From positions 2,233 to 66,232 of the forward strand of contig NZ_JAPJDA010000010.1 of assembly GCF_026241755.1 (NCBI RefSeq): a DNA stretch of 64,000 bases, written 5' to 3'. Positions 1-64,000 of this stretch are shown here, in pieces (position 1 is the first letter of the stretch; each line of letters opens with the position of its first letter). The notes under the pieces are model-generated. The model was not told where the DNA came from. It searched no databases and saw only the letters and a list, made by a program, of their open reading frames with translations. This stretch comes from Salinimicrobium profundisediminis. GTDB lineage: Bacteria > Bacteroidota > Bacteroidia > Flavobacteriales > Flavobacteriaceae. A program made the position numbers and the translations under genes.

Positions 1-530
1 CAAGTTGCACGGTGATGTTTTGGATCGCAACTACAGGAGCTACGTTGTCTTCTACAGTTACGATTGCTTCGGAAGAAGTTTTATTTCCGTTATTGTCTTC
101 AACAGTCAGAACAACTGTGTTCTCCCCAACATTTGAGCAGTCAAAAATGTCAATATCAAGAGTCATTTCTGAAATTCCACAGGCATCTGAAGAGCCATTG
201 TCGATCATTTCTGGAGTGATGGTCGCGTTTCCTTCAGCATCAAGTTGAACAGTGATGTTTTGAGTTACAACTACAGGAGCTACATTATCTTCTACAGTCA
301 CGATTGCTTCGGAAGAAGTTGTATTTCCATTGTTGTCTTCCACAGTTAGCACCACAGTATTCTCCCCAACATTAGAGCAGTCAAAAATGGCATTATCAAG
401 AGACATTTCTGAAATTCCGCAGGCATCGGAAGAACCGTTGTCGATATCTTCAGGAGTGATGGTTGCGTTTCCTTCAGCATCAAGCTGTACGGTGATGTTT
501 TGGATTACCGCAACCGGAGCTACATTGTCT
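1..530 (-). repeat. Tandem 240-bp (80-codon) repeats inside the adhesin gene
   Basis: The same segment recurs at 1, 241 and 481, an exact 240-bp period. Each unit encodes an 80-residue module with the shared pieces DNVAPV, QNITVQLDAEGNATITP and DCSNVGENTV. More diverged copies of the QNITVQL block lie near 1020 and 1980. The close DNA identity of the units suggests recent duplication or gene conversion. More copies probably continue outside the window. Confidence 0.85.
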
Positions 531-3500
531 TCAACAGTTACAGTAGCTTCCGCAGAATTAGCGTTCCCACTTTTATCTACTACTGTTAAGAAGACCGTAT
601 TTTCTCCAATATTATCACAGGTATATTCTACATCATTTGCTTCAGTCAAATAACTCACTGCAACATATAATCTCTTTACTGTCCCAGAGCAAGGATCTCC
701 AAATACCCCGTTTGATGCCGGAATGGTAAAACTGTTCTTACCAAGGGCGTAGCCTTCAACAATTGCCTGAGAACTGGCAGCATGGCAGGAACTTAAATTA
801 TACTCTCCGCTACTTCCGGTTGGTGTACCATAACTGGCGAATTTTACCGCTGTTACAACTTTTCCGGCAGGCAAAGAGATAGAGAGATTTTCATTTTCAT
901 TTACTTCTGCAAACTCAATGATTTCTTTAGAGAATGATATTTCAGAAATCTCACAATTATCTGTAGAACCATCATTTATTTGATCGGGAGAAACAGAGGC
1001 CTGTCCGTTCTCGTCCAGCTGAACAGTGATGTTTTGGGTGACCACCTTTGGCAAAGTTTTATCCTCTACAGTAATGGTAAAGCTTGTAGTGCTGGTGTTC
1101 CCTGCATAATCCATAACCACATAGGAGTTCACAGTCCCCCCTACCGGGAATTCATCGCTCAACGGAATTCCCGCAGTTTGCTGAACCGGCAGGTTTGGAG
1201 TTACACCCGGAGCATTGACCTGAACATTTAGATTTCCAATCTCTGTCCCATAATGACCTGCCCAGAATTCAACATCCTTACCACCATGTTCTATAAAGAT
1301 ATACCGCAGCCCGGTTCCATAATCATTAAAAGAACTGCTAACTGTTTGCCAGGTGTTATTTGCGGTTAAAGTACCCGAGTTGAAGGACTCAATAACTTCC
1401 CCTTTTTCATCTCTTAGTTCAACCCTAAAAAAGTAGGTATCATTAAAGTCTGGCCATCCCCCACGGTAGTTTTCAGAGATTGAGATCTCTGGTGCGGTAT
1501 CGAGCAACTCTTTACTATAACCCTGAGCCAGTAAATCTATAACCTGAGATTTTTTTGCGAGGCTATAAGAGGTGCGAAAAGAATTTCCGTTTACTGCCCA
1601 GCCATTACCCCCATTTAAGGTAACATTCCAACCGGCCAACCCTCCGGCTGCATTCCCGTTATAAGCGATATTGCCAGTACTTGCACAATTATCCTGAGTG
1701 TTAAATCTTAAATCGATTAATGCACCACAAAGTTCTGAATCGGATTCAAAAACCAATTGGGAAGGCTTAAGTATTTGAGGAGAAATCTTGTCTTCAACAA
1801 TTACCGTTGCTGTTTCGGAAGATTCGTTTCCGCTTTTATCTTTTACAGTTAAAGTCACTGTATTTTGACCGAGATTTGAACAGCTAAAGTCAGTAATATC
1901 GAGACTCATCGTATCAATTTCACAATTATCTGAAGAGCCGTTGTCAATCATCACCGGAGTGATGGTCGCAGCTCCTTCAGCATCAAGCTGCACGGTGATA
2001 TTTTGGGTCTCCACAACCGGATCTACATTGTCTACCGCGGTAAATTTAAAGACCTTGGTCGATGAGAGGTTTCCGGAATCTGTCGCGGTGATAGTAATAT
2101 TAGTGCTGGCCTGTGTATCTTCAACAGGAACTATAGTTACCTCATAATTAGTCCCATTATGCACAACACTAATATTGGCATTGGGTATAAATGCCTGGTT
2201 GTCTGAAGTAGCTTTTACTTCCAGGTCTTGATAAGAATCTTCGGCATCTGTAATTTCAACAGTAAAACTATATGTCTCTGAAGGACAGTTTTCAATATCT
2301 GAAATTTCAGAAATTTGTGGTGGAGTGTTCAATTCCAGGGTTTTTACACCTGAATACTGAAAACAAGATTGATCACCTGAAAGCCCCCCGTATTCTACAA
2401 TATAGCCTATTAAGCTATTGCCTCCGTTCAAGTCATTCCATAAACCTCCGTTTTGATAATATATTTGAAGAGAATGCTCTGAGGAACCGGAATTATTAGG
2501 TTCTGAAGCATTCCAGTTTTCAAATTGACCATTTACACTTTGTGACACTTCTGAAAATTGGGTTCCGGCTTCGGGGCCAGTCACCCAGTACCATTTGCCT
2601 TCTGCTTCGGTTTGAGTATTGTAAAGCGGATTGCCTGCTGCTGAATTGATTTCAGAAAAACTATCTGATCCACCAATCCATCCATCACCTGATAGTTTGG
2701 TTAGTATAAATTGATTTTCTGACGCAGAAGTAATAGTTGCAAGATATCCCTGAAGACCGTTTAAGGTTTTAGTTGCAGCATCGGCTTTTGCCTGTTGCCA
2801 GGTAAAAGCACCGTCTACATATTCATAATAATGATTATTATCGGAGTTGGATACTCCTGCTCCAATATTGAAAACTATTTCTCTTTCGAGAACGTTGCTA
2901 CTGGTAGTACGAAACTGGATATTCTGAAAGATATCCTGCAGCTCCTGGGAGGTCATAGCTCCCGAAATAGTGAACACCCCCGTAGAAGTATTATAACTGC
3001 CTGAGACGCCTGAAGGCAAAGTAAAACCTGTAGCCAACCTCAACTCATCACCCGATTGGAAATTCTCGTTAATTGAAACAGTCGCACCGTTAACATTGTC
3101 AGACAAAAGAATCAATAAATTACTATCAATTACTGTATAATTTCCAGGTGAAGAAACTACAGTACTACCTTCGCTGGGCTGCACAAGAGCATCGGGGTTT
3201 TCAATTGTAATTTGTGCATTTTTGATAACCTCATTCCCGGCACCATCTTTCGCTGTGATGGTCACTTGTTGAGTGCCAACATTAGTACAGTCAAAGGTGA
3301 AATTAGCCGGTGTAATAGTATAGCTACAGTTATCGTTTACTGCAGAAATAAATTCTGTCGCTGGAACCGTTAGCCCATCTATACTGGTAAGTTTGCGGGT
3401 TATATCCTGAAGGCTAAGAGTTGGTAGTTCATTGTCTATTACTGTTACAGTAAAGGATTGTGTGGTTTTATTTGTCCCGTCCGAAACTTCATAAGTAACA

Positions 3501-4396
3501 GTGGTAGCGCCCAGTGGAAAAGCAGAACCACTTGCAAAACCTGTAGTTAGACTTATGGTAGGATCAGAATCACAGTCATCTGAAGCTGTTGGACTGCTAT
3601 AAGTCACCACTGCATCACATTGCCCTGCATCAACATTTACCTGAATGTCTGCAGGAAAACTTGTGAAGGCTGGAGGCTGGTTGTCGCTCACAATCACATC
3701 AAAATTAGCACTTGATGAGTTGTTAGAAGGATAACCCGTATTATCTGTCGCATTCACGGATACTGTAGTAGTCCCCAGGGGAAAAACGAAAGTTTGCGGA
3801 TCAATTACATTACCTTCAACAGAGTAAACTACTGTAGGATTTGAATCACAGTTTTCTGCTACAGAAACATTAGAAAAAGATCCAGCTACAAATTCACAAT
3901 TTGTTTGATTTGTACCTACATTTAAATCACTTGCAGTAATTGTGGGGGCAGACCGATCATAAAAAGTTTGGGTAATGGAGTATCCAAAAAGTCCATTAGT
4001 ACAGGCCTCCTCAGTTTCAGCCGGGGGGCCTTCCACAAATTTAATTGTAACTTCTTCATTACATTTAACTGGTAAGAAATCATAATACACCCAGTCATTA
4101 TAGGTGTTTGCCTGGCCGCTACATTGAACACGGTTATTTATTGTACCCTGCACAGGTAAATTGCCAAAAGGGATGTTATTATAATAACCCGATCCTGAAA
4201 TATTTTGGTTCCCACTTCCCTGATTAACGACTATATAAAAATTACCCAAATTCGAGTCAGTTACATCATTGTGCCAATGCTCTAACCAAAAACGTATAGT
4301 CCCGTCATCCCTGAGTTCCCAAAAAGTTTGGACTGTATGAGCAGAGCTGATAAAGCTCAATAGTAGGAAAGAAATAAATAGTAAAAGTTTCTTCAT
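1..4396 (-). CDS. Giant secreted multidomain adhesin with HYR repeats and three lectin-like modules (partial, 3' end outside window)
   Basis: An open frame runs from the ATG at 4396 to the window edge, about 1,465 codons without a stop; the last codons (QNITVQL) are in the same frame as the start. The protein starts with a signal peptide (MKKLLLFISFLLLSFISSA). HYR-type beta-sandwich modules follow. A C-type lectin-like domain lies at about residues 517-672, with the hallmarks WNASEPNN, LWND and GYIVEYGG. An F-box-associated (FBA) domain lies at about 913-1057 (KSQVIDL, ELLDTAPEI, FNDYGTGLRYI, EHGGKDVEFWAGHYG). A SUEL/galactose-binding lectin domain lies at about 1165-1250 (SISLPAGKV, FASYGTPTG, NGVFGDPCSGTVKRL). 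Near-identical 80-residue repeats begin DNVAPV. By family it should be a surface adhesin binding glycans. A type IX secretion C-terminal domain is expected but would lie beyond the edge. Confidence 0.9.
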   Translation of the reverse strand, partial: MKKLLLFISFLLLSFISSAHTVQTFWELRDDGTIRFWLEHWHNDVTDSNLGNFYIVVNQGSGNQNISGSGYYNNIPFGNLPVQGTINNRVQCSGQANTYNDWVYYDFLPVKCNEEVTIKFVEGPPAETEEACTNGLFGYSITQTFYDRSAPTITASDLNVGTNQTNCEFVAGSFSNVSVAENCDSNPTVVYSVEGNVIDPQTFVFPLGTTTVSVNATDNTGYPSNNSSSANFDVIVSDNQPPAFTSFPADIQVNVDAGQCDAVVTYSSPTASDDCDSDPTISLTTGFASGSAFPLGATTVTYEVSDGTNKTTQSFTVTVIDNELPTLSLQDITRKLTSIDGLTVPATEFISAVNDNCSYTITPANFTFDCTNVGTQQVTITAKDGAGNEVIKNAQITIENPDALVQPSEGSTVVSSPGNYTVIDSNLLILLSDNVNGATVSINENFQSGDELRLATGFTLPSGVSGSYNTSTGVFTISGAMTSQELQDIFQNIQFRTTSSNVLEREIVFNIGAGVSNSDNNHYYEYVDGAFTWQQAKADAATKTLNGLQGYLATITSASENQFILTKLSGDGWIGGSDSFSEINSAAGNPLYNTQTEAEGKWYWVTGPEAGTQFSEVSQSVNGQFENWNASEPNNSGSSEHSLQIYYQNGGLWNDLNGGNSLIGYIVEYGGLSGDQSCFQYSGVKTLELNTPPQISEISDIENCPSETYSFTVEITDAEDSYQDLEVKATSDNQAFIPNANISVVHNGTNYEVTIVPVEDTQASTNITITATDSGNLSSTKVFKFTAVDNVDPVVETQNITVQLDAEGAATITPVMIDNGSSDNCEIDTMSLDITDFSCSNLGQNTVTLTVKDKSGNESSETATVIVEDKISPQILKPSQLVFESDSELCGALIDLRFNTQDNCASTGNIAYNGNAAGGLAGWNVTLNGGNGWAVNGNSFRTSYSLAKKSQVIDLLAQGYSKELLDTAPEISISENYRGGWPDFNDTYFFRVELRDEKGEVIESFNSGTLTANNTWQTVSSSFNDYGTGLRYIFIEHGGKDVEFWAGHYGTEIGNLNVQVNAPGVTPNLPVQQTAGIPLSDEFPVGGTVNSYVVMDYAGNTSTTSFTITVEDKTLPKVVTQNITVQLDENGQASVSPDQINDGSTDNCEISEISFSKEIIEFAEVNENENLSISLPAGKVVTAVKFASYGTPTGSSGEYNLSSCHAASSQAIVEGYALGKNSFTIPASNGVFGDPCSGTVKRLYVAVSYLTEANDVEYTCDNIGENTVFLTVVDKSGNANSAEATVTVEDNVAPVAVIQNITVQLDAEGNATITPEDIDNGSSDACGISEMSLDNAIFDCSNVGENTVVLTVEDNNGNTTSSEAIVTVEDNVAPVVVTQNITVQLDAEGNATITPEMIDNGSSDACGISEMTLDIDIFDCSNVGENTVVLTVEDNNGNKTSSEAIVTVEDNVAPVVAIQNITVQL

Positions 4397-4963
4397 ATAG
4401 ATTTGTTTAGTATTAATTAGCTATTTAAAATATCCATCAATTAAGCTGCAGGATATTTAAACATACAGGACTAAAAGAGGCTAATTTAGATTTATTTAAC
4501 AAATAGATAGCATTAAATCCCATGATGGATAAAATATTTTAGATGAAAAGCAATATATTAAGGTTCAACTACTCAATTTTTTGAATAATGTTATTGATAA
4601 ACTTCTTTTTATTCATGATAATAAGTTGTTTAACATAGATCTAAAGCAAAAGCTAGCTGCCAGCCCCCATTGATTATGTATTAATGATTTAGTTTAAAGT
4701 CAAATCTGTTTCAATTATGTCTTATGAAAGAAAGCACTTCTTAACAAAAAGTTAAAGCGGCGAATATATATAAGTACTTAATTGATAACAACACCCACTT
4801 TTGGGTATATATAGAAGATCCTAACATAAATCTTCAATTGCTCCCATTTCATGGCGCAAAAAAAACCTTAAAAAAACGTTAATGCAGTTAAAATCCCACA
4901 AATGATGTATTCAAATTAAATTTGGACACGTGCTTATTACTGAAACAGAGAGGCTTCACAAAG
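4397..4963. other. Intergenic region upstream of the adhesin gene
   Basis: This is 567 bases of AT-rich DNA between the adhesin start and the 3' end of the AraC-type regulator gene. I see no ORF, no exact TAnnTTTG promoter element on the minus strand and no strong terminator. A weak ACCCA/TGGGT hairpin lies near 4793-4806. The leader of the adhesin must lie here, but I cannot place its promoter. Confidence 0.5.
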
Positions 4964-6139
4964 CTAATTCATAGTGGCGGCATACTCGCTAGGGCTAACT
5001 TCCACAAGGGTTTTGAAGGTTTTACTAAAGGAAGTTCTGCTGGTAAAACCACATTCACTGGCCAAAGCTTCAATAGTGTTGCTTTCTAAATAGCCATTTT
5101 CAATAAGTTGTTTTGCATGCTCCATGCGTAGACTATTTTTGTAGGAAGCAAAGCTTAATCCGTACTGCTTTTTGAGGAAGTATGAGATATGATGTGAAGG
5201 CATTTCCAGTTCCCTTGCACATTCGGTAAGATTAAAATTTTGGTTTAGGTACAATTTTCTATCCTTTAACCCCATGAGTTTAGATTTCACCTCCTGCTCA
5301 TCGAGACCAAATTTTAATTCATCATCCTGCTCTTTTGGCTCCTTTACAGCTACTTCGGGACTGGAAGCAGGTATTACTTTTTGAGGGTATCCATACAGAA
5401 TTGTCGGAAAATAAATTGGAATAACTCCAATAAGGAATAAGGCTATATAAAGAAAGAAAGTAATTATACCTCCATTTTTTCCAATGACCAGCAACGAATG
5501 GAATAAATTCTCTTCAAACATTTTTTCTAATGCATAAAGAATAGCCAGTAATGCCATGATCATGAGAATACTCCAAAAAGTAACTAACCACTTATTTAGA
5601 ATAGATTTTAGCTCATCATTCTTGTCTTTTTTGATAAAGGTTATAAGTTGAGGCAGTAATACCACTAACACCCCTAATTGCCAAACGTGGCGTATTAGAA
5701 GGTGTTGATCAAGAGTGAGCAGCCAGTAATCTACTTCCAGCCTCCTTTCCGGAGATGATATCGTATGGGAGATTATATCATTATAAAAACTTACCGGTTG
5801 AAGATAAACATAACTTACATCTATAACGCCCAGTAGAAAGGGAATGAATAAAATTAAATCGGTGATCTTGAAATTAAGCCTATCCGTTAAAATAACCTGG
5901 AAGTAATAGTAAATGGGAACAAAAATGAGATGATATGGTAACAAAGGCCACAGAAAGAACCAGGTAAAGTGTTCTAAATAGCCCCCATCTATAATATAAG
6001 CCTGTAAGGCATATAGCGAAAGAAGAAAGTAGAAACCTCCCAAAATACGGGTGGCAAGTGTATTTGTTGACCTCTTAAGAAATAAGGTAGTTGATAAAAC
6101 AAAGCCGAATATGGCTGCGATTAATAAAATTAGAATCAA
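4964..6139 (-). CDS. Membrane-anchored AraC-family transcriptional regulator
   Basis: The 391-aa protein has about seven hydrophobic segments in residues 1-255. A charged linker follows (about 256-285), then a C-terminal AraC-type double helix-turn-helix (about 295-390; second helix region ALASECGFTSRTSFSKTFK, followed by VSPSEY). This layout, a 7TM-like sensor plus an AraC DNA-binding domain, is a known Bacteroidota regulator type that probably senses a signal at the membrane. The start appears to be TTG at 6139, because an in-frame stop lies just upstream and the first transmembrane segment begins at once. No binding site was identified. It lies between the adhesin and the xylan operon, so either could be its target. 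Confidence 0.85.
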   Translation of the reverse strand: MILILLIAAIFGFVLSTTLFLKRSTNTLATRILGGFYFLLSLYALQAYIIDGGYLEHFTWFFLWPLLPYHLIFVPIYYYFQVILTDRLNFKITDLILFIPFLLGVIDVSYVYLQPVSFYNDIISHTISSPERRLEVDYWLLTLDQHLLIRHVWQLGVLVVLLPQLITFIKKDKNDELKSILNKWLVTFWSILMIMALLAILYALEKMFEENLFHSLLVIGKNGGIITFFLYIALFLIGVIPIYFPTILYGYPQKVIPASSPEVAVKEPKEQDDELKFGLDEQEVKSKLMGLKDRKLYLNQNFNLTECARELEMPSHHISYFLKKQYGLSFASYKNSLRMEHAKQLIENGYLESNTIEALASECGFTSRTSFSKTFKTLVEVSPSEYAATMN

Positions 6140-6606
6140 AATACACCTTTATAAATGTTACTCCCCTTTAACATTTTCGGAAATTTAAAGCAGTTTTAAA
6201 GACAAAATTTGTCTCCAAAAATGGATCTAAAATAACCGACACGAAGTAACTCAATATTTACGGAAATTCCCAAAATATAATTATAAGCAGCTTTTTCATC
6301 AATCAGGTCAACAATAAAGCGATTTGTCGAGTAAATTGTTCATTATAAAATCATAAAGAAGATCGCTTAAAAACACCTACTTCATCAAATTGAGGCATAA
6401 ACCCCCTGAAAATTCCCACAAATCACTAAGAGAAAGTATCAGGTTTTGAGGAATTCACTAAAGTATGTTTGGCTGGATCTTTTATGAAGCTTCTTCTGAA
6501 AAAATATCCATATTCAGATCTCTTTAAAAGAAAGATCCCGTCACAAAAGAAGTGACGGGATCTCAAAAATGGTGTTTTTATTGTCAATTTTTCGTTGCCG
6601 AAATTT
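6140..6606. other. Intergenic region between the AraC-type regulator and the xylan operon
   Basis: This is 467 bases without a supported gene. It contains the terminator of the leftward operon at 6533-6563 and, next to it, the leader of the regulator gene. An AGGGGAG purine run lies about 20-25 nt before the regulator start. Nothing else was recognised. Confidence 0.5.
6533..6563 (-). terminator. Intrinsic terminator of the GH67-GH115 operon
   Basis: A perfect 12-bp stem (AGATCCCGTCAC / GTGACGGGATCT) encloses a 7-nt loop. On the minus strand it is followed by a T-rich tract. It lies 44 nt beyond the stop codon of the aldo/keto reductase, the last gene of the leftward operon. Confidence 0.85.
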
Positions 6607-7593
6607 CTACCAGCGTTGATGAACTTCGTTTTTGATAAATTCCTCGTAAACCCTGTTCATTTTCTGAATTTGATCTTCAGAAAGATCTGGAGTTTCCTCT
6701 ACTGAAAGATTTGATAGCAAATGATCTACTTTTGAAGCACCGGGAATGACAGTACTCACCTCTTCCCTTCTCAAGATCCACTTCAAGGCCATGGGCGCCA
6801 GATTTTCTGTATCGGGGAAAACTGCTTTTAAAGCATTTGCAGCCTCTACCCCCCTCTCAAAATTTACTCCGGCAAAAGTTTCCCCTTTATCAAAAGCTTC
6901 CCCGTCACGATTAAAATTACGGTGATCTTCGGGCGAGAAATGAGAATCTTTACTGAATTTTCCGGTTAACAATCCGCTCGCCAGAGGGACTCTTACGATG
7001 ATCCCAACATTCTTCTCTGCTGCCATTTTAAAGAACTTCTCCTGTGGCCGCTGCCGAAAGAGGTTATAGATGATCTGGACCGTAGAAACGTTATCGTATT
7101 CCAAAGCTTTGATCCCTTCTTCAACTTTTTCGACACTCACGCCCAACTTGTCTATTTTGCCCTGCTCCTGCAATCTTTCAAAAGTCTCAAAGATCTCCGG
7201 CCTGTAGTAAACATCGGTTGGAGGACAATGCAACTGAATAAGGTCCAGTCTTCCCAATCCGGTGTTTTTTAGGCTATCCTCTACAAATTTAGTTAAAGCT
7301 TCGGGTGTGTAGCCCTCATTTACATGAGGTGATATCCTGCGGCCGCACTTGGTAGCCACATAGATCTTTTCAGATCTTGATCTTACCACTCTTCCTACCG
7401 CTGCCTCACTCAAGCCATCTTCGTAAACATCGGCTGTATCTATGAAATTTATCCCGTTGTCAATTGCGGTGTTAAGTATTTCTTCGGCTTTTTGGTCATC
7501 AAATCCCGAACCCCATTTCCCTCCTACCTGCCAGGTTCCAAGAGATATTTCAGATATTTTAAATCCTGTCTTTCCTAAAATTCTATACTTCAT
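6607..7593 (-). CDS. Aldo/keto reductase, last gene of the glucuronoxylan operon
   Basis: This is a 328-aa TIM-barrel NADPH-dependent oxidoreductase. The catalytic tetrad is visible as D52 and Y57 (IDTADVYEDG), K82 (YVATKCGR) and H122 (LIQLHCP). The sequence resembles the AKR group with YghZ and plant L-galactose dehydrogenase-like enzymes. The gene starts 14 nt after the GH115 gene and ends just before a strong terminator, so it is the last gene of the operon. The substrate is unknown. Reduction of a pentose, uronate or aldehyde released from xylan is an inference from position only. Confidence 0.85.
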   Translation of the reverse strand: MKYRILGKTGFKISEISLGTWQVGGKWGSGFDDQKAEEILNTAIDNGINFIDTADVYEDGLSEAAVGRVVRSRSEKIYVATKCGRRISPHVNEGYTPEALTKFVEDSLKNTGLGRLDLIQLHCPPTDVYYRPEIFETFERLQEQGKIDKLGVSVEKVEEGIKALEYDNVSTVQIIYNLFRQRPQEKFFKMAAEKNVGIIVRVPLASGLLTGKFSKDSHFSPEDHRNFNRDGEAFDKGETFAGVNFERGVEAANALKAVFPDTENLAPMALKWILRREEVSTVIPGASKVDHLLSNLSVEETPDLSEDQIQKMNRVYEEFIKNEVHQRW

Positions 7594-7607
7594 TATTAAA
7601 TTTTATT

Positions 7608-10448
7608 TTATTCCACCTTTGCACTTTCGGGAGGTCCAAGATAAGAATCTCTATTTTCTCCCGTCCTTATCACAATCTTTTGTACCACCACGCCAGATTC
7701 TATGGCCCACACTTTCAAGCTGTGATTCCCCGGCTCAAGGTTTATTGTTGTTCTTACTTTCGTTACGTTGTTGGCTACCGAAGTATTCCAGTTATCCTCT
7801 GTCTGCTCATGCATATTGATCACTTCCGGTTCCCTGTCATCAACAGAAACTGCAAATTTCAAGCCGCCCTGGTTCCTGAAATCCAGCGTGGGAGATAAGT
7901 AAAATTCAACTTCAGCATCACCTGAACTAAAGTTATGAAAATTATAAGCGAGATAAGGGTTATTTTCAGAAAGTTCCTGCTGCGTGGGTGCATGCGGATA
8001 AGAAGCCATTGAAGATCCTGTTAGGCCAAGGTTTGGGATCAATTGCCACCCTCTGCTGTTTACCTGATTATTTTCTGAAAAGTTAGCCGCTTCCATAGAA
8101 ATATAGCCGTTGCTCTCTACAAAGCCTTGAATATTCTCATCCTGCGGGTTGTTAACCGGAACTTCAACAGTTACTTTATTTCCAGCACCTTTAATTTGGA
8201 AAGAGCCATGAGTCATACCTTTAGGAGCTTTTTCCCAATTCACACTAACCAAAAGTCTTTTTTGATCTTCTATTATCCCTTTTTCTTCGGAAATCTCTAT
8301 CCAATCTGACTTCTTCGGAATTTTATACTGAAAAGGTTTTTGGCCTCTATTAAAAACTTCCACATAAAACCCCTGGTCGTTGAAGGGATCAAAAGCAGGT
8401 AAGCTGCCGGAAGAATTCCTCTCAAAAATGGCATTTTTGGCACCCTGTACAGCCACTCCCATTTCAGCTTTTTCAGGAACTTCGATCTTTGCAACTTCAG
8501 GCATATTATTTTGATCGGGTTGTTGCCAATAGGTGTAACCAATGTGCGTTTGAGACATCATATGGTTCCATTTTCCATCAGCAAGTTCGGTGTGAAACTG
8601 CTCTGTTAGCTCAGCGTCTTTTTGGAAAAGTTCTTTGGTCCTTTCAGCATATTTATTTGCTGCAGCTCTGCCCTGTGCCGCATAAAGTTTATTCTTTGCC
8701 GCCGAAACGTAAAGTTCATTCAGGTTTGCCGATGCTTTTACCGGGAATAATACCAGTTGATAATATGCATCTTTATATTCTTCAGGGATCTGTGCGTAGA
8801 TTGCTTCCGCCCGCTGTTCCAGATCGCGATACTCTTTAACAATCCTGTCGGCTTCATTAAAATTCGTAAGGCTGTAAGTCTCCGGACTAATTAACTCAGG
8901 TTTCCTACGGCTGTTGTATTTGGTATACATGAGCAGGATATCTGCAATCTCTTCAGAATATTCTTTCGGCAGCTGCCTTGCAGCCCAATCTTCAGTATAA
9001 CTTCTCAGATCTCCGGCATCAATTTTTTCAGGATCCCATGCATAATCCAGGAAGAAACTTGTAGGATATTCCATAGGTTTTATGTCTCCTACATTCACTA
9101 TCCAAAGTTGGTCTGCCCCAAATTTGTAAGCGAGGTTCATTTGTTCCCATATGCGGGAAATTTGAGAGGTATTGATCCACTTATAATTTCTTGGGCCTCC
9201 CACGTAGTCAAAGTGGTAATAAATTCCGTAGCCGCCTTCTCTTGGAGCGTCATCGGGATTTGGGAGCTTCCGGATATTTCCCCAGTTATCATCTGCCAAC
9301 AATAAGGTTACATCATCTGGCACCCGCATTCCCTGGTCATAATAATCCTGCACTTCTTTATAAAGTGCCCAAACCTGCGGAGTTTCCTCTGCCGGTTTTC
9401 CGGTGACATCGGCAATGATCTCCCGCTGGTCTTCCACAATTTTTTCGAGCAGTTCTATCGCAGTACCTTCAGCCATTGGCTCATCGCCATCCCCACGCAT
9501 TCCTACAGTTACAACGCTTTCAAAATCGCCCATACGTTCTATCCCACCTCTCCAGAACTTCTGAAGATTTTCGGGATTGGTATTATAATTCCATTCCCCT
9601 TCGCCAAAGCGTCTCCACTCATCGTGCGCCCGCATTAATGGTTCGTGGTGAGAAGTTCCTATTACAATTCCATATTCGTCTGCTAAAACCGGGTTTTTGG
9701 GATCATCATCATAAAATGCCCTTCCCCACATCGCCGGCCACAGGTAGTTCCCCTGCATACGCAGAATTAGTTCAAAAACATGCTCATAAAATCCGCTGGT
9801 GAAGCCTCCAAAATTCTCTGTTGCCCAACCTGCAAGTGCAGGGGCTTCATCGTTGATGAAAATTCCGCGGTACTTAACCTTTGGCGTTCCTTTAGAATGA
9901 GTTCCCGGCTTTACATAAAGGACATCCGATCTTTTCGCGGGAACATCGGCCCAGTAGTACCAGGGAGAAACCCCAATTTCTCGGGAAACATCATACATCC
10001 CGAAGATGGCCCCGCGTTTATCGCTCCCCACGATCACCAGTGCCTGCTCCACCCCGGGAAATGGATCTTCCACCACCTTAAGGGCAAAGGTTTCCCATTT
10101 TCCTTCAATCCCCGAAACATCAATCTTGTTATTCTGAACCAGTTGGTCAATAAGTCCACTTTTGCCAAGGGTACCAACAATTACAGGTGTACCTGAATTT
10201 ACTTCGGAAGTTTTTAATAACTGCGGAAGTTTTCCTGTCACTCTTTCAATATCCTTCTGAAGATCTTCGGCTACGCGATGAACGCCTTTAAAATCATTTT
10301 CATCAATATAAATTGCCGCTGTAACTTCCTTTGAGACCAACGGAAAGAATCCATTTTTTTCAGAAGTTGAAATATAAGATTCCTGTGCAAGAACAGAGCT
10401 GCAGCTCAATCCCAGGAAAAGCAGGAAGAACAAAAAATTGGTTTTCAT
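7608..10448 (-). CDS. GH115 xylan alpha-1,2-glucuronidase
   Basis: This enzyme removes (4-O-methyl)glucuronic acid from internal xylose residues of polymeric xylan. The GH115 signature is clear in the middle of the protein (KYRGIFINDEAPAL, GNYLWPAMWGRAF, GIVIGTSHHEPL, MRGDGDEPM, LLADDNWGN), followed by the helical region and a C-terminal beta-rich domain that family members carry. I prefer the ATG at 10448 because it begins a good signal peptide (MKTNFLFFLLFLGL, cut near VLAQ). A possible ATG seven codons upstream is at 10469. The protein should be periplasmic or surface-exposed. It lies between GH10 and the aldo/keto reductase with a short gap on each side, in the same operon as GH67. Confidence 0.93.
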   Translation of the reverse strand: MKTNFLFFLLFLGLSCSSVLAQESYISTSEKNGFFPLVSKEVTAAIYIDENDFKGVHRVAEDLQKDIERVTGKLPQLLKTSEVNSGTPVIVGTLGKSGLIDQLVQNNKIDVSGIEGKWETFALKVVEDPFPGVEQALVIVGSDKRGAIFGMYDVSREIGVSPWYYWADVPAKRSDVLYVKPGTHSKGTPKVKYRGIFINDEAPALAGWATENFGGFTSGFYEHVFELILRMQGNYLWPAMWGRAFYDDDPKNPVLADEYGIVIGTSHHEPLMRAHDEWRRFGEGEWNYNTNPENLQKFWRGGIERMGDFESVVTVGMRGDGDEPMAEGTAIELLEKIVEDQREIIADVTGKPAEETPQVWALYKEVQDYYDQGMRVPDDVTLLLADDNWGNIRKLPNPDDAPREGGYGIYYHFDYVGGPRNYKWINTSQISRIWEQMNLAYKFGADQLWIVNVGDIKPMEYPTSFFLDYAWDPEKIDAGDLRSYTEDWAARQLPKEYSEEIADILLMYTKYNSRRKPELISPETYSLTNFNEADRIVKEYRDLEQRAEAIYAQIPEEYKDAYYQLVLFPVKASANLNELYVSAAKNKLYAAQGRAAANKYAERTKELFQKDAELTEQFHTELADGKWNHMMSQTHIGYTYWQQPDQNNMPEVAKIEVPEKAEMGVAVQGAKNAIFERNSSGSLPAFDPFNDQGFYVEVFNRGQKPFQYKIPKKSDWIEISEEKGIIEDQKRLLVSVNWEKAPKGMTHGSFQIKGAGNKVTVEVPVNNPQDENIQGFVESNGYISMEAANFSENNQVNSRGWQLIPNLGLTGSSMASYPHAPTQQELSENNPYLAYNFHNFSSGDAEVEFYLSPTLDFRNQGGLKFAVSVDDREPEVINMHEQTEDNWNTSVANNVTKVRTTINLEPGNHSLKVWAIESGVVVQKIVIRTGENRDSYLGPPESAKVE
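8422..8440. repeat. Interspersed palindrome copy inside the GH115 gene
   Basis: The site TCAAAAATGGCATTTTTGG matches the window-wide palindrome consensus. It lies in coding sequence, where it encodes KNAIF on the minus strand. Confidence 0.7.
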
Positions 10449-10481
10449 GATATTTAGGGAGATATTCATACTACTGATATT

Positions 10482-11621
10482 TTATTCTTTTTCTTCCTGG
10501 AAATCAACAACTTTAAAATATGCCTTTTTTCGCTGCATATCTTCGTCAAACAATAGCGGGTAGTTCTTCCTGCCCTCTACCGGATAATAATCCAGCCAGG
10601 AATATTGATCTGAAAGATTCCAGAAAGTCACGCTTGAAAGTACATCTTTGTAATCTCTAAAAACCCGGAAAAACATATCGTAAGCTTCCAGTTGCTTTTG
10701 TTCCAGTTCGGGTGTGAACTCGTCGGACTCATCTGGCCTGCGGTCTCTTTGTTCCTTTTCCCACGGATAAATAGACACATCAAGTTCTGTGATCTGCACT
10801 TCCAGGCCTAAAGAAGAATACATATCCAAAGCTTTACGCAATTCCTCTTCCGAAGGCCCATAGATAGACCAGTGTCCCTGAATTCCCACTCCGTCGATTG
10901 GCACATCCCGGTCAACCAGCATCTTTAAAAGTTTATAGATACGGTCCCTTTTTTCGGGAATAATGGCGTTGTAATCGTTGTAATAAAGTTTAGCATCAGG
11001 ATCGGCTGCGCGGGCATATTCAAAGGCTTTAATGATGAAATCCTCTCCTGCTATGTCATACCATTCAGATTTTCTTAGGAATTGGGTGCTGTCATCGGCA
11101 ATGGCTTCATTCACTACATCCCAGGCGTAAATAGTGCCTTTATAGCGTGAAACTACAGAATCTATATGGGTTTTCATCCTGCTTAGCAGCTCTTCCTTAC
11201 TCACTTTCCCACCATCTTCAGCTTCAAAGATCCAGTCTCCGGTTTGCTGATGCCATACCAGGGCATGCCCCCGCATCATAAGATCATTTTCACGGGCAAA
11301 ATTTGCAATTGCATCTGCCTGCTCCCAGTTAAACCGGTCTTGCTCGGGATGAATTGGCCCCATCTTCATTACATTTTCCGGAGTAATGCTGTTAAATTCC
11401 TTTTTAAGAAGTTCGGCAGATTCTCCCTGAACAGTGCCCGGTCCCACCGCCACTCCTATTGGAAAATAGTCTGAATAATAATCTTTAAGGCCTTTTTCCT
11501 GTTGTTCTTCAGCGGTCACAGCTGTCTGTTCTTTTTTATCCGATTCATTTTTACAACCGGTCAAAAGCGAAAGGGACAGCATCAAAAGAGCTGAATTTTT
11601 TAAAATATTTAAATGAGCCAT
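10482..11621 (-). CDS. GH10 endo-1,4-beta-xylanase, lipoprotein
   Basis: This enzyme hydrolyses internal beta-1,4 bonds of the xylan backbone. The 379-aa GH10 barrel shows the acid/base E172 in WDVVNEA and the nucleophile E279 in ITELDV, plus HALVWH at 119-124. The N-terminus has a lipoprotein signal ending LLTGC with the lipidated Cys at 23, so it is anchored in the outer membrane, probably at the surface beside SusC/SusD. It lies between mannonate dehydratase and GH115 with short gaps. Length is normal for a single-domain GH10 with no carbohydrate-binding module. Confidence 0.96.
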   Translation of the reverse strand: MAHLNILKNSALLMLSLSLLTGCKNESDKKEQTAVTAEEQQEKGLKDYYSDYFPIGVAVGPGTVQGESAELLKKEFNSITPENVMKMGPIHPEQDRFNWEQADAIANFARENDLMMRGHALVWHQQTGDWIFEAEDGGKVSKEELLSRMKTHIDSVVSRYKGTIYAWDVVNEAIADDSTQFLRKSEWYDIAGEDFIIKAFEYARAADPDAKLYYNDYNAIIPEKRDRIYKLLKMLVDRDVPIDGVGIQGHWSIYGPSEEELRKALDMYSSLGLEVQITELDVSIYPWEKEQRDRRPDESDEFTPELEQKQLEAYDMFFRVFRDYKDVLSSVTFWNLSDQYSWLDYYPVEGRKNYPLLFDEDMQRKKAYFKVVDFQEEKE

Positions 11622-11627
11622 AGATTT

Positions 11628-12797
11628 CTATTTGTGAGTTTCAAGGATTCCGAGTTCGAGTCCGCGCAATTCAGCCAGACCTTTCAACCGTCCTATAAAT
11701 GAATAGCCGGCGTAATAATTTTTATCTTTTTCCATGGAATGCAGATAACCATGATCTGGCCGCATGGGGATGCTTTTCTGTTTTTCCTGCTGAAGTTTAA
11801 GGATCTTCTTCATTACTTCGGTCATAGGAACATCTCCGTCTAAATGATCTGACTCCATAAAAACTCCGGAAGTTTCCCTTTTCACATTCCGAAGGTGCAA
11901 AAAGTGGATCCTGTCACTAAATTTTTCAAAGATCTGCAGAAGGTCATTTTTGGGATTTGCACCAATAGATCCGGTGCAGTAACAGAGTCCGTTGGCATTA
12001 TTATCCACATTGCTGAAAATATATTCCAGATCGCTTTGGTTGCTCACCACTCTTGGTAATCCTAACACCGAAAAAGGCGGATCATCTGGATGAATAGCTA
12101 AACTTACACCACTTTCAGCCGCTACAGGAGCTACTTCTTTTAAGAAAGCAACCAGGTTCTCCCGCAGTTTCTGGTCATTGATATGGCTATAAGATTCAAG
12201 CAGGTCTTTAATGATCTCAGGGGTGAAATTCTCTTTACTTCCGGGCAACCCAAGAAGGATATTCTTAAAAAGCTGCTCTTTTTCTTCAGAAGAAAGTCTT
12301 TCGCCAAGGGCTTTGGCTTCAGCAATCTCAGCGTCGGAATAATCCTGTTCTACATTCTTCCTCTTCAGCAGAAAAAGGTCGAAAAAGGCGAATTTTACCG
12401 GGTCGTACCTCAGTACTGTTGCCCCTTCGTTATTTTCGTAAAAATGATCTGTACGCACCCAATCCAGGATAGGCATAAAGTTATAAGCCACTACTTCAAT
12501 GCCACATTCACCTACGTTGCGGAGGCTTATCTTGTAATTTTCAATGTATTTTTCAAAATTACCCGAGCGTTTCTTGATATCCTCATGCACTGGAAGACTT
12601 TCTATCACGCTCCATTGCAAACCAAGGCCTTCAATTTCTTCTTTCCTCTCTAAAATGGCATTTTTGGACCAGATTTCTCCCACGGGAATTTCGTGCAATG
12701 CAGTGACAATCCCGGTGATCCCGGCTTGTTTCAATTCTTTAAGCGAGAGCACGTCGTTAGGGCCGTACCAACGCATGGCTTGGGTCATTTTATACAT
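11628..12797 (-). CDS. uxuA: Mannonate dehydratase
   Basis: This enzyme dehydrates D-mannonate to 2-keto-3-deoxy-D-gluconate (EC 4.2.1.8), the last isomerisation/dehydration stage of glucuronate breakdown in the cytoplasm. The 389-aa sequence starts with the family motif MRWYGPND. It also has the xylose-isomerase-like barrel motifs AIHPDDPP, GLCYCTGS, FLHLRNV and MRPDHGYL, which carry the metal-binding His, Cys and Asp residues. It lies 1 nt after the SDR gene, so the two are translationally linked. Downstream steps (KDG kinase and aldolase) are not in this window. Confidence 0.96.
   Translation of the reverse strand: MYKMTQAMRWYGPNDVLSLKELKQAGITGIVTALHEIPVGEIWSKNAILERKEEIEGLGLQWSVIESLPVHEDIKKRSGNFEKYIENYKISLRNVGECGIEVVAYNFMPILDWVRTDHFYENNEGATVLRYDPVKFAFFDLFLLKRKNVEQDYSDAEIAEAKALGERLSSEEKEQLFKNILLGLPGSKENFTPEIIKDLLESYSHINDQKLRENLVAFLKEVAPVAAESGVSLAIHPDDPPFSVLGLPRVVSNQSDLEYIFSNVDNNANGLCYCTGSIGANPKNDLLQIFEKFSDRIHFLHLRNVKRETSGVFMESDHLDGDVPMTEVMKKILKLQQEKQKSIPMRPDHGYLHSMEKDKNYYAGYSFIGRLKGLAELRGLELGILETHK
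12651..12667. repeat. Interspersed palindrome copy inside uxuA
   Basis: TAAAATGGCATTTTTGG is a copy of the window-wide palindrome with one base changed in the left arm. On the minus strand it encodes KNAIL. Confidence 0.6.
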
Positions 12798-12798
12798 T

Positions 12799-13542
12799 CT
12801 AAAAACCTATTGAGTTTCCACCATCTACCGGAAGAACAGTTCCGGTAGTGAATTTGGATTCTGAAGTTGCGAAATAGTAAACTGCATCTGCAACATCTGA
12901 AGGTTCTCCCAGTTTTCCCATTGGGGTCCTGGAAAGCACCTTGTTCTTACGTTCTGGATCATTATCCAAAGCTTTGCTGGACATATTGGTTTTAATGAAC
13001 CCGGGAGCAACAGCATTCACCCTGATCCCAAATTGCGCAAGATCTACGGCCATTGCACGCGTCATCCCGTCTATGGCAGTTTTACTCGCCGAATATGCAA
13101 TTACTTTAGGAATTCCATATTGAGCCGCCATAGAGCTAATATTGATGATGCTTCCGTAGTTATTCTTTTTCATCACTTTTGCCACTTCCCTGCTCACTGC
13201 AAACAGCGCAAGCACATTGGTGTGGAGAATATTCTGAAATTCGTCGTTAGTAACTTCAAGAAATTCCTTTTTCATATTGATCCCTGCATTGTTCACCAGA
13301 ATATCAATTTTTCCGGCTTCTTCAGCAAGTTTTGCGACGGCTTCAGGTATTTCATCCAGATTATTGAGGTCAAGGATAAAAGGTTTTGCATTTGGCCCCA
13401 GTTCCTCGCAGGATTGCAGGGTTTTCTCTTTATTCCTACCATTTACGTAGGTGGTAATTCCGTTATCACAGAATTTTTTTGCGGTCGCAAATCCCAGTCC
13501 GGCATTTGCGCCAGTTACCAGTGCTATAAGATTTTTATTCAT
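12799..13542 (-). CDS. SDR oxidoreductase, probable fructuronate reductase (D-mannonate oxidoreductase)
   Basis: This is a 247-aa classical short-chain dehydrogenase. It shows the cofactor motif TGANAGLG near residue 11, NNAG near 86, the catalytic Ser in INISSMA and the YSASK catalytic Tyr/Lys. Its position between GH67 and uxuA, together with uxaC across the divergent promoter, supports reduction of D-fructuronate to D-mannonate. That is the one glucuronate-pathway step otherwise missing here, and SDR-type enzymes do this job in some bacteria. The sequence alone would also fit a gluconate 5-dehydrogenase or KduD-like enzyme. Confidence 0.85.
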   Translation of the reverse strand: MNKNLIALVTGANAGLGFATAKKFCDNGITTYVNGRNKEKTLQSCEELGPNAKPFILDLNNLDEIPEAVAKLAEEAGKIDILVNNAGINMKKEFLEVTNDEFQNILHTNVLALFAVSREVAKVMKKNNYGSIINISSMAAQYGIPKVIAYSASKTAIDGMTRAMAVDLAQFGIRVNAVAPGFIKTNMSSKALDNDPERKNKVLSRTPMGKLGEPSDVADAVYYFATSESKFTTGTVLPVDGGNSIGF

Positions 13543-13549
13543 AAGTAGT

Positions 13550-15715
13550 TTAATGCCAGGAAGGACTTATGCCTGGTGCATAAGGGAATTCCAGTGATTG
13601 ATAATATTCTAAATCATGTTCGGGTGTAGGGACAAATTCGGGTAATTCCATTTCAGAAAACTGCTTAAAATACAGAAGTACGGCGTCGCGCCACCATTTT
13701 GCTTCTTTTAGCTGAATTTGAAGCAGCATTTGTGTCGTGGCAAACCTCTCCTCATCTACATATTCTTCCATTTCATTCCAGGTCTTCACCATGTCTTCCA
13801 CTTCTTCCACACCTTGCTGATATTTAGCAGCCATGTTATGCCAAAGAGTCTTTCCATTCTTCATTTCATAATCCCAGGGCACGTGGTGGAACCAAAGCAA
13901 ATATTGCTCGGGGGTTGTTTCTATTGAATTATACTTTTCCCTAAGTGGTTCTGCATATTGAGCAAGCGCATTGCTACCTGTAGTAGTTCGGTCAAAACCA
14001 ACTCCCAAGGAATCGGCACGGTGGTAATATACAGGATTCCACTCGGGCCTATCCAGGTTGCCAACCCACGGGCCGGGACCATAATGGTGACCTGTGTCCA
14101 TGATATGATGAAGACCTAAAGGAGTCATATAATTCACAACTGCTTCCCGGGAATCCAGCATCATTTCACTCACCTCATCAACAAAATCCTTATCCTTTGA
14201 AAATGTCATTTTTAGCCAGTCTTCTGCGATCTCTTCAGAATCTATGTAAGGATCCCAGGCCAGTCTTCCAAAGCCATACCAGTTGGCCTGCCCAAAAGGA
14301 TGACCTGTCCAGTTCTTTGCAGTTCCAATATTGGCCACCCCGGCGATTCCTGTTAATTTTTTATTTGACAGGGTTCCATCTATAACTTTCGCTACTGTAG
14401 ATCCTTCCCCCTGTACATAGGTATCTTCATCAAGCACTTCCTCGAACATTTTTGGCAGGTAAACCAGGTGGGAACTAAAACCAAGATATTCCTGCGTGAT
14501 CTGGAATTCCATCATTAGTGGGGTGTCGGGCATTGCGCCAAACATAGGGTGAAATGGCTCCCGCGGCTGGAAATCTATTGGCCCGTTCTTCACCTGCACC
14601 AGCACGTTGTCATGGAACTGCCCGTCAAAAGGTACAAATTCGGAATACGCCTGTTTCGCCCTGTCATCAGGATCGTGTTCTGAGTAGACAAAGGCCCGCC
14701 ACATCACAATTCCGTTGTGTGGCGCTACGGCCTCAGCAAGCATATTTGCACCATCAACGTGAGATCTACCATAGTTATTAGGGCCGGGTTGTCCTTCAGA
14801 ATTTGCTTTGACTAAAAATCCACCAAAATCGGGGATTTCAGCATAAATTTCATCGGCTTTATCTTTCCACCATTGTTTTACTTCAGGATCAAAAGGATCG
14901 GCCGTTTCCAGGTCACCAGATTCCATTGGGGAAGAAAAACGTGCCGTTAGATAGACTTTTATTCCGTAGGACCTGAAAACATCAGCCAGGGCTTTTACTT
15001 TTTCAATATATGCTGAAGTAAGTACCACCGAACTGGCGTTCACATTGGTCAACACGGTTCCGTTAATCCCAATAGAGGCATTGGCGCGGGCATAGTCAAT
15101 ATATTCAGGCTTGATAAGCTCGGGCAGGTGGTGCCAGTCCCAAATGGAAAATCCTGCATAGCCACGTTCCACGGTCCTATCCAGGTTGTCCCAGTGATTT
15201 AGCACCCTAATCTGGATTTTTGGAGAATCGGTTATAGAAATTTTATCTATTGCGTTTCTCAACTGCATTTCTTTGATAAACCTAAAAGTACCGTATAAAA
15301 GTCCGGCTTCAGTTTCTGCAGTAATAACTGTTGCAGGTGTATTCCCAATGCGGATCTTTTTGATAATATAACCTTCAGAATTAATTTTTGTAAATTCTCC
15401 TTCCAAAGAAGGAAGCACATACGCAGGAAGGTTATCACGGGTGCCCAGAACCAGGCTGTTTTCTTTAATGGAGATAGCGGTTGGAATTGATGCGTCAAAG
15501 AACCCCGCATAAGCTTTTTCAAGCTCAGAGACCGCAGCATCCAGTGTAGCGCCAGACCCATAGGTTATTAATCCCTGAATTTGGGTGGAATAGTTTTCTC
15601 TTAGGGTCGCTTCTTCAATAGGATAATATTGCAGCCATAGATCATAACCGTCCTGAGAACGAAGGTTTAACGGGAGAATTGCCAGTAAAAATATGAAGTA
15701 AAGACATTTAGACAT
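13550..15715 (-). CDS. aguA: GH67 alpha-glucuronidase
   Basis: This enzyme removes (methyl)glucuronic acid from the non-reducing-end xylose of short xylo-oligosaccharides. The 721-aa protein has a signal peptide (cleavage near LRSQ), an N-terminal beta domain, the (beta/alpha)8 core and a C-terminal helical domain. The catalytic residues align with those known for Cellvibrio GlcA67A: acid E307 (KANSEGQPG), and D381 (NGPIDFQ) with E409 (QITQEY) activating water. It is the first gene of the leftward operon, directly behind the promoter with the LacI-type palindrome. Together with GH115 it covers both internal and terminal glucuronate decorations. Confidence 0.96.
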   Translation of the reverse strand: MSKCLYFIFLLAILPLNLRSQDGYDLWLQYYPIEEATLRENYSTQIQGLITYGSGATLDAAVSELEKAYAGFFDASIPTAISIKENSLVLGTRDNLPAYVLPSLEGEFTKINSEGYIIKKIRIGNTPATVITAETEAGLLYGTFRFIKEMQLRNAIDKISITDSPKIQIRVLNHWDNLDRTVERGYAGFSIWDWHHLPELIKPEYIDYARANASIGINGTVLTNVNASSVVLTSAYIEKVKALADVFRSYGIKVYLTARFSSPMESGDLETADPFDPEVKQWWKDKADEIYAEIPDFGGFLVKANSEGQPGPNNYGRSHVDGANMLAEAVAPHNGIVMWRAFVYSEHDPDDRAKQAYSEFVPFDGQFHDNVLVQVKNGPIDFQPREPFHPMFGAMPDTPLMMEFQITQEYLGFSSHLVYLPKMFEEVLDEDTYVQGEGSTVAKVIDGTLSNKKLTGIAGVANIGTAKNWTGHPFGQANWYGFGRLAWDPYIDSEEIAEDWLKMTFSKDKDFVDEVSEMMLDSREAVVNYMTPLGLHHIMDTGHHYGPGPWVGNLDRPEWNPVYYHRADSLGVGFDRTTTGSNALAQYAEPLREKYNSIETTPEQYLLWFHHVPWDYEMKNGKTLWHNMAAKYQQGVEEVEDMVKTWNEMEEYVDEERFATTQMLLQIQLKEAKWWRDAVLLYFKQFSEMELPEFVPTPEHDLEYYQSLEFPYAPGISPSWH
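14199..14214. repeat. Interspersed palindrome copy inside the GH67 gene
   Basis: GAAAATGTCATTTTTA is a shorter copy of the recurrent palindrome, in coding sequence. Confidence 0.5.
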
Positions 15716-15769
15716 TGGAGAGGATTATTTAAAATATGCACGTGATTTGGAACGGAAAAATAGAAAAAA

Positions 15770-15833
15770 ATAACCTATCAGCAAAACATTTTACGCAATC
15801 GGTTGCGTTTAAATTAAAAATATATTTAATTTG
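15770..15833. promoter_or_regulatory. Divergent promoters of the GH67 operon (-) and GH3 gene (+)
   Basis: Rightward, TTG (15803-15805, inside the palindrome) lies 20 nt before TTAATTTG (15826-15833), one mismatch from TAnnTTTG. Leftward, TTG (complement of 15796-15798) lies 18 nt before TAGGTTAT (complement of 15770-15777), a weaker match. Spacing follows the Bacteroidetes -33/-7 pattern. In both directions the -33 element lies within the operator palindrome. This is prediction by pattern only. Confidence 0.45.
15793..15808. promoter_or_regulatory. LacI-type operator 1
   Basis: ACGCAATCGGTTGCGT is a near-perfect palindrome with the CAA...TTG half-sites and central CG typical of LacI-family operators. 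It lies between the divergent GH67 and GH3 genes. An identical 16-mer lies upstream of susC at 31419-31434. The likely regulator is the LacI protein encoded at 19592-20620. Confidence 0.8.
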
Positions 15834-15893
15834 TTAAGATGCAATGTTTATTACCTCTACACTAGAAGAATAACCAACCCATAAAATAGCCAC

Positions 15894-18098
15894 ATGAAAA
15901 GTCTAATAATCAGAAAGTTTTTAATTTTACTTATAACCTTTATTACGGGATTTGCCGTTGCCCAGGAAAATCCTAAAAATCAAAATTATCCTTTCAATGA
16001 TCCTACCTTAAGTATAGAGGAAAGGACCCAGGATCTAATCAATCGATTGACTATTGAAGAGAAGGCCTGGCAGATGATGCATAACAGTCCCGCAGTAGAA
16101 CGACTGGGCATCCCCGAATACAACTGGTGGAACGAAGCTTTACATGGTATTGGACGATCTGGTGTGGCAACTGTATTCCCTCAGGCCATTGGCATGGGAG
16201 CTACTTTTGATGAAGATCTAATTCTTGAAGTTGCCAATGCGATCTCAGATGAGGCGCGGGCAACCCATAATACTGCAGTAGAAAATGGCTATCGCCGTCA
16301 ATATAGCGGGCTCACTTTTTGGACTCCGAACATTAATATCTTCCGGGACCCTCGTTGGGGCCGTGGGCAGGAAACTTATGGAGAAGACCCTTTTCTTACT
16401 GCATTGCTGGGAACAGCTTTTGTAAAAGGTTTACAGGGTGATCATCCTAAATACCTGAAAACTGCTGCGGCCGCAAAACATTATGCCGTGCACAGCGGAC
16501 CCGAAAAACTTCGTCATGAGTTCAATGCCGAAGCTTCCATGAAAGATATGTGGGAAACTTATTTACCGGCTTTTAAAGCCCTTGTAGATGCAGATGTGGA
16601 AACCATCATGTGCGCCTATAACGCGACAAACGGGGAACCCTGTTGCGCAAACAAATATTTATTGCAGGACGTTTTACGTGACAAATGGAATTTCCAGGGG
16701 CATATCGTAAGTGACTGCTGGGCGTTGGTAGATTTTTACGAAGGCCACAACGTGGTGGAAACTCCCGAGGAAGCTGCAGCTCTGGGAATTAAAAGCGGTG
16801 TGAACCTTAACTGCGGAAGCGTATATCCTTCCTTGGTCGAAGCCGTTGAACAAGGTTTGGTAACTGAAGTCGAAATTGACGAGCAACTTGCTGTCCTTCT
16901 AAAAACGAAGTTCAAATTAGGCCTTTTTGACCCCGCAGAAGACAATCCATATTCACAGCTTTCAGCAGAAGATCTCGACACCGAAGAACACAGGGCTCTG
17001 GCAAGAAAAGTTGCGCAGAAATCTATTGTAATGCTTAAGAACAACGGAGCATTACCTCTCAAAAATGACCTTTCCAAGTACTTTATTACCGGCCCGAATG
17101 CTACGAGTATTGAGGTGCTACTTGGAAATTACCACGGAATCAACCCCAACCTTGTCACCATTCTTGAAGGCCTTGCCGGGGCGATTGAGCCACAGAGCCA
17201 AATGCAATACCGCCAGGGAACATTGCTTGACAGACCAAATGCGAATCCGCAGGACTGGGCTTCCCCAAATGCGGGCAATAGCGATGCAACCATTGCCGTA
17301 TTAGGAATTTCGGGAGTTCTTGAAGGAGAAGAAGGAGAATCTATAGCTTCAGAAACTTTTGGAGACCGGCTGGATTACAATCTTCCACAAAATCAGATCG
17401 ATTATTTGAGAAAACTGAATGAAGCGGCAGGTGATGCTCCTGTTATCGCCGTGATCACAGGAGGTAGCCCTATGAACCTTCAGGAAGTACATGAACTGGC
17501 AGATGCTGTTCTCCTGGTTTGGTATCCCGGGGAAGAGGGAGGAAATGCCGTTGCAGATGTCATTTTTGGAAAGGTATCACCATCGGGAAGGCTCCCAATA
17601 ACCTTTCCTAAGTCTTTAGATGACCTTCCGGCATACGAAGATTATAGTATGGAAGGCAGAACCTATAAATACATGGATGCAGAGCCCATGTATCCCTTTG
17701 GCTATGGCCTTAGCTACAGCGACTTTAATTATTCAGAGATCAAACTTTCAGACAAAAAACTGAAAAAAGGAAAATCATTAACAGCAAAAGTTGTGGTGAC
17801 AAATTCCGGAGAAACGAAAGCAGAAGAAGTAGTTCAGCTTTATGTATCTGATCTTAAAGCTTCAGTAAGAACCCCCAAATCTCAACTATACGGAATAAAA
17901 AGGGTTGAACTGGAGCCGGGCGCTTCCGAAGAAATTTCATTTGAGATCACTCCGCAGATGATGCAACTAGTGAATAATGAAGGAGAGAGCGTTTTGGAAT
18001 CGGGTGAATTTAGTGTCTACATTGGCGGCTCAAGCCCCGGAAAAAGAAGCATTGAACTGGGAAAAGAACTAAAAGAAGCCAATTTCACACTCAGGTAA
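15894..18098 (+). CDS. GH3 beta-xylosidase
   Basis: This enzyme releases xylose from the non-reducing ends of xylo-oligosaccharides. The 734-aa protein has a signal peptide ending AVAQ, the N-terminal GH3 barrel (WTPNINIFRDPRWGRGQETYGEDP at 143-165, K195-H196), the catalytic nucleophile D274 in IVSDCWAL, the second alpha/beta domain (about 385-600) and a C-terminal fibronectin-III-like domain (about 640-720). The CGSVYP segment and general pattern fit bacterial and plant beta-xylosidases rather than beta-glucosidases. It is the first gene rightward from operator 1 and lies 18 nt before uxaC. Confidence 0.93.
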   Translation: MKSLIIRKFLILLITFITGFAVAQENPKNQNYPFNDPTLSIEERTQDLINRLTIEEKAWQMMHNSPAVERLGIPEYNWWNEALHGIGRSGVATVFPQAIGMGATFDEDLILEVANAISDEARATHNTAVENGYRRQYSGLTFWTPNINIFRDPRWGRGQETYGEDPFLTALLGTAFVKGLQGDHPKYLKTAAAAKHYAVHSGPEKLRHEFNAEASMKDMWETYLPAFKALVDADVETIMCAYNATNGEPCCANKYLLQDVLRDKWNFQGHIVSDCWALVDFYEGHNVVETPEEAAALGIKSGVNLNCGSVYPSLVEAVEQGLVTEVEIDEQLAVLLKTKFKLGLFDPAEDNPYSQLSAEDLDTEEHRALARKVAQKSIVMLKNNGALPLKNDLSKYFITGPNATSIEVLLGNYHGINPNLVTILEGLAGAIEPQSQMQYRQGTLLDRPNANPQDWASPNAGNSDATIAVLGISGVLEGEEGESIASETFGDRLDYNLPQNQIDYLRKLNEAAGDAPVIAVITGGSPMNLQEVHELADAVLLVWYPGEEGGNAVADVIFGKVSPSGRLPITFPKSLDDLPAYEDYSMEGRTYKYMDAEPMYPFGYGLSYSDFNYSEIKLSDKKLKKGKSLTAKVVVTNSGETKAEEVVQLYVSDLKASVRTPKSQLYGIKRVELEPGASEEISFEITPQMMQLVNNEGESVLESGEFSVYIGGSSPGKRSIELGKELKEANFTLR

Positions 18099-18116
18099 TA
18101 TTCTAAGAAAATTAAA

Positions 18117-19514
18117 ATGAAAAATTTCATAGACGCTGATTTTCTCCTGGAGACTAATCACGCGAGAAAGTTATATCACGATTTTGCCAAATCAATGCCC
18201 CTTATTGATTATCACTGCCATCTTTCAGCAAAAGATATTGCAAAAAACCGCATTTTTGAGAACCTCACCCAGCTGTGGATAGAGGGCGATCATTACAAAT
18301 GGCGGGCAATGAGAGCACTGGGTATAGAAGAAAAATACATTACGGGAAAGGCCAGCGACAGGGAAAAATTCAGAAAATGGGCCGCGACTATTCCTTATAC
18401 CCTAATGAACCCGCTATATCACTGGACCCACCTGGAATTAAAAAGATATTTTGGAGTTGATGAAATTCTCAACACCTCAAATGCTGAAGAAGTATATGAT
18501 CATTGCAACTCGCTCATCTCTACTCCCGAATTTTCTGTACGGAATTTGCTTCGGAAAATGAATGTAGAGGTGGTTTGTACTACCGATGATCCTGCAGATG
18601 ATCTACGCTACCACCGGGAAATAGCCAAAGACGGATTTCAAATTAAAATCCTACCAACATTTAGACCTGATAGATTTCTGGGAATTGAGGAAGCAGGTTT
18701 CCAGACCTATCTTGAAAAAATATCAGCCCAAACAGAGATTGAAATTGATGACTTTGAAAGCTTCCTTGATGCCGTAAAAAGCAGGATAGACTATTTTCAT
18801 GAACATGGCTGCCGCCTTTCTGACCATGGCTTGGATTGTGCATTCTCCGAAGATTTTACTGATGAAGCGCTCAATAGAATTCTGAATAAAAGAATGTCAG
18901 GAGAGCTGCTGGAAACAACTGAAGTTCTGGTCTTTAAATCGGGAGTAATGTACCATCTGGGAAAAATGTATTCAGAAAAGAACTGGACAATGCAATTGCA
19001 TTTGGGACCTATTCGTAATACTAACACCAGAATGTTGAATAACCTGGGAGCAGACGCAGGCGTTGACAGTATAGGCGATTTTCAACAAGCTAAACCGCTG
19101 GCAAAATACCTGGATTCTTTAGACATAATCAATTCCCTGCCCAGAACGATCTTATACAATGTAAATCCTTCCGAAAATGAGGTTATGGCCACCATGGCCG
19201 GAAATTTTATGGGCAACTCCCAAAAAGGCAAAATACAGCATGGTTCTGCATGGTGGTTTCTCGATCAAAAAGATGGAATTGAGAAACAATTAACCACCAT
19301 CTCAAATATGGGGCTCGTTAGTTGTTTTGTGGGTATGTTGACAGATAGCAGGAGCTTTCTTTCTTTTCCAAGACATGAATATTTTCGACGGATCTTATGT
19401 AACTACTTCGGAAATGCGATCGAAAAGAAGGAACTGCCTGAAGATTTGGAATGGATTGGAAAAATTGTACAGGACATATGCTATTACAATGCGAAGGAAT
19501 ATTTTGCCTTTTAA
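18117..19514 (+). CDS. uxaC: Glucuronate isomerase
   Basis: This enzyme converts D-glucuronate to D-fructuronate (EC 5.3.1.12) in the cytoplasm, the first step for the uronate released by GH67 and GH115. The 465-aa protein has the family hallmarks: metal-binding DYHCHLS near residue 31, TTDDPADD, the LHLGPIRN segment and the C-terminal FPRHEYFRR. Length is normal. It is transcribed with the GH3 gene, while the next two pathway genes (SDR and uxuA) lie across the divergent promoter under the same operator. Confidence 0.96.
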   Translation: MKNFIDADFLLETNHARKLYHDFAKSMPLIDYHCHLSAKDIAKNRIFENLTQLWIEGDHYKWRAMRALGIEEKYITGKASDREKFRKWAATIPYTLMNPLYHWTHLELKRYFGVDEILNTSNAEEVYDHCNSLISTPEFSVRNLLRKMNVEVVCTTDDPADDLRYHREIAKDGFQIKILPTFRPDRFLGIEEAGFQTYLEKISAQTEIEIDDFESFLDAVKSRIDYFHEHGCRLSDHGLDCAFSEDFTDEALNRILNKRMSGELLETTEVLVFKSGVMYHLGKMYSEKNWTMQLHLGPIRNTNTRMLNNLGADAGVDSIGDFQQAKPLAKYLDSLDIINSLPRTILYNVNPSENEVMATMAGNFMGNSQKGKIQHGSAWWFLDQKDGIEKQLTTISNMGLVSCFVGMLTDSRSFLSFPRHEYFRRILCNYFGNAIEKKELPEDLEWIGKIVQDICYYNAKEYFAF

Positions 19515-19559
19515 CCCAGGTAAATAGATTTCGCTTATAAACCCTATTTTAACTTTGAT

Positions 19560-19588
19560 CCAATATTTTAAGCACCAAAATAGTTTGG
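19560..19588. terminator. Weak hairpin between convergent uxaC and the LacI gene
   Basis: CCAATATTTT and AAAATAGTTTGG can pair over a 7-nt loop with one bulge. The stem is AT-rich and imperfect. Its place between two convergent stops is the main support for a terminator. Confidence 0.3.
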
Positions 19589-19591
19589 AAT

Positions 19592-20620
19592 CTAAGGATT
19601 TCTTTTACTGGAATTACGAACAACCACCTTGGTATCAAGCATTGTGATCTCTGATACGCTGGTACCGAGGTTTTCCTTTGAATGTTCCAGAATTCTTAAA
19701 GCCGATATCTCCCCCATTCGTCTTGCAGGGTGTGAAATAGTGGAAAGTGAAGGCTCCACAATAGAAGCCACAGGATCATCATTAAAACCAATGATAGCTA
19801 GTTCTTCCGGTATCTTCACTCCTCTTTCTTTTGCACAGCGGATGGCACTAACAGCGGCACTGTCGTTTGAAGAAAAAATACCATCGGGCGGATTGGACAT
19901 ACCAAGCAGTTTTTCTGTCGCTTCCCAACCTTCGGTAGAACTCATAGTTTTAAGGCTAATGATCAGCTTTTCGTCAAGCTCAATTCCATTTTCAGTCAGG
20001 GCATCAATATATCCCTTCTTTCGCATGTTATATACATTTACATGTTGAGATCCTGCAAAATGTGCTATTCTGGTACAACCCTGATCAATAAGATGTTTCG
20101 TGGCACGATAACCTGCAGCATAATTATCAATTACTACCCGGTAAGAATTAAATTCTTTTGGAACACGATCTACGAAAACCACAGGAATATTCTTGTCTAA
20201 AAACTGCTTGAAGTGAGAAGTATCTACTGTTTCCATTGCAAGAGATACGATCACCCCCCCTACCCGACTATCATATAGCGCCTTGGCATTATTCACCTCA
20301 TTTTCATAACTCTCATTAGACTGACTTATAAGCACGTTATAATTGGCTTTACGCGCCGTATCTTCAATTCCGCTTATAAGGGTAGACATAAAAGGGCTAT
20401 TGATCCTGGCAATTAGGATACCTATAGTTTTACTTTTATTACTTCGCAGAGAGGCTGCAATAGAGTTGGGCCTGTATCCAAGCCTTTGTGCCGCTTTATG
20501 GATTTCCTTTGTTGTTTTTTTCCCGATACTTTTGTGGTTATTTAACGCCCGGGAAACTGTAGAAGGGGAAAAGTTCAGCTCTTTAGCCAAATCATAAATA
20601 GTCACTTCTTTCTTTTTCAT
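19592..20620 (-). CDS. LacI-family transcriptional regulator, probable xylan/xylose-locus regulator
   Basis: The 342-aa protein has a LacI-type helix-turn-helix and hinge at residues 5-58 (TIYDLAKELNFSPSTVSRAL, then AASLRSNKSKTIGIL). A periplasmic-binding-protein-like effector domain follows (about 62-335). It is the only LacI protein in the locus, and the two identical LacI-type palindromes here overlap predicted -33 elements of the GH67, GH3 and susC promoters. That makes it the natural candidate for repression released by a xylan-derived sugar; the effector is unknown. A degenerate version of the palindrome at 20640-20655 lies just upstream of its own start, suggesting autoregulation. Confidence 0.92.
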   Translation of the reverse strand: MKKKEVTIYDLAKELNFSPSTVSRALNNHKSIGKKTTKEIHKAAQRLGYRPNSIAASLRSNKSKTIGILIARINSPFMSTLISGIEDTARKANYNVLISQSNESYENEVNNAKALYDSRVGGVIVSLAMETVDTSHFKQFLDKNIPVVFVDRVPKEFNSYRVVIDNYAAGYRATKHLIDQGCTRIAHFAGSQHVNVYNMRKKGYIDALTENGIELDEKLIISLKTMSSTEGWEATEKLLGMSNPPDGIFSSNDSAAVSAIRCAKERGVKIPEELAIIGFNDDPVASIVEPSLSTISHPARRMGEISALRILEHSKENLGTSVSEITMLDTKVVVRNSSKRNP

Positions 20621-20639
20621 GGAATCAACTTGGAAATAA

Positions 20640-20655
20640 CAACAAATGGTTGTTT
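20640..20655. promoter_or_regulatory. Degenerate LacI-type site upstream of the LacI gene
   Basis: CAACAAATGGTTGTTT shares the CAAnnGGTTG core with the two strong operators and is itself an AACAA/TTGTT palindrome. It lies about 20 nt upstream of the regulator start, a position fitting weak autoregulation. Confidence 0.35.
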
Positions 20656-20722
20656 TGCAGATGTATACAAATATAGATAATCTTAAGTAACTATACCTTT
20701 ATTTTAAAAGCTATATGCCCTA

Positions 20723-21442
20723 TTAAAACTCGAAATTAAAACCTTTTTCCGTTAGTTTTTGATAGGTATTATTATCGAATTTGTACAGTTTGGCAGCCCT
20801 GTGCGAAACATCTTTTTGTTTCTCATTAATGTCTACCAAAAGTTTCATCCTTAAGAACTTCCTCCTAAAGTTCGGCTTATCCATCTCTACCTTTAAAATT
20901 TCCTGATATAATTGCATAAGCTGCAAGAGTGTAAATTTTTCTGGCAGAAGATTAAAACCTATGGGAGCCTGCCGCACCCTTTTTCTCAGGTTTTGGATGC
21001 TGTATTCCAGGATTTGTGTGTGATCATATATCAGCTCGGGCACCTCTGCAATTTTGAACCATTTTGCTTCCGAAGCAGTAAACCCCGCTTTAACGCTGTA
21101 ATCTTCCCGTTTCACCAAAGCATAATAACCCACAGTTATGACCCTGCCTAAGGGAAAACGATCGGGCTCTCCAAAAGCTTTGAGCTGCTCAAGGTATATA
21201 TTCTCCAGTCCTGTTAATTCTCTTAGTAGCCTGTGAGCCGCAGCATCTATACTTTCCACTTCCTGAATCCATCCCCCCGGAAGCCCCCATTTTCCTTCAC
21301 TGATACCCTTCGCATGTTTCACCAGAAGAACCTCAAGACTGCCATTCTCAAAACCAAAAATGGTACAGTCAATAGTAATAGAACTCATCACTGATGTGGA
21401 AATAAGTTCTCCGGATTCAATATCTAACAATTCTTTCTTCAT
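20723..21442 (-). CDS. Nudix-related transcriptional regulator (NrtR/AraR type)
   Basis: The 239-aa protein has an N-terminal Nudix-fold domain (about 20-155) and a C-terminal winged-helix domain (about 160-235). The Nudix box is recognisable (GGWIQEV through RLLRELTGL), but two acidic positions of the REUXEE catalytic core are Leu, so hydrolase activity is unlikely. In Bacteroidota such proteins (for example BtAraR) are sugar-responsive transcription factors. It is divergent from xylE-xylB-xylA, and a palindrome at 21523-21543 overlaps the predicted xylE promoter. I infer that it controls xylose uptake and catabolism; the effector (a pentose or pentose phosphate) is not shown by the sequence. 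Confidence 0.85.
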   Translation of the reverse strand: MKKELLDIESGELISTSVMSSITIDCTIFGFENGSLEVLLVKHAKGISEGKWGLPGGWIQEVESIDAAAHRLLRELTGLENIYLEQLKAFGEPDRFPLGRVITVGYYALVKREDYSVKAGFTASEAKWFKIAEVPELIYDHTQILEYSIQNLRKRVRQAPIGFNLLPEKFTLLQLMQLYQEILKVEMDKPNFRRKFLRMKLLVDINEKQKDVSHRAAKLYKFDNNTYQKLTEKGFNFEF

Positions 21443-21522
21443 TTATTGACCAGGTACATCTGCACTACCTGTGCAATACACAGATAATCATCACAGACAA
21501 AAATTTTAAGAATACTTTAATA

Positions 21523-21543
21523 TTAGCATTTAATAATTGCTAA
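21523..21543. promoter_or_regulatory. Palindrome upstream of xylE, candidate Nudix-regulator operator
   Basis: A 21-bp inverted repeat has arms TTAGCA and TGCTAA, and the inner bases are also mostly self-complementary. It overlaps the predicted -33 element of the xylE promoter and sits in the divergent region of the regulator gene. Confidence 0.5.
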
Positions 21544-21567
21544 ATTAAAAATTAATATTTAAACTTG
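21537..21567 (+). promoter_or_regulatory. Predicted promoter of xylE-xylB-xylA
   Basis: TTG at 21537-21539 is followed after 20 nt by TAAACTTG at 21560-21567, one mismatch from the Bacteroidetes -7 consensus TAnnTTTG. Translation of xylE would start about 26 nt after the expected transcription start. Confidence 0.4.
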
Positions 21568-21599
21568 TAGTCAATTAAACCATAAGATACAAAAATAAG

Positions 21600-23207
21600 A
21601 TGGCCACAACCCACACAAGTAAAACAAGCGTTTATCTTATCACCATAGTAGCAAGTTTAGGAGGCCTTTTATTTGGCTATGATACTGCAGTGATATCAGG
21701 AGCGGTAGGTGCTCTGGAAAATTTCTTTATCACCTCCCTCGAGAACAGCCCTTCATTTGCTGAAGACACTATTTTTCAGTTTAAAATCACAATAAGCTTA
21801 TGCGTTCTGGCCATAGGTCTTTTGTTTGCAGATTTTATTCTTAAGTTCTTTCAGAAAAATAAAGCTTATACCATTATTGCCGCAATCCTCATCTTTGGAG
21901 GTGCGGTCTTTTATTTTCAATTCCTAACCCTTCCTAACATTCTCACCGAGAATCTCAGGAATTCTATTTTAGGGTTTATGGTGAGTAGCGCCCTGGTAGG
22001 TTGTATTATTGGAGCCTCACTTGGTGACAACGTAGCTAATTCTATAGGTAGGCGAAATGGATTGATCATTGCAGCCCTACTCTTTTTAATTTCAGCACTT
22101 GGTTCTTCTTACCCCGAGGTCATGAATATCTTCCCCGGGAATGACTTAACTGCTTTTATCATCTATAGAATTATAGGAGGTATAGGAGTAGGACTGGCAA
22201 GTATGCTGGCCCCAATGTACATAGCCGAAATGGCACCTGCTAATATAAGAGGCCAACTCGTTTCTTTTAACCAGTTCGCAATCGTTACAGGAATGTTAGT
22301 GGTGTATTTTGTAAACTACTTTATTGTAAGTGGACAAACAGAATTGTGGATCAATGAAACCGGATGGAGATATATGTTCCTTTCTGAAGCAATTCCTGCC
22401 TTACTCTTCCTGCTCTTCCTGTTCTTTGTTCCTAAAACTCCAAGGTACCAGACCATGAAGGGGAATGAAGAAGATGCGATGAAAGTACTTACCAAATTAA
22501 ATGGGCCTGAAACAGCCACCCGAATCCTGTCCGATATTAAAGCCTCTTTTAGTCGCACAAAATCGCATTGGCTTTCTTTTGGGTGGGGTGTTGTTATCAT
22601 AGGTATTCTTCTTTCCATATTCCAACAGTTTGTAGGTATCAACGTGGTTCTATACTACGCCCCTGAAATCTTTAGGGGAATGGGTATGGAAACAGATGCT
22701 TCGATGCTCCAAACCATTATCGTGGGAGCAATTAATATGCTCTTCACAGTACTGGCAATCATGACTGTGGATAATTTTGGAAGAAAAAAATTGATGATGA
22801 TTGGTAGTGCGGTTATGGCTGTAGCTATGATAGGCCTTGGCTTTGCACTGTATACAGAAACTGAAGGTTTACCTGCACTACTTCTTATGCTTCTTTACAT
22901 TGCTGCATTCGCTATGTCGTGGGGACCTGTAACCTGGGTACTACTTTCAGAAATTTTCCCTAATAAAATTCGGGGGGTAATGGCAGTTGCAGTAGCAATT
23001 CAATGGCTAGCCAACCTTATTGTTTCCTGGACATTCCCTATGATGAATAACAATTCGGCACTTGTAGAACATTTCAATCACGGCTTCTCTTACTGGATAT
23101 ATGGAGTGATGGCTCTTCTTTCTTTACTCTTTATCTGGAAGTTTGTCCCAGAGACTAAAGGAAGAACCCTGGAAGATATGGAAGAACTATGGATGAAGAA
23201 AAAATAA
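21600..23207 (+). CDS. xylE: MFS sugar porter, probable D-xylose:H+ symporter
   Basis: This is a 535-aa inner-membrane transporter of the major facilitator superfamily, sugar-porter group. Typical motifs are GGLLFGYDTAVISGA (18-32), GRRNG after TM2, the PMYIAEMAPANIRG segment, QQFVGINVVLYYAPEIF, and the C-terminal PETKGRTLEDME. It is longer than E. coli XylE. The extra length is an insertion at about residues 55-120 that holds two further hydrophobic stretches between TM1 and TM2. The gene heads an operon with xylB (9-nt gap) and xylA (2-nt gap), so xylose is the likely substrate. Confidence 0.92.
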   Translation: MATTHTSKTSVYLITIVASLGGLLFGYDTAVISGAVGALENFFITSLENSPSFAEDTIFQFKITISLCVLAIGLLFADFILKFFQKNKAYTIIAAILIFGGAVFYFQFLTLPNILTENLRNSILGFMVSSALVGCIIGASLGDNVANSIGRRNGLIIAALLFLISALGSSYPEVMNIFPGNDLTAFIIYRIIGGIGVGLASMLAPMYIAEMAPANIRGQLVSFNQFAIVTGMLVVYFVNYFIVSGQTELWINETGWRYMFLSEAIPALLFLLFLFFVPKTPRYQTMKGNEEDAMKVLTKLNGPETATRILSDIKASFSRTKSHWLSFGWGVVIIGILLSIFQQFVGINVVLYYAPEIFRGMGMETDASMLQTIIVGAINMLFTVLAIMTVDNFGRKKLMMIGSAVMAVAMIGLGFALYTETEGLPALLLMLLYIAAFAMSWGPVTWVLLSEIFPNKIRGVMAVAVAIQWLANLIVSWTFPMMNNNSALVEHFNHGFSYWIYGVMALLSLLFIWKFVPETKGRTLEDMEELWMKKK

Positions 23208-23216
23208 AGAATATTT

Positions 23217-24713
23217 ATGCACTTTTTAGGAATAGATTTAGGTAGTTCTTCAATAAAACTATCTGTACTAAATGCAGAAAAAGGTGAGACCGTATGTTCT
23301 GTTACGGCACCCGATTTTGAAATGGAAATGAAGGCTCCCAGGTTTGGTTGGGCCGAACAGGATCCTAACAGCTGGTGGCAATATCTAAAGCAGGGTCTAA
23401 ATGAAATAAGCAACAAGCATAACTATGACCTAAAGCAGATTAAAGGGATTGGTATTGCTTACCAAATGCATGGCCTTGTAATTACCGATGAAAACCTTGA
23501 GCCCGTAAGGCCCTCAATTATATGGTGTGACAGCCGGGCTGCAGAAATAGGTCATGAAGCATATAAGATTATAGGTGAGAAGAACTGCAATGAGCAGATC
23601 CTTGGAAGTCCCGGAAATTTTACTGCATCTAAACTTAGTTGGGTCAAGCAGAATGAGCCGGGAGTATATGCCAGGGCAAAATACATGATGTTACCGGGAG
23701 ATTTTTTAGCTGCAAAGCTTACAGGTATTCCTCAAACAACTTCTTCTGGCTTATCTGAAGCTGCACTCTGGAATTTTCCCGAAGGCAGGCTGGCTACCGA
23801 AATCCTTGAGAAAATGGGATTAGAAAGGGAATTGGTGCCCGAAATTGTTCCCACTTTTGGGGAGCAGGCTACCATTCATCCTGATGTAGCAAACCAACTG
23901 GGGCTTGACAGCAGTGTCAAAATCACATACCGCGCAGGCGATCAGCCAAACAATGCCCTCTCACTTAATGTACTTAATCCGGGAGAGATAGCCACCACGG
24001 CAGGAACATCAGCAGTAATATACGCTGTTACAGATAAAGACATTTACGACGAGCAAAATCGTATCAATACATTTCTTCATGTGAGTAATACTCAAGATCA
24101 AAAGAGAAATGGCCTGCTGGGAATTATAAATGGCTCAGGAATTTTATATCAATGGCTTCGGAAAATAATGTCGGTGGGAGACAGAGAGCTCATTTCATAT
24201 GATGTACTTAATTCCGAAGCTGCAAAAGCAAAACCCGGAAGTGAAGATCTACGTTTTTACCCTTTTGGAAATGGAGTAGAACGAATTTTCAATAACCGAC
24301 AGGCAAAGTCGGGTATTGAAAACCTCAATTTTAATATTCATCAACCTGCCCACCTGATAAGATCTGCCTGTGAAGGAATTGTATTCGCAATGAATTATGG
24401 GTTCGATGTTATGAAGTCGCTTGGAACATCTGGTGAAATTGTACGTGCCGGAAAAGGAAACCTTTTCTTAAGTCCTGTTTTTAGGGAGATCTTTTGCAAC
24501 ACCACCCAGGCACAACTCGAACTCTATAACACTTCAGGAGCCGAGGGTGCAGCACGTGGCGCAGCCTATGGCTTCGGATATTATAAAAATCTAAAAGAAG
24601 CGTTTCAAAATCTTCAACGCCTGGAGTGCCTGGAACCACAAAAAGAACTCTCCAGCCAGTATGAAGAGATCTACGGAAAATGGAAAAGCAACATTAAAAC
24701 TGAAAAAGAGTAA
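23217..24713 (+). CDS. xylB: Xylulokinase
   Basis: This enzyme phosphorylates D-xylulose to D-xylulose 5-phosphate with ATP (EC 2.7.1.17). The 498-aa FGGY-family protein has the N-terminal phosphate loop [10 protein letters not shown] (5-14), QMHG at 83-86, WCDSR at 103-107 and the catalytic base D242 in [10 protein letters not shown]. The second ATPase domain shows [10 protein letters not shown] and the C-terminal [10 protein letters not shown]. It lies between xylE and xylA in one operon. Confidence 0.97.
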
Positions 24714-24715
24714 TT

Positions 24716-26029
24716 ATGGAATCAAAATTTTTCAAAAACATTGACAAAATCAAATTTGAAGGCAGGGAGAGTGACAATCCGCTTGCTTTTAAATGGTATG
24801 ACGAAAATAAAGTTGTAGCAGGTAAAACACTTAAGGAACACCTGAAATTTGCTACTGCCTACTGGCACACTTTTAACAACACCGGAAGTGATCCATTTGG
24901 GCCGGGGACAGAAACATTTGAATGGGATAAAAGTAACGATCCCATTACCCGAGCAAAAGACAAAATGGATGCGGCATTCGAATTCATGACCAAGCTGGGA
25001 ACATCTTATTACTGTTTCCACGATGTAGACGTTGTAGATGAAGCACCAACTCTTGCAGAGTTCGAAAAACGCCTACAAACCATGGTAGAGTATGCTAAGC
25101 AAAAGCAGCAAGAAAGCGGGATCAAATTGTTATGGGGTACTTCAAACCTCTTCAGCAATCCACGCTATATGAATGGTGCCGCTACGAATCCAAACTTTGA
25201 TGTGTTGGCATACGCCGGTGCACAGGCAAAGATCGCTCTAGATGCTACTATGGCCCTTGGAGGTGAGAATTATGTATTCTGGGGTGGCCGTGAAGGTTAT
25301 ATGAGCCTTCTTAACACCGATATGAAAAGAGAATTAGATCATTTGGGAAGATTCCTTAACACCTGTAAAGATTACGCCAGAAAACAAGGTTTTAAAGGAA
25401 ATTTCTTTATAGAACCAAAGCCGATGGAGCCTACCAAGCACCAGTATGATTATGATGCTGCAACTTCGCTGAGTTTCATAAGACAGTACGGCCTTGAAAA
25501 TGACTTCAAATTAAACCTGGAGGTAAATCACGGAACCCTTGCAGGACATACTTTTGAACATGAGTTGCAGGTAGCTGTTGATGCCGGAATGTTAGGAAGC
25601 ATCGATGCAAATAGGGGTGATTATCAAAACGGCTGGGATACAGACCAATTCCCAATTGATCTATACGAAATCACGCAGGCAATGCTTATTATCCTGGAAG
25701 GCGGCGGAATACAGGGCGGAGGAATCAATTTTGACGCTAAAGTAAGACGTAATTCTACCGACCTGGAAGATAAATTCATTGCTCACGTTTCAGGAATGGA
25801 TGTTTTTGCGAGAGGCCTTATTTGCGCCAATAATATACTGGAGAACTCTAAGTATAAACAACTTAGAAAAGAACGCTACTCCTCTTTTGACAGTGGAAAC
25901 GGAGCTAAATTCGAAAACGGCGAACTTTCTCTGGAAGATTTGAGCAAGATAGCCCGTGAAGCAGGAGAACCTCAGCAAATAAGTGGTAAACAAGAGCTGT
26001 TTGAACAAATTATCGCTAATTCCTACTAG
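24716..26029 (+). CDS. xylA: Xylose isomerase
   Basis: This enzyme converts D-xylose to D-xylulose (EC 5.3.1.5). The 437-aa class II enzyme has the catalytic His in YYCFHDVD (H102), WGGREGY at 189-195, and the metal ligand and catalytic pair E233/K235 in [15 protein letters not shown]. The [13 protein letters not shown] and DANRGD segments also carry metal ligands. It starts 2 nt after xylB and is followed by a strong terminator at 26061, so it ends the operon. Confidence 0.98.
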
Positions 26030-26060
26030 AATAATTTCAACCAAACAAAGTTTTACTATT

Positions 26061-26096
26061 AAGCCGCCTGAAGCATTCTTCAGGTGGCTTTTTTTT
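26061..26096 (+). terminator. Intrinsic terminator of xylE-xylB-xylA
   Basis: AAGCCGCCTGAAG pairs with CTTCAGGTGGCTT (one G-T pair) over a CATT loop and is followed by an uninterrupted T run on the plus strand. It lies about 30 nt after the xylA stop. Confidence 0.92.
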
Positions 26097-26252
26097 ATAC
26101 AAACTGTGCGGTTACAAAATCTCCTTACCTGTCAAAAAGGGCATTTATAAACAATCTTTTGTAATGAAAAATTGGTAAGAAATGATACAGCTTATATATC
26201 ATTTTTCAGCATTCTTAAACAAGAAATTTTGCGGTGTAACCCGAACAAAAAA

Positions 26253-26274
26253 AGGCTGTCTTTTCAGACAGCCT
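26253..26274 (-). terminator. Intrinsic terminator of the susC-susD operon
   Basis: AGGCTGTCT and AGACAGCCT form a 9-bp stem with a 4-nt loop. On the minus strand it is followed by a seven-T run. It lies 29 nt beyond the susD stop. Confidence 0.9.
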
Positions 26275-26303
26275 CTTTAGCTTTTGATATTCAATATTTA
26301 TTC

Positions 26304-28244
26304 TTAATAACCCGGGTTCTGGTATACTCCTGTATCCCCTTCCATTGCGTCAATTTGACCTTGAGGGATGGGACGTAAGTAGTGGAATGGCTGAATATCC
26401 CGATTTATGGTTTGAGCATTATGATCTCCATAATCACTACCCGCAATACGGTAGGTTGAAGCCAATTCTTCCCATGTTTGGGTACGAATAAGATCATACC
26501 AGCGATATCCCTCCCCAAAATATTCTCTGGACCTTTCTGCCAGGATGTAGTAAATATCTATTTCTGCCGGAGTTTCAGAAATAAGTTCGTTGCTGAAATC
26601 TGCTATTTTAGGCTCTCCTGCATTATTATCCCATCTCCAAACTCCTGCTCTTGCTCTAATCACATTGATCAATTCTCTTGCAGACATTCCTGTAGCATTA
26701 GCGCCTTTTACAGCAGCTTCAGCAGCAATAAAATATAGTTCAGAGAATTTAGCGATGTTAAAAGGCCTGGTACTGGCAGCATTTGGTTGACCAAGACCAT
26801 CTCCTGTATTAGTGCGGTATGGACCTAATTTCCATAGTCCAGGATAGGTTCTTCTACTAATATCCTGCGGGCCTATAACAAAATCTGATCTTCCCGGCAA
26901 CACACCTGCACCAATGTTACTTTTTCCCTGTCCATCAGGATAATCAATTGCAGCATCAGGCTGCTCGTCCAGGAAAGTCAGGATTGCGTCTCCCGGTTCC
27001 ACCGGAAGTCCATTGGCATTATATAACACATCCTGCTCTACCCCACCTTTTGGCCAGTTTCCACGATAGGTTGTGGTAAAAGTTCCATCATAGCGGGAGT
27101 CCTGGGTTTTATCTGCAAAAGTTTGAGTAATAGCGCCAATAGTTGGTGCCATCCTGGTCCATGGACGACCAAGATCCTGAGAATCTTCTCTTTGTACCGA
27201 ACTCACGGTTTCACTCCAGTTAGGGTCTTTTGCGCTGCGAATAACGGTATAGTTCCAGGTCATCATCCAACCAGCAAAATTTTCGGGAGCTCCACCACCA
27301 CTATAGGTTAGACTGGCTCCGTTATAATACTCACTGGTTTCAGTATGATCTGCATAAAGTAAGATCTCACTATTCCTGTCGTTCTCAGCATTATTTACGT
27401 CATAGTAGGTAGGCTGAAGCCCAAAAGGTCCGGGATTATTGATCGCTGTTGTTGCAACGTCATAAGCTTGCTGGAAATACCACTGCGCATCATGACCGTC
27501 GGGATCTGTGCGGCTGGTTTCGGGGTAGGTAGGAATATTATTTGGATTCTCTAACCACCATCCATAAGTTAAATAAGCTTTAGCTAAATACAACCTGGCA
27601 ACAGTTTTAGTTGCTCCGCCGGTAACTCTGGGAAATTCAGGAAGGTTTTCAACTGCGCCAAGAAGATCGGGAAATATAGCCCTGGTATAAACTTCGGGAA
27701 CTGTATTTCTTGTAGATGTTCTCGTAGGGTTGGTATTGAAAGTAAGTTCTCCAGCTCCAAGGTCTAACGGCACACCTCCAAAGGTCTGGACCAGCAAAAA
27801 GTAATCAAACCCTCTAAAGAATCTTGCTTCGGCCGTAAGTTCATCAGATATTCCTACTGCCTCGGCATTTTCGATGACCCCGTTAGCAGTGTTGATATTT
27901 GAAAAGGATATATTCCAAATTGCATCGGCCCGGCTATCTTCAGGAGTAATATTCCCCTGTCCCGAAAGATCCATTACCAGGAAGTTTTGATCTGCACTCT
28001 GGGCATAAGTTACTTCATCTGTACCCGTTAAAGTAGTATTATAGTAATATGCCTGTCCATAAATATATCTCAAATGAGCATACATAGAGGTCAACCCTCC
28101 CAACACTCCGGTTTCAGTTTTAAAGAAACCTGGTTCATAAGTGCTTCTTGGCGTCTCTTCAAGAATATCTTCTGAACAGGAAACCAGAAGCATAGCCAAC
28201 ACAAGAGTGGTTATAACAGAAGTTTTTAAACGAATATTTTTCAT
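26304..28244 (-). CDS. SusD-family glycan-binding outer-membrane lipoprotein
   Basis: This is the cell-surface partner that lids the SusC channel and binds xylan oligosaccharides. The 646-aa protein has a lipoprotein signal with Cys23 (LLVSCSED). It also has the conserved N-terminal ETPRSTYEPGFF segment, the helical TPR-like core (TARAEARFFRGFDYF-like region near 140, KTVARLYLAKAYLTYG) and the C-terminal RSREYFGEGYRWYDLIRT with YLRPIPQGQID. It lies 10 nt after susC and ends before a terminator. Xylan specificity comes from the surrounding genes. Confidence 0.95.
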   Translation of the reverse strand: MKNIRLKTSVITTLVLAMLLVSCSEDILEETPRSTYEPGFFKTETGVLGGLTSMYAHLRYIYGQAYYYNTTLTGTDEVTYAQSADQNFLVMDLSGQGNITPEDSRADAIWNISFSNINTANGVIENAEAVGISDELTAEARFFRGFDYFLLVQTFGGVPLDLGAGELTFNTNPTRTSTRNTVPEVYTRAIFPDLLGAVENLPEFPRVTGGATKTVARLYLAKAYLTYGWWLENPNNIPTYPETSRTDPDGHDAQWYFQQAYDVATTAINNPGPFGLQPTYYDVNNAENDRNSEILLYADHTETSEYYNGASLTYSGGGAPENFAGWMMTWNYTVIRSAKDPNWSETVSSVQREDSQDLGRPWTRMAPTIGAITQTFADKTQDSRYDGTFTTTYRGNWPKGGVEQDVLYNANGLPVEPGDAILTFLDEQPDAAIDYPDGQGKSNIGAGVLPGRSDFVIGPQDISRRTYPGLWKLGPYRTNTGDGLGQPNAASTRPFNIAKFSELYFIAAEAAVKGANATGMSARELINVIRARAGVWRWDNNAGEPKIADFSNELISETPAEIDIYYILAERSREYFGEGYRWYDLIRTQTWEELASTYRIAGSDYGDHNAQTINRDIQPFHYLRPIPQGQIDAMEGDTGVYQNPGY

Positions 28245-28254
28245 AATAATTTTT

Positions 28255-31200
28255 TTAAAAAGTTAAGTTCACACCTAATAGGTAATTCCTCGTAGCGGGA
28301 GTGTTTGTCCCAATGGTAAGAAGCCTGCTTGGGTAACCTGCTACCGCTGAATTCTGATCTCCATAAGAGTTGGTCACCGGATCCATTCCCGATTCATCAT
28401 AATAAGGTGAAAATAGTACAAAAGCATTCTGAACAGTACCATAAAGTCTAAGATCCTTAAATCCAAGATCACCTATTGTTTCTTTATCAAAATTATATCC
28501 CAGCGTAAGAGTACGTATCTTCAAATATGAAGCATCAAAATATCCCAGTGTAGAACCATATTTTGGGTTATCACCACTGGTTACTCCTCCCGGTTTTGGA
28601 TACCTGGCTCCTGTATTTTCTGGTGTCCAGTAATCAACATCCACATTACCGCGACGACCATTAAGCATATTCAAATAACCTGAAGATCCATACAGGGTAC
28701 TAATAAGTACACCTCCAGACTGGAATGCACCTACTGCAGTAAAATCGAAATTTTTGTAGGCGAGACGAGTATTGAAACCTCCCTGAAAATCGGGGTTTAC
28801 ATCAATTACCTTTCTATCATCTGGACCAATTTGCCTCACCGGTACACCATTGGCATCATATTCCCCGGTATACCTTACCTTGATCATCCCAACATTTCCT
28901 CCTGGTTCCAATATATCCAGATAAGGATCATCTTCCTGCCAAAGCCCAATACGCTCATAGTCATAGATCACATTAATAGGATGACCTTCAAACCAGTTAT
29001 TACTTACATCCTGAGAAGTTCCTGAAGCAAGGGCCACAAGCTCATTCTCATTAGAATACAGGTTAAGGCCTGCCTCCCAGCTAAAGCCATCGGGGTTATC
29101 GAAAATTACCCCATTAAGAGAAAGTTCAAATCCCTTGTTTTGGGTCTCACCAATGTTGGCAGTATAACTTCCTACCCCAGAAGTACCCGGAAGTACTACA
29201 TTGTAAAGGATGTCATTGGTGTTTGTAATATAGTATTCTGCAGTACCCGTAAGTCTATAATTAAGTAATGAAAAGTCTACTCCAAAGTTATACGTTGTAG
29301 AGTATTCCCATCCCAGTTCAGGGTTGGGAAGCTGAGAAACATAATATCCCACTGCATAATTATCGGGTCCAAAATTATATGGTCTTGTGGCCAATAGCCC
29401 TAAAGTGGAATAAGGATCTACCGCCTGGTTTGAAGTTTCTCCATAACCCGCACGAATCTTAAGAGAGTTCATCCATTCCACATTTTCCATAAATGCTTCG
29501 TTGCCAAGATTCCAACCAACAGAAACTGCCGGGTAGGTATGCCATTTATGACCTTCAGCAAGCCTGGAAGAACCGTCTGAACGCAATGTAGCAGACAACA
29601 TGTACTTGTTCTCATACTCGTACATTATCCTACCCATATAGGACATTAAACCGCTTCGGTAGTAGCCCTGATTAGCAGGATCTATAATGATCTCATCTGT
29701 TGCCTGACCTAAATTATAGAACTGAAACTGATCTGTAGGAATTCCAAGGGCAGCAATACTAGAACTATTAAATTTAGTTTCTTCTGTAGAATATAGACCT
29801 ACTACGTTTATTCTGTGACTATCGTTAAAAGTACGGTCATAGGTCACTAAATTTTCCACTAAGTAACGGGTAGTAATGGAATTATTAATAGAAGCGTTTG
29901 AAAGTGTACTTTCTGAAACACTAAAAACTCCTTCTCCGGTATAGCTTCCACCATGCGTACTCCTGTAATTAAGACCCAGGTTAATTCTGTATTTCAACCC
30001 TTCAACACCAGGAATTTCAAGCTCTCCAAAAAAGTTATTGAAGGTTCCAAATTCTCTGGATTGATCTATCCAGGAATCGCCAAGGTTTTCAATGCTTTTT
30101 CTGGTACGTACCCACATATCATCTGCAGCCAGGCTTATTACTCTTTTTAAAGAGCCATCTTCATTATATGGACTGGCAATTGGGGAAGCAGCCAAAACAT
30201 CATAGATCCCCAGGTTCATTCCGTTTCTTACCGAATAATTATTGTTGGTACTAAACCCAACCTTTATGTAATCTCCAATCTCCTGGCTAAGAGTTCCATT
30301 AAAAGATATTCGCTCAAAGTACTGTTCGGGTAGAACAGCTGCATCTTTAGTGTAACCAAGACTGGCATTATAGCTTCCGCTTTCTGTACCTCCAGAAACA
30401 CCAAGGTTATGATTGGTAATAAGACTGTTTTCATACATAAGGTCCTGCCAGTCGGTATTTACATCATCCATCTCATCTGCACCATTTTCATATTGGTTAG
30501 CAGCTTCACGCAGGGCTACCAACTCAGGCCCACTCATCATAGGATATTCCCCAAACACCGTCTTCACACCATAAAAAGCATCATAGCTAAATTGCGCAGC
30601 CTGCCCCTGTCTCCCGGTATTAGTTGTAATGATCACAACCCCGTTAGCACCCCTGGATCCATAAATCGCTGTTGCCGAAGCATCTTTAAGAATATCCATA
30701 CTTTGAATATCATTAGGGTTTATGTCATTTAGAGATCCTGCAAAAGGCACACCGTTAAGCACGATCAATGGATCATTGCTGGCAGTTAATGAACGTGTTC
30801 CCCGAATACGAATTTGCTGTGGAGCACCAGGCTGGGAAGAAGTTTGTGCAAGCTCTACCCCGGGAAGTCTCCCCTGTAAAGCTTCAGAAATATTAGCAGA
30901 AGGAATATCTCGTAATTCTTCCCCGCCAATTGAGGAAACAGAACCGGTTACTGCCTCTCTACGCTGAGTTCCATATCCAATTACAACTACCTCTTCCAGG
31001 GCTTCTGTATCTTCCTGCAGAACTATATCGATTTCGTTGCGGCCATTAATATTGACCATTTGGGTGGCGAACCCCACATATGAATACACCAGCACTCCGT
31101 TAGATGGCACATCCTCTATCACATATTCTCCATCAAAGTCGGTTGTTACACCCCGGGAGGTTCCCTGAAGCAGAACAGTAACCCCGGGTAAAGGCCCTAC

Positions 31201-31326
31201 TTCATCTGTTACTGTTCCCGAAACCGTTATGTTTTGAGCGGTTGCGGCACAAGTCATCATTACTGTTAATATTAGTAATAGACTTTTCCAGGAACGTTTT
31301 CCTTTTAATAGTAATACTTCCTTCAT
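28255..31326 (-). CDS. SusC-family TonB-dependent outer-membrane transporter
   Basis: The 1,023-aa receptor has a signal peptide ending ATAQ. A carboxypeptidase-regulatory-like domain follows (about 33-110; SGTVTDEVGPLPGVTVLLQG). Next come the TonB box/plug start (EEVVVIGYGTQRREAVTGS), the plug with NPNDIQSMDILKDASATAIYGSRGANGVV, and a 22-strand barrel ending in an aromatic residue (LLGVNLTF). It imports large xylo-oligosaccharides across the outer membrane, powered by TonB. The divergent region upstream holds operator 2 and a predicted promoter. Confidence 0.96.
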   Translation of the reverse strand: MKEVLLLKGKRSWKSLLLILTVMMTCAATAQNITVSGTVTDEVGPLPGVTVLLQGTSRGVTTDFDGEYVIEDVPSNGVLVYSYVGFATQMVNINGRNEIDIVLQEDTEALEEVVVIGYGTQRREAVTGSVSSIGGEELRDIPSANISEALQGRLPGVELAQTSSQPGAPQQIRIRGTRSLTASNDPLIVLNGVPFAGSLNDINPNDIQSMDILKDASATAIYGSRGANGVVIITTNTGRQGQAAQFSYDAFYGVKTVFGEYPMMSGPELVALREAANQYENGADEMDDVNTDWQDLMYENSLITNHNLGVSGGTESGSYNASLGYTKDAAVLPEQYFERISFNGTLSQEIGDYIKVGFSTNNNYSVRNGMNLGIYDVLAASPIASPYNEDGSLKRVISLAADDMWVRTRKSIENLGDSWIDQSREFGTFNNFFGELEIPGVEGLKYRINLGLNYRSTHGGSYTGEGVFSVSESTLSNASINNSITTRYLVENLVTYDRTFNDSHRINVVGLYSTEETKFNSSSIAALGIPTDQFQFYNLGQATDEIIIDPANQGYYRSGLMSYMGRIMYEYENKYMLSATLRSDGSSRLAEGHKWHTYPAVSVGWNLGNEAFMENVEWMNSLKIRAGYGETSNQAVDPYSTLGLLATRPYNFGPDNYAVGYYVSQLPNPELGWEYSTTYNFGVDFSLLNYRLTGTAEYYITNTNDILYNVVLPGTSGVGSYTANIGETQNKGFELSLNGVIFDNPDGFSWEAGLNLYSNENELVALASGTSQDVSNNWFEGHPINVIYDYERIGLWQEDDPYLDILEPGGNVGMIKVRYTGEYDANGVPVRQIGPDDRKVIDVNPDFQGGFNTRLAYKNFDFTAVGAFQSGGVLISTLYGSSGYLNMLNGRRGNVDVDYWTPENTGARYPKPGGVTSGDNPKYGSTLGYFDASYLKIRTLTLGYNFDKETIGDLGFKDLRLYGTVQNAFVLFSPYYDESGMDPVTNSYGDQNSAVAGYPSRLLTIGTNTPATRNYLLGVNLTF

Positions 31327-31394
31327 GTTGTCATAGTTTAAAAAAAATTAAGAACGATTATATTGGTTAATTAGCTGTTAAGCTTTCATAAGGA

Positions 31395-31424
31395 TAAATA
31401 TACGTATTTTATCAATTTACGCAA
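31395..31424 (-). promoter_or_regulatory. Predicted susC promoter
   Basis: On the minus strand TTG (complement of 31422-31424, inside operator 2) is followed after 19 nt by TATATTTA (complement of 31395-31402), one mismatch from TAnnTTTG. A LacI protein bound at operator 2 would cover the -33 element. Confidence 0.5.
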
Positions 31425-31434
31425 TCGGTTGCGT
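31419..31434. promoter_or_regulatory. LacI-type operator 2
   Basis: ACGCAATCGGTTGCGT is identical to operator 1 at 15793 and is extended here by TTT on the left and AAA on the right, giving a longer palindrome. It lies between divergent susC and the GH43 gene. Confidence 0.82.
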
Positions 31435-31528
31435 AAAAAATAAGTTAAATTTCTTTCCCGCTGTCATAATGCCCGCCTGTAAATATTCAATTACCTGTTT
31501 ACCAGATAATTGATAAACTTCAAAATTT

Positions 31529-31544
31529 ACGAATACGATTGATT
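31529..31544. promoter_or_regulatory. Possible weak second LacI-type site before the GH43 gene
   Basis: ACGAATACGATTGATT matches ten of sixteen positions of the strong operator, including the central CG and TTG. It lies about 67 nt before the GH43 start. Support is by similarity only. Confidence 0.3.
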
Positions 31545-31610
31545 TTATTTTGTTATTTTAGCATAAAGCTTCTTTAACAAAAATTTTAATTAAACAGTAA
31601 ATTTTTCCTA

Positions 31611-32732
31611 ATGCAAAGACATTTATCCACAATCAAGAAACTGGCTTATCCGCTATTCACAGTTTTATTACTTACGGGATGTAAGAATGAAAATAACAAT
31701 CAGCAGGTTGAAGAAATTAATGAGGAAACCAATGACACCATTCCTGAATTTGCTTCAGAACCACTGGTAAAAGATAATTATACTGCCGATCCCTCTGCAC
31801 ACGTATTCGAAGGCAAAATATATGTTTATCCTTCCCATGACTGGGATTCAGGAATACCTGAAGATGATACGGGTGCTCATTTCAACATGAAAGACTACCA
31901 CGTTTATTCTATGGATAGTGTAGGTGGCGAAGTTACAGATCACGGTAAAGTGTTAGATGTGGAAGATGTAAAATGGGCTTCCCGACAAATGTGGGCACCA
32001 GACGCTGCTGAAAAAGATGGTAAATACTACCTCTATTTCCCTGCAAAAGACGAAAATGACATCTTTAGAATTGGTGTTGCTGTTGGGGATTCCCCTGCCG
32101 GCCCGTTTGAACCACAAGATGAACCTATTGCAAACAGCTATAGTATAGATCCTGCAGTTTATAAAGATACTGACGGAGCCTATTATATGTATGTTGGTGG
32201 AATTTGGGGAGGACAGCTACAACGCTACCGCAATAATGAATACCAGGGAGAAGAAGATGTGTATCCTGCAGATGACGAACCTGCTCTTATGCCAAAAATT
32301 GCCCGTATGAGTGATGATATGCTTGGATTTGCTGAAGAACTACGTGATGTACAGATCCTTGATAAAGAAGGTAACCCACTTACCACAGGTGATAATGAAA
32401 GGAGATTCTTTGAAGCAGCATGGGTTCATAAATATAATGACACCTACTATTTCTCCTATTCAACCGGAGACACTCATAACATTGCTTATGCAACAGGAGA
32501 TAGCCCTTATGGCCCCTTCACTTATCAGGGTGTGGTCCTTGAGCCTGTATTGGGATGGACAAACCACCACTCCATTGTAGAATATAATGGTAAATGGTAT
32601 TTGTTCTATCACGACAGTTCTCTTTCTGGCGGAAAGACTTACTTAAGAAGTATGAAGGTAGCAGAATTAAAACATAATGAAGATGGAAGCATTGAAACCA
32701 TCAGCGCTTATGCCAATGAAAATGCAGAGTAA
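31611..32732 (+). CDS. GH43 glycosidase (beta-xylosidase/alpha-L-arabinofuranosidase type), lipoprotein
   Basis: The 373-aa five-bladed beta-propeller enzyme has a lipoprotein signal with Cys24 (LLTGC). The GH43 catalytic triad is visible: base D60 (NYTADPSAH), pKa-modulating D180 (YSIDPAV) and acid E268 (RFFEAAWVHKY). Family members cleave xylose or arabinose from arabinoxylan oligosaccharides, and I cannot separate the two from sequence. It lies divergent from susC under operator 2 and is followed 10 nt later by an acetylesterase gene. Confidence 0.92.
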   Translation: MQRHLSTIKKLAYPLFTVLLLTGCKNENNNQQVEEINEETNDTIPEFASEPLVKDNYTADPSAHVFEGKIYVYPSHDWDSGIPEDDTGAHFNMKDYHVYSMDSVGGEVTDHGKVLDVEDVKWASRQMWAPDAAEKDGKYYLYFPAKDENDIFRIGVAVGDSPAGPFEPQDEPIANSYSIDPAVYKDTDGAYYMYVGGIWGGQLQRYRNNEYQGEEDVYPADDEPALMPKIARMSDDMLGFAEELRDVQILDKEGNPLTTGDNERRFFEAAWVHKYNDTYYFSYSTGDTHNIAYATGDSPYGPFTYQGVVLEPVLGWTNHHSIVEYNGKWYLFYHDSSLSGGKTYLRSMKVAELKHNEDGSIETISAYANENAE

Positions 32733-32737
32733 CCTTC

Positions 32738-32755
32738 CAAAAATGACATTTTTCA
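32738..32755. repeat. Interspersed palindrome copy holding the esterase start codon
   Basis: CAAAAATGACATTTTTCA is a good copy of the window-wide palindrome. Its central ATG is the probable start codon of the SASA esterase. Confidence 0.65.
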
Positions 32756-34683
32756 GAACTTTTCTTGCGCTGTTAATTTTCAGCAGTTGTTCCATTGCAG
32801 TTTTTGGGCAGGTAAAATTACCCAGGCTCATTAATGACGGAATGGTTCTTCAGCGAAATAGTGAAGTAAAAATATGGGGATGGGCTTCTAAACAGGAGCC
32901 CATTTCAATTTTATTCCTGGGCAAAGAATACGAAACAGTTGCAGATTCCGAAGGGAAATGGTCAATTTCACTAGACGATCTAAAAGCCGGAGGCCCTTTT
33001 GAAATGAAAATCAAAGGCAACAATACAATCCAGCTAAAAGATATTTATATTGGGGATGTATGGCTTGCCTCGGGACAATCAAATATGGAGCTCCCAATGT
33101 CTCGCGTTGCACCTTTATACCCAGAGGAAATTGCAACAGCATCCAATGAAGCCATCCGCTATTTTGAAGTCCCTAAAACCTATAATTTCAATGAAGCCAA
33201 AGAAGATATTGAAGGTGGGGAATGGATCCCGGTTGCTTCAAACACTATTGAAAAATTATCTGCAGTAGGTTATTTCTTCGCCAAAGACCTTTACGAAGAA
33301 TATAATATACCCATTGGCATAATTAACTCGGCACTTGGAGGCTCTCCTGCGGAAGCCTGGATAAGTGAAGATGCACTAAAAGAATTCCCTGAGCATTACA
33401 GGGAAGCGATCAGGTTCCAAAGTGAAGATCTACGAGATAGCATTGCAACTGCCGATCAAACCCGTATAAGAAATTGGTACAGCGAAACCCAAAAGAAGGA
33501 TGTAGGCCTTAAAGAGAACTGGAAAGCAGCAAATCTCGACGACTCTTCCTGGAAAACTATGGATATTCCCGGTTATTGGGCCGAAACAGATCTTGGTCCT
33601 AAAAATGGGGTTGTATGGTTTAGAAAGACAGTTGATCTTAAGGAAGACCAGGCTCAAGGAGCGGCTAAACTCATATTAGGACGTATCGTAGATGCGGATT
33701 CAGTATTCGTAAATGGAAAATTTGTGGGCAATACCACCTATCAATATCCACCACGACGTTATGAAATTCCAGAAGGTGTATTAAAAGCCGGGGAGAACAC
33801 CATTAGCATTCGTATTATAAATGAAGGGGGACGTGGAGGTTTTGTAGAAGAGAAAGAATACAAACTCATTACAGGAGAAGAAGAGATAGACCTTACCGGC
33901 ACCTGGAAGTTTAAACTTGGAGCCGAAATGCCACGTTTACGGGGGCAAACCTACATCCGGTGGAAACCTCTTGGGCTGTACAATGCCATGATCAATCCTT
34001 TAATTGATTATTCCATAAAAGGGGTGATTTGGTACCAGGGAGAATCCAATGCAGATACCCCGGGAGAATATCAGGCTCTTATGACTACGCTCATTAAAGA
34101 CTGGAGAAACAAATGGAATAAGGAAAATCTACCTTTTCTTTATGTTCAACTCGCCAACTTCATGGGAACCAAAGATCAACCGGCAGATAGTCACTGGGCG
34201 AGATTAAGAGATGCCCAGTTAAAAACCCTGACTGTACCTCACACCGGAATGGCTGTTGCCATAGATGTGGGAGAGTCGAATGACATCCACCCTTTAAACA
34301 AAAAAGATGTGGGAGAGAGACTGGCAAGAGCGGCAAAAAAGGTGGCTTATGGGGAAGATATAGTTCCTGCAGGTCCTTTATATAAGTCCTTTTCAAAAGA
34401 AGGAGATTCTATAGTGATCTCTTTTGAAAATGTAGGAGATGGCCTGGTATCCAAAAATGGCAAATCCCTGTCCTATTTTTCCATTGCCGGAAAAGATCGA
34501 GAATTCAAATGGGCGCAGGCTGAAATCAGGGGAGATAAGATCGTGGTATATCACCCCGAAATTAAAGATCCCGTAGCAGTCCGTTACGCCTGGGCAGATA
34601 ACCCGGAAGGTGCAAACCTCTACAATAAAGATGGTTTACCTGCATCTCCTTTTAGAACCGATGACTGGGAGTTTGCTCAATAA
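32743..34683 (+). CDS. SASA-type carbohydrate acetylesterase (sialate O-acetylesterase-like; probable acetylxylan esterase)
   Basis: This 646-aa SGNH-fold esterase probably removes O-acetyl groups from xylan. I chose the ATG at 32743 because it follows the GH43 stop and begins a signal peptide (MTFFRTFLALLIFSSCSIAVFGQ); an upstream in-frame ATG at 32677 would overlap the GH43 gene. The nucleophile is S113 in ASGQSNMELP. IWYQGESNA and DIHPLNKKDVGERLA supply the other conserved blocks and the catalytic His. Between these blocks sits a GH2-like jelly-roll insertion (about residues 265-390; SSWKTMDIPGYW, GVVWFRKTVDL, VFVNGKFVG). This layout is known in the sialate esterase family. Sialic acid is unlikely here given the neighbours. 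Confidence 0.87.
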   Translation: MTFFRTFLALLIFSSCSIAVFGQVKLPRLINDGMVLQRNSEVKIWGWASKQEPISILFLGKEYETVADSEGKWSISLDDLKAGGPFEMKIKGNNTIQLKDIYIGDVWLASGQSNMELPMSRVAPLYPEEIATASNEAIRYFEVPKTYNFNEAKEDIEGGEWIPVASNTIEKLSAVGYFFAKDLYEEYNIPIGIINSALGGSPAEAWISEDALKEFPEHYREAIRFQSEDLRDSIATADQTRIRNWYSETQKKDVGLKENWKAANLDDSSWKTMDIPGYWAETDLGPKNGVVWFRKTVDLKEDQAQGAAKLILGRIVDADSVFVNGKFVGNTTYQYPPRRYEIPEGVLKAGENTISIRIINEGGRGGFVEEKEYKLITGEEEIDLTGTWKFKLGAEMPRLRGQTYIRWKPLGLYNAMINPLIDYSIKGVIWYQGESNADTPGEYQALMTTLIKDWRNKWNKENLPFLYVQLANFMGTKDQPADSHWARLRDAQLKTLTVPHTGMAVAIDVGESNDIHPLNKKDVGERLARAAKKVAYGEDIVPAGPLYKSFSKEGDSIVISFENVGDGLVSKNGKSLSYFSIAGKDREFKWAQAEIRGDKIVVYHPEIKDPVAVRYAWADNPEGANLYNKDGLPASPFRTDDWEFAQ

Positions 34684-34704
34684 GATATAGCAATCCTCAA
34701 AATT

Positions 34705-34749
34705 ACAAGACCATCATTAGAGAATCCTGTTTCTCAATGATGGTCTTGT
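34705..34749. terminator. Bidirectional terminator between the esterase and aldo/keto reductase genes
   Basis: ACAAGACCATCATT pairs with AATGATGGTCTTGT, extended by AGAA/TTCT near the loop. It lies between two convergent stops (34683 and 34833). T-rich stretches follow on both strands, more clearly on the minus strand. Confidence 0.75.
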
Positions 34750-34832
34750 GCTTTAGAAATGAATTAGCCCTGTATTTAAAAGGCAATAAAGTTGATTTGT
34801 TACCTAATGAAATACACCTTTAGAAAAATCCT

Positions 34833-35681
34833 TTAACTATTTCTGAAGTGGTCCATGAAGTCATCGGGGTGTGCGCCTGTTCGTTCTTCCCTGTCTAAGG
34901 CATCTATTCGTCGCATATTTTCTTCAGAAATCTCGAAATCAAAAACATCTGCGTTCTCAAAAATGCGGTTTCTGTGAACACTTTTTGGAATGGTTACCAC
35001 TCCTTTCTGAAGGTCCCAACGTATAACCAGTTGAGCAACAGTCTTTCCATATTTTTTAGCAAGCTCCTTCAGGAGAGGATTTTTAAAGACTTCTCCTCTC
35101 ATTAAAGGCGACCAGGCTTCATATTGGATTTGGCTCCGTTTGCAAAAATCGATCAATGACTGCTGTACCAGCCTGGGGTGGAATTCATTTTGCAGAACCA
35201 TAGGCTTTATGCTGCAATCATTCAAAATGTCCTTCAGTTGATGTTCCAGAAAGTTTGAAACACCTATAGCTTTCACTTTTCCTTCAGAATACAACTTTTC
35301 CAGGGCTTTCCAGGTTTCAACATATTTTCCCGGCACCGGCCAGTGTATCAGATAAAGATCAATGTAATCGAGTCCCAGCTTCTCCAGAGATTTGTCAAAA
35401 GCTTTAAGCGTTTCTTCAAAACCCTGATCATCATTCCACACCTTGGTGGTGACAAAGATCTCTTCACGGGGGATTTTCGAACTTTTAATAGCTTCCCCTA
35501 CCCCACTTTCGTTCTCGTAAAAAGATGCAGTATCTATATGCCTGTACCCGGCGTCTAGCGCATGATGTACAGACTCAATGACCTCACTGCCTTCTTTGGC
35601 CTTATAAACTCCAAGTCCAAGGACCGGCATAGTAACGCCATTATGTAAGGTGGTAGTTCCATTTATATTTCCAATATCCAT
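34833..35681 (-). CDS. Aldo/keto reductase (2,5-diketo-D-gluconate reductase type)
   Basis: The 282-aa TIM-barrel reductase has the tetrad D50 and Y55 (HIDTASFYENE), K80 (VTTKVWND) and H113 (LIHWPVPG), and the AKR signature GVSNFLEHQL. It belongs to the short AKR group with DkgA-like enzymes. As the last gene of the leftward pentose operon it may reduce a sugar or a furanic aldehyde. The substrate cannot be read from the sequence. Confidence 0.87.
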   Translation of the reverse strand: MDIGNINGTTTLHNGVTMPVLGLGVYKAKEGSEVIESVHHALDAGYRHIDTASFYENESGVGEAIKSSKIPREEIFVTTKVWNDDQGFEETLKAFDKSLEKLGLDYIDLYLIHWPVPGKYVETWKALEKLYSEGKVKAIGVSNFLEHQLKDILNDCSIKPMVLQNEFHPRLVQQSLIDFCKRSQIQYEAWSPLMRGEVFKNPLLKELAKKYGKTVAQLVIRWDLQKGVVTIPKSVHRNRIFENADVFDFEISEENMRRIDALDREERTGAHPDDFMDHFRNS

Positions 35682-35715
35682 TGTATCTCTTTTACATCTT
35701 CAAATTAATAGCACT

Positions 35716-35733
35716 CAAAAATGGCATTTTTCA
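35716..35733. repeat. Interspersed palindrome copy, intergenic
   Basis: CAAAAATGGCATTTTTCA lies in the 127-bp gap between galM and the downstream aldo/keto reductase gene. Confidence 0.7.
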
Positions 35734-35808
35734 ACCTCTTTTCTGAAACTTCTTTACCAGAATAATCAAATACTTCAGAAAAACAAAGCTGAAGATCTAT
35801 ACCCCAGC

Positions 35809-36861
35809 CTATGCTTTTACTGAAAATCTAAAACTAGTTTTACTGAAATAGATCTCTCCTGGTTCCAGTACTACTGAAGGGAAATTCTCCTGGTTTGGGG
35901 AATCGGGATAATGTTGTGTTTCAAAACAGAGACCACTCCTCTTTTCATAAAATCCTTTACCATACTGAAGTGGCAAAGTGCCGTCAAGGAAGTTTCCGGT
36001 ATAGAGCTGCATTCCGGGTTCGGTAGTGTATACCTTTAACAGCCTTCCCGACTCGGGGTGAAGTGCCGAAGCTGCGAAACGCAGTCCGTTCTCCGGGTTG
36101 TTGATCACCCAGGTATGGTCATAGCCGTTGCCCCTTTTTAGTTGCTCATGCGCCGCATTAATTTCTTTCCCGATTGCTTTAGGTTCTCTAAAATCAAAAG
36201 GACTTCCTGTTACAGTTGATAATTCCCCGACAGGAATGAGATTTTCATCTACCGGCACAAAATCATCTGCATTGACTTGAACTTGATGATCCAATATGCT
36301 GTTGGTAAAGTCACCAGACAAATTGAAATAGGCGTGCTGGGTAAGGTTCACTATAGTTCTCCTGTCGGTAGTAGCTTTATATTCCACATCTAAAGAATTA
36401 TCTTCAGTAAGGGTATAGGTCACTTGAGTTTCCAGTCGCCCGGGATATCCCTCTTCCATGTGATCACTAATGTAGGATAGCACCAGGCTGTTTGGGTCTA
36501 AAAACTCTTTCACCTTCCACACCACCTTATCAAATCCTTTGTCCCCGCCGTGCAAATGATTTACCCCATTATTTTGAGCGAGCGTGTATTCCTGCCCGTC
36601 AAGGGAGAATTTTCCTTTGGCAATACGATTACCATAACGCCCAATAAGAGCTCCTAAAAAAGGATTTTCTTCCATGTATTGCTCCAGAGAATCAAACCCC
36701 AAAACCACATCTTCAAAAATGTCATTTTTATCGGGAACTTTTAAAGAAGTAATACGACCACCATAAGTAATGATCTTCACTTCCATTCCCGGTTCATTTC
36801 GAAGGGTAAACTGGTCTACCTGTTCCCCTTGAGGGGTGACTCCATATTTTTCTTTATGCAT
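35809..36861 (-). CDS. galM: Aldose 1-epimerase (mutarotase)
   Basis: The 350-aa enzyme interconverts alpha and beta anomers of free aldoses such as xylose or arabinose (EC 5.1.3.3). The family motifs are IGRYGNRIAKGKF, NHLHGG, the catalytic H176 in NLTQHAYFNLSG, YDHTWV, and the catalytic base E314 in GLCFETQHYPDSPN. No signal peptide is evident, so it is probably cytoplasmic. It starts 8 nt after the GH43 gene in the same operon. Confidence 0.95.
   Translation of the reverse strand: MHKEKYGVTPQGEQVDQFTLRNEPGMEVKIITYGGRITSLKVPDKNDIFEDVVLGFDSLEQYMEENPFLGALIGRYGNRIAKGKFSLDGQEYTLAQNNGVNHLHGGDKGFDKVVWKVKEFLDPNSLVLSYISDHMEEGYPGRLETQVTYTLTEDNSLDVEYKATTDRRTIVNLTQHAYFNLSGDFTNSILDHQVQVNADDFVPVDENLIPVGELSTVTGSPFDFREPKAIGKEINAAHEQLKRGNGYDHTWVINNPENGLRFAASALHPESGRLLKVYTTEPGMQLYTGNFLDGTLPLQYGKGFYEKRSGLCFETQHYPDSPNQENFPSVVLEPGEIYFSKTSFRFSVKA
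36714..36732. repeat. Interspersed palindrome copy inside galM
   Basis: CAAAAATGTCATTTTTA at the start of this interval, in coding sequence, encodes KNDIF on the minus strand. Confidence 0.6.
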
Positions 36862-36869
36862 TCTTACTC

Positions 36870-38564
36870 TTACTTCTTTTGATAAACCTCATCATTTCCT
36901 GAATATTTAAACCAGTCGAAAGAAGCTTTGTTTTTAGATGCTTCCCCGTTTGAAGTAGTGTACATCCCAAGATTAGCACCTACAAATCCGCCTGCCACTC
37001 TGGTACTCAAGTATTTTCCGTCCAGTTCGCCGCCAAGGTTTTCCCATTCCGATCCGGTTTTGTAAAAGAACTTGTATTCATCTTCATCAAATTCCACTTT
37101 AAAATCGATCTCTTTGGCTGAAGAATAAAGTTTCTTGCTCGCAAGTAATTCTTCTCCGCCCTCATTTCCCTTATAAAGCTGCACTACAGGGGAATTTCCC
37201 TCATAAGATTTAGCTATAAAATAAAAGTGGGATTCATTCTGAAATGCTATCAACCCGGCTTTCTCGTTGGTTTTTTTAGTTTCAAATTCCAATGATACTG
37301 CCGCCTCACCGGTTAAATGTTGCTGGCGATGTGATATAAAACTCGGGTTAGAAGTACCCGAAGCCGTTTCGGGTCTCGTCTTCATGACCAGGTAACCATC
37401 CCGCTCGTTTAAGTCGTACCATTTTTCTTTTGGATTCCGAAGAAATAACCAGTGAAATGCCAGTTCCTTCTCATTAAAATCTTTTTTAAACACAAAATTA
37501 CCATTCAGCGGAAAAAGATCTTTATTTAAAGTCACACCTTCAGGAAGCGGATATTCATATTTAATCTCCTCACCTCCCAGATCAAAAATTGGCCAGTCAT
37601 TTTCCCATTTTACAGGGGTCATAAAAGTCTCTCTTCCGGTGTTGTAAAAATCCCCTTCATAAGGACGTACGGCTAGGAAAACCCCATACCAGTCACCATT
37701 TGGGTGCTGCACAATATCGGCATGTCCCGCTGAAGTAATGGGATTTGGCCGGTCGGGATCAAGGTGTCGCTGCGTAAGGATAGGATTCTCTTCATAAGGA
37801 ATAAATTCATCGTCAATATTCCTGTTCCTGTAGATCATTTCGGAATGGTTTACCGCAGTACCTCCTTCGGCAGTCATCAGGTAATAATAGCCATTCAATT
37901 TGTAAATCCTGGGACCTTCAGCCCAAACCGGTTTGGTAGAAATATCGACTCCGCCGTTCACCAGAATACGGTTTTCTCCTACAGTTTTCAGGTTTTCTTT
38001 ATCAAATTCCATCATGCGTATGGTGCGGTGACCATCGTATAAAGGCTCATTATTTGGAGGGTCACTGTTATACACGATATAGGATTTCTCCTCGTCAAAG
38101 AACAAACCGGGATCAATTCCCAGCACTTCAGGTAGCCACACGGGATCACTCCATGAACCTGCGGGATCTTCGGCAGTCATTACAAAATTTCCTTTACCGT
38201 CCACAACTGTACAGGTGAGGTAAAAGATTCCATTATCATAACTAATATCGGGCGCGAAAATAGCACGGGAGGTTCCAAAGCCTTCCAGGTCAATTTGATC
38301 TGGCCGGTCAATTACATTGCCTATCTGCTTCCAGTTTACAAGATCTGTACTGTGGAAGACCGGGATTCCCGGGTAAAAGGCAAAGGTGGAATGTACCATA
38401 TAGAAATTTCCGTTACCATCATCGGTAATTGCAGGATCGGGATACCAACCTGCCAGAATTGGATTCTGAAATGTCTCCTGGGCGCCCACCATAAAGAATG
38501 AACCTAAAATAAAGAGGCCTGTAAAAAGCCATTTTTGAAACCTTAGTCGAAGAATATTTTTCAT
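36870..38564 (-). CDS. GH43 glycosidase with C-terminal concanavalin-like domain (beta-xylosidase/arabinofuranosidase)
   Basis: The 564-aa protein has a signal peptide ending VGAQ, a GH43 propeller (about 32-330) and a C-terminal beta-sandwich of the beta-xylosidase type (about 360-555). The catalytic residues are base D43 (WYPDPAIT), D151 (LGIDPGLFF) and acid E217 (WAEGPRIY). The two-domain layout and the NPILAGWYPDP start are typical of exo-acting beta-xylosidases or arabinofuranosidases acting on xylo-oligosaccharides. It lies between transketolase and galM in the leftward operon. Confidence 0.92.
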   Translation of the reverse strand: MKNILRLRFQKWLFTGLFILGSFFMVGAQETFQNPILAGWYPDPAITDDGNGNFYMVHSTFAFYPGIPVFHSTDLVNWKQIGNVIDRPDQIDLEGFGTSRAIFAPDISYDNGIFYLTCTVVDGKGNFVMTAEDPAGSWSDPVWLPEVLGIDPGLFFDEEKSYIVYNSDPPNNEPLYDGHRTIRMMEFDKENLKTVGENRILVNGGVDISTKPVWAEGPRIYKLNGYYYLMTAEGGTAVNHSEMIYRNRNIDDEFIPYEENPILTQRHLDPDRPNPITSAGHADIVQHPNGDWYGVFLAVRPYEGDFYNTGRETFMTPVKWENDWPIFDLGGEEIKYEYPLPEGVTLNKDLFPLNGNFVFKKDFNEKELAFHWLFLRNPKEKWYDLNERDGYLVMKTRPETASGTSNPSFISHRQQHLTGEAAVSLEFETKKTNEKAGLIAFQNESHFYFIAKSYEGNSPVVQLYKGNEGGEELLASKKLYSSAKEIDFKVEFDEDEYKFFYKTGSEWENLGGELDGKYLSTRVAGGFVGANLGMYTTSNGEASKNKASFDWFKYSGNDEVYQKK

Positions 38565-38583
38565 GAAGTACAGCGTTATTTCT

Positions 38584-39537
38584 TTATTTTCTACTAATTA
38601 CCTTCACAGAAGCTTTTACAATGGCTTCAGCATTTAACCCGTATTTCTCCAAAAGCTGTTCAGGAGTTCCACTTTCTCCAAAAGCGTCATTAGTGGCCAC
38701 AAATTCCTGAGGTGCAGGATGATTTTTCACCAAAGTACGGGCAATGCTCTCACCCAGGCCGCCCAGGTAGTTGTGTTCTTCGGCAGTCACTACACATCCT
38801 GTTTTTTTCACCGAGGCAAGCACGGCTTCTTCATCAAGAGGTTTTATGGTGTGAATATTTATCACCTCAGCACTTATGCCTTTTTCTGCAAGTTGTTCCG
38901 CAGCCTGAATTGCTTCCCAAACCAAATGGCCTGTGGCAATAATGGTTACATCATTCCCTTCCAGTAAATGGACTGCTTTTCCTATCTGAAACTCTTCATC
39001 GGCCGGTGTGAAATTAGCCACTTTTGGCCTTCCGAAGCGTAAATACACAGGGCCCTGGTGCTCTGCAATGGCAAGGGTTGCTGCTTTAGTTTGATTGTAG
39101 TCGCAGGTATTGATCACCGTCATTCCCGGCAGCATCTTCATAAGCCCGATATCTTCAAGGATCTGGTGAGTAGCCCCATCTTCCCCAAGGGTAACCCCTG
39201 AATGTGATGCACAGATTTTCACATTCTTATCTGAATAGGCAACACTTTGTCTTATCTGGTCATACACCCGTCCTGTGGCAAAGTTGGCAAAGGTTCCGGC
39301 AAACGGGATCTTTCCTCCAATGGTAAGTCCGGCAGCGATACCAATCATATTGGCCTCGGCAATTCCCACCTGAAAAAAGCGTTCAGGATTCTCGTCTATG
39401 AAATCCTGCATTTTTAAAGATCCTACCAAATCTGCACAAAGAGCAACTACATTTGGATTTTTACGTCCCAGTTCAGTGAGCCCATCTCCAAATCCGGAGC
39501 GGGTATCTTTTTTTCCTGTATCTGTATATTTTTTCAT
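38584..39537 (-). CDS. Transketolase, C-terminal (pyrimidine-binding) subunit
   Basis: This 317-aa protein covers the pyrimidine and C-terminal halves of transketolase. The conserved glutamate lies in VGIAEANMIGIAAGL, followed by the GATHQILEDIGLMK segment. It works with the separate N-terminal subunit encoded upstream to transfer two-carbon units in the pentose phosphate pathway. Split transketolases are common in some bacteria and archaea. The two subunit genes are separated by a 109-nt gap containing GC-rich inverted repeats. Co-transcription with xylan enzymes fits the need to process xylulose 5-phosphate. Confidence 0.95.
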   Translation of the reverse strand: MKKYTDTGKKDTRSGFGDGLTELGRKNPNVVALCADLVGSLKMQDFIDENPERFFQVGIAEANMIGIAAGLTIGGKIPFAGTFANFATGRVYDQIRQSVAYSDKNVKICASHSGVTLGEDGATHQILEDIGLMKMLPGMTVINTCDYNQTKAATLAIAEHQGPVYLRFGRPKVANFTPADEEFQIGKAVHLLEGNDVTIIATGHLVWEAIQAAEQLAEKGISAEVINIHTIKPLDEEAVLASVKKTGCVVTAEEHNYLGGLGESIARTLVKNHPAPQEFVATNDAFGESGTPEQLLEKYGLNAEAIVKASVKVISRK

Positions 39538-39548
39538 AAGCCTTCCCC

Positions 39549-39646
39549 GACCCCTCCAAAGGAGGGGAGATGGGCGTGTATTTAATTAATAATAATTTTC
39601 ATTTTTTGTTCAAGTAAGCTCCTCCCATTGTGGAGGTTGGGTGGGG
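39549..39646. repeat. Pair of GC-rich inverted repeats between the two transketolase genes
   Basis: CCCCTCC AAA GGAGGGG (39551-39567) and, about 50 nt on, a CTCCTCCC/GGAGGTTGGGTGGGG segment (39620-39646) contrast sharply with the AT-rich surroundings. Their sequence and pairing resemble short palindromic intergenic repeats of Flavobacteriaceae. The second copy runs up to the stop codon of the N-terminal subunit gene. Confidence 0.6.
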
Positions 39647-40489
39647 CTAATAATCTCCTAAAGTTTCCGGATTTTGAGCAAGAGCTTTCTCCAATTGCTC
39701 ATCATTTGGCGCTTTGCCGTGCCATGCATGTGTATGCATCATGAAGTCTACACCGTGCCCCATTTCAGTATGCATCAGGATACAAACAGGTTTACCCTTT
39801 CCTGTACGGGCTTTAGCCTCATTTAGACCGTTGATCACCTGCTTTAGATCATTCCCGTTTTCAATTTCAAGTACATCCCATCCAAAGGCCTCAAACTTCG
39901 CCCTTAGATTTCCCATAGGCAGAACATTATCTGTACTTCCGTCTATCTGTTGCCCGTTAAGGTCTATTGTAGAAATTAAATTATCCACTTTATTGCCGGC
40001 AGCATACATAATGGCTTCCCAGTTCTGCCCTTCCTGCAGTTCTCCATCTCCGTGAAGCGTAAACACTAAATGAGAATCTTTATTTAGCTTTTTTGCCTGC
40101 GCAGCACCAATGGCTACAGACATTCCCTGCCCCAAAGAGCCAGAGGCAACCCGTATTCCCGGTAAACCTTCATGAGTAGTAGGATGGCCTTGCAGCCTGG
40201 AATTGATAAGCCTGAAGGTATTCAATTCTTCTACAGGAAAGTATCCGCTTCTGGCAAGTACGCTATAGAAAACCGGGGAAATATGCCCGTTAGACAGAAA
40301 GAAAAGATCCTCTCCAATTCCATCCATATTAAATTCAGGATTGTGTTGCATCACTTCCTGATAAAGTGCAGTAAAAAATTCTGTGCATCCCAATGATCCT
40401 CCGGGATGACCAGAATCTACTTTATGAACCTGACGTAAAATATCGCGACGTACCTGTGTCGCAAAGTTTTCCAGTTGTTTTATATCCAT
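39647..40489 (-). CDS. Transketolase, N-terminal (thiamine diphosphate-binding) subunit
   Basis: The 280-aa subunit has the thiamine diphosphate motif GDGELQEGQNWEA (metal-binding GDG through the Asn segment), the substrate His in KVDSGHPGGSLG and GHISPVFY, and GSLGQGMSVA. Together with the C-terminal subunit it makes one functional transketolase. The gene lies 6 nt after transaldolase and precedes the C-terminal subunit. Confidence 0.95.
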   Translation of the reverse strand: MDIKQLENFATQVRRDILRQVHKVDSGHPGGSLGCTEFFTALYQEVMQHNPEFNMDGIGEDLFFLSNGHISPVFYSVLARSGYFPVEELNTFRLINSRLQGHPTTHEGLPGIRVASGSLGQGMSVAIGAAQAKKLNKDSHLVFTLHGDGELQEGQNWEAIMYAAGNKVDNLISTIDLNGQQIDGSTDNVLPMGNLRAKFEAFGWDVLEIENGNDLKQVINGLNEAKARTGKGKPVCILMHTEMGHGVDFMMHTHAWHGKAPNDEQLEKALAQNPETLGDY

Positions 40490-40495
40490 AACCGT

Positions 40496-41149
40496 TTAAT
40501 TAAAAGATTTTGCATCCTCCAGGAACTTGGCCAGTCCGCTATCGGTAAGAGGGTGTTTTAAAAGTCCGTCTATTGAAGAAAGAGGCCCTGTCATTACATC
40601 TGCCCCAATTTTAGCGCAATTAACCACATGCATGGTATGTCTTATGGAAGCCGCAAGGATTTGTGTCTCAAATCCATAATTGTCATAGATCTGACGAATT
40701 TCTGCAATTAACTGCAGCCCATCGGTAGAGATATCATCGAGCCTTCCCAAAAATGGCGATACATAGGTTGCTCCTGCTTTTGCAGCCAGTAAAGCCTGCC
40801 CTGCTGAAAAAACTAAGGTGCAGTTAGTGCGTATTCCTTTATCTGAAAAATATTTGATTGCCTTAATGCCCTCTTTGATCATAGGGACTTTCACCACGAT
40901 TTGGGGATGCAATTCTGCCAGTTCTTCCCCTTCCTTTACAATTTCGTCAAAGGTGGTGGCGATAACTTCCGCAGAAACATCACCATCTACGATCTCGCAA
41001 ATATCTACATAGTGTTTCAGAATATTATCTCTTCCTCTTATGCCCTCTTTAGCCATTAAAGAAGGATTTGTGGTTACTCCATCCAGAACTCCCAGTTCCT
41101 GTGCCTCCCTTATCTGATCGAGGTTGGCAGTGTCAATAAAAAATTTCAT
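40496..41149 (-). CDS. Transaldolase / fructose-6-phosphate aldolase-like
   Basis: The 217-aa small transaldolase (TalC/FSA family) has the N-terminal [16 protein letters not shown] and GVTTNPSL, the Schiff-base Lys in [11 protein letters not shown], and the [11 protein letters not shown] segment. It probably catalyses dihydroxyacetone transfer in the non-oxidative pentose phosphate pathway. The fructose-6-phosphate aldolase reaction cannot be excluded. It is the first gene of the leftward operon that continues with transketolase, GH43, galM and an aldo/keto reductase. Confidence 0.93.
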
Positions 41150-41386
41150 ATCTAAGCTTTCTTAAAAATTCAAAATCTGTGATCAACCTACTTGTTGTCA
41201 TTTTTACTATAAGGCAATATAAAAAATTTTAATGACATTTATGATCTCTTTAGGAAAAGATTCATGAGAGAATATGTAAGTCTGAACTTCTATTTTTGGA
41301 AAGAAAGCTCCTCCAAAACGAATTAATATAGTTCTGCACGCACTTTTGTAAACATTCCGTGCTTCAGAAACAACAGGGACAAAAAA
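41150..41386. other. Intergenic region upstream of the transaldolase operon
   Basis: The AT-rich leader holds the promoter of the leftward operon, but I could not identify a convincing -33/-7 pair or a copy of the LacI palindrome. A half-match to the interspersed palindrome (TGTCATTTTTA) lies near 41196. Confidence 0.4.
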
Positions 41387-41410
41387 AGGCTGCCCTTTCC
41401 GGGCAGCCTT
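41387..41410 (-). terminator. Intrinsic terminator behind the PepSY-like gene
   Basis: AAGGCTGCCC pairs with GGGCAGCCTT over a 4-nt loop and is followed on the minus strand by a T run. It lies 25 nt beyond the stop of the 41435 gene. Confidence 0.92.
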
Positions 41411-41434
41411 GGTAATTTTTCTAAACTCTGCTTA

Positions 41435-41866
41435 TTAGTCTAACTTTCTAAAGTTTCCTTCGGCATCAAATTCTACTTCTGTACCGTCAGAAAGTTCGAT
41501 TTCCTGCTCATTGTCATCTTTTTCCCAACCTACTACCTGGGCATTTGCATGATTAGCACTTAAATAAGTTGCAATCTTAGCAGGCAGTACAGAAGCTGGA
41601 ATGGCCTCTCCATTTGCACTGTCGATTTCAACAATATTTCCGTTTTCATCAAAATCCAGTTTTAGGCCATTAGAAAGCACTACTTCATACTTGTCATCTT
41701 CCCATATTTGCCAGTTACTGTTCTCATCTACTTTTACCACAGAAACTGAGGAAAAATGCTGATTGACATAGTCTTGTGCAGTACTGGGCAGGTTTCCTGT
41801 ATTTGACTGGGCATACATTCCAATTGAGAATAGCGCGCAAAACGCTGATACAACTACTTTTTTCAT
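41435..41866 (-). CDS. Secreted PepSY-like protein
   Basis: This 143-aa secreted protein starts at the ATG at 41866, which opens a signal peptide (MKKVVVSAFCALFSIGMYAQ); an ATG ten codons upstream lacks this advantage. Two PepSY-like units follow (about 28-85 and 90-143), each with the pattern hydrophobic strand, DG or NG turn, then FDENGN or FDAEGN. Proteins of this kind are small periplasmic inhibitors or sensors of unknown target. The gene is divergent from a two-component system, with an inverted repeat between, and a second PepSY-like protein lies behind the kinase. A role in that signalling system is inferred from position. Confidence 0.8.
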   Translation of the reverse strand: MKKVVVSAFCALFSIGMYAQSNTGNLPSTAQDYVNQHFSSVSVVKVDENSNWQIWEDDKYEVVLSNGLKLDFDENGNIVEIDSANGEAIPASVLPAKIATYLSANHANAQVVGWEKDDNEQEIELSDGTEVEFDAEGNFRKLD

Positions 41867-41912
41867 AACTTGTTTTTTTAATTTGACACAAAACAAGTAC
41901 CTAAAACTGGAA

Positions 41913-41960
41913 GAAATTAGGAAAGACTAATTTTCGTAATCCTAAATCTTTCCCAATTTC
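41913..41960. promoter_or_regulatory. Inverted repeat between the PepSY gene and the two-component system
   Basis: GAAATTAGGAAAG (41913-41925) and CTTTCCCAATTTC (41948-41960) are inverted copies matching at 12 of 13 positions, separated by 22 nt. The pair lies between the divergent starts at 41866 and 41979. It is a good candidate binding site for the adjacent response regulator. TACTTTTG at 41966-41973 matches the -7 consensus but sits only 5 nt before the start codon. Confidence 0.5.
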
Positions 41961-41978
41961 AAGGCTACTTTTGAAACT

Positions 41979-42656
41979 ATGAAGATCCTGATTATAGAAG
42001 ACGAAAAAGATATGAGGCAGAATATGCAGGCCACTCTTGAGAAAGAAAATTTTCTCGTTGAGCCTGTAGCTACTTATAAGGAAGCTATGTCTAAAATAGG
42101 AGTTTACGATTACGATTGTATTCTCCTTGACATTGGTCTGCCCGATGGTAACGGCCTTGAAATCCTCAAAACCCTCAAAGAAAAAGGTTATAGTGATTCG
42201 GTCATTATTGTTTCGGCTAAAGATTCTATAGATGATAAAGTGCATGGTCTCGAACTGGGGGCCGATGATTACCTGCCCAAACCTTTTCACATGGCCGAGC
42301 TCAATGCCAGGGTCAAAGCTGTGCTGCGACGGCGAAAAATGGAAGGTAACAACCTGCTTGAAATTGCCAACGTTACCATAAACATCAATAACCACCAGGT
42401 GAGCGTTGATGGAGAAAGCCTGGAATTAAACAGAAAAGAGTTTGATGTGCTGTTCTATCTTTGCACCAACCAAAACCGACTGGTAAGCAAATCGGCTCTG
42501 GCCGAGCACGTTTGGGGCGATTATATTGACCAGACCGATAATTTTGACTTTATCTATTCCCAAATCAAAAATCTGCGGAAGAAGCTATGTGACAAAAATG
42601 CCGAAATTGAGATCAAAGCAGTCTACGGAATAGGTTATAAGCTCCTGGTTCCATGA
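41979..42656 (+). CDS. OmpR-family response regulator
   Basis: The 225-aa protein has a receiver domain (1-115) with phospho-acceptor D51 (CILLDIGLPDG), the acidic pocket IIEDEKD and the conserved Lys in LPKPF. It also has a winged-helix DNA-binding domain (about 128-225). It overlaps the start of the kinase gene by 4 nt, so the two form a pair. The likely targets are its own region and the divergent PepSY gene. Confidence 0.95.
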   Translation: MKILIIEDEKDMRQNMQATLEKENFLVEPVATYKEAMSKIGVYDYDCILLDIGLPDGNGLEILKTLKEKGYSDSVIIVSAKDSIDDKVHGLELGADDYLPKPFHMAELNARVKAVLRRRKMEGNNLLEIANVTININNHQVSVDGESLELNRKEFDVLFYLCTNQNRLVSKSALAEHVWGDYIDQTDNFDFIYSQIKNLRKKLCDKNAEIEIKAVYGIGYKLLVP

Positions 42657-43912
42657 AACTGCTCAACTACACCACCACCTACTTTGCCGTTATCCTCATT
42701 TTTTTGCTGGGGCTGTGGGCCCTAATTTTTTATTTTGAAATACTTGACGAGATCTACGACAGCATGGATGACGGGCTCGACAATCAAAAAATGCTGATAA
42801 TAAGGCAGGCTAAAGAAGACCCTTCCATACTTTCAAAAAATGCTTTTGAAGATGGAAATTATATCATCACCTCCACCACACCTCAACACAGCCGCAGTTT
42901 TACTGATGCATACCGCGACACGCTCATGTTCATGGAAAATGAAGACGAATATGAACCTGTACGGCTTTTAGAAAGTGTTTTTCAGCAGAACGGGCAATAC
43001 TACAAAATCAAGGTAGTCACTTCGATGGTCGAAGAAGATGACCTTCGGAAAGAGCTGTTCTTTTCTTTGATCTGGCTCTACCTGGGCTTGATCCTCACCA
43101 TTCTTGTGCTGAATAATGTACTTCAGAAGAAAGCCTGGAAGCCATTTTACAAGCTGCTCCACCAACTTGAAAAATTCAGCATAGAAAAAGACAGAAAGAT
43201 CAAATTTGAAACCACTAAAATTGAAGAATTCAAGTTACTCAATGAAAGAGTAGATCGACTTCTGAAAAAATCTGTAGAAAGTTACAAGAGTCAGAAAGAA
43301 TTTATTGAAAATGCCTCGCATGAGTTGCAAACGCCATTGGCTATAAGCATCAATAAGCTCGAATTAATGGCCGAAAATGCCAATCTGCCTCCTGCACAAA
43401 TGGAAGAACTGGGAACTGTGCTACACAGCCTGGAAAGGCTTACCCGCCTCAACAGGTCGTTGTTATTACTTTCGCGGATTGAAAACAGACAGTTTGAAGC
43501 CAAAGAAAACATCGCCTGGAATGACCTGGTAAAACAAATTATAACAGAATTTGAAGATTTTGCAGAACACCAGCAAGTAAAAATATCCTTGACTGAAGAA
43601 GCTCATATTGAACACACCGGAAATAAAGACCTGGCCGGAATCCTGGTTTCAAACCTCCTCAAAAATGCCATTTTTCACACCCCTTCCGGAACTGCAGTTG
43701 AAATAAAGATCTCTGCAAAAGGAATAGAATTTATAAATCCAGGGAGCGCTCCTCTCGAAAAGAGCAAGATCTTCAGCAGGTTTAAAGGAGGGGAAAAAGA
43801 AGATTCCACTGGACTCGGCCTGGCAATTTCGAAAGCTATAGTCGAAAAAATGAACATGGATCTTACCTATAACTACACCTCTCAAAACCACATTTTTACC
43901 ATATTCTTTTAA
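42653..43912 (+). CDS. Sensor histidine kinase
   Basis: The 419-aa membrane kinase has TM1 (about 8-30), a short periplasmic sensor region (31-135), TM2 (about 136-157), a linker, a HisKA domain with H223 (NASHELQTPL) and an HATPase domain with the N box (NLLKNAIFHT), G1 and STGLGLAI. The periplasmic part has no recognised sensor fold. It overlaps the response regulator gene by 4 nt. Confidence 0.95.
   Translation: MKLLNYTTTYFAVILIFLLGLWALIFYFEILDEIYDSMDDGLDNQKMLIIRQAKEDPSILSKNAFEDGNYIITSTTPQHSRSFTDAYRDTLMFMENEDEYEPVRLLESVFQQNGQYYKIKVVTSMVEEDDLRKELFFSLIWLYLGLILTILVLNNVLQKKAWKPFYKLLHQLEKFSIEKDRKIKFETTKIEEFKLLNERVDRLLKKSVESYKSQKEFIENASHELQTPLAISINKLELMAENANLPPAQMEELGTVLHSLERLTRLNRSLLLLSRIENRQFEAKENIAWNDLVKQIITEFEDFAEHQQVKISLTEEAHIEHTGNKDLAGILVSNLLKNAIFHTPSGTAVEIKISAKGIEFINPGSAPLEKSKIFSRFKGGEKEDSTGLGLAISKAIVEKMNMDLTYNYTSQNHIFTIFF
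43660..43677. repeat. Interspersed palindrome copy inside the kinase gene
   Basis: CAAAAATGCCATTTTTCA coincides with the N box of the kinase (KNAIF). Part of the match is therefore forced by protein sequence. Confidence 0.5.
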
Positions 43913-43949
43913 AGTTCCCAATTCTTTCCAGTTTCCTTCCTCAATTTAG

Positions 43950-44411
43950 TTGAAAAGAATAAAAGTGAATCTAAGAAGTCTCTTCTTACTGCTATTGAGC
44001 ATTTTTTTGCTGTCATGCGACAACGACGACTATCCGTACGCGAAAGTGCCGTCGGTAGTTCGCAATGCATTCTGGATCCAGTACCCTGATGCTGCAGATG
44101 CAAAATTTATCCAGCTGGATGAAAATTATGAGGTAGAGTTTGAAATAGATGAAGAGGATGGTTCAGCGGTGGTTAATCCCTCGGGCAATATTGTTAAAGA
44201 GAAAAGAGAAATTGAATGGAATGACCTTCCCGCTGGGGTGCAACAAACCCTGAGAAAGACCTATGGACAAAAGAAAATAGAAGATCCCGAACTGGTAAAA
44301 ATTGGCGAAGAAATTCACTACCAGGTAGAAGTGAGCAGGTTTTTCATAGATGAAGAGATTGTGCTCACCGCTGCGGGTAAAATAGATACTAACCTGAATT
44401 ACTGGAAATAA
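43950..44411 (+). CDS. PepSY-like lipoprotein
   Basis: This 153-aa lipoprotein has a signal ending FLLSCDNDD. The start is uncertain: TTG at 43950 (MKRIKVNL...) or GTG at 43965, and no ATG is available before the signal peptide. The body has two PepSY-like units with the EVEFEIDEEDG and YQVEVSRFF strands. It lies 37 nt behind the kinase and 8 nt before the next gene, so it is probably part of the same operon. It resembles the divergent PepSY protein at 41435 in layout. Confidence 0.78.
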   Translation: MKRIKVNLRSLFLLLLSIFLLSCDNDDYPYAKVPSVVRNAFWIQYPDAADAKFIQLDENYEVEFEIDEEDGSAVVNPSGNIVKEKREIEWNDLPAGVQQTLRKTYGQKKIEDPELVKIGEEIHYQVEVSRFFIDEEIVLTAAGKIDTNLNYWK

Positions 44412-44419
44412 AAAAAATC

Positions 44420-45274
44420 ATGAAAAAGATCATTTTTGGAATACTGGTACTGGCCGTTGCGGGCGTTGGTTATTTCTCTTTTAAAGAAAAACCTTCGGGA
44501 GAATACAGTGAAGAAAATTACAAAATACTTCAGAAGTGGGATCTGCCCGAAGTTCTCAATGAAATTTCAGGCATAGCATGGATTGGAAATAACCGTGTAG
44601 CCTGTGTACAGGATGAAGATGGTATTATCTTCATTTATAACCTTAAAACTTCAGAAATAGAAGGGCAAACCTCATTTGGCAATGGTGGGGATTATGAGGG
44701 TATAGCCGTGATCAAAGACGACGCTTATGTACTGCGAAGTGACGGGGTGCTTTTTGAAGTTAAAGGTTTTACAGGAAAAAATCCGCAGGTGCAGAAGCAT
44801 GTGACCGAAGCCAATAATTTCAGCAAAATTAACCTGGAAGGTTTGTGTGCCGATCCCGAAAATAATCGCCTTCTACTGGCCGTAAAAGAAGGTAAAGACT
44901 TTGATGAACAAAAAGGGGTTTACGTATTCAACCTGCACAAAAAAGATTCAAATAAAGATCCGTTATTTATGCTTCGTCTTTCAGATCCTGTTTTTAAGAC
45001 GGTAAAGACAAAGCTGAAGGAAAAATTCTCTCCCGGAGAGATTGGGGTTCACCCCAATACTGGCGAATATTATATTCTTGACGGCACCAGGCCCAAGCTT
45101 CTCATCACCGAAAAAGACGGTACTCCAAAAGAACTATTTATGTTCAAGCCACAGGATTTCGGGAATCCCGAAGGGCTGACCTTTAGTTCCGACGGAGATC
45201 TTTATATCTCAAATGAAGCGGAAGATGCTCCTGCCAATATTCTTCAAGTTTCCCTTAACCACAAAAACAAATAA
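44420..45274 (+). CDS. SdiA-regulated-type beta-propeller protein
   Basis: The 284-aa protein has an N-terminal membrane anchor or signal (residues 3-20), then a propeller-like domain with the family pattern: NEISGIAWIG, GDYEGIAVI, NLEGLCADPENNRLLLAVKEG, FSPGEIGVHPNTGEYYIL and NPEGLTFSSDGDLYISNE. These features place it in the SdiA-regulated (YjiK-like) family, whose biochemical role is not established. It probably acts in the periplasm. It follows the PepSY lipoprotein by 8 nt. Confidence 0.82.
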   Translation: MKKIIFGILVLAVAGVGYFSFKEKPSGEYSEENYKILQKWDLPEVLNEISGIAWIGNNRVACVQDEDGIIFIYNLKTSEIEGQTSFGNGGDYEGIAVIKDDAYVLRSDGVLFEVKGFTGKNPQVQKHVTEANNFSKINLEGLCADPENNRLLLAVKEGKDFDEQKGVYVFNLHKKDSNKDPLFMLRLSDPVFKTVKTKLKEKFSPGEIGVHPNTGEYYILDGTRPKLLITEKDGTPKELFMFKPQDFGNPEGLTFSSDGDLYISNEAEDAPANILQVSLNHKNK

Positions 45275-45344
45275 TAGACTAATGGTAACCTTCCTGTAAA
45301 ACAGGACGACCAGAGTCTTTAATGAAATAAGCCTCCCCAACACT

Positions 45345-46070
45345 ATGGAAAATCAATCAATTGAAACTTCATCGGTAAAGCAGAGTAAATTACCGCTTTA
45401 CATTTCGGCTGCTATCGTAATATCTGTCGTTCTTGCTTATTTTTTCATTCCTGGCGTGCAGTCCTGGCTTTCTGAAGCCTGGAATGTACTTACCAGCGAC
45501 GATAACGAGAGGATAAAGGCCTGGGTGGGGAATTTTGGCTGGTTTGGCCCGGTGGTTTTGGTCTTAACGATGATCGCGCAAATGTTTCTCCTGGTGATTC
45601 CCACTATTGCTTTAATGGTAGTTTCCGTTTTAGCATACGGCCCCATTTGGGGAAGCGCAATTATACTTGTTTCGGTATTTTCGGCCTCGTCTGTAGGTTA
45701 TTTTATTGGAAGGTACTTTGGTCCTGTGATCGTGGAAAAACTCATTGGGCAAAAAAATGAAAAAAAGATAAGCGACTTTATTGATGATTACGGGTTTTGG
45801 GCAGTGATCGTAACGCGTCTCAACCCATTTCTTTCCAATGATGCCATTAGCTTTGTAGCAGGTATTCTCAAAATGGGATATTGGAAATTCATTGGGGCCA
45901 CTATGGTAGGGATTGCACCACTCACCCTTTTTATTGCCATTATTGGTAAAAGTACCGATGCTCTAAAATCGGGATTATTATATGGTTCAATTATCAGTTT
46001 AATCCTGTTTGGTTTATATGTTTACTGGGACAAAAGAAAAAGAAATTCTACAAGTAAATCTCACGCCTAA
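45345..46070 (+). CDS. TVP38/TMEM64 (DedA-like, VTT domain) membrane protein
   Basis: The 241-aa inner-membrane protein has about six hydrophobic segments. The VTT-domain hallmarks are present: YGPIWGSAI, VGYFIGRYFG, and TRLNPFLSNDAISFVAGILKMGYWKF with the conserved Arg and Pro. Members of this superfamily are linked to lipid scrambling or proton-coupled transport. The exact substrate here is unknown. It lies 3 nt before the DUF2490 gene. Confidence 0.88.
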   Translation: MENQSIETSSVKQSKLPLYISAAIVISVVLAYFFIPGVQSWLSEAWNVLTSDDNERIKAWVGNFGWFGPVVLVLTMIAQMFLLVIPTIALMVVSVLAYGPIWGSAIILVSVFSASSVGYFIGRYFGPVIVEKLIGQKNEKKISDFIDDYGFWAVIVTRLNPFLSNDAISFVAGILKMGYWKFIGATMVGIAPLTLFIAIIGKSTDALKSGLLYGSIISLILFGLYVYWDKRKRNSTSKSHA

Positions 46071-46073
46071 GCC

Positions 46074-46754
46074 ATGAAAACACTAAGTGGAAGCAGATTA
46101 ATAGCTCTTGTTCTTTTCTTTTTTTCAGGTTTAAACCTGATGTATGCGCAAGATCCTCAATCCTGGTTGTATGAAAATGAATTTGAAGTGTCTATTCCTG
46201 TACAGGAGAGATGGTCTATGGAAGTGGGCTTCGGAAACCGCGGGTTGCTTCAGGAGCGGGCCGATGGGGAAAAGACATCTGGCTATGAACACCAGCATGT
46301 TGAACTGAATTATTTCAATAACTACAAGCTTCAGGAAGCTACTGTTCTAAGCCTTGGCCTGAGGTACCGCTTTAACGAACTCTTTGATGCTGATGAAACG
46401 AATGAATTCCGAATTATTGAACAGCTGGAGCTAAAGCCTCTTAATTCGGCCTTATCTCACCGGTTTCGGCTGGAGCAGCGGTTCAGGGAAGAAGTGACCC
46501 ACAGGGCACGTTATAAATTGGAATTTTCACGCCCCCTAAATAATATTTTCTCTTTTGAAGCCGCTACAGAAGCCATTTATGCGGTTACTGTTCATGAAAA
46601 ACCTGAAGCAGAACAGCGGTTCTCCATCGGGATTGAAAACAGCTCCTTCAACAACCTGGATCTTGGCCTGAGTCTGGAATACAGAATGGAAGATTATGCA
46701 AGAAACCTGGCCCACGAATTCTTTATTGCCACAGGACTATCGCTGTCACTTTAA
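46074..46754 (+). CDS. DUF2490 outer-membrane beta-barrel protein
   Basis: The 226-aa protein has a signal peptide (cleavage near MYAQ). Alternating amphipathic strands follow, with the DUF2490 pattern WLYENEFEV, YEHQHVELNYF, LGLRYRFNE, HRFRLEQRF and YKLEFSRPLN. It should form a small outer-membrane barrel. No function is known for the family. It ends the gene run that begins with the two-component system. Confidence 0.8.
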   Translation: MKTLSGSRLIALVLFFFSGLNLMYAQDPQSWLYENEFEVSIPVQERWSMEVGFGNRGLLQERADGEKTSGYEHQHVELNYFNNYKLQEATVLSLGLRYRFNELFDADETNEFRIIEQLELKPLNSALSHRFRLEQRFREEVTHRARYKLEFSRPLNNIFSFEAATEAIYAVTVHEKPEAEQRFSIGIENSSFNNLDLGLSLEYRMEDYARNLAHEFFIATGLSLSL

Positions 46755-46949
46755 TTTCCGGCGATTAAGTTTGCCTGAGTTATTCTGCTTCGATCTTTTA
46801 TAAAAACCAAATCCTATAGAAATACTAAACTTTCACGATCATTTCTTCAATTTAAAAGCTATGCTTACATTAGAATAGCGGTCATATTTTTTCAGGGGAC
46901 ATTTTGATCTATCTGTACCTTTTTGATTCCGCAGTAAAAAGATCCGGAA

Positions 46950-48014
46950 ATGAAGGTAGACAAAGAAACCGAAGAAAAAGAAATAGAAGAGATTCTTGAA
47001 GATGAGAAGGTGCAAAAAGCCCTTTCTGAAACCGATAAGCCAACAAAAAAAACTCCCGGCCAGCGGAAGGAAATCTTCCTCTTAATTGGGTACACTATCT
47101 TGATAGTCGTTGTAGCAGGCCTCCTTAACTTCCTGCTTGAAGCAGGTTACCTGCCAATTTCTGAGAAGTATTTTCCTTTGGTGAAAAAATTGATCTTAGG
47201 TACCATTCTGGTCACTGCTGTATTATTTCTGAATAGTCTTCTCCGAAAAATTGTAAACAGAAAAGTAGATGACAGGGCGAGCGCCTACAATTTTAAAAGC
47301 CTTATCAATTTTATAAGCTTTGCACTTATCACCCTGGTGATCATCTCGCTGGTCTTTTCCAATTGGTACGCTACCTTAGTCTCTTTTGGAGTTGTATCAT
47401 TGATTCTGGGTTTGGCTTTACAAAATCCGTTAACAAGCCTGTTTGGCTGGGTTTACCTTCTTCTTCGGAAGCCTTACGAAGTTGGTGACAGGATAAAAAT
47501 CGGCAATGTGTATGGTGATGTGATGAATGTGGGTTATTTTGACACAACGCTGTGGGAATTTAGAGGTGATTATCTCTCTGGCGATCACCCCAGCGGAAGG
47601 ATAATTAAATATGCTAATTCCAAAATTTTTAGCGAATACGTGGTCAATTACTCCTGGCCACTATTCCCGTTTATATGGAATGAGGTTAAATTTTATGTTT
47701 CCTACGACAGTGATTTCGATTTTCTATCGCGCGTAGTGACCAATATCGCCGAAGATGAAATAGGAGAAGCAATGATGAGACGGGTTAAGAGACTGAAAAA
47801 AATCCTTGCAGATTCTATGATCCAGGAACTGGAAATCAAAGAGAGACCTTCAGTAATCTTCAATGCCCATACCAATACGTGGATTGAAGTGACCGTGAGG
47901 TTCCTGGTGCAGCCAAAGCATTCGGGCCCCACTAAATCCCTGCTGTTCACACATATCATGAAGGAATTAAAACAGCATCCGGAGAAAGTGATTTTTCCGA
48001 ATACGAAAAGATAA
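46950..48014 (+). CDS. MscS-family mechanosensitive channel
   Basis: The 354-aa protein has a charged N-terminal coiled segment (1-45), three to four transmembrane helices (about 48-160), and the MscS pore helix and beta domain (LALQNPLTSLFGWVYLLL, KPYEVGDRIKIGNVYGDV). An insertion and a C-terminal alpha/beta domain follow. Such channels release solutes on hypo-osmotic shock. The gene stands alone, with an interspersed palindrome 14 nt after its stop. Confidence 0.92.
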   Translation: MKVDKETEEKEIEEILEDEKVQKALSETDKPTKKTPGQRKEIFLLIGYTILIVVVAGLLNFLLEAGYLPISEKYFPLVKKLILGTILVTAVLFLNSLLRKIVNRKVDDRASAYNFKSLINFISFALITLVIISLVFSNWYATLVSFGVVSLILGLALQNPLTSLFGWVYLLLRKPYEVGDRIKIGNVYGDVMNVGYFDTTLWEFRGDYLSGDHPSGRIIKYANSKIFSEYVVNYSWPLFPFIWNEVKFYVSYDSDFDFLSRVVTNIAEDEIGEAMMRRVKRLKKILADSMIQELEIKERPSVIFNAHTNTWIEVTVRFLVQPKHSGPTKSLLFTHIMKELKQHPEKVIFPNTKR

Positions 48015-48027
48015 CCGGGAAAATACC

Positions 48028-48050
48028 TTTCAAAAATGGCATTTTTGAAA
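48028..48050. repeat. Best copy of the interspersed palindrome, behind the MscS gene
   Basis: This 23-bp perfect inverted repeat has a single central base (TTTCAAAAATG, then G, then CATTTTTGAAA). It begins 13 nt after the mscS stop and could also work as a weak hairpin in the transcript. Its right flank (GAAACCTTAGTC) is shared with 38536-38547. Confidence 0.75.
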
Positions 48051-48186
48051 CCTTAGTCAGGAGAACTTTTAATGCACATTCAGACCCCAAAGAAAACCGC
48101 TTTCCCTACTAAATTATCTTCCGTTTTCCTCCTTCCCTCCTCCTGCACAAAATTTTCTTTATCTTTTCTCTTCTAAACCTGTCTTT

Positions 48187-49383
48187 ATGACCTTTGTTCA
48201 AATCGTCAGCATTCTGGGAATGATCCCGTTGTTCTCCATGAGGACTTTCCTTCCGGCATTTCTTGCTGCGCTTTTTCTAAGATATCCCGAATACTTTCCC
48301 GGCATGGGTGATATCGTAGCGCCTGCACAAGATGCTTATATCACCAAAGATTGGGTTCTATTTACTTTGGGAGGATTAAGCCTGCTTGAGATCGTAGGAG
48401 ATAAAAGCACCGAGATAAGAAATTTTATAAAAGATGCTGAAACTTATCTTAAACCTCTCATCTTTTTTATCATTAACCTCAATTTACTGGATGAATCTTC
48501 TGTAAAAGTGCTTGAAGAAGTGCAGTGGGCAGCAATTGATCCCCTGTGGATCCTTTTACTTTTCGGAAGTCTTTCAGTTTACTGGCTGTCCGGATTAAGA
48601 CGCGATTTTATCACATTTTTGGAAGATATTGATGAAGATGACAATTTCTATCTAAGCCGCATAAGCAGCTGGCTGGAAGACAGCCTGGTGCTCTTCGGAT
48701 TTTTACTGCTTATCTGGCTCGGCCTGGTCATGGTCGCAATTTATGTGGCAGCCATAGCGCTGTTCATTTTTGTGAAGAAAAGAACCGAACGCAAACTTGA
48801 AAAACAAAAACAAACCTGTCCTAATTGCGGGGAAATTAACCTGCCTTTTGCCGTAAAGTGCTACAACTGCAAAACGCCGCAGCCTAAGGTGCACAAAATT
48901 GGTATTTTTGGTCAGCGAAAAGAAGACCTGGTCACCAACCTTGAAAAACATCGGCTCCACCTTGCCTCCCATCGCAAATGCCCGAATTGTGGCAACAAAT
49001 TGAACAGCATCAAACTTTTTCAGGAATGCGGGAGTTGCGGCTCCACCCTGTTTGATTCTCCAACTCCGGCAGAATACATCAAATATCAGGATAAAAGGTT
49101 CTATAAGCTCACGGGGCTTTCCTTTCTCCTGGGATTTATTCCCATTATTGGTTTTGTGGTAAGCGCAGTGCTTGCAAATGTTTATTTATTCTCCCCATAC
49201 AGGAGGTATATTCCAAAAGGCAAATCTTTTTTCACCAAAATCTGGATCAAATTTCTCACTTTCCTGTTTTTTATCTTCGGAATTGCTTTAGGGTTCATTG
49301 CCGCACCGGTTTACATCATCTTGAGATACTTCCTCTGGAAAAGGCGTTTTGTTGGGAGAACTTCGGAAAGTGTGAGGAGCTAA
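48187..49383 (+). CDS. DUF4126 membrane protein with two zinc-ribbon segments
   Basis: In this 398-aa protein, residues 1-195 match the DUF4126 pattern of hydrophobic helices (GMIPLFSMRTFLPAFLAALF, then LEIVGDKSTEIR). Residues 215-300 hold two Cys4 zinc-ribbon-like segments (CPNCGEI...CYNC and CPNCGNK...CGSCGS). The C-terminus has two more transmembrane helices. The function is unknown. The insertion of zinc ribbons between two membrane parts is notable. Confidence 0.75.
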   Translation: MTFVQIVSILGMIPLFSMRTFLPAFLAALFLRYPEYFPGMGDIVAPAQDAYITKDWVLFTLGGLSLLEIVGDKSTEIRNFIKDAETYLKPLIFFIINLNLLDESSVKVLEEVQWAAIDPLWILLLFGSLSVYWLSGLRRDFITFLEDIDEDDNFYLSRISSWLEDSLVLFGFLLLIWLGLVMVAIYVAAIALFIFVKKRTERKLEKQKQTCPNCGEINLPFAVKCYNCKTPQPKVHKIGIFGQRKEDLVTNLEKHRLHLASHRKCPNCGNKLNSIKLFQECGSCGSTLFDSPTPAEYIKYQDKRFYKLTGLSFLLGFIPIIGFVVSAVLANVYLFSPYRRYIPKGKSFFTKIWIKFLTFLFFIFGIALGFIAAPVYIILRYFLWKRRFVGRTSESVRS

Positions 49384-49437
49384 GAGATGAAATGCCTACT
49401 TCAGAAATACCCTGGTCTGGTTCAGGAAAATCCAGAT

Positions 49438-49459
49438 CCAAAATGCCATTTTTGACACC
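49438..49459. repeat. Interspersed palindrome copy, intergenic
   Basis: Left arm CCAAAATG, centre C, right arm CATTTTTGACACC. It lies in the 180-bp gap between the DUF4126 gene and the S9 peptidase gene. Confidence 0.65.
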
Positions 49460-49563
49460 CTTATAAACCCTGTCTGTTTCCGAAGGAAACATTTGCTTCA
49501 ATCTCTATTTTGAAGTATATTATGAACTTAAGAAATTGACTTAAATTTTAATCATTTATTCTC

Positions 49564-51552
49564 ATGAAAAGAACTCTTACGATACTCTTATTTCTCATCA
49601 CCCATGGCATGATTGCCCAGCAAAATGTGCTTACCCCAGAGGATGTAGCCAAACTGGAATACGTCACAAATGCGGTGATGGCTCCAAATGGCGATAGAAT
49701 AATCTACCAAAAAGTTGTCCCCGAAGATCCTCTTCTAAAGAACGCGGCAGCCAGTTCACATCTATACGTTTATAACGTAAAATCGGAAAATTCTACGCCT
49801 TTGGTGACAGAATACAGCACCTCAAATTTGAGGTACAGGCCGGGACAGAACAGCATTACTTTTTTGACCCGTCAAAAAGGGGATTCTGCCACTTCCCTTT
49901 ACGAGATCCCGGTTGGAGGTGGAACACCACAAAAGATCTTTGAATTTGAATCTTCTATTTCATCATACGACTGGCATCCACAGGGACAAAAACTGGTTTT
50001 TACATCCCGGGTTTCGGAAGATGATACAGAATCAAAACTACCTTATCAACCCGAGATATACGAAACCAATCTCACTAATTCTTCTGCTTTTGTAGCCGAT
50101 GTAACCGGGGGCAGCCCAAATAAATTGGAAGTAGAAGGAAATGTAACCGGAGCACAATGGAGCCCCGACGGAAAGCAGCTGGCCGTTAGTGCAGCTCCGT
50201 CTTCGCTGGTAGACGATTTTTACACAAGCCAAAAGATCTATATAGTAAATCCGCAAACGCTAAAAGTCTCTTCAGAAGTTACCCATAAGGCAAAATTGGG
50301 CGGACTCAAATGGAGCCCGAATTCAGAAAAAATCGCATTTATTGCCGGAAAGGACGAGAACGATCCAATTGATGGGCGAATTTTTGTTGTTGACGCTACA
50401 GGCGGCACTCCGCAGATCCTGCAACAGGATTTTGAAGGCATGTTTCACGACCTGCACTGGATCGACAATAAAACCCTTGGTTTTCTTGCCAGTGAAGACG
50501 TTTACAGCAGCATTGGTACGCTAAAACTAGACGGTATAATGAAGAAGGTTTACAGTGACAACAACGTAAATATCACCACCTTTTCACAAAATGAGAAAAA
50601 TGAGATAGCTTTTGTTGGAAATACTGCTCAACACCCCGGAGAACTCTTTCTTTTGAAAAAAGGGGATTCTGATGCCAAAAAACTTACTGATTCAAATCCG
50701 TGGTTAAAAGATGAAACATTTGGAGCGCAGGAGGTTATTACTTACCGCGCCTCTGATGGTTTGAAAATACAGGGCATTCTTATTCATCCTGTAAATAATT
50801 CTGAAAAAAATCCTTTGATCACTGTGGTTCACGGTGGGCCCGAAGCTCATTATGACAATGGCTGGCTTACCAATTACAGCATGCCGGGGCAGGTAGGTGC
50901 CGGTGAGGGCTATGCAGTATTTTATCCTAACTACAGAGGAAGTACCGGCCGCGGAGTAGATTTTGCCATTTCCAGCCAGGGAGACCCAGGCGGAAAAGAA
51001 TTTGATGATATTATTGATGGAATAGATTACCTCATTGAAAATAAAAATGTAGATGGAGACAGAGTTGGCGTCACCGGCGGATCGTACGGTGGATACGCTA
51101 CGGCCTGGATGTCTACCCGTCATACCGACAGGTTTGCTGCAGGCGTAATGTCGGTAGGAATAAGTAACAATATTTCAAAGTGGGGCACCAGTGACATTCC
51201 GGAAGAGATGTTTTTAGTGCATAGCCGAAAAAGGATTTGGGATGACTACCAGTTCTTTTTAGAACGCAGTCCTATCTTTTATGCAGACCAGGCGGACACC
51301 CCTCTTTTGATCCTGCACGGGAAAGAAGATACACGTGTAGACCCGGGGCAGTCTTATGAGCTGTACCGCCACATCAAGACCAGGACCGACACTCCCGTAA
51401 GGCTTGTACTTTACCCCGGAGAAGGTCATGGAAACCGAAAAGCTACCGCGAGGTATGACTTCAACCTAAGAATGATGCGTTGGTTTGAGACATTTCTGAA
51501 AGAGAAAGGCAACGAGATGCCTGACACACAACTGGATCTGTCTGAGAAATAG
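49564..51552 (+). CDS. Secreted S9 family peptidase (prolyl oligopeptidase/acylaminoacyl-peptidase type)
   Basis: The 662-aa protein has a signal peptide ending MIAQ, a TolB/WD40-like beta-propeller (about 25-375; repeats such as QWSPDGKQLAVSA and KWSPNSEKIAFIAG) and a C-terminal alpha/beta-hydrolase domain. The catalytic triad is S507 (GGSYGGYATAW), D589 (HGKEDTRV) and H622 (GEGHGN). It should hydrolyse oligopeptides in the periplasm. It is a single gene followed by a strong terminator at 51699. Confidence 0.95.
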   Translation: MKRTLTILLFLITHGMIAQQNVLTPEDVAKLEYVTNAVMAPNGDRIIYQKVVPEDPLLKNAAASSHLYVYNVKSENSTPLVTEYSTSNLRYRPGQNSITFLTRQKGDSATSLYEIPVGGGTPQKIFEFESSISSYDWHPQGQKLVFTSRVSEDDTESKLPYQPEIYETNLTNSSAFVADVTGGSPNKLEVEGNVTGAQWSPDGKQLAVSAAPSSLVDDFYTSQKIYIVNPQTLKVSSEVTHKAKLGGLKWSPNSEKIAFIAGKDENDPIDGRIFVVDATGGTPQILQQDFEGMFHDLHWIDNKTLGFLASEDVYSSIGTLKLDGIMKKVYSDNNVNITTFSQNEKNEIAFVGNTAQHPGELFLLKKGDSDAKKLTDSNPWLKDETFGAQEVITYRASDGLKIQGILIHPVNNSEKNPLITVVHGGPEAHYDNGWLTNYSMPGQVGAGEGYAVFYPNYRGSTGRGVDFAISSQGDPGGKEFDDIIDGIDYLIENKNVDGDRVGVTGGSYGGYATAWMSTRHTDRFAAGVMSVGISNNISKWGTSDIPEEMFLVHSRKRIWDDYQFFLERSPIFYADQADTPLLILHGKEDTRVDPGQSYELYRHIKTRTDTPVRLVLYPGEGHGNRKATARYDFNLRMMRWFETFLKEKGNEMPDTQLDLSEK

Positions 51553-51624
51553 AGATCAAAAACGCTGGAAGGTGGTGTAAAAGAAGAACCTGCTAAAATC
51601 CAGAAGCTTTATGCTGAAAAATAT

Positions 51625-51644
51625 GTCAAAAATGGCATTTTCAG
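51625..51644. repeat. Interspersed palindrome copy, intergenic
   Basis: GTCAAAAATGGCATTTTCAG lies in the 3' region of the S9 peptidase gene. A flanking GCTGAAAA/TTTTCAGC pair makes a larger hairpin possible. Confidence 0.65.
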
Positions 51645-51698
51645 CAAATGTTTTTGACTGGGATCTTCGCTTCACTTCCGGTTTTTTCAACCATAATA

Positions 51699-51738
51699 GA
51701 GGCTGTCTAAAATGTACATTTTAGACAGCCTCTTTTTA
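51699..51738 (+). terminator. Intrinsic terminator behind the S9 peptidase gene
   Basis: A 34-bp perfect palindrome has arms GAGGCTGTCTAAAATGT and ACATTTTAGACAGCCTC and is followed by TTTTTAT on the plus strand. The AGGCTGTCT stem is the same as that of the susD terminator. Confidence 0.9.
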
Positions 51739-51855
51739 TATAGCTGCTTCAGTAATATCAACCTGTTAAATACCCGGCTTTGATTATTTCAAAAGCCGCC
51801 TCCCACATCACATAAATTTGAAATTATCAACTTAACTCAAAAGTCATCTTTATCT

Positions 51856-52950
51856 TTGGATAAAATTGTGCCCGTGGAGCTTGTGAAGAAAATAGAAAGT
51901 AATAGAACCCTGCAGTACATTATTGGCCTGGGGTGCATTTTTCTTGTTTCCCTGGTCTGCTTTTTATTTATCAACATCATTGGTTATCATGTTGTAGCTC
52001 TTATTTTACTTTTGGCAGTTTCGGTTCTCGCAATGTTCCTGGAGACCTTTCCCATTGTGATCGTAGCTGTTGTGAGTGCATTAATTTGGAATTTTCTCTT
52101 TATTCAGCCCCGATCTACCTTCAGCATTACCACTCCCGAAGACGCCCTGCTCTTTCTTATGTATTTTGTTATTGCGGTGATGAATGGCGTATTTACATCC
52201 AGAATAAGAAAGGTTGAAGCTGTGGCAAGACAGCGAAAAGAAAAAGAAAAGACGCTACAGCTTTACAGCACCATGCTAAATTCTTTATCGCATGAATTGA
52301 AGACTCCCATCGCAACAATTATTGGCGCTGTAGATACTCTGAAAATGAATTCCGGCGAAATTTCGGAAGACAGTAAAACCGAATTGTACAGCGAAATAGA
52401 CGTAGCCGGCAACAGGCTTCACAGGCAGGTGAACAACCTTCTAAGCATGAGCCGCCTGGAATCGGACATTTTCAGGCTTCAGCTGGACTGGTACGACATT
52501 CAGGACATAATTCACACCGTAATGCTCAATAACCTGAAAGACACTCATGAAATTAACCTGTTAGCTTCCGAAGAAATTTCTTTATTCAGGATTGACGGCC
52601 CACTAATTGAACAGGTGGTACACAATATTGTTCACAATGCACTGGAGTACACCCCTGCCGGCTCTGTAATAAATATTTCAGTTACTTTTGAAGGTGGACA
52701 TTTAATCATTAAAATTTGTGATAATGGCCCCGGATTTCCCGAAGATAAACTGGAGCAGGTGTTCGAGAAGTTTTACAGGCTTCCAAAGACCGCAACGGGA
52801 GGAACAGGATTAGGGCTCTCTATTGCAAAAGGTTTTACAAAGGCGCATAACGGAACAATAAAACTGGAAAATTTACCTTCGGGCGGTGCAAAATTCACCA
52901 TTACAATACCTGCTGAAACTTCGAGATTAACAACGAGGCATGATGAATAA
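51856..52950 (+). CDS. Short KdpD-like sensor histidine kinase
   Basis: The 364-aa protein has a DUF4118-type membrane domain (about 20-115, three to four helices, with the KdpD-like PRSTFSITTPEDALLFLMYF), HisKA with H146 (NSLSHELKTPIATI) and HATPase (NGPGFPEDKLEQVFEKFYR, GGTGLGLSIAKGF). This is the C-terminal half of KdpD; the KdpD and USP sensor domains are absent. The start is uncertain: TTG at 51856, or GTG at 51868 or 51874. It overlaps the KdpE-like gene by 11 nt. The neighbouring Ktr genes suggest potassium or turgor signalling. Confidence 0.88.
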   Translation: MDKIVPVELVKKIESNRTLQYIIGLGCIFLVSLVCFLFINIIGYHVVALILLLAVSVLAMFLETFPIVIVAVVSALIWNFLFIQPRSTFSITTPEDALLFLMYFVIAVMNGVFTSRIRKVEAVARQRKEKEKTLQLYSTMLNSLSHELKTPIATIIGAVDTLKMNSGEISEDSKTELYSEIDVAGNRLHRQVNNLLSMSRLESDIFRLQLDWYDIQDIIHTVMLNNLKDTHEINLLASEEISLFRIDGPLIEQVVHNIVHNALEYTPAGSVINISVTFEGGHLIIKICDNGPGFPEDKLEQVFEKFYRLPKTATGGTGLGLSIAKGFTKAHNGTIKLENLPSGGAKFTITIPAETSRLTTRHDE

Positions 52951-53620
52951 AAGCGAAATCCTGATTATTGATGATGAGCCGCAAATACGAAAGCTGCTTA
53001 AAATTATTCTTGAAAGTAACGATTACAAAGTCATACAGGCAGCAGATGGAATGGAAGGTTTGCATCTGGCTGCCAATCATTCTCCAGGACTTATCATTTT
53101 GGACCTTGGCCTTCCCGACAGGAGCGGTCATGAAATTTTACAGGATCTAAGGAATTGGTACGAAAAACCTGTGATCATTCTTTCTGTGCTAGATTCAGAA
53201 GAAGATATTGTTAAAGCCCTGGATAATGGTGCGACAGACTATCTTACCAAGCCTTTTAGAACGGGTGAACTCTTAGCGAGAATAAGGTCTTCTTTGCGAC
53301 TTAACCAAAATGTTGAACTGCAACAGAAAATTTGTGCCGACGATTTGGAAATTGATTTGACTACACGAAATGTTTATAAAGAACGGGAGATGGTAAAACT
53401 TACTTCTACCGAATACAATCTTTTAACGCTACTGGCAAAAAACCAGGGCCGGGTACTTACTCACCAGTACCTGCTAAAAAGTATTTGGGGACCTGGAGCA
53501 CAAACCGAAACGCAGTATTTGCGGGTATTTATAGCACAATTGCGAAAAAAACTTGAAAAGAACCCCAATCTCCCAAAACACTTTATCACCGAAAGTGGCG
53601 TAGGCTACAGGTTTTTATAA
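52940..53620 (+). CDS. KdpE-like response regulator
   Basis: The 226-aa OmpR-type regulator has a receiver domain with D55 (LIILDLGLPDRSGHE) and the conserved Lys in LTKPF. Its winged-helix domain (about 130-226) ends HFITESGVGYRFL, as in KdpE. It overlaps the kinase gene. Its natural target in other bacteria is kdpFABC, which is not in the window. Control of the downstream ktr genes is an inference. Confidence 0.92.
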   Translation: MMNKSEILIIDDEPQIRKLLKIILESNDYKVIQAADGMEGLHLAANHSPGLIILDLGLPDRSGHEILQDLRNWYEKPVIILSVLDSEEDIVKALDNGATDYLTKPFRTGELLARIRSSLRLNQNVELQQKICADDLEIDLTTRNVYKEREMVKLTSTEYNLLTLLAKNQGRVLTHQYLLKSIWGPGAQTETQYLRVFIAQLRKKLEKNPNLPKHFITESGVGYRFL

Positions 53621-53680
53621 TCTTTATAAAATCTTTATACCTATCCCCCAATCTTTACACTCTCCTTATAATATCCAATT

Positions 53681-53688
53681 TACCTTTG
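53681..53688 (+). promoter_or_regulatory. Candidate -7 element upstream of the ktr genes
   Basis: TACCTTTG matches TAnnTTTG exactly. No good -33 TTG lies at the usual distance, so the call is weak. It would start transcription about 4 nt before the small ORF at 53698. Confidence 0.3.
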
Positions 53689-53697
53689 TTGTCTTTT

Positions 53698-53847
53698 ATG
53701 GACAACAGAACCCCGGCATATTCGAATAGTAAGAGCAACATTCTTCATATACCACTGGTGACCCTGGTTAATGTCGATTTTCAAGGCGGTACAACTGGTT
53801 ACATTAACGGGTTAATCCGTCAAAGCCGAAAAAACCTAACACGTTAG
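53698..53847 (+). CDS. Possible 49-codon small ORF before ktrB
   Basis: The ORF runs from ATG at 53698 to TAG at 53847 and encodes a basic, Asn-rich peptide (it begins MDNRTPAYSNSKSNILH and ends RQSRKNLTR). It stops 2 nt before the TTG start of ktrB, in another frame, a spacing fitting translational coupling. I recognise no domain. The same stretch can fold: TGTTGTC/GACAACA around the start codon and GTTAATGT/ACATTAAC further on. It could equally be an untranslated structured leader. Confidence 0.3.
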   Translation: MDNRTPAYSNSKSNILHIPLVTLVNVDFQGGTTGYINGLIRQSRKNLTR

Positions 53848-53849
53848 AT

Positions 53850-55640
53850 TTGAATTTTTCAAACCTTCAAAAACGGGATAAAATTGAAAGAAGACTCGGA
53901 ATTTTAAAGAAGTCCTCTTTCGCGCTAAGTCTCTTCACTGTCTGCTTAATTGTGTTTGACCTGGGTTTCACCCATAGATCTGAAACAGAGCTTTATCTTA
54001 CCGATTTTTATCTGGTAGCCCTGCTCATTGGAAGTACAACAATTCTGGTGAGGTATGGAATTTCACGAAAGAAATTTCCTCTAAAGGTTCGCTTTTTTGA
54101 TGGCGCAATCTTCTTGCTAAACATTTTCCTGATCTTTGTGAAGTTCGATCTTTCCCTAAGGCTTCTTCCCTTCCTGGAGTTCTTCAATAACATGGGCTGG
54201 TTATATCTTGCCCTGTTCATTTATTTTATTAGAGAGTTTTCGGCTATAAGTATAAACTTCAACCGAAAGTTACTCAACCCGGCGCAGCTGTTCATGGCAA
54301 GTTTCCTGGGTATGATATTCCTGGGGACTTTACTCTTAATGCTCCCCAAAGCTACCTATGAAGGAATTTCGGCCGTAGACGCTCTTTTTACAGCTACAAG
54401 TGCAGTATGTGTAACAGGTTTGATTGTAGTTGACACCGGCACCTATTTCACCAGTCTGGGGCAAACCATTATTCTTATCCTAATCCAGTTCGGGGGACTT
54501 GGCATTATGACCTTTGCAAGTTATTTCTCCTATTTTTTCCGCGGAAAAAGCTCCTATGAGCACCAGATCATGCTGAAGGATATGACTAATTCTGAAAAGA
54601 TCGGGGAGGTTTTTAGTGTCCTGAAAAAAATTGTTCTGCTCACCCTGGCTATTGAAGCTATTGGGGCGCTACTGGTTTTTATAAATTTAGACCCAAACAC
54701 TGTAAAGGGATTTGTAGATCAGGTTTTCTTTTCCATCTTTCACAGTATTTCAGCTTTTTGTAATGCCGGATTTTCAACACTGGAGAACAGCTTGTATGAA
54801 CCTGAATTTAAATTCAATTACTCGCTCCAGCTAGTAATTGTTACGCTGTTCATTTTAGGAGGAATAGGATTTCCTATTCTTTTTAATTTGTATAAATATT
54901 TTATCTATTATTTCAAGAACCAGTACGTCAAAATTCAACACCCGGCTAACTCAGTTTATGTTCCCTGGGTAATTAATATTAATACCCGCATCGTGCTTGT
55001 CACTACTTCAGTATTGCTGGTGGCAGGAACTGTTTTATTTTACTTTTTTGAATACGATAACACCCTCGAGGAACATTCGGGATTTGGCAAGCTGGTAGTT
55101 TCCTTTTTTGGAGCCGCTACTCCCAGAACAGCCGGATTTAATTCGGTGGACATGACTGCTCTGAACTTCTCTACACTCATGATCATTCTTATTCTCATGT
55201 GGATAGGTGCATCTCCAAGTTCTACAGGGGGCGGAATTAAAACCAGCACTTTTGCGCTTGCTACGCTCAACTTTATGAGCCTGGCACGAGGCAAGGACAG
55301 GGTAGAAGTTTTTAAAAGGCAGATATCGGACATATCTATAAGACGGGCTTTTGCTATTATTTCCCTTTCCCTTTTGGTCATAGGAACAGCCATTTTTCTA
55401 ATTGCATCTTTTGATCAGGAAAAAACGCTGTTAAGCATTGCCTTTGAGTGTTTCTCGGCGTACAGTACTGTGGGTTTAAGCATTGGAATAACCTCGCAGT
55501 TGAGCGAGGCCTCAAAAATGGTAATAATTGCTACCATGTTTATTGGGCGGGTGAGTATGTTAACCATCTTAATTGCCCTTTTAAGAAGGGTGAAATATCT
55601 AAATTATAAATATCCGCAGGAGGATATACTAATGAACTAA
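53850..55640 (+). CDS. ktrB: TrkH/KtrB-family potassium uptake protein
   Basis: The 596-aa inner-membrane K+ channel subunit has four TM-P-TM repeats. Selectivity-filter-like segments are visible: TSAVCVTGLIVVDT, SISAFCNAGFST, GAATPRTAGFNSVD and CFSAYSTVGLSIGI. About four extra N-terminal helices (20-140) precede the core. The probable start is TTG at 53850. The TrkA-type regulator follows after 4 nt, so the two form a Ktr system. Confidence 0.93.
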   Translation: MNFSNLQKRDKIERRLGILKKSSFALSLFTVCLIVFDLGFTHRSETELYLTDFYLVALLIGSTTILVRYGISRKKFPLKVRFFDGAIFLLNIFLIFVKFDLSLRLLPFLEFFNNMGWLYLALFIYFIREFSAISINFNRKLLNPAQLFMASFLGMIFLGTLLLMLPKATYEGISAVDALFTATSAVCVTGLIVVDTGTYFTSLGQTIILILIQFGGLGIMTFASYFSYFFRGKSSYEHQIMLKDMTNSEKIGEVFSVLKKIVLLTLAIEAIGALLVFINLDPNTVKGFVDQVFFSIFHSISAFCNAGFSTLENSLYEPEFKFNYSLQLVIVTLFILGGIGFPILFNLYKYFIYYFKNQYVKIQHPANSVYVPWVININTRIVLVTTSVLLVAGTVLFYFFEYDNTLEEHSGFGKLVVSFFGAATPRTAGFNSVDMTALNFSTLMIILILMWIGASPSSTGGGIKTSTFALATLNFMSLARGKDRVEVFKRQISDISIRRAFAIISLSLLVIGTAIFLIASFDQEKTLLSIAFECFSAYSTVGLSIGITSQLSEASKMVIIATMFIGRVSMLTILIALLRRVKYLNYKYPQEDILMN

Positions 55641-55644
55641 ACTT

Positions 55645-56340
55645 ATGAAGTATATAATAGTTGGATTGGGAAATTTTGGAGCCTCCCTTGCCGAAAAGCT
55701 TACCAAAATGGGCAATGAGGTAATTGGTGTAGACATGAACATGAGCAAGGTTGAAGCTATTAAAGACAAGATCACTCATGCTGTTAATCTGGACTCTACA
55801 GATATTACTGCAGTCTCGAGTCTACCCCTTAGTGATACTGATATTGTAATTGTAGGAATTGGTGAAGATAAAGGTTCAAATATCATGGCTACTGCCTTGA
55901 TGAAGCAATTACGTGTGAAAAGATTAATAAGCAGGGCAGTCTCCCCGCTTCAGGAAATGGTGCTCGAAGCTATGGGCGTAGATGAAATCATACACCCCGA
56001 AGAAGAAACCGCTGAAAGGTGGGCAAAAAAACTCAATCTACATGGGGTGGTAGATTCATTTGAAGTCAACCGCGACTACAGTATTATAGAAACTGAGATC
56101 CCTGCCGAATTTGATGGAAGAACTCTCGAGGAAATAGGCCTTAAGAGAAAATATGATATTATTGTTCTAACTACAATCAAAATCACCCGAGAGAAGAACG
56201 AGATAGGAACAAACCGGGATGTCTCGAATGTACAGGGAGTAGCTTCGGCAAAAACTGTTTTGCACAAACACGATATCATGGTGCTCTACGGACACAATAA
56301 GAATTTGAAAAAATTACTTAAAGACCAGGAAAAGTACTAA
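55645..56340 (+). CDS. ktrA: TrkA/KtrA-type potassium channel regulatory subunit
   Basis: The 231-aa cytoplasmic protein has an RCK_N Rossmann domain (GLGNFGASLAEKL nucleotide loop; about 1-125) and a C-terminal RCK_C domain (about 140-225, DIMVLYGHNK at the end). It gates KtrB in response to nucleotide binding. It lies 4 nt after ktrB, and a bidirectional hairpin terminator follows. Confidence 0.94.
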   Translation: MKYIIVGLGNFGASLAEKLTKMGNEVIGVDMNMSKVEAIKDKITHAVNLDSTDITAVSSLPLSDTDIVIVGIGEDKGSNIMATALMKQLRVKRLISRAVSPLQEMVLEAMGVDEIIHPEEETAERWAKKLNLHGVVDSFEVNRDYSIIETEIPAEFDGRTLEEIGLKRKYDIIVLTTIKITREKNEIGTNRDVSNVQGVASAKTVLHKHDIMVLYGHNKNLKKLLKDQEKY

Positions 56341-56343
56341 TAA

Positions 56344-56386
56344 AAACAGTAAGGCCGGAAACTCTGTGTTCCCGGCATTCCTGTTT
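56344..56386. terminator. Bidirectional hairpin between ktrA and the curli operon
   Basis: Inner stem GCCGGAAAC/GTTCCCGGC (one mismatch) and outer stem AAACAG/CTGTTT. It lies between the convergent stops at 56340 and 56407. Confidence 0.5.
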
Positions 56387-56406
56387 AAAGCATTTTATTT
56401 ACTCTA

Positions 56407-57909
56407 TTATTCCCAATCTGGCATAGCCGCGTTTTCTATAAGCACCTCCCTATCGTCATCATCCCCTGTACTACTACCAGTATTTACAGGCATGGTGTAT
56501 ATATCTTTGGGTGATAAATCATCGTTTGAGGTATTTACAAAAATCACTTCAGCTTCATTAGGAGAAAATCTTGGATCAAGGTCATTAGTTCCATCGGGTT
56601 TTTCTACTGAAAGATTTTGAAATTGCCTGGTGGAAAAATCATATATAAACAAGTCTGAATCAAGTCTCCGGTAGGAATCGTTTCTATAACCTGAACTGTC
56701 ATAGGTATATAGTAACTTATTCCCCTGCAAAGAAAGATCCAAACCTCCCAGAGCCCCTTCAACATTATTCAAGATCATCTCCTGAATTTCCCCTTCGAAA
56801 TTAATAGTAAATAGATCTGCATCATAGCCATTACTGTTGTTGGTAATCAAGGCTATCGTTCCATTATCTTCACTTACATCTACTTCTGTTATAAAATCGC
56901 CATTTTGTGTTTCATATATTAAAGTGGTACCTCCCCCCACAGAGTTTATCTTGTAGAGCTTTCCAAAATTTGGATAGACCAGTGCTGCTCCATCATCGGA
57001 CCAGGAGAAATCAATAAGGTTTAAATTAAAACCATTCACCGGAATATTTGAAGTGATACGTTTTTGTTGAGAACCATCGGGATTCATGGTAAATAGATGG
57101 GTCTGCCCGTTAACAACCCTTAAAAAGGCAATTTTATTCACGGAATTATTCTTACGAGGTCTAAAGCTGTTTTGATCTGATGAAGTTAAACGAAACTCCT
57201 CTCCTTCAGAATTCCGGGAAAAGATCACATTATTACCATTGATAAGGCGTGTAAACAGGACCCTGCTTTCAGGTACATTTCTGGTTTTAAAGGAATACAA
57301 TGAACTTAGAACTGGGTCGTTTATACTATCAGAAACTTTTACCTGCCAAAAATACCTGTAGCCAGAATTAAGGCCTTCCACGGTATAGGTAGTATCTTTA
57401 ATATTTGAATATGTCAACACTTCATCATTCACGTTGTTCCACAACTCCAGCTCGTAAGTCAATTCATCATCTTCAGGGTCTGAGGAGTTCCACACAAATT
57501 CTGCGGTCATGTCAACTTCTTCAGCATTATCTTCGGGAGAAAGCAGTTGTGGCGTGGATGGTTGTTTATTATTTGCACCCGATTTCAATAATTCGAAAGC
57601 TACATTTGAAGTAGCACCTTCGGTTACCGTAACTGCCTCAAAAGCAGTAGTGTAATCTTCAACTTCAGCCTTGACAGAATATTGATCAACAAGAACATCT
57701 TCAATAACAAATTCTCCATTTTCATCTGTAAAGACTGTACTTGAAGCAGGGCTGGTCGTAATTTTGACATTTTCGAGAGGTTCATTACTAGTACGTTCAA
57801 CTACTTTCCCAGATATACCACCTGTTAAAGATTCCCCGACTGTATCTTCAGAACAACCTATTAGGAAGAATAAACCTGCAATTGTAATATATTTTAAGAA
57901 TGTCTTCAT
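56407..57909 (-). CDS. Lipoprotein with carboxypeptidase-regulatory, FN3-like and TolB-like propeller domains
   Basis: The 500-aa lipoprotein has Cys19 (FLIGCSED). A carboxypeptidase-regulatory-like beta-sandwich lies at about 30-110 (GKVVERTSNEPLENVKI, FTDENGEFVIEDV). An FN3-like domain lies at about 118-210 (FVWNSSDPEDDELTYELELW, YRYFWQVKVSD). A PD40/TolB-like propeller lies at about 215-495 (LFTMNPDGSQQKRIT, DPRFSPNEAEVIFV). It lies 22 nt after csgG in the curli operon, so a periplasmic or outer-membrane role in curli assembly or anchoring is likely. No such component exists in the E. coli system. Confidence 0.8.
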   Translation of the reverse strand: MKTFLKYITIAGLFFLIGCSEDTVGESLTGGISGKVVERTSNEPLENVKITTSPASSTVFTDENGEFVIEDVLVDQYSVKAEVEDYTTAFEAVTVTEGATSNVAFELLKSGANNKQPSTPQLLSPEDNAEEVDMTAEFVWNSSDPEDDELTYELELWNNVNDEVLTYSNIKDTTYTVEGLNSGYRYFWQVKVSDSINDPVLSSLYSFKTRNVPESRVLFTRLINGNNVIFSRNSEGEEFRLTSSDQNSFRPRKNNSVNKIAFLRVVNGQTHLFTMNPDGSQQKRITSNIPVNGFNLNLIDFSWSDDGAALVYPNFGKLYKINSVGGGTTLIYETQNGDFITEVDVSEDNGTIALITNNSNGYDADLFTINFEGEIQEMILNNVEGALGGLDLSLQGNKLLYTYDSSGYRNDSYRRLDSDLFIYDFSTRQFQNLSVEKPDGTNDLDPRFSPNEAEVIFVNTSNDDLSPKDIYTMPVNTGSSTGDDDDREVLIENAAMPDWE

Positions 57910-57931
57910 AAGTTCTACAAGTTCAAATCAA

Positions 57932-59311
57932 TTAAAAGTAAATATTTAGGCCTAAACCAAAATTGAAGTAGTGATCATCTCTTTTTCCATGGACAAAATT
58001 ATCCAGCTTATCATTTGTAATAAGATTATGTTCAGCAAAAATTTGTGCACCCAACCTGGAATTAAATAAGTATCGCAATCCGCCCCCATATTGAAATTTA
58101 AAAAAGTTGGATTCAAGGTTCTCCTCATCAGTGGCTAGATCCGGATTCCCCAGCTCCATAAGAAATCCGGGGCCTCCGTATACAAAAGGAGCAAAATCAT
58201 CTTTTGGCAAAAAGTTAAATCTCGCATTAATATCTACTCCCGCAAACTCTCCTTTAAATTGCCTGCCATTATCGAGGCTGATGTAATTTAAATTTCCACC
58301 TATACTTAGGTTCGGAAAAAGCCTTTTTTGATATCCAATCCGTGCAAAATAACCAGGTTCTTTATTTGAATAGTCGCCATCCATTAAAGATAAACCACCT
58401 GAAAAACTTAAGTTATTCTCTGGCACATCTTCAATAAGTAACCTGTCATACAAGCCCATGTCTTCCTCTGCCTTTTTTTCGGCCACGTAATTATCTACCA
58501 GTTGCTGGTTTACCTCCCTACCTCCCTGGGCAGCCCACAAGCGATCTTTAACCCCTTCAAGAATAAGATCTCTTACAGCTTTTTCTATTGCGTCCTGTAC
58601 TGCTAATTGTACTGGCTCGTTCTGAGTTATTCCTGTTTCTGCTTCAAGCAATCTCTGGAACTTCACAAATCTAAAGAAACTACCATCCAGGCCTTGAGAA
58701 AGTATGGTCTTTGAAACATATACAGTTTTGAGGATTTCTCCTGTATTTGTTGAAACAGCTCTTAAGTAAACTGTAATTCTATCCTGCCTGTATTTAGCTG
58801 AACCTCCCAGACCAAAATATCTTGCTCCTATTCCACCGGTAAGAATGTTTGTATCATAGGAAATGATACCTCCTTCAAGAATAAGACCTGCATAAAGTAA
58901 AGCTGGTAAAGGTGGTTCATTAGGATTCAGGTTTTTAATATATTCCTGCTTGGTATTTCTTATAATATTTCTTTCGGTAGAAAGGTTGCTTAAATTCTCT
59001 CTCTCAATAGGAATAAACCATCCGGAATCTTCCAGAGCTTTGATTAAAATAGTAGTCGCGCCCTGGGTTACGGCTGTACTAAAAGTAGAGCCATTTTCTA
59101 CGGCTTTGTATTGCCCCGTTTGGTCACTAAAGTTATAGACAGCTACTTCAACAGGATCATTAGCCGGAGGCAAGCTGGTTAAAAGATGGGAATTTGTAGA
59201 TTTCTCCCCCGGCCGGGCCGGATCATTATTAAATGGTTGATTGAAGTATGCCCCGCAAGAGCTTAGAGTGCTAATTGCAAAAAATAGCACTACCTGGTAG
59301 GTCTTGTTCAT
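57932..59311 (-). CDS. csgG: CsgG curli secretion pore with fused C-terminal beta-barrel domain
   Basis: The 459-aa lipoprotein has Cys19 (TLSSCGAYF). Residues about 25-265 match CsgG, the nonameric outer-membrane pore that exports curlins (VAVYNFSDQTGQYK, AVTQGATTILIKALEDSGWFIPIERENLSNLSTER, GGIISYDTN, ILSQGLDGSFFRFV). E. coli CsgG ends near this point. Here about 170 further residues carry an outer-membrane-barrel pattern (LSFSGGLSLMDGDYSNKE, GGNLNYISLD, APFVYGGPGFLMELG, YFNFGLGLNIYF). The gene lies 5 nt after csgF. Confidence 0.93.
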   Translation of the reverse strand: MNKTYQVVLFFAISTLSSCGAYFNQPFNNDPARPGEKSTNSHLLTSLPPANDPVEVAVYNFSDQTGQYKAVENGSTFSTAVTQGATTILIKALEDSGWFIPIERENLSNLSTERNIIRNTKQEYIKNLNPNEPPLPALLYAGLILEGGIISYDTNILTGGIGARYFGLGGSAKYRQDRITVYLRAVSTNTGEILKTVYVSKTILSQGLDGSFFRFVKFQRLLEAETGITQNEPVQLAVQDAIEKAVRDLILEGVKDRLWAAQGGREVNQQLVDNYVAEKKAEEDMGLYDRLLIEDVPENNLSFSGGLSLMDGDYSNKEPGYFARIGYQKRLFPNLSIGGNLNYISLDNGRQFKGEFAGVDINARFNFLPKDDFAPFVYGGPGFLMELGNPDLATDEENLESNFFKFQYGGGLRYLFNSRLGAQIFAEHNLITNDKLDNFVHGKRDDHYFNFGLGLNIYF

Positions 59312-59316
59312 AAAGC

Positions 59317-59727
59317 TTAATTATTTGGGATAACTATTTGTGATTCTTCCCCCGTCGAGGTGTCTAAAATATTTATTACCAACCCCTCCAGGGTTTCATA
59401 TATTTCGATGCTTAAAGATCCAAAAGTAAAGGTTCCTTCCTCATCAAACTTAAACCCGTCTAACTGTTCCCGTAAGAGGGATCGTGAAATTTGTGTTAGG
59501 ATCTGTCGGTTTATATCTTTTCCTAACCTGTCGAGTTCAGATTCCTGTTGAGCCTGATTTCCGGGAGCTTTTAATTGATTTTGCGCGGTAGCAGACGCCA
59601 ACATCCAACTATAGTTAAGATAATTACCCCCAAACGCAGGATTGGTAGGTTGATAAGTGAGTTGTTGACATTGAACGTTTAAGCCGAAAAAAAATAAACA
59701 GCTGAGTAAAAGTAATTTTTTCATCAA
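59317..59727 (-). CDS. csgF: CsgF curli assembly factor
   Basis: The 136-aa protein has a signal peptide and then the CsgF signature at the mature N-terminus (LTYQPTNPAFGGNY), the segment that plugs into the CsgG pore in the E. coli complex. The remainder has the usual helix (SELDRLGKDINRQILTQISR) and a small beta domain. Length is normal. It lies 2 nt after csgE and 5 nt before csgG. Confidence 0.93.
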   Translation of the reverse strand: MMKKLLLLSCLFFFGLNVQCQQLTYQPTNPAFGGNYLNYSWMLASATAQNQLKAPGNQAQQESELDRLGKDINRQILTQISRSLLREQLDGFKFDEEGTFTFGSLSIEIYETLEGLVINILDTSTGEESQIVIPNN

Positions 59728-59729
59728 AT

Positions 59730-60515
59730 TTAATAGTGTTTAAAATTATTGGCCTGCTGTTCCAGTCTCTGTATTTGAGCTAATACACGAGCCAGTGTTA
59801 CGTTGGCCATTTGCTTGAGGTATTCTTTTTTAGGTTGGGCAAAGAACCGCATCACAAGTTGATCTCCCACATTCACAGAAATACGCGTCATTCTACCCCT
59901 TCCCGGCACTTCTTCAATTTCAATATTCTGGGGACTCACAATTTCCCGATTATAGTATTCTGAATAAAAATAACGGTAAAAGTCGCGTCCTGCCTTAGTA
60001 ATTGTATTTTCTATCACAAGGCCGTTAATAATTACTCCGTCCTGTGGTTTGGCCTGATCTTTTGGAAGCGCTATTACCTGCTTTTCCTGTTCCTTTATCT
60101 CCTGAATAGATTCTTCTGTTATTTTAAACTCCAGCCTGTCTTTCCCAACTGGTTTATCATCCTGATCGTAAATCATAAGAAGAATAATAATTCCCCCTTC
60201 ATCACTCCTGTTGACTTGTGTTGAGGAAAGAATAACTTTTTGATTTGGCTCTAAATAGAAGCGGTTTCCCTGGTTGGATTTCGTAACGTTTCCAGCCCCA
60301 TCCTTTTTGAAGAGCGTGAAATCATACCTTAAATTATGACCCGCAGGAGTCACATTCTCGGCAGTTGCACTAAAATTTAAAAATTCACCTCTGTCTTCTA
60401 CTTTAATTTTAGCTACAATCTCTTTATTGTAAAACTGCGAAAAACAACTACCGGAAAGAAGAAGTGCCACAGACACTATAAACATCTTTACAATATTTGT
60501 TTTCCTAATTCTCAT
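59730..60515 (-). CDS. csgE: CsgE curli assembly factor with an extra N-terminal beta-sandwich domain
   Basis: In this 261-aa protein a signal peptide (to about residue 26) is followed by a beta-rich domain (about 28-133; EIVAKIKVEDRGEFLNFSA, HNLRYDFTLFKKD, KVILSSTQVNRSDEGG). This domain resembles the CsgC/CsgH-like chaperones that inhibit curlin aggregation. A linker leads to the CsgE domain (about 150-255; GLVIENTITKAGRDFYRYFY, GRMTRISVNVGDQLVMRFF). E. coli CsgE is about 129 aa and lacks the first part. CsgE caps the periplasmic side of CsgG. The CsgH-like assignment is by pattern and needs a structure-based comparison. It lies 1 nt after the minor curlin gene. Confidence 0.88.
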   Translation of the reverse strand: MRIRKTNIVKMFIVSVALLLSGSCFSQFYNKEIVAKIKVEDRGEFLNFSATAENVTPAGHNLRYDFTLFKKDGAGNVTKSNQGNRFYLEPNQKVILSSTQVNRSDEGGIIILLMIYDQDDKPVGKDRLEFKITEESIQEIKEQEKQVIALPKDQAKPQDGVIINGLVIENTITKAGRDFYRYFYSEYYNREIVSPQNIEIEEVPGRGRMTRISVNVGDQLVMRFFAQPKKEYLKQMANVTLARVLAQIQRLEQQANNFKHY

Positions 60516-60516
60516 A

Positions 60517-61035
60517 TTAATTATAGCTTCTAATTATTAGCGAAGGCGTGGCATCGGTTTGTATGAACTTTAAGGATTGAGTAAGATCGTTAGCCCCATT
60601 TCTCTCAAAAACCTTGTCGTCACCCCTTTGCTCAAGTTCAAGTGAGATATTTGTTCCTGCATCGTTCACATAATCCCTAATTTGATTATTATCACCTTCC
60701 TGAAGAAGCTTAGCTATAGCTGTATTAGCTATATAATCAAGTTTAGTATAATTATACCTGCCATTCTGAGTTAGTGTAATTTCACTTGAAGTTGTTTGAG
60801 TTCGAATCTCAGCTTGATTATACTCCCCAATTTGCTTCAAAGCCACAGCATTTCCCTGTACAGTATTGAAGTTGGGTTGGATTATAGATATCCCGCCTAT
60901 CAAACCATTCAAATTGGCCTCCAGTACCTTCTGATCGACTTCTTCTTCATTAATGTAAGTCTGCGCTAAAACTCCAGAGCTCATAGACAGCAGAAAGCAG
61001 GACAAAATCATTTTTATAAAAACATGAACTCTCAT
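60517..61035 (-). CDS. csgB: Minor curlin / CsgB-like nucleator
   Basis: The 172-aa protein has a signal peptide ending VLAQ and four to five curlin-type repeats of the QXGXXN form (KQIGEYNQAEI, LTQNGRYNYTK, LQEGDNNQIRD, LEQRGDDKVFE). The short length, weaker repeats and position before csgE/F/G fit a CsgB-like nucleator that seeds the major curlin at the cell surface. The gene starts 81 nt behind csgA, across a strong hairpin terminator. Confidence 0.85.
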   Translation of the reverse strand: MRVHVFIKMILSCFLLSMSSGVLAQTYINEEEVDQKVLEANLNGLIGGISIIQPNFNTVQGNAVALKQIGEYNQAEIRTQTTSSEITLTQNGRYNYTKLDYIANTAIAKLLQEGDNNQIRDYVNDAGTNISLELEQRGDDKVFERNGANDLTQSLKFIQTDATPSLIIRSYN

Positions 61036-61067
61036 AATAATAAATTTATCAAAATTTTATTAAAAAA

Positions 61068-61100
61068 GTAAACAGAAGGAATGTTTTTCCTTCTGTTTAC
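61068..61100 (-). terminator. Terminator/attenuator between csgA and csgB
   Basis: A perfect 14-bp stem (GTAAACAGAAGGAA / TTCCTTCTGTTTAC) with a 5-nt loop is followed on the minus strand by TTTTTTAATAAAA. It lies 16 nt behind the csgA stop and 33 nt before the csgB start, inside the curli gene cluster. Confidence 0.88.
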
Positions 61101-61116
61101 AAATAAAACACAATTA

Positions 61117-62514
61117 TTAGTTACAGTTTCCTGTTGCACAAGGATCACTGATAGTTATGTCTGGCACAGGAGTTGGGTTTGGAATATCCATTGGATTATC
61201 AAAACCACAACCTATTAAAGCTCCACCCCATGGTCCTGCCTGAAATATGTTGGCAGAGTTTCCAGAACCTGACTGGAACATATTAGCACTTTGACCATCA
61301 TATTGTACTACCAGCCCTGAGTTATCATTTCCCCATTGTGCAGTAATGGCGTAGTTATCACTGCCTATTTGGTGAGTGTTTAATTTATTGTCGTTACCAT
61401 TTTGTAGAGACCATACATAGTTGTCGTTACCATCCTGAACTTGAAGAGATTTATTTCCTTCTCCTGTCTGATTTAAGCTTGCAGAGTTATCATCACCTTC
61501 CTGATATTGTCTAGCATAATTATCATCTTGCCCAGAACCAAGACCATAATAGTTTTGAGTCATTGTAGCTGTGTTACCATCACCTAATTGAATTTGTTCC
61601 CCATGGTTTGAAGCAGAATTGTTACCACCATATTGGTTCATAGTAGCGGTATTCTCTTCACCTACCTGAGACTGGTAAGCCTCAGCATCATAAGAGTAGT
61701 ATCCCTGGTTAACTGTTGCAGTATTACCTTCTCCGGCATCATCTGAAGTTGCAAACTGATATTGGAAAGACTTATTTTGATCTCCAAACTGATTTAAATA
61801 AGCCTCGTTACGAGCACCTTCTCCATCCTGCACAATTAAACCTCTGTTTGCATCTCCCTGTTGAATAGCTCTGGCAAGTTGACCTTCATTTGCATCTCCA
61901 GGATCTGGATCAGAAGACTGTTTTACCTGAACCTTATTGAAGTTTCCAGTTTGATTTGTCCAGGCGTCATTATTATCATCATTTTGCTGAATTAAAGACT
62001 GGTTGTAAAAACCATTCTGCACTCCATAAGCGTAATTTTGTGTGGATATATCAGACACTGGATTGTTAACACCTTGCTGTACTAAAATTTTATTTCTAGC
62101 ACTGGAAATGCCCTGAGTACCCTGCTCTGTACGTGCGTCATTCATTAAACCTTTTTGATTAATGGAGGATTCATTGTTCCAGCCCTGTTGATTAATTTCT
62201 GCCTCATTATTGACAGCCATACTATAAGGGCCCCACCATGTAGGAATATTAGGCCCCTCTTGTGTAATGCGGGCTTCGTTGTTATCGGGACCTGCCGCGT
62301 CTGCTTGAAAAACTTTAGATGAATTCAACACTCCCACCTGAGTCACTTCCAAACGTTGATCATTGCCATACTGATCTGTTTCTGTAGTGTTTGCCAATGG
62401 CGCTCCTCCGGGGTTTTGATTGGCTACAGGTGTGGCATTGTTTGCCCCTGGTACCTGAGCAAATCCAATTGCCCCAATCATTAGCGCTGCTGCGCTTAAC
62501 ATAACTTTTTTCAT
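61117..62514 (-). CDS. csgA: Major curlin subunit, CsgA-like, unusually long
   Basis: The 465-aa secreted protein has a signal peptide (cleavage near GFAQ). Residues about 40-425 contain around twenty curlin repeats rich in Gln, Asn and Gly (for example MNQYGGNNSAS, LNQTGEGNKSLQV, AQWGNDNSGLVVQ), each expected to form one layer of the amyloid beta-solenoid. E. coli CsgA has five repeats in 151 aa. The C-terminal tail (about 428-465) is not repetitive and carries three Cys (GCGFDNP and DPCATGNCN). The gene is followed by a strong hairpin that probably limits readthrough into csgBEFG. Confidence 0.9.
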   Translation of the reverse strand: MKKVMLSAAALMIGAIGFAQVPGANNATPVANQNPGGAPLANTTETDQYGNDQRLEVTQVGVLNSSKVFQADAAGPDNNEARITQEGPNIPTWWGPYSMAVNNEAEINQQGWNNESSINQKGLMNDARTEQGTQGISSARNKILVQQGVNNPVSDISTQNYAYGVQNGFYNQSLIQQNDDNNDAWTNQTGNFNKVQVKQSSDPDPGDANEGQLARAIQQGDANRGLIVQDGEGARNEAYLNQFGDQNKSFQYQFATSDDAGEGNTATVNQGYYSYDAEAYQSQVGEENTATMNQYGGNNSASNHGEQIQLGDGNTATMTQNYYGLGSGQDDNYARQYQEGDDNSASLNQTGEGNKSLQVQDGNDNYVWSLQNGNDNKLNTHQIGSDNYAITAQWGNDNSGLVVQYDGQSANMFQSGSGNSANIFQAGPWGGALIGCGFDNPMDIPNPTPVPDITISDPCATGNCN

Positions 62515-63144
62515 AATAAAAATAATTTAAGGTTAAAAATTTAGTTTAGTTTACACATCCTTGTTTGGGGCAAAGACATTTTCGGCACCATCAATACAGC
62601 ATCTAATAATAAAAGGGGGAATAATTGGAACTCAAAAATTGAATTCACCTGAAAGAAGTAGTAGGGTAGATTTTTTTAATCTTTATCTCTTTCACTATGC
62701 TAATTTACTTAAAATGAATTCCCTGCCAACAGTCTGATCGACGAATCGATGAACTACAATACCTACTTCTAGGTAGTTTTAATTCAAAACAACCATTCTC
62801 CCAAGAATTTCTTAAAAAGTTAAATTTGTGTTAAAGAGAAAATCGTAATTTGTTATGAGGAAAAAACTTACAAATATGTATGGTTATTAATATCTTATTC
62901 CACAAAAAGATGCTGATTTCCACACTTTTATTCAAAAATTCCTCCGTTATCAATCATACCAAAGTGAATTTTCTCATTCTTCAACCGTGAGAAGAAGAAC
63001 GTTAATTCCTAATTTTTAAGAAGTCATATCAAAAAGAACTATTAAAAACATAAACAATTGTTTATCAGTATAATATGACTTTCAACTAAAAATAGACATC
63101 TCTAAATTTGATCTATAGAATCTGTAAGATGTGAGATAAAACAA
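62515..63144. other. Long intergenic region upstream of csgA
   Basis: About 630 nt of AT-rich DNA with no supported gene. On the minus strand TGTCTTTG (complement of 62571-62578) is one base off the -7 consensus and could belong to the csgA promoter. A 19-bp near-palindrome lies at 62628-62646. The rest, 62650-63140, shows nothing I can name. Confidence 0.45.
62628..62646. promoter_or_regulatory. Near-palindrome upstream of csgA
   Basis: GAACTCAAAAATTGAATTC is an inverted repeat with one mismatched pair around a central AAA. It lies about 50 nt upstream of the candidate -7 element. A regulator site is possible. Confidence 0.25.
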
Positions 63145-63176
63145 AAAAGCCTGTAGAAATTCATCTACAGGCTTTT
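63145..63176 (-). terminator. Terminator behind tRNA-Arg
   Basis: AAAAGCCTGTAGA pairs with TCTACAGGCTTTT over a 6-nt loop, and T-rich sequence follows on the minus strand. It lies 15 nt beyond the tRNA 3' end. Confidence 0.88.
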
Positions 63177-63190
63177 ACCATATTTAAAAG

Positions 63191-63264
63191 TGACCCCGGA
63201 GGGATTCAAACCCCCAACCCTCAGAGCCGAAATCTGATGCGCTATTCAGTTGCGCCACGGGGCC
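63191..63264 (-). tRNA. tRNA-Arg (anticodon TCG)
   Basis: The 74-nt cloverleaf on the minus strand has acceptor stem GGCCCCG/CGGGGTC, D arm with GGCGCAACTGAATAGCGC, anticodon stem TCAGA/TCTGA with loop TTTCGGC (anticodon TCG) and T arm GGGGGTTTGAATCCC. The discriminator is A and CCA is not encoded. It reads CGA/CGG-type arginine codons. Confidence 0.93.
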
Positions 63265-63338
63265 TTTTAAGAAGGCGCAATTTACATAAATTCTTTAAAC
63301 TGTAACAAGAAATTTACGCTCTTTCCATCTGAATTAAA

Positions 63339-63365
63339 GGTGTCAAAAATGCAATTTTTGAAAGG
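63339..63365. repeat. Interspersed palindrome copy, intergenic
   Basis: Left arm GGTGTCAAAAATG and right arm ATTTTTGAAAGG, with one changed base at the centre (GCAATTTTT). It lies between tRNA-Arg and the yqeY stop and may form a hairpin in the yqeY transcript. Confidence 0.6.
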
Positions 63366-63410
63366 TATATAATCGCATACTTCTGACTTTGTAATTCTAA
63401 AATCTCCCTT

Positions 63411-63863
63411 CTAATTTGCCAGCTTCTTCTTTACTATTGCCGATATGGTTTTACCATCGGCCCTTCCTGCAAGTTCTTTTGAAGCCATTCCCATTACTTT
63501 ACCCATATCCTGCATGCCATTGGCACCAGATTCAGATATGATCTTATCCACCTCTACCTCAATTTCCTGTTCACTCATTTGTTCCGGAAGGAAACCTTCT
63601 ATAACAGCCGCCTGGTCCAATTCGGGTTGAGCTAGATCTTCCCTTCCCTGCTCCTTATATATAGCCGCACTTTCCTTGCGCTGTTTTACGAGGCGCTGTA
63701 AGAGCTTTAATTCTTCATCTTCACTCAATCCATCTTTGCCCGAAGCATCTGTGCGAGCAAGTAAAATAGCACTTTTAACCGCTCTTAAAGCTTCTAGTTT
63801 ATTGCTGTCTTTTGCTCGCATGGCATCTTTCATTTCGGCCATGACCTTGTCCTGTAAACTCAT
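63411..63863 (-). CDS. yqeY: GatB/YqeY domain-containing protein
   Basis: This 150-aa helical protein matches the stand-alone YqeY family: N-terminal AMRAKDSNKLEALRAVKSAI, middle LVKQRKESAAIYKEQGREDLAQPELDQAAVIEGFLPEQMSEQE-type region, and C-terminal MGKVMGMASKELAGRADGKTIS. The domain resembles the tail of GatB, which contacts tRNA in the amidotransferase complex, but the role of the free-standing protein is unknown. It is followed by tRNA-Arg on the same strand. Confidence 0.93.
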   Translation of the reverse strand: MSLQDKVMAEMKDAMRAKDSNKLEALRAVKSAILLARTDASGKDGLSEDEELKLLQRLVKQRKESAAIYKEQGREDLAQPELDQAAVIEGFLPEQMSEQEIEVEVDKIISESGANGMQDMGKVMGMASKELAGRADGKTISAIVKKKLAN

Positions 63864-64000
63864 TGTATTTGGATTTTTTATTCGTTATGCGAAGATAAGG
63901 AAATCGGGCAGTGCAAACTCTTCTGAAATAAAAAAACCTTTCGTTCTGTATAAGCCCTTGGTTTTTGTCCTGCCACTCTAACCTCTCCTTATATTATTCC

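Follow-up and report, generated by a model that had tools for sequence, protein, structure and literature searches.

A putative HYR-stalk adhesin of Salinimicrobium profundisediminis with lectin domains apparently set into split stalk repeats

RTX adhesins hold their ligand-binding domains away from the axis by means of split Ig-like domains, and AhLap of Aeromonas hydrophila has three different ligand-binding domains budding from such split domains, according to the accessible parts of PMC12077191 and PMC10865825. The flavobacterial protein described here resembles AhLap, FrhA of Vibrio cholerae and MpIBP as these excerpts present them: a large fibrillar adhesin with a ligand-binding domain in a split Ig-like domain. 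It differs from the RTX proteins in that theirs, in the same excerpts, use type I secretion and have ligand-binding domains of the CBM, RTX-like, vWFA and PA14 kinds. The words HYR, type IX and Bacteroid do not occur in the available portion of PMC12077191. Among the matches listed from the open-licence literature we found no report of lectins nested in HYR repeats, which does not prove that none exists.

A precedent for a SUEL domain in a gliding flavobacterial adhesin is RemA of Flavobacterium johnsoniae, reportedly a mobile gliding surface lectin (by the title of a 2012 paper); the SUEL domain (PDB 8gl6, chain D) is common to RemA and our protein. RemA has a type A sorting domain, and for type B substrates a PorP/SprF shuttle is often encoded next door (available part of PMC12618676). 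Gliding adhesins travel along tracks on carrier proteins (PMC10994853, in excerpt). FBXO2 and FBXO6 (Fbs1 and Fbs2) have the FBA fold and pocket residues in common with the FBA domain found here, which differs in sitting in a bacterial HYR protein where Pfam finds no F-box.

The gene and its lectin-type modules

The window is the whole stretch of DNA analysed, 64,000 nucleotides (G000:C3:2233-66232) of a draft assembly in 101 contigs, here called G000. A first-pass annotation had described one flavobacterial protein with HYR-type repeats and three lectin-type modules, at residues 517-672, 913-1057 and 1165-1250, and had named a frameshift between the modules as grounds for refuting it. The Pfam matches for Lectin_C, FBA and SUEL agree with those residues, there are no stop codons between the modules in the adhesin frame, and positions 1-4396 contain no N. 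Pfam, a profile of the C-type lectin-like domain (CTLD) and the single open frame thus bear out that description. The features are as follows.

4396 to 1, minus strand: adhesin open reading frame, 1,465 aa, ATG at 4396, open at the window start
4340..4396, minus strand: Sec-type signal peptide, aa 1-19, read by eye
3941..4339, minus strand: N-terminal domain, aa 20-152, no Pfam match
3197..3940, minus strand: HYR-type repeats, aa 153-400, Pfam HYR at 238-319
2831..3184, minus strand: N-terminal part of the CTLD's putative cadherin-like host, aa 405-522, nesting judged by eye (alignment A3)
2381..2827, minus strand: C-type lectin domain, aa 524-672, EPNN 632-635 and WNDL 653-656
1787..2020, minus strand: complete HYR repeat, aa 793-870, from the HYR HMM
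1670..1783, minus strand: N-terminal half of the FBA's putative HYR host, aa 872-909, weak (3.7 bits hyrB, 0.1 hyrA)
1196..1669, minus strand: FBA guest, aa 910-1067 (Pfam 909-1060), from Pfam, PDB sequence and fold matches
1058..1195, minus strand: C-terminal half of the FBA's putative HYR host, aa 1068-1113, from the splice test
926..1054, minus strand: N-terminal half of the SUEL's HYR host, aa 1115-1157, from HMM, split-repeat scan and splice test
632..925, minus strand: SUEL lectin guest, aa 1158-1255 (Pfam 1176-1247), from Pfam, PDB sequence, fold and splice test
524..631, minus strand: C-terminal half of the SUEL's HYR host, aa 1256-1291, from HMM, split-repeat scan and splice test
41..520, minus strand: two complete 80-aa HYR repeats, aa 1293-1452, from the HMM; the array extends past the window
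4964..6139, minus strand: AraC-family regulator, adjoining the adhesin also in Salegentibacter holothuriorum and in G009, a congeneric single-contig genome

The HYR domain (PF02494) scores 68.5 bits in Pfam against a cut-off of 21.7. Beyond the window, on the same contig, the HYR array runs across two 100-N stretches, which we take for scaffold gaps, and the contig ends inside thrombospondin-3-like (TSP3-like) repeats of the gene, so its true 3' end is absent from the assembly. A foreign origin by composition was considered and rejected: with a GC of 0.38-0.44, the lectin segments resemble the remaining gene body.

Lectin_C (PF00059) matches aa 543-657 with E 9.3e-4 and 20.4 bits, below the cut-off of 22.6. 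The CTLDs of a paralogue on contig C37 (20.9 bits) and of locus L044 (18.9 bits) also lie below it, those of L045 (51.7 bits) and of G1026, a genome of the same family (82.8 bits), lie above, and the S. holothuriorum protein has no Lectin_C at E <= 0.01 in Pfam despite 79% identity in the CTLD region. Searched against the PDB, a six-homologue profile of the region picks up C-type lectins: CEL-I (from Cucumaria echinata, by its title) at E 1.6e-8 and mannose-binding protein C at 4e-7. EPN/QPD and WND are the calcium-site motifs of C-type lectins, and EPN in the animal proteins goes with mannose-type sugars; EPNN at 632 and WNDL at 653 align with the EPN and WND of mannose-binding protein C.

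FBA (PF04300) matches aa 909-1060 with E 9.9e-31 and 107 bits (cut-off 32.4), and a PDB sequence search returns FBXO2, 6 and 44 at E 6e-27 to 4e-22. The Fbs1 sugar-contact residues Phe177/Tyr279/Trp280 (PMC4603797, in the part available) correspond, by hand count on alignments, to Tyr/Phe/Trp followed by Ala, which is conservative. All four pocket residues are as in bovine Fbs2, whose PDB entry is by title a complex with Man3GlcNAc2.

SUEL (PF02140) matches aa 1176-1247 with E 6.4e-11 and 42.9 bits (cut-off 31.4). With its host, it matches SUL-I from sea urchin at 2e-24, RemA from F. johnsoniae at 4e-16 (the best bacterial PDB sequence match for the SUEL part), rice beta-galactosidase at 7e-11 and CSL3 at 1e-10. 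It retains the DPC motif, and SUEL lectins bind galactose or rhamnose (Pfam family description).

Structure prediction, proposed as a check on all three folds, upheld two of them. In an AlphaFold2 model of aa 865-1302 (m5bcac57a5284; seven sequences, alignment A2; mean pLDDT 71), VIA-align places Fbs1 on the FBA domain (model ~64-199, Z 12.6), and rice beta-galactosidase SUEL (5iaz, Z 14.9) and SUL-I (Z 13.7) on the SUEL domain (model 292-387). The CTLD model was too poor to be used (pLDDT 51), its top Foldseek rows being CTLDs at E 0.05-0.12.

From these matches we infer mannose-type glycans as the likely ligand of the CTLD, the N-glycan core as that of FBA and galactose or rhamnose as that of SUEL. 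It is plausible that the adhesin reads several glycan types. Alternatively, sugar binding may have been lost and the folds serve as spacers or protein binders, as FBXO44 or the latrophilin SUEL may be. FBG3 keeps the pocket aromatics, Tyr/Tyr/Trp, yet binds no sugar (PMC4603797, same portion), so pocket residues alone prove nothing, and PDB titles describe latrophilin lectin domains complexed with teneurin. We nevertheless consider loss of binding unlikely, as the CTLD retains EPN and WND, the four FBA pocket residues are identical to those of Fbs2 and the DPC motif is kept.

Split repeats around the SUEL domain and possibly the other lectins

The 80-aa repeat HMM matches aa 1116-1169 with its positions 2-55 and aa 1257-1292 with 45-80, and SUEL lies between. 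Excising SUEL leaves a 79-aa repeat that scores 108 bits with hyrA, one of two HMMs (hyrA, hyrB) trained on repeats out of the same loci tested. The halves alone score 57.8 and 46.1, and the best of 50 controls, in which only guest sequence follows the N half, scores 62.4. Four further SUEL hosts (G323, G249, G360 and G1026) give 98-114 bits when spliced. In the model, SUEL and its host have a pLDDT of 79-95 in 10-residue blocks. A PKD-like domain, 4u6t, spans the guest (75 residues aligned, rmsd 2.3, model 249..426, including ~96 residues of guest) with a Z of 8.8 that barely exceeds the tool's "middling" range; 7wqp gives Z 7.6 on the same host, with 85 aligned and rmsd 4.1. Without the guest the span comes to ~82 residues; judging from this range, most of the 75 aligned residues should belong to the host. 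By sequence and model, SUEL lies within one HYR stalk repeat, both halves of which are predicted to fold as one PKD/Ig-like domain.

What characterises the split-domain adhesins is thus found for SUEL and weakly supported for FBA. With hyrB, splicing four FBA hosts gains 1.7-4.5 bits over the C half alone, which is the fairer yardstick for FBA, and with hyrA the score falls in three of the four. The FBA host is also of low confidence in the model. FBA seems to be nested in a HYR repeat as well, on this weaker evidence, and the CTLD, read by eye, appears to be nested in its cadherin-like host. Both CTLD hosts of G1026 score 57 and 49 bits when spliced with hyrB, against 43.5 and 38.5 for their C halves; with hyrA the gain is just 3.3 and 0.6 bits. 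Two spliced LamG hosts reach 85 and 93 bits and the host of the C37 guest 78.

A split-repeat scan over 27 loci, made before L097 was added, found 14 split pairs beside 173 full repeats with hyrA, and 13 beside 194 with hyrB. Removing one pair with an unread middle (both HMMs) and those with a half below 7 bits (one for hyrA, three for hyrB) left 12 and 9. Junctions close to repeat ends escape the scan, which did not pick up the FBA hosts; these were tested by splicing. That the junctions fall at HMM positions about 34-59 may partly reflect the scan's reach. Split HYR repeats surround 5 of 12 SUEL domains from 11 genomes, a count that leaves out the SUEL genomes G040 and G254.

Drawings of HYR proteins usually show a linear string, and one could read the lectin modules here as beads between HYR repeats, with the half-repeats as degenerate linkers. 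The weak score of the FBA host's N half fits such a string, as does the absence of split HYR around seven of the 12 SUEL domains (G003, G244, two in G141, G384, G380 and G081). We think it improbable. The SUEL flanks sum to one full-length repeat in all five spliced hosts, one PKD-like domain aligns across the guest in the model, and the S. holothuriorum orthologue has an uninterrupted 80-aa repeat of 118 bits at the window's SUEL position.

By eye, several of the seven SUEL domains outside HYR look set into other Ig-like domains; those of G244, G384 and G380 (L071, L075, L076) are seemingly inserted in another Ig-like domain type. In a 3,065-aa protein of G016 (L083:6806-16000), ALK/LTK glycine-rich and lamin-tail domains lie inside HYR repeats, and a LamG domain lies likewise between HYR pieces, but in an excluded pair. 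G037 has two further guests in split HYR repeats. Such guests indicate that the sockets are not reserved for lectins.

Relatives, sorting signals and neighbourhood

A scan of named genomes with the FBA alignment gave five loci from 206 pattern stretches: S. holothuriorum (80%), Christiangramia echinicola (55%), whose protein runs off its contig so that its module set is visible in part, and three MAGs with short FBA proteins. The MAGs belong to Flavobacteriales/Bacteroidetes, and their frames (L089:9887-10966, L090:9932-11002, L088:9959-10807) are 283-360 aa from stop to stop. Each is followed on the opposite strand by a GMP-synthase-like gene (named by eye), and the short gene is apparently a conserved, unstudied lectin-like gene.

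The first-pass annotation had called the set of modules unusual, and the counts agree. In a draw of 395 genomes from the order, FBA occurred in four and SUEL in 11, the two draws apparently covering the same genomes; in 12 genomes of the genus each occurred in two, FBA in G000 and G009 only, so that S. holothuriorum probably lies outside this sample. Only the window's genome had both, in either set. The phylum draw gave FBA in 2/395, one of them below cut-off with an internal stop. FBA in a gliding flavobacterial adhesin is very rare. Lectin arrays of a similar kind do recur: a G1026 protein (L097:1735-8799) has two CTLDs, one SUEL, split HYR repeats and an N-terminal domain related to ours (67%). 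The window protein's N-terminal domain was matched in 3/349 family genomes, namely G000 itself, G1026 and one weak partial match with a stop. The G1026 protein also has a 235-aa module at about aa 240-475 with no PDB sequence or Pfam match.

The S. holothuriorum protein, the nearest orthologue in the lectin part, is collinear with aa 1-1113 of the window protein through CTLD and FBA, at 79% identity in the N-terminus (aa 1-150), 79% in the CTLD region and 80% in FBA and host. An assembly chimera across HYR repeats, for which the 101-contig draft, the N runs in the array and two further copies broken at contig ends (C37 and C15) might speak, is very improbable as the source of the three-module combination, given this collinearity, 4.4 kb without N and SUEL host halves that have diverged from the rest of the array.

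The syntenic gene of G009 encodes 2,455 aa with FBA, LamG, a HYR array, TSP3 and a type B sorting domain. The first repeat after the FBA host is empty in S. holothuriorum, holds SUEL in the window and LamG in G009: the guest in the corresponding repeat varies among related species. Window FBA and host are 80% identical to S. holothuriorum and 52% to G009, and the window's last two HYR repeats are 92% identical to G009, 92-94% to the C37 paralogue and 64-65% to S. holothuriorum. Identity of the window SUEL to its counterparts in G323 and G1026, which belong to other genera, is 77% and 69%. As its parts are nearest to different relatives, the adhesin gene is a mosaic. The neighbouring AraC is 82% identical to G009 and 68% to S. 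holothuriorum.

The C37 paralogue (2,095 aa, open at both ends) has a CTLD and a different guest, of 338 aa inside a HYR repeat (L012:1792-2805), which looks propeller-like by eye and has no Pfam match at E 0.01. In the C15 paralogue (L013:1-897) the CTLD is cut short, and a decayed transposase-like gene follows (about 1150-1850, by eye).

With the 3' end absent, relatives serve as the guide to the sorting signal, and they disagree. The G009 gene ends in TIGR04131 (E 2e-20, type B) with a PorP/SprF gene next to it, like SprB-type type B substrates (PMC12618676, as available), whereas the S. holothuriorum orthologue ends in a type A tail. G000 has SprA, and SprF pieces at the starts of two contigs (C13 and C9). 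The adhesin's own sorting domain was not found in the G000 assembly, where four CHU_C matches each lie beside another SprF-like gene. Type IX secretion of the window copy would fit its relatives, and a role in gliding is possible.

The first-pass annotation had also suggested adhesion to plant or algal material, from the adjacent xylan locus. Xylan-type genes are indeed present at 7608-18098 (GH115, GH10, UxuA, GH67 and GH3), and in G009 a GH115-like gene (by eye) two genes past AraC favours that reading. In S. holothuriorum, AraC and the adhesin still lie together, with a histidine kinase, but there are no xylan genes within the 5.9 kb available on the far side, and the species was isolated from a sea cucumber (by the reference list of PMC4036045). 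The suggestion is thus unsupported. A link to echinoderms was set aside too: the source is in print for S. holothuriorum only, C. echinicola suggests one by name alone, which does not amount to a test.

A proposed stalk with exchangeable heads

It seems probable that the protein is a HYR-stalk adhesin, secreted by the type IX system, whose exchangeable glycan-binding heads emerge from split stalk repeats. The polypeptide would begin a HYR (PKD/Ig-like) repeat, exit at its central loop, build a whole lectin domain there, and then return and complete the repeat, so that lectin heads would bud sideways from the stalk. As the polypeptide leaves and re-enters its host repeat at one loop, the stalk could run straight on with the lectin facing outwards, and as one copy carries C-type lectin, FBA and SUEL, one filament could bind several glycans. 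Surface display, outward pointing and glycan binding are how we would read the architecture.

More tentatively, and with slightly less than even confidence in socket and guest swapping taken jointly, the HYR repeats of flavobacterial type IX adhesins may be general-purpose sockets whose central loop takes whole foreign domains: SUEL, CTLD, FBA, LamG, lamin-tail, glycine-rich and propeller-like. Species would then swap, gain or lose a guest at one socket with the stalk unchanged, and if this is true, swapping would alter glycan specificity without rebuilding the adhesin.

With the proposed stalk, the split-domain principle, known from RTX adhesins exported by type I secretion, would extend to type IX-secreted HYR adhesins in Bacteroidota; the protein also adds a rare bacterial FBA with pocket residues as in the N-glycan-reading ubiquitin ligases. 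The proposal gives a simple rule for finding ligand-binding heads, which is to search for HYR repeats cut in two. The series of empty, SUEL and LamG repeats at corresponding positions would offer a natural test of how a bacterium changes its adhesion target.
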